Below, one piece after another: positions 1 to 24,580 of a DNA stretch of 24,580 nt. Source of the stretch: a virus. Numbering within the stretch: the stretch's first letter is position 1; each line of letters starts with the position of its first letter. Made by a program: the position numbers and the translations under genes. The notes under the pieces were generated by a model, which searched no databases, had not been told where the DNA came from, and saw nothing but the letters and a program-made list of their open reading frames with translations. The stretch covers positions 1 to 24,580 of the IMG/VR virus record IMGVR_UViG_3300030107_003694. One strand, 5' to 3'.

Positions 1-47
1 AGTCTTCTTCTTTGCCTCCAAATCTAGATTTACTAGACTTGCAGTGA

Positions 48-575
48 TTAAACGCCTTCAAAGCTAATCTCAGCTTCTGAATATTCTTCTTCAGTAGTTC
101 TTACATTCCATTCATGATTAACTTCTACTGTATTCTTGGCAATATTCCATATTAAATGACCTTGAGACCCTTCATTGATCTCCCAACCACCAGGAATTAG
201 TTGAAATAAGGCATCAAATACCATATTTTCAGACTTATCACCTAATGTTTTCTTTAATTCAGGGCAACTATCATCGTTTCCAGGGAATCCTCCCCACTCA
301 TATTTATTATCATTATCAACATAAGCGTAGATTTCATCACCAGAATCTCCATATCCAGAATATTCTATAACTATCTTTTTGATATCAGTACCTTTTCTAA
401 GGCATTGCTCTCTCAAGGCTTTCATTCCTTTAATAGCTTCATTTCTTCTAGATATATTAAGATAATCATACCAATTTCCATGTTCACCTACTTCATTTTT
501 ACCACCTTCAGCACTATAAGCTGATTTAGGCCAAGATTCTTTAGGTCCTAGTTCTATATATTGTAATTTTTCCAC
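48..575 (-). CDS. DUF6878-like small protein
   Basis: This 175-residue acidic protein starts at GTG, with GGAG about 8 nt upstream and a TAGTG overlap with the preceding gene's stop. The C-terminal half follows the layout I associate with the uncharacterised DUF6878 family of plasmids and phages: a strand with a GDSG motif (IVIEYSGYGDSGD, about residues 68-80), then GGWEINEGSQG (about 129-139), then a strand ending in EEYSEAE near the C-terminus. That family has no established biochemical activity, so no function is assigned. It is the most distal visible gene of the leftward module. A GGAGG (complement of 15-19) follows its stop on the minus strand, but no start codon lies before the window edge. 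The family assignment is from memory of its motif and is moderately sure; the gene itself is very likely real. Confidence 0.85.
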   Translation of the reverse strand: MEKLQYIELGPKESWPKSAYSAEGGKNEVGEHGNWYDYLNISRRNEAIKGMKALREQCLRKGTDIKKIVIEYSGYGDSGDEIYAYVDNDNKYEWGGFPGNDDSCPELKKTLGDKSENMVFDALFQLIPGGWEINEGSQGHLIWNIAKNTVEVNHEWNVRTTEEEYSEAEISFEGV

Positions 576-868
576 TAGAATTCTCCTTCTTCTTTGCGGG
601 GAGCCTCATCATTACCACATTGATAGTCTTCCCAGTTATCGTGTTCACAAGCATGTCTTTGAGTAGCACATGCATAACAATCTTCTTTAGAGTTATTACT
701 CCACAATTTTTCCATCTGTTCATCAAACATTTCTTGCATAACTTCAAGATCATATATTTTTCTACCATTCATTTCTTTCCAAAATATTGGAATAACTATA
801 TTATCTCTGTAGAAATTGTCTATTTGGTCTTGTATTTCGTGCAATAATGCATCTTTTTCAAAGCTCAT
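575..868 (-). CDS. Small Cys/His-rich protein, unknown function
   Basis: A 97-residue protein. A longer reading from TTG at 892 is possible, but GAGGAG sits 6-7 nt before the ATG at 868, and that ATG overlaps the upstream stop as ATGA, so 868 is preferred. The N-terminal two thirds look helical and acidic. The last third carries C-Y-A-C, then H-x-C-x-H, then a further Cys, a spacing that could bind one zinc ion. I do not recognise the family. Translational coupling on both sides (ATGA upstream, TAGTG downstream) places it firmly in the leftward operon. Confidence 0.75.
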   Translation of the reverse strand: MSFEKDALLHEIQDQIDNFYRDNIVIPIFWKEMNGRKIYDLEVMQEMFDEQMEKLWSNNSKEDCYACATQRHACEHDNWEDYQCGNDEAPRKEEGEF

Positions 869-1206
869 AACTTGCTCCTCATTAATTTCCAATCACCTGT
901 ATTTACAACTCTTTGGAAAATTGTTTCACCAACTTCTTTAGCTCCTAATTCTCCATCCTGCCATAAATCTTCATCAGGAACTTCTTCCCATCTGTCATTC
1001 TGTCTTAATGTAGCTATTTCATCTCTTAATACAGTTATAGTGTGACTATATTGTTCTGCATTAATAACAGCCTTAAACTTCTCATGCTTTAAGTCCCTAT
1101 TGTCTTGATAACTAGGAATTAAATTAAGATAATCTACTTCTTGCCAAGATCTTAATACTTCTCTAAGCTCTTGATTTTCTTGCAATTCTTTAACTATATC
1201 TTGCAT
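865..1206 (-). CDS. Hypothetical phage protein
   Basis: A 113-residue protein with an excellent GGAGGT about 6 nt before its ATG. The sequence is charged and mostly helical, with a predicted coiled-coil start (DIVKELQENQELREVLRSW). No cysteine, membrane segment or recognisable motif is present. Its stop overlaps the next gene's start by 4 nt, and its start overlaps the upstream gene by 17 nt. Function unknown. Confidence 0.75.
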   Translation of the reverse strand: MQDIVKELQENQELREVLRSWQEVDYLNLIPSYQDNRDLKHEKFKAVINAEQYSHTITVLRDEIATLRQNDRWEEVPDEDLWQDGELGAKEVGETIFQRVVNTGDWKLMRSKL

Positions 1207-1591
1207 CTTTTACCTCCTCAAGGTTGCAATTTATTGTCCAAGGTCTTTTATCATATCTTTCGACATGTTCTTGAAATATTTGAGCTGATTCATTATTATC
1301 ATGTGGATCAATACAATCAAACCAAGATATAAAATCTAATAATTCATAAGTATCATCATCTTTCATGTCTATCCAATACTTATCTTGATATTGTATATAA
1401 CCATCATTGTCTGCAATCTTTTCTTGAATAAAGAAATTACCATCACCATCTATATTAGGTACTAGATTCTCTGCATTAGGTAAATCAGTAATTAAATCTC
1501 TAGCTACAGCTAACGCTACAGCACAATGTTGACAATTTTCTGGTTCACCATCTATCAAATCATTCCCCGTTATCATAAATTTCGTGGACAT
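1190..1591 (-). CDS. Hypothetical protein with CxxC-ALA motif
   Basis: A 133-residue acidic protein with GGAGGT 5 nt before the ATG. Near the N-terminus is GEPENCQHCAVALAVARDL (about residues 15-33). This resembles a P-x-x-C-x-x-C-x-[VI]-A-L-A signature that I recall from small uncharacterised proteins in many phages. The rest is aspartate-rich, with tryptophans and a second Cys pair region around FDCIDPHD. A metal-binding or structural role for the CxxC is inference only. It overlaps the upstream gene by 32 nt and the downstream one by 17 nt. Confidence 0.75.
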   Translation of the reverse strand: MSTKFMITGNDLIDGEPENCQHCAVALAVARDLITDLPNAENLVPNIDGDGNFFIQEKIADNDGYIQYQDKYWIDMKDDDTYELLDFISWFDCIDPHDNNESAQIFQEHVERYDKRPWTINCNLEEVKDARYS

Positions 1592-1781
1592 TTTGCACCT
1601 CCATTAATAATGTGTTAATTTCATCATCCGCAGCCTTAGCAGCAGCTGATTTTAATTGAGCTATAGCTACATTCCTGCTAATTCTATGTTTCATACAATA
1701 TTTATCAAAGAATTCATCAGGTATTTGTGTTCTATACTCAAGCCTTAATGTTTTAAAATTAGAATTATGTGATTTATTCAT
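1560..1781 (-). CDS. Small helical hypothetical protein
   Basis: A 73-residue protein. The ATG at 1781 is preferred to the TTG one codon upstream because AGGAGAG lies 7 nt before it. The middle part (FFDKYCMKHRISRNVAIAQL) has the look of a short DNA-binding-like helical pair, but no known family is recognised. The C-terminus is acidic. It overlaps both neighbours. Confidence 0.65.
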   Translation of the reverse strand: MNKSHNSNFKTLRLEYRTQIPDEFFDKYCMKHRISRNVAIAQLKSAAAKAADDEINTLLMEVQNVHEIYDNGE

Positions 1782-2004
1782 CAAGTTTCTCTCCTGTTAT
1801 GACATCTAATCCTGTTTGTTCTTCATACATATCTTCAGTCATTCTTTTAGTGAACTCAATAGACCCATTTACTCTTTCTAACCATTCAGAATGAGCATTA
1901 AGTAGGCTAACAAGAACTTCAATAGTTTCTTCAAGCCTATCTAGTCGTTTATTAATTTTATCAAATCTATCAAGGTTTTTATTATTTATTGTTTCTTGAT
2001 TCAT
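1774..2004 (-). CDS. Small coiled-coil protein
   Basis: A 76-residue protein. Residues 9-45 form a clear heptad pattern (FDKINKRLDRLEETIEVL and onwards), so a dimeric or trimeric coiled coil is likely. The start ATG overlaps the upstream stop as TAATG, and GGAG lies just inside the upstream gene. No catalytic motif is seen; a structural or adaptor role is inferred only. Confidence 0.7.
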   Translation of the reverse strand: MNQETINNKNLDRFDKINKRLDRLEETIEVLVSLLNAHSEWLERVNGSIEFTKRMTEDMYEEQTGLDVITGEKLDE

Positions 2005-2282
2005 TATGCATCTCCTACGCTTAATACAGGTAATGTTTTATCACCAACAACTAGTGCACCACCATCATTACCCTCATCATCTCTCATAGGATATACCCAG
2101 TCGCCATTATCTAACTGAAATACTACAGGTCTGCTGTACCACATTGAATCATTAGCTTCTTCATCACTAAGATATTCTACTCTAGTAATCTTTCTTCCTA
2201 ATAAATGCTCATTAGCATATTCAGTCCAATACTTATTTCTTTGCTTTGGATCGCTTAGATCTACTTTTTCTTTTTCTGACAT
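2004..2282 (-). CDS. Conserved phage protein with DDEGN motif, unknown function
   Basis: A 92-residue protein. The ATG at 2282, preceded by a GGGGG purine run, is preferred to the upstream TTG at 2306. The pattern is GRKITRVEYLSDEEA, then W-x-x-RPVVFQLDNGDWVYP, then DDEGNDGGAL, then a C-terminal LPVL. I recognise this as a small uncharacterised family common in aquatic phages and some bacteria, built as a beta-rich domain with a conserved DDEGN turn. Its function is not established. It overlaps the 45-residue ORF at 2233-2370 by 50 nt in another frame. Confidence 0.8.
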   Translation of the reverse strand: MSEKEKVDLSDPKQRNKYWTEYANEHLLGRKITRVEYLSDEEANDSMWYSRPVVFQLDNGDWVYPMRDDEGNDGGALVVGDKTLPVLSVGDA

Positions 2283-2370
2283 CTTTCCCCCTTGGTCTAT
2301 AACCAAATATTGTATTATTAATTTTTCTTACCAAACCCCATAGAATACGAAGCTCTTGTTTTTTACTCAT
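2233..2370 (-). CDS. Small basic protein, possible overlapping gene
   Basis: A 45-codon ORF beginning MSKKQELRILWGLVRKINN and ending in a strongly basic Arg/Lys/Ser tail (about residues 31-45). The start is convincing: AGGAGG lies exactly 6 nt before the ATG, and the ATG overlaps the upstream stop by 8 nt (ATGAGTAA). Against it, the last 50 nt lie over the next gene in another frame, and that gene has its own start. The basic tail could contact nucleic acid. It may instead be a leader ORF that couples translation to the next gene. Confidence 0.5.
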   Translation of the reverse strand: MSKKQELRILWGLVRKINNTIFGYRPRGKDVRKRKSRSKRSKAKK

Positions 2371-2539
2371 CTTCATCCTCCTCTAAGGTATATTCTTGTG
2401 TATTATCTTGCATCCACTCAGCCCAGCAGTTACCATTTCCGCATAACATATTACTTGTATCATATTCATAAGAATAATAATTAGCATAAAAAGTATCTGT
2501 GAGCTTAGTGTTGCAATAATAACATTTATAGAGTGCCAC
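2363..2539 (-). CDS. Small zinc-ribbon-like protein
   Basis: A 58-residue protein. The GTG at 2539 has AAGG 5 nt upstream and gives only a 14-nt overlap with the preceding gene; an upstream GTG at 2566 is the alternative. The sequence opens MALYKCYYCNTKL, and a second Cys pair follows as CGNGNC, giving C-x2-C then C-x4-C, as in small zinc ribbons. The tail is very acidic. Zinc binding is inferred from spacing. Partner and function are unknown. Confidence 0.65.
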   Translation of the reverse strand: MALYKCYYCNTKLTDTFYANYYSYEYDTSNMLCGNGNCWAEWMQDNTQEYTLEEDEDE

Positions 2540-2864
2540 TTTCACCTTCTTCGACACGTTTTTCACTGTGCTTTAATGCTTCTTGTTTCTTAATATACTC
2601 TTCAAGTTCTTCTTCAAATAAGCACCTAACATCATCTACTACATGATCTAGATTAACTTTATCTGAAATATTAAGATTAACTGTAACGCTGTCATTGTAG
2701 TCATCGGTTGACAGTTCAGGCTCTGATTCCATCACATAATAATTATCCATACACTTTTCCCAATGCTTGCAAATCATATCTAATAACTTTTTGATAGTTA
2801 TATTTGCTTCAATTGATTTAGTCTCCACTATTTTTGCTTTAACTTCATTTTCTAATACTGACAT
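2526..2864 (-). CDS. Hypothetical acidic protein
   Basis: A 112-residue protein with AGGAGA 8 nt before its ATG. It is helical and acidic with a central beta segment (SVTVNLNISDKVNL) and a charged C-terminal helix. No family is recognised. It is the first gene after the hairpin-rich spacer at 2865-3218, so its mRNA leader, if transcribed through, carries that structure. Confidence 0.7.
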   Translation of the reverse strand: MSVLENEVKAKIVETKSIEANITIKKLLDMICKHWEKCMDNYYVMESEPELSTDDYNDSVTVNLNISDKVNLDHVVDDVRCLFEEELEEYIKKQEALKHSEKRVEEGESGTL

Positions 2865-2903
2865 ATCGTAGTCTCCTGTTTATTTTAATTAATTGAATTC
2901 TTT

Positions 2904-2957
2904 GGGGCGAAGCACCGTTACCTTATTTACGTTTTAAGTGGTCGTCATTGTCGCCCC
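2904..2957 (-). ncRNA. Hairpin closed by GGGGCGA/TCGCCCC
   Basis: A perfect 7-bp GC-rich inverted repeat (2904-2910 with 2951-2957) encloses about 40 nt. In an AT-rich genome a 6/7 GC stem is notable. On the minus-strand transcript it is the last structure before the leader of the gene at 2864. No U-tract follows, so it does not look like an intrinsic terminator. Confidence 0.4.
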
Positions 2958-3018
2958 CGTGCACATAGACCCTACCCATAGAGTTAAAGAAACTGAGTTT
3001 CCCTCTACGGTTGGTCAT
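2923..3018 (-). CDS. Possible 31-residue microprotein
   Basis: An ORF inside the otherwise non-coding spacer. It starts at ATG after a purine-rich AGGAAGG about 9-10 nt upstream, begins MTNRRGKLSFFNSMGR and ends in HLKRK. Its base composition is more GC-rich than its neighbours. The same bases form hairpins (2968-3016 and part of 2904-2957), so the sequence may be constrained as RNA rather than coding. This is a low-confidence call. Confidence 0.3.
   Translation of the reverse strand: MTNRRGKLSFFNSMGRVYVHGGDNDDHLKRK
2968..3016 (-). ncRNA. Nested hairpin in the 2865-3218 spacer
   Basis: Nested complementary pairs: GACC 2968-2971 with GGTC 3013-3016, CC 2976-2977 with GG 3009-3010, TAGAG 2979-2983 with CTCTA 3003-3007, and GAAAC 2989-2993 with GTTTC 2997-3001, with a 3-nt apical loop. 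Four stacked helices in 49 nt are more than a random AT-rich spacer would usually show. They overlap the possible 31-codon ORF, so function is undecided. Confidence 0.4.
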
Positions 3019-3085
3019 AAGTTTTTTCCTTCCTGCCGCCAGTCTTTTGTATAAACTACCTGGTAGACTTCACCATTGAATGAAT

Positions 3086-3147
3086 TAGGGGAATATCGAG
3101 TGTGAGTAGGTTGTTGAAACCTCGCTAGGTGAGTAGCTATTCCCCTA
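3086..3147 (-). ncRNA. Three-way-junction-like structured element
   Basis: A perfect 10-bp closing stem (TAGGGGAATA 3086-3095 with TATTCCCCTA 3138-3147) encloses two smaller hairpins. Read on the minus strand these are GCTA/TAGC around CTCACC, and AGGTT/AACCT around a 5-nt loop. The 62-nt shape recalls a three-way junction. It is not a tRNA: there is no T-arm and no TTCRA loop. Neither of the two hairpins flanking the junction matches a hammerhead core. Confidence 0.5.
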
Positions 3148-3153
3148 TTTGGA

Positions 3154-3214
3154 GGGAGAAGCATAAAAAGTCAAAAGGAAGGGCTATGTGAACCCAAAAA
3201 GACTAACTTCTCCC
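3154..3214 (-). ncRNA. Hairpin closed by GGGAGAAG/CTTCTCCC
   Basis: A perfect 8-bp stem (3154-3161 with 3207-3214) encloses AGTC/GACT and GGG/CCC pairs, giving one long interrupted hairpin. It begins 4 nt after the stop codon of the leftward gene at 3219. It could protect the 3' end of that mRNA or be the first domain of a longer non-coding RNA that includes the elements at 3086 and 2968. Confidence 0.45.
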
Positions 3215-3218
3215 AATA

Positions 3219-3464
3219 TTAATCTATTTTAATTCCTTTGTACCATGTCTCAATATCTAATACCTTGACATAGTCATCATTTTCATATTTTTCATACCTT
3301 ACTATTGATTTTAAATTCTTACCTTCATGAGTATGGTATACTATTAATGAGTCAATAGAATTTCTACCATATATTTCAACCCATTTTTCAACAGGTGTCT
3401 TTTCAGGTGTATCAATAGGTGAGGAGGCTATTATAAATCCTATAAATATAATTAAATATTTCAT
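3219..3464 (-). CDS. Small exported protein with signal peptide
   Basis: An 81-residue protein starting MKYLIIFIGFIIASSP, which is a short, typical signal peptide or N-terminal anchor with likely cleavage after about residue 16. No lipobox Cys is present. The ATG at 3464 follows GAGGAGG by 7 nt and is preferred to the upstream TTG. The mature part is charged and contains tyrosines and tryptophans (WVEIYGRNSIDSLIVYHTHEG). Location at the membrane or periplasm is inferred from the signal. Function is unknown; a superinfection-exclusion role is possible for such genes but is not shown here. Confidence 0.7.
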   Translation of the reverse strand: MKYLIIFIGFIIASSPIDTPEKTPVEKWVEIYGRNSIDSLIVYHTHEGKNLKSIVRYEKYENDDYVKVLDIETWYKGIKID

Positions 3465-3466
3465 AA

Positions 3467-3697
3467 TCAATCCTCCTCTGGAAATATACTGTCTACCATA
3501 ATAGATAAGCTTAATTTATATTTAAACTCATCAGTCTTAGCTTTTAATTTATCCAAGATAATTGGCTTATTAGACACAAATGTAATGTGAACATCTGCTG
3601 GATCTTCCATATTTAGAGTAACATGCTTTATTTTATTTAATCCATAATAGTTTCGCATATCTTCTAAGGCTTGAGATATTTTATATATATCACTCAT
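3467..3697 (-). CDS. Hypothetical protein
   Basis: A 76-residue protein. GGAGG lies 8 nt before the ATG, inside the end of the upstream gene, and stop and start share a base (TAATG). It has helix, strand (KHVTLNMEDPADVHITFVSN), helix and strand segments, suggesting a small alpha/beta fold. No family is recognised. Confidence 0.7.
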   Translation of the reverse strand: MSDIYKISQALEDMRNYYGLNKIKHVTLNMEDPADVHITFVSNKPIILDKLKAKTDEFKYKLSLSIMVDSIFPEED

Positions 3698-3858
3698 TAT
3701 TTGCCTCCTTTATAAGAAGTAGGCCAGCTCTGTTTATGAACAACTATAGGTTTACTCTCTTTCACCCATTCCAATATTTCTTTTGCAATATTATCAGATG
3801 CAGTGTCTGAATCAATAGTTACTTTTGACACCAAATCTCTAAATTTTACTGATTTCAT
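3697..3858 (-). CDS. Small 53-residue hypothetical protein
   Basis: An ORF of 53 codons beginning MKSVKFRDLVSKVTID and ending SYKGGK. GGAG lies 8 nt before the ATG, and its last codons supply the GGAGG of the next gene, so the two are translationally coupled. It has no cysteine or membrane segment. It is the first gene after the long structured spacer at 3890-4298. Function unknown. Confidence 0.65.
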   Translation of the reverse strand: MKSVKFRDLVSKVTIDSDTASDNIAKEILEWVKESKPIVVHKQSWPTSYKGGK

Positions 3859-3889
3859 ATATCTTTCTCCTTTTAATTAAATTTAATAA

Positions 3890-4298
3890 TAAGATGCTTG
3901 GTGAAGGACTTGAGATACCTTCAGAATGTCTAGTTGCTACGGGCTTTCGCCTCACGATACATACAATAATCACTGTCGTAACTTGTCTTACATAAGCTTT
4001 GCATCACTTATGCATCAACAAAGGACACTATATCCATATTGTATCTTACACTGCTCGCAACAAGCATAGTATAAGTTAGTACCGTAACCAAATCTCTTTA
4101 GTTAATTAGTTTCAACACTCGCCATACTTAAGTTAGTTACACTCTTACACCTCTATCATTTAATAGACATGTCAGTCAACACCGAAAGTATGCTGATGTA
4201 GGCCTTTGGAAACAAGCCGTTCACATCATTACCAATTAAGTATTACATAAGCACACAAGGAGCTACCTTGTAATATGCCCTTGAAATACAACATCTTA
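3890..4298 (-). ncRNA. Candidate large structured non-coding RNA
   Basis: There is no coding sequence of useful length here on either strand, yet the block is bounded by a perfect 7-bp complementary pair: TAAGATG 3890-3896 and CATCTTA 4292-4298. Inside are successive local hairpins: 3902-3907/3918-3923 (6 bp), GGC-GAAA-GCC on the minus strand at 3942-3951 (GNRA loop), 3991-3996/4007-4012 (6 bp), 4045-4075 (11 bp with a 2-nt bulge), 4153-4166, 4194-4199/4223-4228 with a second helix inside, and 4255-4260/4266-4271 (6 bp). One pair in the 4045-4075 stem is U-G on the minus strand but C-A on the plus strand, so the minus transcript fits better. The block starts at the stop codon of the gene at 4296. 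No known RNA class was recognised. Confidence 0.45.
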
Positions 4299-4490
4299 AT
4301 TACAGTTTTCCTTGCAATATCTCTGCAATGTTTTAAATCTTTTATTCTTTTCATCTAATGTTTGTTTACACGCTATATAGTCTGCTTTCCAGCCATTAGC
4401 ACGCTTAAATTGATTACGATACTTATTAATCATAATCCACAATAACATTACAAGAATACCTATCACTGAAAATAGTATTTCATAAATCAT
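4296..4490 (-). CDS. Small single-span membrane protein
   Basis: A 64-residue protein with GGAGGTGTT directly before the ATG and an ATGA overlap with the upstream gene. Residues 3-21 form one membrane helix (IYEILFSVIGILVMLLWIM). A basic segment (KYRNQFKRANGWK) and a helical tail with three cysteines follow. N-terminal anchor plus charged helix recalls inner-membrane spanins, but at this length and away from the lysis genes that is only a possibility. The basic residues after the helix suggest the tail is cytoplasmic. Confidence 0.7.
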   Translation of the reverse strand: MIYEILFSVIGILVMLLWIMINKYRNQFKRANGWKADYIACKQTLDEKNKRFKTLQRYCKENCN

Positions 4491-4696
4491 AACACCTCCT
4501 TGTCAGTGAATATTGGTGACAATGTATCACCATACTGATTCATGAATCTACTATAAGTATTATAAAATCTATCTTCTTCAACCATAGTATCCATTTCAAT
4601 AGTACCACATTCACAATCTATAGTTGTAGTTAAACTATTTTTAGACACACTTGCTACCTCTTTGCATTGAGGGCATTCTACATAACATTTAGACAT
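4487..4696 (-). CDS. Small zinc-ribbon-like protein
   Basis: A 69-residue protein. The ATG at 4696 has GGAG 5-6 nt upstream and gives MSKCYVECPQCKEVA; a longer reading from 4753 lacks a ribosome site. The metal-binding pattern is C-x3-C-x2-C near the start, then C-E-C about residues 28-30, consistent with a small zinc ribbon. The C-terminal half is acidic and aromatic. It appears to head the leftward pair with the membrane protein at 4296. A role in transcription or protein contact is conceivable but not shown. Confidence 0.7.
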   Translation of the reverse strand: MSKCYVECPQCKEVASVSKNSLTTTIDCECGTIEMDTMVEEDRFYNTYSRFMNQYGDTLSPIFTDKEVL

Positions 4697-4834
4697 AGTT
4701 TCTCCTTTAGAGTTTGGTATAAGTTGGTATATTAATAACATACACACGCTCATACATATTGGTTTGTGTTTCCTTGCTTATTGTTCCTTAAAATAAACAA
4801 ATAATACTAAATAATAAATAATTAAAAGACTAAA

Positions 4835-4862
4835 TGGGGGACAGGATACGGCCTCTCCCCCA
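4835..4862 (-). terminator. Likely intrinsic terminator of the 5228 gene
   Basis: A hairpin just past the stop at 4878. TGGGGGA (4835-4841) pairs with TCCCCCA (4856-4862), then after a C-C mismatch AGG (4843-4845) pairs with CCT (4852-4854), leaving a 6-nt loop. On the minus strand the stem is followed by TTTAGTCTTTTAATT, a U-rich but interrupted tail. It would separate the first leftward gene from the rest of the module. Confidence 0.6.
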
Positions 4863-4877
4863 CTTACTCGGTGGTAG

Positions 4878-5228
4878 TTACTGATCAAATATATCCTCAG
4901 TATCAGTTGAGCTGATCTTCATACCAGCATTCAGATAAGTCTGAACAGTGGCAGGATCACCTTTAATGGTATGTACTTTACCATGAGCATCAGTCAGTCT
5001 AGTGACAGTCTGCGTACCAACCTTGACTGGTGTCTTGTTGGCATCTGGTATAGTTACCATGTTAGCAACCTTCTGTAGGTTACCCATATTCTCATAATCA
5101 TCATTACGTATTGCTCTGATTATCTGAGCCTTGACCGCTTGGTGAATTATGTTACCTTCATCCATCTTAACTGGATCATCAATACTTACACGCTTATCCC
5201 ACGCCCTTCTTGTTGTTAGCCTAGCCAT
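4878..5228 (-). CDS. First leftward gene, unknown function
   Basis: A 116-residue protein, MARLTTRRAWDKRVS onwards. AGGAG lies about 7 nt before the ATG, and a good promoter sits just upstream, so it is the first and perhaps most strongly expressed leftward gene, followed at once by a terminator. The N-terminus is basic. The C-terminal part reads HGKVHTIKGDPATVQTYLNAG, a compact beta-alpha unit. No family is recognised. Its codon use (CTG, GCC, ACC, CGC) is visibly richer in G/C than the neighbouring leftward genes, which suggests high expression or a different origin. A small early regulator or host-takeover protein is a plausible but unproven reading. Confidence 0.75.
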   Translation of the reverse strand: MARLTTRRAWDKRVSIDDPVKMDEGNIIHQAVKAQIIRAIRNDDYENMGNLQKVANMVTIPDANKTPVKVGTQTVTRLTDAHGKVHTIKGDPATVQTYLNAGMKISSTDTEDIFDQ

Positions 5229-5254
5229 TTCTAGTCTCCTTATATATTAATAAA

Positions 5255-5284
5255 ATTATACACAAAAATAACAAAAAAAATCAA
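5255..5284 (-). promoter_or_regulatory. Sigma70-like leftward promoter
   Basis: On the minus strand TTGATT (5284-5279) is followed after 18 nt by a perfect TATAAT (5260-5255). Initiation near 5248 would give a leader of about 20 nt carrying AAGGAG for the gene starting at 5228. The spacer is very A/T-rich. Confidence 0.6.
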
Positions 5285-5316
5285 ATCAAAAATAACGTAA
5301 AAACGATAGTGATAAT

Positions 5317-5329
5317 CCCCTGATAGGGG
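5317..5329. repeat. Operator-like inverted repeat
   Basis: CCCCT-gat-AGGGG (5317-5329) lies between the leftward and rightward promoters, upstream of both. Such a short perfect inverted repeat in a divergent control region could bind a dimeric regulator. Related C/G-block hairpins occur at 5612-5627 and 5839-5860. Confidence 0.35.
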
Positions 5330-5382
5330 GTGTACCCTTTCATAAACACTACACACTAAAATTACATAATTTTTGAAACCTC

Positions 5383-5412
5383 TTGTTATTTACTTACATC
5401 ATACCTTATATT
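5383..5412 (+). promoter_or_regulatory. Weak rightward promoter candidate
   Basis: TTGTTA (5383-5388), 18 nt, then TATATT (5407-5412), matching sigma70 boxes at 4/6 and 5/6 positions. It would start the rightward (late) transcript near 5419. The -10 box coincides with the left arm of the outer inverted repeat at 5407-5543, so it and the outer helix of that element may not both be functional. Confidence 0.35.
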
Positions 5413-5543
5413 AGCCTATTGGCATTCGAAAGAATATCATCCATGTGACTTTAGCAGAGGTGAAATGGATCAGACGTTGGGTTGCTACTTCATATAGAGG
5501 TTAAGGCTTGTCCCCTACAGCCAATAGAACTGACCCTAATATA
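5407..5543 (+). ncRNA. Structured leader element upstream of late genes
   Basis: Two nested perfect 8-bp repeats close this 137-nt region: TATATTAG 5407-5414 with CTAATATA 5536-5543, and CTATTGGC 5416-5423 with GCCAATAG 5520-5527. Directly inside is ATTC-GAAA-GAAT (5424-5435), a stem with a GNRA tetraloop, then ATCCAT 5439-5444 with ATGGAT 5465-5470. Two short hairpins (ACTT/AGGT at 5448-5461, and ACTTC/GAGGT further on) each contain a U-G pair that exists only in the plus-strand RNA. A cis-acting leader or a small RNA is inferred. No known riboswitch or ribozyme core was recognised. Confidence 0.45.
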
Positions 5544-5552
5544 AATCTTGGT

Positions 5553-5660
5553 ATGGGAGAAATAACTGGCCTAAGAGGAAATTTAGAAGTTAAAATCATA
5601 AAAAAGGGATTTAGCCCTCAGGGGCTAGGTATATTTAAATGGAGGTTATATGAGTATTAA
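5553..5660 (+). CDS. Possible 35-residue leader peptide
   Basis: A short ORF beginning MGEITGLRGNLEVKIIKKG and overlapping the next gene's start by 11 nt in another frame. No Shine-Dalgarno site precedes its ATG, which argues against it. In its favour, the N-terminus resembles the MG-x-IIGL-x-GL start shared by the proteins at 22598 and 22943. A hairpin (5612-5627) lies inside it. Confidence 0.3.
   Translation: MGEITGLRGNLEVKIIKKGFSPQGLGIFKWRLYEY
5612..5627 (+). promoter_or_regulatory. Hairpin before the 5650 gene
   Basis: A perfect 6-bp stem, TAGCCC-TCAG-GGGCTA, ends 12 nt before the GGAGG of the gene at 5650. No U-tract follows on the plus strand. On the minus strand AAATCCCTTTTTT follows, so it could also terminate leftward read-through. 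Confidence 0.4.
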
Positions 5661-5838
5661 AAAGTACATTCTTCAAATTTTTTATGATCCTAAGAAAGGT
5701 GAGATAGTTCATTTATCTGAGGCATTTTCGGATGCTGATGAATATAAAATTATTATTGATGATGAAGAACATGATGTTCCTGAAGAAATGGAAGATTATT
5801 TAAGTATTATAGATAACACAGAGATGGGAATAAGTTAA
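5650..5838 (+). CDS. Small acidic hypothetical protein
   Basis: A 62-residue protein with GGAGG 5 nt before the ATG. It begins with a beta-strand-like stretch (KKYILQIFYDPKKGEIVHLS), and its second half is strongly acidic (DDEEHDVPEEMEDYL). No family is recognised. It is the first well-supported rightward gene, 30 nt before the small terminase gene. An acidic small protein here could be a regulator, but nothing in the sequence proves it. Confidence 0.7.
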   Translation: MSIKKYILQIFYDPKKGEIVHLSEAFSDADEYKIIIDDEEHDVPEEMEDYLSIIDNTEMGIS

Positions 5839-5860
5839 CCGAACCCCTGGCGGGGTACGG
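5839..5860 (+). promoter_or_regulatory. Hairpin overlapping the ribosome site of the 5869 gene
   Basis: CCG-a-ACCCC-TGGC-GGGGT-a-CGG forms an 8-bp stem with one A-A mismatch and a 4-nt loop. Its last two bases are the first bases of the GGAG (5859-5862) that lies 6 nt before the ATG at 5869, so folding would partly cover the ribosome site. It immediately follows the stop of the 5650 gene. Translational control is inferred. Confidence 0.45.
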
Positions 5861-5868
5861 AGTTTAAG

Positions 5869-6609
5869 ATGAGATATTATAAGGTCAATGGTATAAATCA
5901 TACTGTATTTGATTCTGTCGAGGAAGTTCCTGCAGAGCTTAAGTATCTGGAGGATTGGAGGGATGGTCATATAAGTGATTGGGTAAAGACGGACGATAAT
6001 TGCGTAATACAGATATTGAGAAAAGGCAGTATGATGAAGCCTAAAGGGAAGGTTAGAGAGGTTCAATATATAGGTACATGCACAGGTACCTTTATAGTAT
6101 CCAGTAAGACTAAAATGGATGCCTCTAAAAGGGTTAATATCTATAGCTTAGGCGGTAATATAGATAGAGACCAATTAGTGCAGGAGAGAGAAAACCTATC
6201 AACTAAAGAAGAATTGTTTGTCCAATTCCTTGCTTCAGGCATGGAAGCACGCACAGCGTATCTAAAGGCGTTCCCTACGAATGACCCGCACTATGCAGGA
6301 GTGCGTGCTGGACAACTTATTAAAACAACAAGGATTAAAACGGCTATGAAAGAAGAATTAAAGCCTATATTAGAAGAATTAGGCATAAATGAGACTAGTA
6401 TTTTAAGAAATATATATACTATAGCTGAAACTGGGCAAAAGGAAGATACACGCTTAAAGGCGTTATTTAAATTGTCTGACATTATGGATCTTGAGGATAA
6501 GAACAGAACTCAAGTAACGCAATTAACAGGTGCAGTATTCCAAGGATTTTCTGATAAAAAATTAAAGGAAGTTGAAAGACCTGTAGAATTAGAAGGAAAG
6601 AAAATTTAA
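5869..6609 (+). CDS. Terminase small subunit (probable)
   Basis: A 246-residue protein. Residues 110-165 (LSTKEELFVQFLASGMEART, then AYLKAFP and VRAGQLIKTTRIKTAM) match the helix-turn-helix layout of phage terminase small subunits, which bind the packaging site and hand DNA to the large subunit: a start like L-x-x-K-E-x-F-V, a G-x-x-A-x-x-A-Y-x-x-A-F-P core, then an R-A-x-x-L segment before the last helices. Residues 1-95 are an extra N-terminal beta-rich domain not usual in this family. The C-terminal tail (GKKI) is basic. The conserved core uses CGC, CGT and GCG codons while the flanks use AGA. Linkage to the large subunit is loose: four other genes lie between them. Confidence 0.75.
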   Translation: MRYYKVNGINHTVFDSVEEVPAELKYLEDWRDGHISDWVKTDDNCVIQILRKGSMMKPKGKVREVQYIGTCTGTFIVSSKTKMDASKRVNIYSLGGNIDRDQLVQERENLSTKEELFVQFLASGMEARTAYLKAFPTNDPHYAGVRAGQLIKTTRIKTAMKEELKPILEELGINETSILRNIYTIAETGQKEDTRLKALFKLSDIMDLEDKNRTQVTQLTGAVFQGFSDKKLKEVERPVELEGKKI

Positions 6610-6618
6610 GGAGATTTT

Positions 6619-7305
6619 ATGAGTTATTCATCTAGACGTCCAAATAGGGATTTAATACCTCTAAATAGGGATTTAATAGAATTTTTAGATAGAGCTGATA
6701 AGAAAAGTTCTAAGATAGAGCATATGGAGCGCATGCTTTCAGAGCAAGAGCCTAATCTTGAACAAAGAAGAGCTGCGGACGCTTCTAGGGCTCAGTGGAA
6801 AAGAGACACACAACTTCAGGCACAAAGAGTTATTGATGCTGATGAGGCAGCTAGACAGCAAAAAGCTAGAGAAATTATAGAACGGAGGCGTTTCGAAAAA
6901 AGAAGAAACGATTTCTTAATGAGCGCCCTTTTCCCTCTATCTAAGATTGGAGAGCTTATGAGTTCTTTTTTACCAAGTTTTACCGATCTTCCAGAAGAAT
7001 ACGAAGGTATGAGTATGGAAGAAATTGAAGCAGCTCTAAGAGAAAAAGAGCTAAGATCTCCTGCAGGTAGTAGAGTGGGCGAAGCAATGGGTAGAATGGC
7101 AAGAGGAGCAGGAGGCGGTATGGGAGAAGCTATAGGCGAGCTTAATCCTTTTGGGGTTAGGGAAAATCCTGTCGAGTTAGACCCTATTGAGGTTACGCCT
7201 GAACCAGAACAAGCAATACCTAGAGGCGCTTCCGAAAAAAGAGAAAGGTCTGTAGGGAGGGATTTACTAGATCTTTTCCTTGGCATGCCACCAGGAGCTT
7301 ATTAA
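6619..7305 (+). CDS. Putative virion/ejection protein with coiled coil
   Basis: A 228-residue protein with AAGGAG before its ATG. Residues 1-20 hold an imperfect repeat (NRDLIPLNRDLI). Residues 25-100 are a long, highly charged Arg/Glu/Gln helix, followed by a hydrophobic segment (FLMSALFPLSKIGELMSSFL). A glycine-rich stretch (MGRMARGAGGGMGEAIGEL) follows, and then a proline/glutamate-rich tail ending in GMPPGAY. No enzyme motif is present. The layout, with charged helix, amphipathic segment and flexible tail, fits internal or ejected virion proteins, but this is inference. Its stop overlaps the next ATG (TAATG). Confidence 0.65.
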   Translation: MSYSSRRPNRDLIPLNRDLIEFLDRADKKSSKIEHMERMLSEQEPNLEQRRAADASRAQWKRDTQLQAQRVIDADEAARQQKAREIIERRRFEKRRNDFLMSALFPLSKIGELMSSFLPSFTDLPEEYEGMSMEEIEAALREKELRSPAGSRVGEAMGRMARGAGGGMGEAIGELNPFGVRENPVELDPIEVTPEPEQAIPRGASEKRERSVGRDLLDLFLGMPPGAY

Positions 7306-7688
7306 TGGGAGAATTTAGTAAAGGTAGAAATAAAACTTTCTGGTATTCTGATTCCAGGCCTCAAGGTACAGGAAATGAGGGGATCACCTACAATAAGGAA
7401 ACTTATGCAATGGTTAGTAGGGTTGTTAATAATCTTCACGGAAAAAACAAAGTAACTAATGAAGAAGTTAAAGAAGTTCAATCTTATCTAGTCGATATCG
7501 GGTACTTAGATCCATATTATGTAGATAGTTACGGAAAACACCATAGCTCTATAGACGGGTATGTAGGAGGAAGGACTCATGGAGCAGCTAAGAGATATTT
7601 GTTCAATCTTTCAACTGAAAACATGAATGCGGGGATCTTTGATTTTATAGAAAGAGCAGGTGACACTATAATGAATTTATTTAAATAA
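7305..7688 (+). CDS. Peptidoglycan-binding-domain-like protein
   Basis: A 127-residue protein. Residues 50-100 follow the pattern of the PG_binding_1 three-helix fold: E-E-V-K-E-V-Q-S-Y-L (first helix with the usual Q-x-x-L), a G-Y-L turn, then IDGYVGGRTHGAAKRYL, which matches the usual 'D-G-x-x-G-x-x-T-x-x-A-x-x-x-[YF]' second half. No catalytic domain is fused, so it would anchor to cell wall rather than cut it. The N-terminal 40 residues are polar and unknown. AGGAG lies at the end of the upstream gene. A second, more divergent copy of the same fold appears in the next gene. Confidence 0.7.
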   Translation: MGEFSKGRNKTFWYSDSRPQGTGNEGITYNKETYAMVSRVVNNLHGKNKVTNEEVKEVQSYLVDIGYLDPYYVDSYGKHHSSIDGYVGGRTHGAAKRYLFNLSTENMNAGIFDFIERAGDTIMNLFK

Positions 7689-7704
7689 TTAAAAAAGGAT
7701 TGTT

Positions 7705-8223
7705 ATGAAGGAAGAAACTATAAAATATTTTGAAGAAATGGCTATGCAAAAAGAAGCAGCAAAAGCCTCTGCCCAAACTGCAGAAATGGAAAAAGAATTA
7801 GGTGATGCTATTCTTATGCGTCAGGATACGGCAAAGTTAGGCTCTGAAAGAGCCAAGCAAATGCATAGAGTAAAGGATGCATCAGGCAAAACTATACAAT
7901 ATTTTAGAAGCCCTTCCGAAACTAGACAGATACAATCTATAAGATTTGAGATAGAAGATTTACTTTCCCCAGAAAATATGCAAGCTCCTGATAAAATGAA
8001 AAGATTTCAAGATTTAATGAATAGATATGTTATAGGAGATGAGATGTTGCCTCTGACTGGGGAGTATGACAGAGACACTGCTCGGATTAGAGCTCAATAT
8101 GAAAGAGATTCAAAAAGATGGGATGGAGATCCCCATGGACCTAATATAAATCCTTTACGAGTTTTTGATAAATATAAGGCAATGCAAGTGCAAAGAGCTC
8201 AGAGAGTTGATCTTGGTAGATAA
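7705..8223 (+). CDS. Virion-associated protein with divergent PG-binding-like repeat
   Basis: A 172-residue protein with AAGGA 6 nt before the ATG. Residues 1-60 form a charged Ala/Glu/Lys helix. Residues 97-135 (KMKRFQDLMNRYVIGDEMLP followed by LTGEYDRDTARIRAQY) resemble a peptidoglycan-binding module: Q-D-L-M, then L-x-x-T-G-x-Y-D-x-x-T-x-x-x-x-x-x-Y. The match is weaker than in the preceding gene, and the function is inferred from it and from position. The stop lies inside the start region of the next gene. Confidence 0.65.
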   Translation: MKEETIKYFEEMAMQKEAAKASAQTAEMEKELGDAILMRQDTAKLGSERAKQMHRVKDASGKTIQYFRSPSETRQIQSIRFEIEDLLSPENMQAPDKMKRFQDLMNRYVIGDEMLPLTGEYDRDTARIRAQYERDSKRWDGDPHGPNINPLRVFDKYKAMQVQRAQRVDLGR

Positions 8224-9319
8224 TTTAGTACAATTATTAGGTAAGATTAAAAGAGACAATACAGATGTAAGTTTCTATGAAGACAATCCTGAATTGCTTG
8301 ACCTTCTTGGAGAAAAGGGGGTTAAGGTAACAGAGGGTAATCTCCTTTTTGATATTTTAAATATCTTTACACCTAAAGAAGAAAGAAATAGGATGAGGGC
8401 TTTTGGGAACCAAATACTGGTTCCTACAGGCGAAATGAGCGATGAAGATATACTCTATATGATGGGACATGGAAATTTAGGTATAACAAAGGGGCCTGAG
8501 ACCAATAATCAATGGGATCTATATTCTGATACATCTGGATTAGGTTATGAAAACATTGCAACGGCTGGAGTATTTGAAGAGCTTCCTCATACACAACAAT
8601 TTAGAGAAAAGGGTTTTCTAGGAATGGCTTTAGAGAGTTTGCATGATATGGGCAGGGCCTTTGTAAAAGAAATTGGAGAAGGGGACTTTAAAACAGCTTT
8701 TAATCCTGTAGAGCTTCAAAAAGAACTCTACGATATGGAAGATACTTTAGAGACTTTTCATGGTGATGAACCTGAAAAAGCAAGATTAATTAATGAATTT
8801 TTAGGAGAAGGATCTTATTTTAAACATAGAGGATGGCCTTATTTAGAAGGCAAACCTTTTGATGTTGATTCAAATTTAGATATTCTTGGAATGGTTCCAG
8901 AATTTCCAGGATATGAGTATGATGGGCTCGTAATACCTCCTTACGAAATTTCAGGGATAGGACTAAGCAGACTGGGTAATACTGATTATGAATATTGGGA
9001 TGAACTTTATGGAGACGACCAAGCTGTATTAGATAACTCACGTATGCCTATAGAGCAATTAAAAAACATTTCACCTGATAGTATGGAATTTTATCAAACA
9101 TTACTTAATCCTACTGTCGCTACCTCTGAAATTGAGTCTTCTTCTGGTACACAAGATGGTGAAGAGCAAAACTTTAAAGAACACATACCTGCTGATTTAA
9201 ATGAAGACGGTAGGATTAATATTCTAGATATAATGAGACTGCGTGATGAAAATGCAGATGATATGGATTATGAAAGATTGGTAAATCAATCAATGTATCA
9301 AAATTACATGCAAGACTAA
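8213..9319 (+). CDS. Large late protein with EELPH motif and dockerin-like loop
   Basis: A protein of about 368 residues. No ATG fits the start. TTG at 8213 (MVDNLVQLLGKIKRD) has GAGAG about 5 nt upstream and overlaps the preceding stop; TTG codons at 8207 and 8165 are alternatives. At about residues 122-126 is EELPH in the context VFEELPHTQQF, closely similar to AAEELTHAERF in the protein at 11658. At about 328-345 is DLNEDGRINILDIMRL, an excellent single half of a type I dockerin (calcium ligands D, N, D, then N and D at the usual spacing, then a helix). No second half is present. The middle is rich in Gly, Tyr and Pro. A virion protein with a calcium-stabilised tail, possibly a protease-like enzyme, is inferred. 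Confidence 0.7.
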   Translation: MVDNLVQLLGKIKRDNTDVSFYEDNPELLDLLGEKGVKVTEGNLLFDILNIFTPKEERNRMRAFGNQILVPTGEMSDEDILYMMGHGNLGITKGPETNNQWDLYSDTSGLGYENIATAGVFEELPHTQQFREKGFLGMALESLHDMGRAFVKEIGEGDFKTAFNPVELQKELYDMEDTLETFHGDEPEKARLINEFLGEGSYFKHRGWPYLEGKPFDVDSNLDILGMVPEFPGYEYDGLVIPPYEISGIGLSRLGNTDYEYWDELYGDDQAVLDNSRMPIEQLKNISPDSMEFYQTLLNPTVATSEIESSSGTQDGEEQNFKEHIPADLNEDGRINILDIMRLRDENADDMDYERLVNQSMYQNYMQD

Positions 9320-9320
9320 A

Positions 9321-10874
9321 ATGGCAAACATAAATTTAAACAATGTTTCTAAAGCTGAGGAAGATTTAAGATTAGCTCATACTGATTTAATAGCTTTTGG
9401 AAAATTATTTTTGCCTGACGATTTTATGAGATCAGAAACTCCGTTTTTTCATTACGAGGTGGGAGACGCAGTTTCTAACGAAAGTATTAGACAGTTAGCT
9501 GTTATATTACCTAGAGGTCACGGTAAAACTGTTTTAACTAAATGTAATATAATACATGATTTCTGTTTTAGCAAAGACCCGTTATTTTATGGATGGGTGG
9601 CAGCGAGTTCAAAGATATCTGTACCTAATCTAGATTATGTTAAATATCATTTTGAATATAATGATAAAATAAAATATTATTTTGGAGATTTAAAAGGGAA
9701 GAAATGGACAGAAGATGACATGGAGCTTAAAAATGGCACGAAACTTATATCTAAGTCTAATCTCTCTGGTATTCGTGGGGGTGCTAAGCTTCATAAGCGT
9801 TATGATCTTATTGTGCTCGATGATTTCGAAGATGAAAATAATACCATTACGCCAGAGTCACGTTCCAAAATCAGTAACCTTGTTACGGCTGTTGTCTTCC
9901 CTGCGCTTGAGCCAAAGACGGGGAGATTAAGAATTAATGGTACGCCTGTTCACTTTGATGCTTTTATTCAAAAAATACTAGTTGGGTATGAGCATGCAAA
10001 AAAGACAGGAGATGATTATAGCTGGAAAGTTATAACGTATAAAGCTTTACAAGAAGATGGTACTCCTTTATGGCCTTCTTGGTTTGGTCATAAGGAAATG
10101 GAAAGAAAAAAGAAATTTTATCAAGATAGTGGAACTCCTCATAAATTTTATCAAGAATATATGATGGAGGTTCAAAGTGAAGAAGATTCTATATTTAATA
10201 GAGAGCATGTAAAATATTGGGATGGGACATTTACAAAAGATGCAGATACAGGAATATGCTATATTACCCCTGATGGGGACGATACAAAACCTTGTAGTAT
10301 TTATGTTGGGGTGGATCCCGCTACTGACTCAGCTAGGCGTAATTCGGATTTCTCTGTTATTATGGCTGTTGCAGTCACCCCTGATAATAATATATATGTT
10401 CTTGATTATGTCAGGAATAGGACTTTACCAGTATTGGGAATTCCTGGGGATGGAAAGAAAGGTATAGTGGATTATATATTTGATTATGCTAAATTTTATA
10501 AACCATCTTTATTTACTATAGAAGACACAAGTATGTCGAAGCCTATATTTCAAGCTATTAGAGCTGAAATGAGGAGAAGGAATCAATTTATAATTCCTTT
10601 TAAAGAAGAAAAGCCTGGTAACAGAATGAGCAAAAGAGATAGAATACAAGAAATATTAGCTCAGAGATTTTCTGTAGGTCAGGTACATATAAAGAAAACG
10701 CAATATGATTTGCATAGAGAAATAATGACGTTTGGGCCAAGAATGGCTCATGATGATACAATAGATGCTCTTGCTTATGCTTGTAAATATGCCTATCCTC
10801 CAGCTGGATTAAATGAAGGAAAAGATGGTTGGTATAAAAATAAGCCTAAGGCTAAGAGCTGGGTAACAGCTTAG
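9321..10874 (+). CDS. terL: Terminase large subunit
   Basis: The 517-residue ATPase/nuclease motor that packages DNA into the prohead. Walker A is PRGHGKTV (residues 64-71). Walker B with the catalytic acidic pair is YDLIVLDDFED (161-171). The coupling motif is NGTP (206-209). The RNase H-like nuclease has its acidic residues at VDPATD (D332), TIEDTS (E401) and HDDTIDAL (D478/D479). Length and order are normal for the family. No strong Shine-Dalgarno site precedes the ATG, which lies 1 nt after the upstream stop, so coupled translation is likely. Codons around Walker B (about 9735-9930) and the first nuclease motif use CGT, CTT, CTC and GTC, unlike the AGA/TTA-rich remainder. The flanks hold non-packaging genes, which is unusual. 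Confidence 0.97.
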   Translation: MANINLNNVSKAEEDLRLAHTDLIAFGKLFLPDDFMRSETPFFHYEVGDAVSNESIRQLAVILPRGHGKTVLTKCNIIHDFCFSKDPLFYGWVAASSKISVPNLDYVKYHFEYNDKIKYYFGDLKGKKWTEDDMELKNGTKLISKSNLSGIRGGAKLHKRYDLIVLDDFEDENNTITPESRSKISNLVTAVVFPALEPKTGRLRINGTPVHFDAFIQKILVGYEHAKKTGDDYSWKVITYKALQEDGTPLWPSWFGHKEMERKKKFYQDSGTPHKFYQEYMMEVQSEEDSIFNREHVKYWDGTFTKDADTGICYITPDGDDTKPCSIYVGVDPATDSARRNSDFSVIMAVAVTPDNNIYVLDYVRNRTLPVLGIPGDGKKGIVDYIFDYAKFYKPSLFTIEDTSMSKPIFQAIRAEMRRRNQFIIPFKEEKPGNRMSKRDRIQEILAQRFSVGQVHIKKTQYDLHREIMTFGPRMAHDDTIDALAYACKYAYPPAGLNEGKDGWYKNKPKAKSWVTA

Positions 10875-10882
10875 GAGATAAA

Positions 10883-11671
10883 ATGGCAGATACAGATTGG
10901 GGCCAATTAAGAGAAAATTATTATTCAGATTTAGAGTCAGGAGTAGAGCTCGACTACTTCCCTCCAGAATTAGAAGATGTTTTGACAAAATTGTCAAAAG
11001 AGGTTAATCTAGATGCAGATGTTGATTTATTAGAACATGTAGCTTATGATGTTTATTTAGGAACAAGCGGCCAGATAGATTTTGCAAAAATGGTAGAACC
11101 TATGGAATTAAGCTCTTTATATGAAAAGGTAGAAAATGAAGCTTACTCTCATGTTGGTTTAGGAGATGCTTATAATTATTTAGTAGGTAATAAAAAGCAA
11201 TCTACAGAGAGTGTTGTAAATAAATTAATAGAATCAGATTTTAAACCTGTAATTAATTACTTTTATGCGGTACATGAAAATATAATAAATAAAACAAAGA
11301 GCTTAAAACAAAGCAATCCTGATAATTATTCAGGCCAATTGTTTAAATATACAGATTTTGTTGCAGATATAATTTTAAATAAAATGGAAAAAGGTATACA
11401 TTCTGAAAAAGGAAAACTTAATGAGTCTAATATTTTGTTAAATACATTTTATAACAAATACGGTTCTATTATATTTGATAAAGAAGAGCTTCAAAAAGTT
11501 TTAATGTATGGAATGCCTTATGTCTATTCAGAAGAAGGTAAGAATAATATTTTAAAATTAATAGAGTCTTATAAGCAAGGGATAGGAGTTACAGATACTT
11601 ATTACGATTCAGTAGGGGATGCAGAAGGAACCATGTTTCAATCATTAAGAGAAGAAGATGGAAAATACTGA
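10883..11671 (+). CDS. Hypothetical late protein
   Basis: A 262-residue protein with GGAG 6 nt before the ATG. It is nearly all alpha-helical, acidic at the N-terminus (DWGQLRENYYSDLESGVELD) and lacks cysteines, glycine loops and membrane segments. No enzyme or structural family is recognised. It overlaps the next gene by 14 nt. Position between the terminase and the EELTH protein suggests a virion-associated or ejected component, by context only. Confidence 0.7.
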   Translation: MADTDWGQLRENYYSDLESGVELDYFPPELEDVLTKLSKEVNLDADVDLLEHVAYDVYLGTSGQIDFAKMVEPMELSSLYEKVENEAYSHVGLGDAYNYLVGNKKQSTESVVNKLIESDFKPVINYFYAVHENIINKTKSLKQSNPDNYSGQLFKYTDFVADIILNKMEKGIHSEKGKLNESNILLNTFYNKYGSIIFDKEELQKVLMYGMPYVYSEEGKNNILKLIESYKQGIGVTDTYYDSVGDAEGTMFQSLREEDGKY

Positions 11672-12761
11672 AAAAGATAAAAATTTAGCGGAAAAAGTTG
11701 TAGCGAAAATTGAAGATTGGATAAAATATAGCACTGCACCATTTACATCTAGATCTGAGGCTACGTTATTAGGCGGCGGAATAAAAGGAGATAGGACTTA
11801 CTGGGGAGGTAGACCTGGTCTTGATATCGCAGATCCATTAGATGTAGGATATTCAACTTTGAGCACTTTATGGAGAGGTATAGATAAAGGTTTGGTAAGG
11901 CCTTTAATAAGAAAAGGTCATGAGTATTCAGGAGACATATCTCCACAAAATATACAAAGCCAAGAAGATTTAATAGAATTTGCTGAAAAATATCTGCCTA
12001 AAGAATACGTAAACTATATGAAAGAAACAGGAATGTTTTTAGTGTATCATGACGATATGTATGGAGAAAATAGTTTTACCTTTCCTTTCCACGGACATCA
12101 AAGAGATTGGCCTTTTAGTGAAGGACACTTATTTCAAAATCATCCATGGCCAACGGGTGGAGTGCAAGTTTCTCCCCTTGAAGAAGATCATAAAGGAATA
12201 AGTCCTTTTGTAGCAGCTGAAGAGCTTACTCATGCAGAAAGGTTCTTAAGAGGCCACCCAGGGAGTAGGTTTACAGGAAGTAGAGATATGGTCGATTGGC
12301 TAATGACAGCTCAAGACGAAGTAGGTACAAAATTAGAGGCATTAGGAAGCATGATTGGAAAGGAATCTTTATGGGATATAGTTAGAAGCATCCCTCAAGC
12401 AGTTGTTTCTGGAGCATCTTACGTTTTTCCTAGTTCAAACTGGCTAGATTCAGGAGTCCCATCAGATAATGAGAAAATTACGGAATTTTATGATTCTGTG
12501 GATGCTATGGAGGAATTGGGCTGGACACATGGTAAAATATTATGGGAATGGCAAGAGGGGTATTGGGATGGAGCTAACGACTTACCTCTTGAAAAGGTTT
12601 GGGAAAAAAATTATCCAGATTTACCCTTTCCAGAACAATTAGTAGAATCTATGGTTTTTAATAAAGACGATAATGACCAAAGATCAGATCTAGAAGGTCA
12701 AAGAAAAAGGTTTGAAGGTCATACATTACAAAATATAGATAGATGGTTAAACAGATATTAA
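11658..12761 (+). CDS. Late protein with zincin-like EELTH motif
   Basis: A 367-residue protein starting inside the end of the previous gene, with GAGAAGAAG upstream. The centre holds VAAEELTHAERFLRGHP (about 185-201), followed some 20 residues later by QDEVGTKLEALG. An E-E-L-x-H helix followed by a second acidic helix (E-x5-E-A) resembles metallopeptidase-like folds in which the first His of HExxH is replaced, but zinc binding is not established. Upstream, about residues 126-166, is an aromatic and His-rich stretch (MFLVYHDDMYGENSFTFPFH), and more Trp/Pro-rich segments follow. It shares the EEL-x-H-x-x-x-F core with the protein at 8213. Role inferred: virion-borne protein that may process proteins or act at the cell surface. 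Confidence 0.7.
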   Translation: MENTEKDKNLAEKVVAKIEDWIKYSTAPFTSRSEATLLGGGIKGDRTYWGGRPGLDIADPLDVGYSTLSTLWRGIDKGLVRPLIRKGHEYSGDISPQNIQSQEDLIEFAEKYLPKEYVNYMKETGMFLVYHDDMYGENSFTFPFHGHQRDWPFSEGHLFQNHPWPTGGVQVSPLEEDHKGISPFVAAEELTHAERFLRGHPGSRFTGSRDMVDWLMTAQDEVGTKLEALGSMIGKESLWDIVRSIPQAVVSGASYVFPSSNWLDSGVPSDNEKITEFYDSVDAMEELGWTHGKILWEWQEGYWDGANDLPLEKVWEKNYPDLPFPEQLVESMVFNKDDNDQRSDLEGQRKRFEGHTLQNIDRWLNRY

Positions 12762-12773
12762 TAAGGAGAAATA

Positions 12774-13166
12774 ATGCCAAGATTTGGAAATAAATCTAAA
12801 AAAAATCTAGCAACTTGTGATAAAAGATTACAAAAGATTTTTAATGAAGTTATAAAATATGTAGATTGCTCTGTACTTGAAGGACATAGAGATGAATACA
12901 GACAAAACAAATTATACGAAGAAGGGAAAACAAAAGTCAAATTTCCTATGGGTCGTCATAATAGTAATCCTAGTCGTGCTGTCGATGTCACGCCTTACCC
13001 GATCGATTGGGAGGACAGAGAGCGTCAGACCTTATTCGCTGGATTCGTTCTGGGAATTGCTAGATCAATGGGTATTAAGCTTCGCTGGGGAGGAGACTGG
13101 GACCAGGACTTCCAAGTAGCTGATAACAGGTTTGACGATTTTCCACACTTTGAGATAAGATCATGA
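12774..13166 (+). CDS. M15-family peptidase (endolysin)
   Basis: A 130-residue protein with AAGGAG before its ATG. It has the D-Ala-D-Ala carboxypeptidase / L-Ala-D-Glu endopeptidase signature of the M15 family: an EGHRDEYRQNKLYEEGKTKV helix, then GRHN (His62) and PSRAVDVTPYPIDW (Asp71), and finally DDFPHFEI (Asp122 and His125). His62, Asp71 and His125 are the expected zinc ligands, with an Asp as catalytic partner. Full domain length, with no signal peptide and no wall-binding domain, so release by the holin is expected. The substrate is the peptidoglycan stem peptide. The second half (about 12945-13135) uses CGT, GTC, ACG and CCG codons, while the first half is A/T-rich. Its stop overlaps the next start (ATGA). 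Confidence 0.9.
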   Translation: MPRFGNKSKKNLATCDKRLQKIFNEVIKYVDCSVLEGHRDEYRQNKLYEEGKTKVKFPMGRHNSNPSRAVDVTPYPIDWEDRERQTLFAGFVLGIARSMGIKLRWGGDWDQDFQVADNRFDDFPHFEIRS

Positions 13167-13546
13167 ATGAAGAATTTAATTTATGGTTAGATGAAATGGG
13201 TTACGATTTCAATTATAGTGGGGACTATGAATTAACTCTTGAAGAGTTTCCTATGGTTCAAGACTTTTTTGAAGAAGGTAGAGAATCTAATATTCTTACT
13301 GAGCATTTTAGTGTTGGAGCAAATCCAGAAGATATGTACCCCGCTATACTAGTTCCTAGAATGCACAAAGGAGACTATAGGGAAGAAGGAGATATGAGAC
13401 ATTTTGGTATATATGAGTCTCAAGAAGAATTAAACAAGGCGGATAAAATTATCCACGAATGGTTTAACGAATTAGAAAGAAGAGGTAGGAAGTCTATACC
13501 TTTAGAAAAAACTTTAATTAATACAATGAATAATATGGGGATGTAA
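13163..13546 (+). CDS. Hypothetical acidic protein
   Basis: A 127-residue protein coupled to the peptidase gene by an ATGA overlap. It is acidic and aromatic with a helical C-terminal half (SQEELNKADKIIHEWFNELE). The central segment (DMYPAILVPRMHKGDYREEG, then MRHFGIYE) looks like a conserved strand-turn-strand unit, but I do not recognise the family. Coupling to the endolysin could point to a lysis or virion role, by context only. Confidence 0.7.
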   Translation: MNEEFNLWLDEMGYDFNYSGDYELTLEEFPMVQDFFEEGRESNILTEHFSVGANPEDMYPAILVPRMHKGDYREEGDMRHFGIYESQEELNKADKIIHEWFNELERRGRKSIPLEKTLINTMNNMGM

Positions 13547-13547
13547 A

Positions 13548-13619
13548 ATGACTTTGATAATGGGAGTAGTTGTTTTAAGTTTATTTACGTTTTATATGCT
13601 ATATAATATAGATAGATAG
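13548..13619 (+). CDS. Possible 23-residue membrane peptide
   Basis: An ORF of 23 codons (MTLIMGVVVLSLFTFYMLYN then IDR) exactly filling the gap between the gene at 13163 and the portal gene. Almost the whole peptide is a single membrane helix with a charged end. The ATG lies 1 nt after the upstream stop, and a weak GGGG run precedes it. Its length and position suit a small lysis-related or leader peptide, but such short ORFs arise by chance in AT-rich DNA. Confidence 0.4.
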   Translation: MTLIMGVVVLSLFTFYMLYNIDR

Positions 13620-13626
13620 GAGAATT

Positions 13627-15930
13627 ATGGCTAGGAAAAAAAGAGCTGATGAAGTAAGACAACTTTGGAATCTTTCAAATGGATACACTAGAAAGCAATG
13701 GGAGTTTATCAATCAAAAAGGTTATGAGTTCGCTCATGACGAACAGTTGACTAAACTAGAAAAGGATGCTCTTGAAGAACAAGGCATGCCTACTTTTACA
13801 ATTAACAGAATACTACCTGTAGTTGAAATGCTTAATTTTTATGCTACTGCAAATAGTCCTAGATGGCAAGCAGTTGGAGTAGAGGGTTCAGATACGGATG
13901 TAGCTTCTGTTATTTCAGACTTATCAGATTATGTTTGGGGTAATTCAAACGGACAAACTCTTTATAATAATGCAATTAATGACTGCGTTACAAAAGGATT
14001 AGGATATTTATTAGTCTCTGTTGATCCAAATGCCGATAACGGTATGGGTGAAGTTGTTATACAACAACCTGAGCCATTTGATATTTATGTAGACCCTAAA
14101 TCTAGGGATATGCTTTTTAAAGATGCGGCTTATATAATGATTAGAAAAGTTCTCCCTAAAAACCATTTAATGAAATTGTTTCCAGAAAGCAGAGCAAAAA
14201 TAAATAAAGCTAGTAGTGACGAACAAAGTCAAAGAGGTTATTCTGTTAGAAAAACGGGAGATGAAGAGCAAAAGTTATTTATGTACAATGATGGTAATGA
14301 ACAGATGGGATTTGCCTCAGATGCTAAAGGAAAAGAAGATACTTTAATTGAGTTTTTTGAAGTATACGAAAAAGTTAAAGTTTTATATGTAAATTTATTT
14401 TATAGAGTTCCACCTGATAAAGAGCAATTACAGCAGCTAGCCAAACAATGCGAAGTTATGGTGATGGAGCAACAAAAAGAAATGCAAGTTCAATTATTGG
14501 AACAGCAACAACAAATGGAAAAAGCTGTTCAAGAAGGAGCTATGCTTCCTGAAAGATTCCAATTAGAAATGGAAAAAGCTCAGCAAATGATGCAACAGCA
14601 ACTACAAGCATATCAACAAGAGTGTATGAGCAAACTACAAGCTGAAGCATCTAAAGTAGAGAATGTTATTATATCTGAAAAAGAATTTAAAATATTATCA
14701 CAACAGCCTACTATAGCAGAAAATATAATAGATAAGATTGATTTTTATACAACTAGGGTAAAGCAAACTTGCATAGCTGGAGATCAGTTATTGTATGAAA
14801 AAGTTTTACCTAATAGTGTAACTGAGTATCCTGTAATACCATTTCATTTTAAATGGACAGGTACTCCGTATCCTATCAGTGCTGTAGCTCCTTTAATAGG
14901 TAAACAGCAAGAAATTAATAAAGCTCATCAAATTATGGTTCATAATGCTTCTTTAGGTAGTAGCTTAAGATGGATGTATGAAGAAGGGAGTGTAGATACT
15001 GAAACTTGGGAAAAATATTCATCAAGTCCTGGAGCTCTCTTACCTATACGCCCTGGAGTCACTCCACCTACGCCTGTTCAACCAGCTCCTTTATCTAATG
15101 CATTCTTCCAAATAGTTCAAGAAGGTAAATCTGATATGGAATATTTAGCAGGTATTTACAGTTCTATGATGGGAGATTCTAGGGGTGCTAGTGAAACATA
15201 TAGAGGTATGCTAGCTTTAGATGAATACGGAACTAGAAGAATTAAACAATGGATGTCTACATGTATTGAGCCAGCTTTAAAGCAGTTAGGTCAGGTTGTA
15301 ATAAATTACTCTCAAGCGACTTATACAGCTCATAAAAGATTTAGAATTATACAACCTAGCGCAATACAAGAAGGTAGAGATCAGGAAATCAATATTCCTA
15401 TTTATAATGATATGGGTGAAGCTATTGGTAAGTCTATGGATATATCTGCTCATAAATTTGATATAAGAGTTATATCAGGCTCTACATTACCTATAAATAG
15501 ATGGGCTTATTTAGAAGAATTAAAACAATTAATGCAGCTAGGTGTTATTGATGATATAGCTGTACTAGCAGAAACAGATATTAAGAATAAATCAACAATC
15601 GCTAAGCGTAAGAGTGTATATGCTCAATTGCAAGGACAAGTCCAGCAATTAGCAGATACTTTAAAGGACAAGGAGGGTACTATTGAAACTCTTGAAAGAC
15701 AACTTGTTCAAGCAGGCATTAAGGGGAAAGTTATGCAAGCTGAAGTTGAGATTAATAAAAAGAAAGAGGAAGTTAAGTCTAAAATGGAGAAAAATGAATC
15801 AGAGCAAGAAGTTCAGATGAAAGATCAGGCTCAAACTTCCGCTAATAATGCTGTATTAATGCAGTCAAGAGCACAAGATTTATTACAGAATTATAGAAAA
15901 GACTTGGAAAGAGAAAAAAAGTCTGAGTAA
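13627..15930 (+). CDS. Portal protein, P22-like
   Basis: A 767-residue protein with AGGAGAA before the ATG. The N-terminal half (WEFINQKGYEFAHDEQLTK, then FTINRILPVVEMLNFYATAN) and the central segment (YPVIPFHFKWTGTPYPISAV, then APLIGKQQEINKAHQIMVHN) match the P22-like portal group that forms the dodecameric DNA channel at one capsid vertex. The length matches that group (about 725 residues in P22). Residues 264-345 are a Gln/Glu/Met-rich coiled-coil segment inserted into the domain, ending where normal portal sequence resumes. The last 130 residues are another coiled coil (QGQVQQLADTLKDKEG onwards), which could be the barrel extending into the capsid. The scaffold and capsid genes follow directly. 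Confidence 0.9.
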   Translation: MARKKRADEVRQLWNLSNGYTRKQWEFINQKGYEFAHDEQLTKLEKDALEEQGMPTFTINRILPVVEMLNFYATANSPRWQAVGVEGSDTDVASVISDLSDYVWGNSNGQTLYNNAINDCVTKGLGYLLVSVDPNADNGMGEVVIQQPEPFDIYVDPKSRDMLFKDAAYIMIRKVLPKNHLMKLFPESRAKINKASSDEQSQRGYSVRKTGDEEQKLFMYNDGNEQMGFASDAKGKEDTLIEFFEVYEKVKVLYVNLFYRVPPDKEQLQQLAKQCEVMVMEQQKEMQVQLLEQQQQMEKAVQEGAMLPERFQLEMEKAQQMMQQQLQAYQQECMSKLQAEASKVENVIISEKEFKILSQQPTIAENIIDKIDFYTTRVKQTCIAGDQLLYEKVLPNSVTEYPVIPFHFKWTGTPYPISAVAPLIGKQQEINKAHQIMVHNASLGSSLRWMYEEGSVDTETWEKYSSSPGALLPIRPGVTPPTPVQPAPLSNAFFQIVQEGKSDMEYLAGIYSSMMGDSRGASETYRGMLALDEYGTRRIKQWMSTCIEPALKQLGQVVINYSQATYTAHKRFRIIQPSAIQEGRDQEINIPIYNDMGEAIGKSMDISAHKFDIRVISGSTLPINRWAYLEELKQLMQLGVIDDIAVLAETDIKNKSTIAKRKSVYAQLQGQVQQLADTLKDKEGTIETLERQLVQAGIKGKVMQAEVEINKKKEEVKSKMEKNESEQEVQMKDQAQTSANNAVLMQSRAQDLLQNYRKDLEREKKSE

Positions 15931-15968
15931 TATACGCAATAAAATAACCGTAAAATAGGGAGGGATTT

Positions 15969-16871
15969 ATGGATCCTAAGAAAGAACAAGGCAACCCTGT
16001 AGGCATGGGAGATTCTCAAACATTTGAGGATATTGAAAGTGCAAAAGCAGGCTCCAAAGCATTCTTTGAAGGACTTGAAAATCAGGTCAACGGTGGAATA
16101 CAAGATGCTGAGGTAACCCAAAGTCAACAAAGCGACCCCATGCAGGTAACTCGCAATACACAAGACTCTGGCTCCGAGAATGTAGCAGAACAGTCTAATA
16201 ACGGCACAGACTGGCAAAAACGATATACTGATAGCAGTAGAGAGGCCGTTAAATGGAGAGATAAGTTTAAACAAGTTGAAAAGTTTACACCTATCCTTCA
16301 AGCTATGAAAAATGATAGCGGACTAGTAGATCATGTTAGAGACTACTTAACAGGCGGTGGAAAGCCTGCTAAATCGGTTCAAGAGAAATTAGGTCTTGAT
16401 GAAGATTTTATATTTGATGCTAACGAAGCTATGCAAGATCCAGAATCTGATAGTGCTAAAGTTATGAACGCTCATGTAGATGGCTTAGTCAACAGAAGAG
16501 TTGGCGAAGTTGTCCAAACAGAGCAAAAAAGAGCTATAGCTCTACAGCAAGTTCGTAAAAAAGTAGAACAGGAAAAGGATTTTAAAGCAAGGACAGGGAT
16601 GTCTGATGAAGACTATGCAGCCTTTAAAGAAAAAGCTAAAGGGCATATTATGACATTAGATGATGTTCATTATCTTTTAAATAGAGATAAAGCAGCTCAA
16701 AATGTAGCAACAAATACTAAGCAGGAAATGATGAACCAAATGAAGAGTGTCAGAAACATGCCTACGTCTGCGAGTGGAGCAAACAGTCAAGGAGGTCAAG
16801 TATCAGAGGAAAGATCTGTATTTGATAATATCCTTGGGTTTGACGATAGTGTAGATAACCTGTTTGGGTAG
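15969..16871 (+). CDS. Scaffolding-like protein
   Basis: A 300-residue protein lying between portal and capsid, the normal place of the scaffold. GGGAGGG precedes its ATG. It is highly charged and polar with few aromatic residues: a disordered Gln/Ser/Asn-rich N-terminus (residues 1-80), a helical middle with DWQKRYTDSSREAVKWRDKF, and a C-terminal stretch ending FDNILGFDDSVDNLFG, whose acidic/hydrophobic pattern could contact the coat. This composition is typical of scaffolds, which direct coat assembly and leave the prohead, but no family motif is decisive. Confidence 0.75.
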   Translation: MDPKKEQGNPVGMGDSQTFEDIESAKAGSKAFFEGLENQVNGGIQDAEVTQSQQSDPMQVTRNTQDSGSENVAEQSNNGTDWQKRYTDSSREAVKWRDKFKQVEKFTPILQAMKNDSGLVDHVRDYLTGGGKPAKSVQEKLGLDEDFIFDANEAMQDPESDSAKVMNAHVDGLVNRRVGEVVQTEQKRAIALQQVRKKVEQEKDFKARTGMSDEDYAAFKEKAKGHIMTLDDVHYLLNRDKAAQNVATNTKQEMMNQMKSVRNMPTSASGANSQGGQVSEERSVFDNILGFDDSVDNLFG

Positions 16872-16901
16872 GCTTATATAGTTTTATATTTGTCTATCTA
16901 G

Positions 16902-16915
16902 ACTTTAATTAAAGT
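16902..16915. repeat. 14-bp perfect palindrome upstream of the capsid gene
   Basis: ACTTTAATTAAAGT lies 16 nt before the ATG of the major capsid gene and just 5' of its AAGGAG. It could be a regulator site or an RNA hairpin affecting capsid translation. In AT-rich DNA such palindromes can also arise by chance. Confidence 0.3.
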
Positions 16916-16931
16916 ATAAGGAGATAGACTA

Positions 16932-18488
16932 ATGTCTGATATTCTAAATGTAACTGGGAGTAATTATACTTCTGGTTCAATAGAAAGAGGCGAATCTTCG
17001 GTACAGTTAAATACGGGTGCGTTACGCAGAAAGTATAATTTCGGCGATTATGTATCTGAGTTAGCTTTATCTCAAGATCCGTTCTTCAGGTTTGTTAGCA
17101 TGGTTGCTAAAAAACCTACAGATGATCCTTCTTTCAAATTTTCTGAAAAAAGATCGTCTTATACTAAAAGATATGCATATATGAGTGATGTAAGCTCATC
17201 TGCTTCTGCTACACCTAGTGGAACAGCGCCTGATGCTGGTGATTTAAATCCAGCTGCAGGAGATATATATACTTTTAGTTTCTTTACTGATTATAATGCA
17301 AATGGTAATCATAGTAATATATATGGCCAAACAATAAGCTACGGTGAGGGTGTTAATGGAACTCAGCCTAAGTTTTTTGTTCCTGGTCAATTAATCAAAG
17401 TGCCTCACGCTGCAAGCGGCGGTACAACTGGCTCACAAGCTGGTACAGTAACTGGATACACTCTATGGAAAGTTAATTCTGTAGATATGAATATATATCC
17501 AGAGGCTGCTACAGCTAATAGTGCAGTTGTAAACAAAGCTGTTGTAAATGCTACTTGTGTAAAAGCTTCTGGTGGTAATGTTAGATTTACTAACTCTACT
17601 ACTACTGATGCTGCTACAGGTGGTGTAAGCGGTGGTTTAGGACACGATGCCTCAATAACATCTGTAACAAACTCTACTGAATTTATGGAGTCTTTCAAAT
17701 GTTATGTAGTAGGTACTGCTCACGCTGCTGGTTCTGGTTACCCAGAAACATGGCAAGATCAGCCTTACAGCACTGCTCACGGACAAACTCAAATCTGGAA
17801 AACATCAGCAGTGATGAACAATACAGATAGAGCTACTGTTCTTAAGTATGAAGGCGATGAGTGGGCAAGGATATGGAAAGAAAAGCTAATTGAGCACAAA
17901 TGGGATATTGAGAATTCTCTACTATTTGGCAGACAAAGCGGTACTTATGGTACTACTCAAGGAGCAGTTGACTATATTTCTCAATATGGTAACTCTTTCA
18001 CATTACCTCACGACACTAAAACACAAGATGATTTCTTGGAAGATCTATCAGCAATGCTAGATCCTAGATATAATAATGCTGGTTCAACTGTATTTTTCTG
18101 TGATACAACAACATACAATTGGCTACATAAATTATCTGGATACTTTGCTAACAATATTGAAATTTCGCCTAATTATAGAGCAGATTTTTCAATATCAGGT
18201 AAGAAAAAAGTGTTTGGTATTGATATTACAACTATTTCAACTGTATATGGTGATATGAATGTTGCAAGAAATGTTCACTTAGATAGCACAAATGTTAAAA
18301 TGTTAGGTATTAACATGAAATATTGTGCATATCGTCCATTAGTTGGTAATGGTATTAACAGAGACACAGGTGTCTACGTGGGAGTTCAAACTTTAGAGAA
18401 CTCTGGGGTCGATCGTAGAGTAGACCAAATCCTTACTGAAGCTGGTATGGAATGGTGCTGTCCTGAAACACACGCCCTTTGGGTATAA
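16932..18488 (+). CDS. Major capsid protein
   Basis: A 518-residue protein with AAGGAG upstream of the ATG. The start (SSVQLNTGALRRKYNFGDYV, then SELALSQDPFFRFVSMVAKKPTDDP) and the C-terminal half (WDIENSLLFGR, AMLDPRYNNAGSTVFFCDTT, then IDITTISTVYGDMNV and ENSGVDRRVDQ) are those of an HK97-fold phage coat group. Between about residues 85 and 285 is a Ser/Thr/Ala/Gly-rich segment that probably forms surface insertion loops. Position after the scaffold and before small capsid-proximal genes supports the call. Codon use in the last 40 codons shifts toward GTC/CGT. Confidence 0.9.
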   Translation: MSDILNVTGSNYTSGSIERGESSVQLNTGALRRKYNFGDYVSELALSQDPFFRFVSMVAKKPTDDPSFKFSEKRSSYTKRYAYMSDVSSSASATPSGTAPDAGDLNPAAGDIYTFSFFTDYNANGNHSNIYGQTISYGEGVNGTQPKFFVPGQLIKVPHAASGGTTGSQAGTVTGYTLWKVNSVDMNIYPEAATANSAVVNKAVVNATCVKASGGNVRFTNSTTTDAATGGVSGGLGHDASITSVTNSTEFMESFKCYVVGTAHAAGSGYPETWQDQPYSTAHGQTQIWKTSAVMNNTDRATVLKYEGDEWARIWKEKLIEHKWDIENSLLFGRQSGTYGTTQGAVDYISQYGNSFTLPHDTKTQDDFLEDLSAMLDPRYNNAGSTVFFCDTTTYNWLHKLSGYFANNIEISPNYRADFSISGKKKVFGIDITTISTVYGDMNVARNVHLDSTNVKMLGINMKYCAYRPLVGNGINRDTGVYVGVQTLENSGVDRRVDQILTEAGMEWCCPETHALWV

Positions 18489-18499
18489 GGAGTTAGATT

Positions 18500-18949
18500 A
18501 TGGCAAATCCATTATATGGGTCAAATAAACTTGACTCACTTATAGATAAAGTGGTTGACAGTCAAGCGGCATATGCGATGACAGCAACTGATAGTGGTGA
18601 CGGAGTTTCTACTGCAGAGGTTAAAGAAGGTTTAATAGAGCTTCGAGTTAACGACCTTGGTAGCAGTGAAAATGTTACATTTACTGTACCTTTTGATTTT
18701 GAAATTCAAGATGTATGGTTAATAGTTCCTAATGGAGAAAATGTTACTAGTAAAACATATACTCTTCAAAATGGAGCAACGGCTATTACAAGTGCAATTT
18801 CAGGAGCAACTGATAAGGCACGAGTTGTCCCGTCTACTATAGACACAGATCAATGCATCTTCAGAGTTGGAGAAGACGACATAAAAGTTGTTTCTTCTGC
18901 TCATGCGGATGGTAACTGTCGTATTTATATTAAATACGCAATACTGTAA
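18500..18949 (+). CDS. Small virion protein next to capsid (decoration or cement candidate)
   Basis: A 149-residue protein with AAGGAG 7 nt before its ATG. After a short helical start it is beta-rich (ENVTFTVPFDFEIQDVWLIV, then QCIFRVGEDDIKVVSSAHAD, then CRIYIKYAIL), with strands suited to a jelly-roll or beta-barrel. No catalytic motif is present. The position immediately after the capsid gene makes a capsid decoration or stabilising role the best guess. Confidence 0.7.
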   Translation: MANPLYGSNKLDSLIDKVVDSQAAYAMTATDSGDGVSTAEVKEGLIELRVNDLGSSENVTFTVPFDFEIQDVWLIVPNGENVTSKTYTLQNGATAITSAISGATDKARVVPSTIDTDQCIFRVGEDDIKVVSSAHADGNCRIYIKYAIL

Positions 18950-18962
18950 AGGAGGCTAGACT

Positions 18963-19490
18963 ATGCCAACAGGCGATAAAGCGAAATACTGGCTGGCTGG
19001 TAATCCTGATGCTCAGATAAGTGATTCTGAAGTAACTGAGTTAGGAACTATATCGGAAACTGATTTCGGTGTTCTTAGTGATCTTACTGCTAGTGCAGCT
19101 GAACTTAACCTTAACGATGATATGGTAGCATCTGTAACATTTGTTGTAGGTAGTGAAGCTGGTGAAGCGATAACAGTTTCTTGCCAATTCAGGGATGCGG
19201 CAGGTGCTGATATGACTTCAGCTAGATGCTTAAGAGCTTACTTATCAGCAGATTCAGCAGGTCAAACTGCTGCTAGTTCTGCTGATTTAACTATAACTTC
19301 TGGTACTGATGGTTTAACACAAGTATCTGTTGATGCTAATACTATCAACATGTTATGGTTAACAAGTGAAGCTGATGGCGATGTAGATGTGGTAATCACA
19401 GATGGAGGTGGCGGATCACTTACTAACTATTTAAATGTAGTAACACCCGATGGTAAAATACATACCAGCGGTGCAATTACATTTAGTTAG
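18963..19490 (+). CDS. Virion surface or fibre-like protein
   Basis: A 175-residue protein with GGAGG 8 nt before the ATG. Its N-terminal part contains the motif SDLTASAAELNLNDD (about 38-52), similar to the T-A-S-x-A-E-L-N-x-L-D stretch seen in many phage head-fibre and tail-fibre proteins. The remainder is a low-complexity Ala/Ser/Thr/Gly/Asp beta domain ending in TPDGKIHTSGAITFS, with a Gly-rich turn (GGGGS). A trimeric head fibre or decoration is plausible, with assignment from motif and position. Confidence 0.65.
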   Translation: MPTGDKAKYWLAGNPDAQISDSEVTELGTISETDFGVLSDLTASAAELNLNDDMVASVTFVVGSEAGEAITVSCQFRDAAGADMTSARCLRAYLSADSAGQTAASSADLTITSGTDGLTQVSVDANTINMLWLTSEADGDVDVVITDGGGGSLTNYLNVVTPDGKIHTSGAITFS

Positions 19491-19514
19491 TAAGCTAGCT
19501 AAATAAAAATAAAT

Positions 19515-19557
19515 CCTGCCCTCCTACTGAAGATGGGTTCTTCTCTAGGGGGGTAGG
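19515..19557 (+). promoter_or_regulatory. Strong intergenic hairpin after the capsid cluster
   Basis: A 12-bp stem (CCTGCCCTCCTA 19515-19526 with TAGGGGGGTAGG 19546-19557) contains two G-U pairs that exist only in the plus-strand RNA. An inner 4-bp stem (GAAG 19529-19532 with CTTC 19540-19543) carries a 7-nt loop. No U-tract follows (TAATTAAGGAG instead), so it may be an RNA-processing or mRNA-stability element rather than a classic terminator. It separates the highly expressed capsid cluster from the connector genes. Confidence 0.6.
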
Positions 19558-19572
19558 TAATTAAGGAGATAA

Positions 19573-20472
19573 ATGACTTTTGCAAATCAAGTAAATGCTT
19601 TAACAGGCTTAACAATAAATAGTGGCAATGCCCCTAGTAATACTGAATTGACTCAATTCCTTCATGATGGAGTTTATGATGTTACTAGTAGATGCGTAGC
19701 TTTAAAGCCTGAGGATTCTTACTTATTTCAAACAGTGACATCTTCGGATACTACCGCTAATAATAGTTTAGCTATAAAAGGTAGAATACTTAGGATTATG
19801 AGAGAAACTGGGACTGATGGAGACTATAGAAAATGCACACAAATAAGCCCAGCTCTCGAAAGCAGAGTTACTGATGCAGATAGTATACATTTTGCATCTA
19901 AGTATAACCCTGTATATATGTTAGCAGATAACGGTAAAATATCAGTTTTTCCTGCGCCTGGAAGTTCTAATGACGGCTTTAAAGTTTATTATATAAACAA
20001 TGATCCAAAAAGAGATTCTGATGCAGCTACATTGGCTTACGACTCTGAAGATATAAGAAATTTCCCTAAGGATAAATATTACTTAGTGTCAATATATGCT
20101 AGCATTCAATCTCTATTGCACTATTTATCTTCAATGAAAGATCCGTCTGTTGGCGGCGTTGATGAAGAACTGACATCTGCTATAACTGCAGGAGCTATAG
20201 CAAATGCAAGTGACCAGTTAGATGTATCTGATTGGTGGGATGTAGCGGCAGATTTAATAGAAACAGAAGAAGACCCAGAGTTAGGTCAAGTGCAAATACA
20301 AAAAATTGCAGCTTATATACAGGCCTGGCAACAACAATTACAAGGAAATATGGCTGAATATCAATGGATGCAGTCTAGAATGGAAATTTTAAAAGTACAA
20401 TACGATGCAGCTTTTGCTTTAATGGGCGGACAGCAAAAAGCTCCAAAACAACAACAGAAAGGTAGGAGATAA
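19573..20472 (+). CDS. Probable head-tail connector or tail structural protein
   Basis: A 299-residue protein with AAGGAG before its ATG. It starts with an adaptor-like helical segment (NTELTQFLHDGVYDVTSRC), continues with a beta-rich centre (YNPVYMLADNGKISVFPAPG) and ends with a long Gln-rich helix (IAAYIQAWQQQLQGNMAEYQ) and a basic KQQQKGRR tail. No catalytic motif is present. The order capsid, decoration, then this gene fits a protein that joins the portal to the tail, but I do not recognise a named family. Its stop overlaps the next gene's start. Confidence 0.65.
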   Translation: MTFANQVNALTGLTINSGNAPSNTELTQFLHDGVYDVTSRCVALKPEDSYLFQTVTSSDTTANNSLAIKGRILRIMRETGTDGDYRKCTQISPALESRVTDADSIHFASKYNPVYMLADNGKISVFPAPGSSNDGFKVYYINNDPKRDSDAATLAYDSEDIRNFPKDKYYLVSIYASIQSLLHYLSSMKDPSVGGVDEELTSAITAGAIANASDQLDVSDWWDVAADLIETEEDPELGQVQIQKIAAYIQAWQQQLQGNMAEYQWMQSRMEILKVQYDAAFALMGGQQKAPKQQQKGRR

Positions 20473-20753
20473 TGACTGTACAAGAAATTATGGATAGAGT
20501 TGGTATGGATAAAACAGGTTTTGCTATAGCCTATATAAAAGACGGATTAGAAGAAATGGCTTTATTGTCAGAAAGCCATACAAAAACTGTAAGGATGGAT
20601 ATAAATAAAAACCAAAGATTCTACTCTCTACCTAAAGAAGCTGTTAGGATTTTAGACATAAGGTGCAAGCATCATAAAAATGAAGACGGACTTTATAAAT
20701 CTGTACCAAGATCTGTCTATGAACCTGGCACGGAGGATTCAGATGGCATCTAA
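20472..20753 (+). CDS. Small connector-like protein
   Basis: A 93-residue protein with GGAG before an ATG that overlaps the upstream stop (TAATG). The sequence MTVQEIMDRVGMDKTGFAIA then YIKDGLEEMALLSESHTKTV and QRFYSLPKEAVRILDIRCKH follows a helix-strand layout that often belongs to a head-tail adaptor. No catalytic residues are seen. It overlaps the next gene's start by 11 nt; its last codons hold the GGAGG that serves that gene, so the two products are likely made together. Confidence 0.65.
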   Translation: MTVQEIMDRVGMDKTGFAIAYIKDGLEEMALLSESHTKTVRMDINKNQRFYSLPKEAVRILDIRCKHHKNEDGLYKSVPRSVYEPGTEDSDGI

Positions 20754-21846
20754 AGATTACTCTTATTATAATAAAGGAAATAAGATTGCTATAGTCGAAA
20801 AAGAAGCTGCTCAAGGAAGCGGCTTTTTAGCTGTAGCTCATTGCACTATAAGCGGATATAGCACTAAAGCTACATGTGAAGCTGCAGGAGGCCAATGGAT
20901 ACCTTCAAGTTCTGGTAATTTAGATACCTATGGAACATATAAAAGTCCTATAGAAAGTGTAGATCAAGGATTGGAAATAGAGTATTCATATGCTCCTGTT
21001 TACAATGATGATTCTCAGGGAGAGATAGATACTGATACATTTAATAGATTTATATCCTGGGGTTCTCATGAAGGTAACTTAACTTTATTTGCTTCAGGAG
21101 CTACTGTAGGGTCAGCTGGAGTAGATATTTCTAGTAATTTTTCAGCTGGAGATAATATACTTATTAAAGGCTCAGGGAGATGGTCAGGCTTTCATAAAGT
21201 AAAAAGTGCCGAATCTCCAAGTGGAGCAACTGATGGAGGTAAATTAATTTTAGAAACTAAATATCACTCTCCTTCGATAAAAGATGTTATAGTTCATTTT
21301 ACTGCTAGATCAGGAAGTACTAATGGCTACTTTGAAGGAACTGTTGCTGCTCAAAAAAATGATATAGAAGAATTTATGAAGAAAACAACCCATCTTGATA
21401 ATAAATATATTTGGATAGAAAGTGCTGCAGATAATAGTAATAATGGACTATTTACAGCAAGTCATACAGATACAGCAGGAAGAATTGAAATTTTAAAAAA
21501 ATGGTACTTAGATAACGATACAGCTAGTTCTACAGAAGATACAGATGCTTTAGCAGCTGAATCTGGTGATACTGTATTTATATATGGTGTTACACAAGAA
21601 GATATAACTGTTTATAAAAATATTGAATTAATGGTAGATGAGTCTTTTGATATAAATATAACTAGAACTCAAGCCAATTCTTTGATACAATATATGAAAG
21701 GCAGATTAGCTGAAGACGCAGGCGATCTAGAAAGGATGCAATTTTATATGAGAGAGTTTAAAAGAGGTATAGAAAAAGCATCAAGTGCTTTTAAAAGAGG
21801 AATGTATGTAGCTCAAGGATTTTGGGGGATGAGAAATGCCAAGTAA
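20743..21846 (+). CDS. Probable tail structural protein with Cys motif
   Basis: A 367-residue protein. The ATG at 20743, 6 nt after GGAGG, is preferred to the upstream reading at 20680, which has no ribosome site. Residues 34-53 hold H-C-T-I-S-G-Y-S-T-K-A-T-C-E-A-A-G-G-Q-W, a C-x10-C-x-x-A-G-G-x-W unit that I recall as a short cassette recurring in unrelated phage structural proteins. The rest is beta-rich (residues 60-280), with a helical C-terminus (QANSLIQYMKGRLAEDAGDL) that may anchor it to a ring. Its stop lies inside the next gene's start. Confidence 0.65.
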   Translation: MASKDYSYYNKGNKIAIVEKEAAQGSGFLAVAHCTISGYSTKATCEAAGGQWIPSSSGNLDTYGTYKSPIESVDQGLEIEYSYAPVYNDDSQGEIDTDTFNRFISWGSHEGNLTLFASGATVGSAGVDISSNFSAGDNILIKGSGRWSGFHKVKSAESPSGATDGGKLILETKYHSPSIKDVIVHFTARSGSTNGYFEGTVAAQKNDIEEFMKKTTHLDNKYIWIESAADNSNNGLFTASHTDTAGRIEILKKWYLDNDTASSTEDTDALAAESGDTVFIYGVTQEDITVYKNIELMVDESFDINITRTQANSLIQYMKGRLAEDAGDLERMQFYMREFKRGIEKASSAFKRGMYVAQGFWGMRNAK

Positions 21847-22222
21847 AGGATTAAGACAATATCATCCACAGGAAGTAAGTAATTTAAACTTTAATGGATT
21901 AGGCTTCGATATAGTTGTACGAAATCATGCCTTGCTAGCGAATTATACTGAGTATAGTCCGCCTGAAGGCTATATTTTTGTTGGAATACAGTCTATAAAT
22001 GGAGTAGGTAAAATACAGGCTAGAAAAGTTTTGGAAAGTCCAAGAATTGCAGGGGATCATCTATCTCTAACAGGCTCATATGACAAAACTCCTTCAAATA
22101 GTAATGACATGATATTAATGATATCTGCCGATACTATTTATGGAAGATTTGATAGGGCTATAATATGGAAAGATGAAGTAGGTACGAACAATGCACAATT
22201 TAAATTTATATTAGGTAAATAA
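21836..22222 (+). CDS. Small beta-rich virion protein, paralogue of 22234
   Basis: A 128-residue protein. GGGGGA lies 6-7 nt before the ATG, and the start overlaps the upstream gene. The N-terminus KGLRQYHPQEVSNLNFNGLG, then FDI, aligns with the next gene's KGIRNYSADEISNIAIGQSG and FDV. Later SLTGSYDKTPSN and ISADTIYGRFDRAI align with SKTGSYNTGQKL and IENGDIVYGVFDKI. It is a beta-sandwich-like sequence with no catalytic motif. Tandem paralogues of this kind may assemble as a hetero-oligomer on the virion. Confidence 0.7.
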   Translation: MPSKGLRQYHPQEVSNLNFNGLGFDIVVRNHALLANYTEYSPPEGYIFVGIQSINGVGKIQARKVLESPRIAGDHLSLTGSYDKTPSNSNDMILMISADTIYGRFDRAIIWKDEVGTNNAQFKFILGK

Positions 22223-22233
22223 AAGAGGTAATT

Positions 22234-22596
22234 ATGGCACATGGTCACAAAGGAATAAGAAATTATTCAGCAGATGAAATATCAAATATAGCTATAGGTC
22301 AATCAGGATTTGATGTTTTTGAAGGTACATCTGAAATTGAAGCAGGTGTAGATTATACAGGTTCAGGAGGTAAAGATTACTCAGATGTTAAATACTGGGT
22401 AGCAATGAAAGCTGTTAATGCAGATGCTGTTGTAACTGCAAGAACTAAAGCAGGAGTAGGAGGAGATGATTTCTCTAAAACTGGATCTTATAATACAGGT
22501 CAAAAGCTTACAATTGAAAATGGCGATATAGTTTATGGCGTATTTGATAAAATTGCATGCACAGGCTCAGATTATATTTTAGCGTATAGAGGTTAA
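22234..22596 (+). CDS. Small beta-rich virion protein, paralogue of 21836
   Basis: A 120-residue protein with AGAGG before the ATG. It shares its N-terminal motif and the GSY and D-x-V-Y-G-x-F-D-K positions with the preceding gene, so the pair arose by tandem duplication. It is distinguished by a longer glycine-rich central loop (DYTGSGGKDYSDVKYWVAMK). Function is inferred only as virion structural. Confidence 0.7.
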   Translation: MAHGHKGIRNYSADEISNIAIGQSGFDVFEGTSEIEAGVDYTGSGGKDYSDVKYWVAMKAVNADAVVTARTKAGVGGDDFSKTGSYNTGQKLTIENGDIVYGVFDKIACTGSDYILAYRG

Positions 22597-22597
22597 T

Positions 22598-22924
22598 ATG
22601 GGAGATATAATAGGGTTAGATGGATTAAGAAAGATAACAGAATCTACAGCAGATACTAATATAGGTAGTACTGATAGTTCGTATAAATCAGCGCCTAAAA
22701 AGCCTGCTAGTAGATATACACAGCAAGGAACAAATAAGCCTTCATATGGAAAAACTTCTTTGCATCAAAGAATGCGTAAAATATTTGGTAAACCTCAAAC
22801 TAGGCGAAAGCCGATGATGTCAGATAGAGCTGCTGGACCTATGGGGAAAGCAACTATATTAAACAGACTTGGAAACCTGCTTGCAGCTAGAATTGCAAAA
22901 GGTTCAAAACCTGGTAGAGGGTAA
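22598..22924 (+). CDS. Small basic protein, MG-x-IIGL family
   Basis: A 108-residue protein starting MGDIIGLDGLRKI. Residues 28-60 are Lys/Pro/Ser/Gln-rich, then a basic segment (MRKIFGKPQTRRKPMM) and a C-terminal helix with a basic tail. No structured domain is evident. The first ten residues match those of the next gene at 8 positions. The charge suggests binding to DNA or membrane phosphates. Virion or late-regulatory function cannot be told from sequence. Confidence 0.6.
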   Translation: MGDIIGLDGLRKITESTADTNIGSTDSSYKSAPKKPASRYTQQGTNKPSYGKTSLHQRMRKIFGKPQTRRKPMMSDRAAGPMGKATILNRLGNLLAARIAKGSKPGRG

Positions 22925-22942
22925 TTTAAAACAGGAGTAATA

Positions 22943-23191
22943 ATGGGTAAAATAATAGGACTAAGCGGACTTATTTCTGCTAGTGGAGAAAAAAAGAAAA
23001 AAGGCTCATCTGCAAGCAAAGCTTCAGCTTCAGCCTCAAAAAGTAGGTCTATGGGCAGGAAAGCAGGTGGTTATGTTAAAAAGGGTCCAGGAGCTAAAGG
23101 AATAGCGGGAAAAGGCGCTAAAAAAGCATTAGGAAGGAGACCTGGCGTACCATCCTCGCCAAATCCATCAAAGCCGAAAGGTAAACCTTAG
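22943..23191 (+). CDS. Lys/Ala/Gly/Ser-rich basic protein, MG-x-IIGL family
   Basis: An 82-residue protein with CAGGAG before the ATG. It starts MGKIIGLSGLISASG, then continues as low-complexity Lys/Ser/Ala/Gly (KASASASKSRSMGRKAGGYV) and ends in Pro/Lys-rich PSSPNPSKPKGKP. The composition is histone-H1-like, typical of DNA-condensing or nucleic-acid-binding tails. It shares its N-terminal motif with the preceding gene. A role binding DNA in the virion is a guess. Confidence 0.55.
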   Translation: MGKIIGLSGLISASGEKKKKGSSASKASASASKSRSMGRKAGGYVKKGPGAKGIAGKGAKKALGRRPGVPSSPNPSKPKGKP

Positions 23192-23197
23192 ATTTAG

Positions 23198-23347
23198 GTG
23201 GAAGATACATTAAAAACAGTAACTGTTGGCACTGGGGGATCCGTTATAGGTTTTTTTAACTGGTTCCCTGAGCTTGTCAGTATTATTGTTGGTATCACTA
23301 CTCTAGTATATCTGATTATAAAGATAAGAAAAGATCTTAAAAACTAG
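23198..23347 (+). CDS. Holin-like small membrane protein
   Basis: A 49-residue protein starting at GTG 6 nt after the previous stop. Residues 16-42 (VIGFFNWFPELVSIIVGITT then LVYLIIK) form one long or two short membrane helices around F-N-W-F-P, followed by a positively charged tail (KIRKDLKN). Size, hydrophobicity and basic tail fit small phage holins that open the inner membrane for the endolysin. The ribosome site is weak (TTAGATTTAG upstream), which is common for timed holins, but coupling to the preceding gene is also possible. The M15 peptidase lies about 10 kb away. Confidence 0.55.
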   Translation: MEDTLKTVTVGTGGSVIGFFNWFPELVSIIVGITTLVYLIIKIRKDLKN

Positions 23348-23355
23348 GAGGTTTT

Positions 23356-24132
23356 ATGTCTAAAGAGAGTATTGTGGGCAAGACAGCAATTGTTACGCCT
23401 GACAAGCACTTTCCTTTACACGATAAGAGAGCAATTAGTATTGTTTGCAAAGCAATAGAGATTGTTAAACCTGATATCTATGTAGATTTAGGAGATACGG
23501 GTGAGTGGGAATATTTTAGCACTCATTATTGGAAGGGAAGAAATGCTAAGCCTATGGAGGATTTAATGCCTTTATTAGACTTAGATGTAAAAGCAGTAAA
23601 TGCAGGAATGGATTGGATCGATGAAGCTTTAGATAAGGTTGGAACAAAAGAAAGGCATTTTGTTCAAGGTAATCATGAAGTTTGGCTTGATAAATTTGTT
23701 ACAAGGCATCCTTATCTAACTCAGTATAAGACTCAAAATGCTTTAAAGTTAAAAGACAGGGGTTATAAGTTTCATCCTTATAATAGAAAAAAATGTTTAA
23801 AGCTTGGGAAACTAAACTTTACACATGGGAAATACACTACTAAATACCATTCTCAAAAGCATTTAGAACATTATGGTGAAAGTATAATGTATGGGCATAC
23901 TCACGATCTTCAAAGGCATACTGCCACTAAAGCTGGAGGAACTATAAGTTCTTGGAGTTTAGGTTGTTTAAAAGATATTAAAGCAGATGAGGATTGGTTA
24001 GGCGGAAGGTTGACAAACTGGAATCATGCATTTGCTATAATAAATTGGTTTAAAGGTGGAAATTTTACAGTAGAGGTGGTTGAGATAATAAATGGGCAAG
24101 CCTCATTATGGGGTAAAACAATAAATGGGTAA
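23356..24132 (+). CDS. Calcineurin-like metallophosphoesterase
   Basis: A 258-residue protein with AGGAGG before the ATG. The five metal-binding blocks are present in order: D16 and H18 in PDKHFPLHD, GDTGE (46-50), GNHE (105-108), H157 in FTHGKY, and GHTHD (180-184). This is the standard dinuclear metal centre of the calcineurin/MPE family, which hydrolyses phosphomonoesters or diesters. Substrate is not predictable; phage members have been proposed to act on DNA ends or nucleotides. It is full length for a single domain. Placed between the holin-like peptide and the MscS-like membrane protein, its job here is unclear. Confidence 0.9.
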   Translation: MSKESIVGKTAIVTPDKHFPLHDKRAISIVCKAIEIVKPDIYVDLGDTGEWEYFSTHYWKGRNAKPMEDLMPLLDLDVKAVNAGMDWIDEALDKVGTKERHFVQGNHEVWLDKFVTRHPYLTQYKTQNALKLKDRGYKFHPYNRKKCLKLGKLNFTHGKYTTKYHSQKHLEHYGESIMYGHTHDLQRHTATKAGGTISSWSLGCLKDIKADEDWLGGRLTNWNHAFAIINWFKGGNFTVEVVEIINGQASLWGKTING

Positions 24133-24134
24133 CT

Positions 24135-24497
24135 ATGGACGAACAATTACAAAATCAAGCAGAAGGTATCTTAGGAAACTGGGTTTGGTTATTTGTATCT
24201 GGAGTTGCTCTATTATTATTTAAATCTACAATTGAAACTGTAGTAGAAGGTTTAAAAGTGTTTATGGGGAAAGACTTAAATACTGATGATGTTGTTATAT
24301 TAGATGGTCGACCTGCTAGATGTATTAGAGTAGGCATATGGAAAACAACATTTTTTGCTTATGATATAGGTATGGCTGAAGGAAAGCCTTATGTTAAAGG
24401 CGGCACTAAAATACAAATACAAAATGATAAGCTTAAAGAGCATACAATAGAAAGGCCGTTACAGATGCTCGATTTAAGTAAATGGGAAGAAAAATGA
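24135..24497 (+). CDS. Membrane protein with MscS-like beta domain
   Basis: A 120-residue protein. Residues 15-30 (NWVWLFVSGVALLLFK) are one membrane helix. Residues 49-100 (NTDDVVILDGRPARCIRVGI, then a second strand WKTTFFAYD, ending in IQIQNDKLKE) resemble the small beta domain of MscS-family channels, where a strand 'G-D-x-V-x-I-D-G' is followed by 'G-x-V-x-x-I-x-x-R-x-T' and ends at 'I-P-N-S-K-L'. The pore helix and the large C-terminal domain of MscS are absent, so a functioning channel is unproven. A membrane anchor, spanin-like or host-tension regulator are alternatives. Its stop overlaps the next ATG (ATGA). Confidence 0.65.
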   Translation: MDEQLQNQAEGILGNWVWLFVSGVALLLFKSTIETVVEGLKVFMGKDLNTDDVVILDGRPARCIRVGIWKTTFFAYDIGMAEGKPYVKGGTKIQIQNDKLKEHTIERPLQMLDLSKWEEK

Positions 24498-24580
24498 TAA
24501 AAGCTATAATATTAGAGAAGATTATAAGAGCTATATCTAAAAAGTTTAAGTTAGATAAAGTATTAAAATATGTAGAAGAC
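24494..24580 (+). CDS. 5' part of a gene cut by the window edge
   Basis: The reading frame is open from the ATG overlapping the upstream stop (ATGA) to the last base: MIKAIILEKIIRAISKKFKL then DKVLKYVED, 29 residues with no stop. It is basic and helical. Family not identifiable from this fragment. Confidence 0.55.
   Translation, partial: MIKAIILEKIIRAISKKFKLDKVLKYVED

Follow-up and report, generated by a model that had tools for sequence, protein, structure and literature searches.

The window, 24,580 bases long, is the first part of a 28,226-base virus record and belongs to a tailed phage for which a P22-like portal, an SU10-like capsid protein and a small terminase were recognised; its large terminase is <30% identical to those of the best-covered isolated phages. 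Between two leftward genes of this phage lies a block that the first-pass annotation had described as lacking any usable ORF and as closed by complementary 7-mers (TAAGATG/CATCTTA). Both descriptions were borne out. No conserved ORF crosses the block in homologues, in all of which stop-free frames inside the RNA stay at or below 70 codons and differ from homologue to homologue, and the 7-mers are present and lengthen to a 9-bp helix, P1, inside which UGGU/ACCA stacks in the window RNA. The block's first three bases, TAA, double as the stop codon that ends the upstream gene. Folding against shuffled controls placed the structure on the minus strand, which gave a minimum free energy of -123.2 kcal/mol; shuffled sequences averaged -99.2 (z = -4.77), and none of 100 folded as well. 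The plus strand folded at the shuffled mean (z = -0.08). Refolding of ten family members, the window included and some of them near-duplicates, gave RNA-strand z-scores between -3.6 and -7.1, and none of the 40 shuffles folded as well.

Table 1 Features of the structured RNA and its neighbouring genes in the window
Feature	Position	Strand	Description
Whole structured RNA	3890..4298	minus	409 nt, 5' end at 4298; fold z-score, homologues in 14 records
Upstream gene (g4296)	4296..4490	minus	64 aa, membrane-anchor-like; orthologue just upstream of GOLLD in G054/L131
Downstream gene (g3697)	3697..3858	minus	53 aa; orthologue comes first after GOLLD in L131 and also lies downstream of it in L017
P1 5' strand	4290..4298	minus	UAAGAUGUU; pairs with 3890-3898
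P1 3' strand	3890..3898	minus	AGCAUCUUA; pairs with 4290-4298
P2 variable arm	4240..4289	minus	long hairpin, apical loop UAGCU
P4 hairpin	4194..4228	minus	UGAUGUG/UACAUCA; compensatory changes in 3/7 pairs
P5 long hairpin	4123..4192	minus	base CAUACUU/AAGUAUG, apical loop AAAU; 6/7 basal pairs changed on both sides
P6 hairpin	4086..4103	minus	AACUAAA/UUUGGUU; loop contains pseudoknot strand GAGAU
Pseudoknot strand 1	4092..4096	minus	GAGAU; lineage-specific complementarity
P7 hairpin	4046..4074	minus	UUAUACU/AGUGUAA; homologue alignment
P8, closing a four-way junction with hairpins P9, P10 and P11	3961..4044	minus	21/32 pairs with two-sided changes
P12	3939..3955	minus	GUGAGGC-GAAA-GCCCGU; CCC/GGG in place of GGC/GCC in L130
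P13 3' hairpin	3902..3923	minus	UGAAGG-UAUCUCAAGU-CCUUCA; homologue alignment
Pseudoknot strand 2	3912..3916	minus	AUCUC; in the loop of the 3' hairpin (P13)

Covariance-model (CM), pattern and BLAST searches placed the same RNA in 14 phage records, all of them metagenomic virus contigs: the window, 3300030117_004591, 3300030333_003626, 3300030450_002556, 3300030106_004934, 3300030333_005641, 3300030090_004250, 3300010151_003467, 3300030333_003511, 3300030329_003551, 3300030117_003836, 3300030385_001331, 3300009413_000126 and 3300009620_000129. BLAST of 80 contigs with this terminase yielded two copies besides that of the window; three DNA patterns built on conserved stretches, searches by neighbour genes and two covariance models (R1 and R2) brought the total to 14. 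Complete copies measure 392-494 nt (451 nt at locus L037); the copy in 3300030385_001331 is truncated on its 5' side or joined to foreign DNA. Four of six further candidate loci in the late homologue search proved to be chance matches, and a marginal match of L044 to model R2 (E about 2) was dropped as it sits in coding-looking sequence. Among 50,697 isolated phage genomes, BLASTN found no match for the window RNA or the L086 RNA and only 32-nt chance matches for the L037 RNA, and a pattern scan of 84,980 species genomes found no match; the carriers are uncultured, probably marine, phages. The 8-kb contig L130 is probably chimeric; its copy of the new RNA, around 7000-7300, has a bacterial zinc-type dehydrogenase-like gene joined to the 5' side. 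Record G010 (54.5 kb) holds two slightly different copies near its two ends (L091 1500-1643 and L092 523-666) with different genes downstream; either the RNA is truly duplicated or the assembly has merged strain variants.

What is conserved in this RNA is structure, not sequence, and many compensatory changes separate the homologues. P1, whose strands, like those of P6 and the pseudoknot, were picked by hand, occurs as seven different strand pairs (for example, GAUGUU/AGCAUC, UUGCGG/CCGCAA, ACAUUG/CAAUGU and UGUGUG/CACACA) that are 100% paired versus 51% when permuted. Across the 3' domain (P8-P11, P12 and P13; 13 distinct sequences), CM alignments, which are biased toward the model structure, have two-sided changes in 25 of 44 pairs and 97.9% of cells paired, with a covariation score of 0.573 versus 0.227 for shuffled alignments and 0.06-0.112 for slid structures; alignments of fewer sequences give the same result. 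The middle domain (P4-P7), aligned with the L007 and L130 RNAs excluded as too divergent or truncated, has two-sided changes in 16 of 34 pairs, 97.8% pairing and a score of 0.613 versus 0.271 shuffled. None of the outcomes named in advance as refuting a structured RNA, namely a folding energy in the shuffled range, a lack of compensation or a conserved ORF, occurred. The first-pass annotation had also singled out a GNRA-looped stem, of which the stem (GGC-GAAA-GCC) is real but the GAAA loop is unconserved (CAAAA in L037, UUCCA in L086).

Beyond the local helices, the loops of P6 and P13 are joined by a pseudoknot, which was judged by lineage-by-lineage complementarity because a MAFFT alignment puts L092 one column out of register. 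It exists in four sequence versions (GAGAU/AUCUC, GGGAUU/AAUCCC, UUAUGUAU/AUACAUAA and UAACUA/UAGUUA), whose longest complements are 5, 6, 8 and 6 bp within lineages and at most 4 bp between lineages. The P2 arm evolves differently: between the window and L054, which are otherwise 97% identical, its sequence has been swapped out and a long hairpin kept. Several lineages have self-complementary sequence in the P2 apical loop (AGCU in the window, UGAUCA in L092 and L128, GAUC in L007), and a search for an intramolecular partner for this loop found none that was consistent.

The new RNA matches no family in Rfam 15 at the gathering level, the window copy included, and cmscan of five members at E<=10 listed nothing but neighbouring tRNAs, fragments of manA and families matching by chance, with no GOLLD and no ROOL. 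The GOLLD model (RF02032) failed to match, at E<=10, G000 or any searched record that carries the new RNA, whereas the same model scores 113-173 bits in six sister records, and the new-RNA model run on GOLLD with filters off likewise found no match, so that models in both directions reject GOLLD as the same family. The two nevertheless share several traits: both are phage-encoded, large, ornate and closed multi-helix RNAs; both have a tRNA(CAU) neighbour in several records; and in both the loop of the 3' hairpin can read UAAUCUCA (the new RNA in L037, GOLLD in L114-L118). A likeness in the pattern of conservation is less clear-cut: the 3' domain of the new RNA is best conserved and its P2 arm replaced, but P4-P7 are conserved too. 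They differ in the order of helices, in the covarying pseudoknot by which the new RNA ties its P6 loop to the 3' hairpin, and in length, the new RNA being about half as long as GOLLD, members of which often exceed 800 nt (PMC12286853). GOLLD forms a 14-mer cage and rises during lysis, with its function unknown (PMC12286853), and an ICP1 transcript of about 800 nt has been likened to it (PMC7567579).

Like the new RNA, ROOL (RF03087) is a large phage RNA often found near tRNAs, and it has no known function (PMC12286853); a ROOL family search, run without a positive-control match, was empty, and this phage clade yielded no ROOL. A weak resemblance links the 3' domain to manA (RF01745), with a best score of 19.1 bits (E 0.025, L086) set against a gathering score of 55.2 bits, and other weak matches fall at homologous positions in L037 (E 2.8) and L092 (E 5.3). 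The likeness covers a multi-branched junction, in which a hairpin loop reads UGUAGUG/UGUGGUG, and a final hairpin of the form GGUA...AAUCC with an 11-nt loop; manA differs in being compact (~210 nt) in viral contigs and in having no 5' domain. Scores far below gathering and an empty reverse search of nine manA loci with models R1 and R2 speak against membership, and the resemblance is no more than a lead. The manA RNAs of viral contigs (L093-L096 and L098-L102) themselves look like standalone genes of ~210 nt; by eye, they have TTGACA/TATAAT-like elements upstream, and several have a GC hairpin and T-run downstream, making them a poor fit to the cis-regulatory label in Rfam.

The layout had been likened from the outset to GOLLD and ROOL without recognition of a specific motif, and this holds in an unexpected form: neither model matches, yet the RNA lies at the position that GOLLD takes in sister phages. 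Among the sister phages encoding the same terminase, GOLLD scores above the cut-off of 150 bits in G012 (167 bits) and G009 (155 bits) and below it in G004 (143), G001 (137) and G008 (113), all three with E 1e-32 or better. In G054, GOLLD (173 bits) lies between orthologues of the very genes that flank the new RNA in the window. The G054 order at L131, g4487 - g4296 - GOLLD - tRNA-like - g3697 - g3467, is collinear with that of the window, g4487 - g4296 - new RNA - g3697 - g3467, at amino acid identities of 71%, 48%, 53% and 93%, respectively. At L017/L116, GOLLD again lies between the g4487 and g3697 orthologues, preceded by a tRNA(CAU) that in L116 is near-identical by eye to the tRNA preceding the new RNA in L037, L084 and L085. 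A tRNA abuts the new RNA on its 5' side in these three and on its 3' side in L122; none lies beside it in the window record. Among the 11 near-complete records (48 kb or more) tried with both models, four carry GOLLD (G001, G008, G009 and G012), five the new RNA (G010, G014, G018, G050 and G051), two neither (G003 and G017) and none both, the search in G050 and G051 covering 10-13 kb around the slot; in G054 (54.8 kb), the search with the new model covered 5.2 kb around the slot. At this position the new RNA is interchanged with GOLLD.

A tRNA-like sequence also directly follows GOLLD at L131 2655-2731 and L116 about 1956-2034; it has a clear acceptor and T arm and an odd middle, and scores weakly with the tRNA model in G004 (20.9 bits). 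Sister phages contain other strongly structured, ORF-poor blocks on the minus strand (L044 5412-5945, L021 4288-4748, L058 5326-5666, L067 2835-3227 and L073 1-447), which fold at z -3 to -7 (20 shuffles) and match neither GOLLD nor the new RNA. The L044 block follows what by eye is a tRNA(CAU)-like gene and precedes an orthologue of the window gene downstream of the RNA. These blocks are possibly further families in the same slot; the present finding suggests that the GOLLD slot may hold more RNA families, with L044, L021, L058 and L067 as candidates.

Could the stems simply reflect AT-rich intergenic DNA folding by chance, or an assembly artefact? Many of them had been counted by eye in such DNA, but strand-specific z-scores in all homologues, dozens of compensatory changes and occurrence in 14 separate contigs make this explanation vanishingly improbable, and chance folding is already refuted by the covariation. 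It is also very unlikely that the block is a cis-acting leader or riboswitch-like element controlling the downstream 53-aa ORF. Its place in a co-directional gene string, ~30 nt upstream of the RBS and start codon of that ORF, would suit a leader, as would the weak likeness of its 3' domain to manA, which is cis-regulatory in Rfam. However, no alternative terminator is present, a closed terminal helix and a length of 400-490 nt are unusual for a leader, and GOLLD, a known standalone RNA, takes the same place before the same downstream gene. Flanking genes, moreover, differ among many homologues, the downstream gene in most of them, with a tRNA there instead in L122, which favours a standalone gene, probably not a leader.

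Kinship with GOLLD is harder to dismiss, and we regard it as unlikely, if less so than a leader, that the block is a very divergent, shortened true GOLLD homologue outside the reach of the Rfam model. The two share a locus and a tRNA neighbour; in each, a variable 5' arm seems to accompany better conservation toward the 3' end; and the final hairpin of each can have UAAUCUCA in its loop. That loop match, however, is partly coincidental because its UCUC part is the covarying pseudoknot strand in the new family, and inspection by eye of five GOLLDs gave no consistent partner for their 3' loop. Helix layouts also differ, and models fail to match in either direction, even at E 10 for the GOLLD model and with filters off for the new one.

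The best reading is instead that these RNAs, large, structured and standalone, form a new, previously uncatalogued family of a kind already known from phages. We consider it likely that the block is the gene for a large non-coding RNA outside Rfam 15 that is GOLLD's positional counterpart and, as a free RNA particle, does GOLLD's job. The candidate RNA would be transcribed leftward together with the neighbouring genes; as no promoter or terminator above chance was found near it, it may be processed from the operon mRNA. Its ends would probably be released by processing, since a tRNA(CAU) gene abuts the RNA 5' or 3' in some relatives, and by tRNA processing where tRNAs abut. The product is predicted to form one closed domain comprising P1, P2, P4-P7, the four-way junction P8-P11, P12 and P13, with the P13 loop clamped to the P6 loop by the pseudoknot. 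A homo-oligomer is plausible because P2 loops are self-complementary in some lineages and have no consistent internal partner, an arrangement that would suit a kissing contact between copies. As a free particle, the RNA most likely does whatever GOLLD does for these phages and probably replaces it functionally; because the new RNA cannot be aligned with GOLLD, the argument for a shared function is one from position alone. A more specific scenario, possible but on balance doubtful, is that an unrelated RNA displaced GOLLD by homologous exchange and builds its own multimeric particle, of different fold, for the same phage need, making the two convergent, interchangeable 'RNA cage' modules.

Few natural RNAs that assemble into RNA-only cages are as large as GOLLD and ROOL, and to our knowledge nobody can say what job either performs. 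The unexpected part of the present finding is the one-for-one interchange, in near-collinear phages, of GOLLD with a family about half its length at the same address, which offers a natural swap experiment on what such RNAs do. Since the swap occurs between orthologous genes, whether different ornate RNAs do the same job becomes directly testable by exchange and complementation, and a 409-nt RNA is easier to make and image than GOLLD.

The window holds a candidate for a second, smaller conserved RNA, a non-coding module on the minus strand at about 2890-3020, within the ORF-less gap 2865-3219. The whole block folds at a z-score of only -1.34 and has no Rfam match at gathering. The module reads CACGGGGRCGAC...GACCACTCA...GTAAC...TTCGYCCCAAAGAATT, and its 7-bp G/C helix has two-sided changes in four pairs across eight phages, GOLLD-bearing sisters among them.
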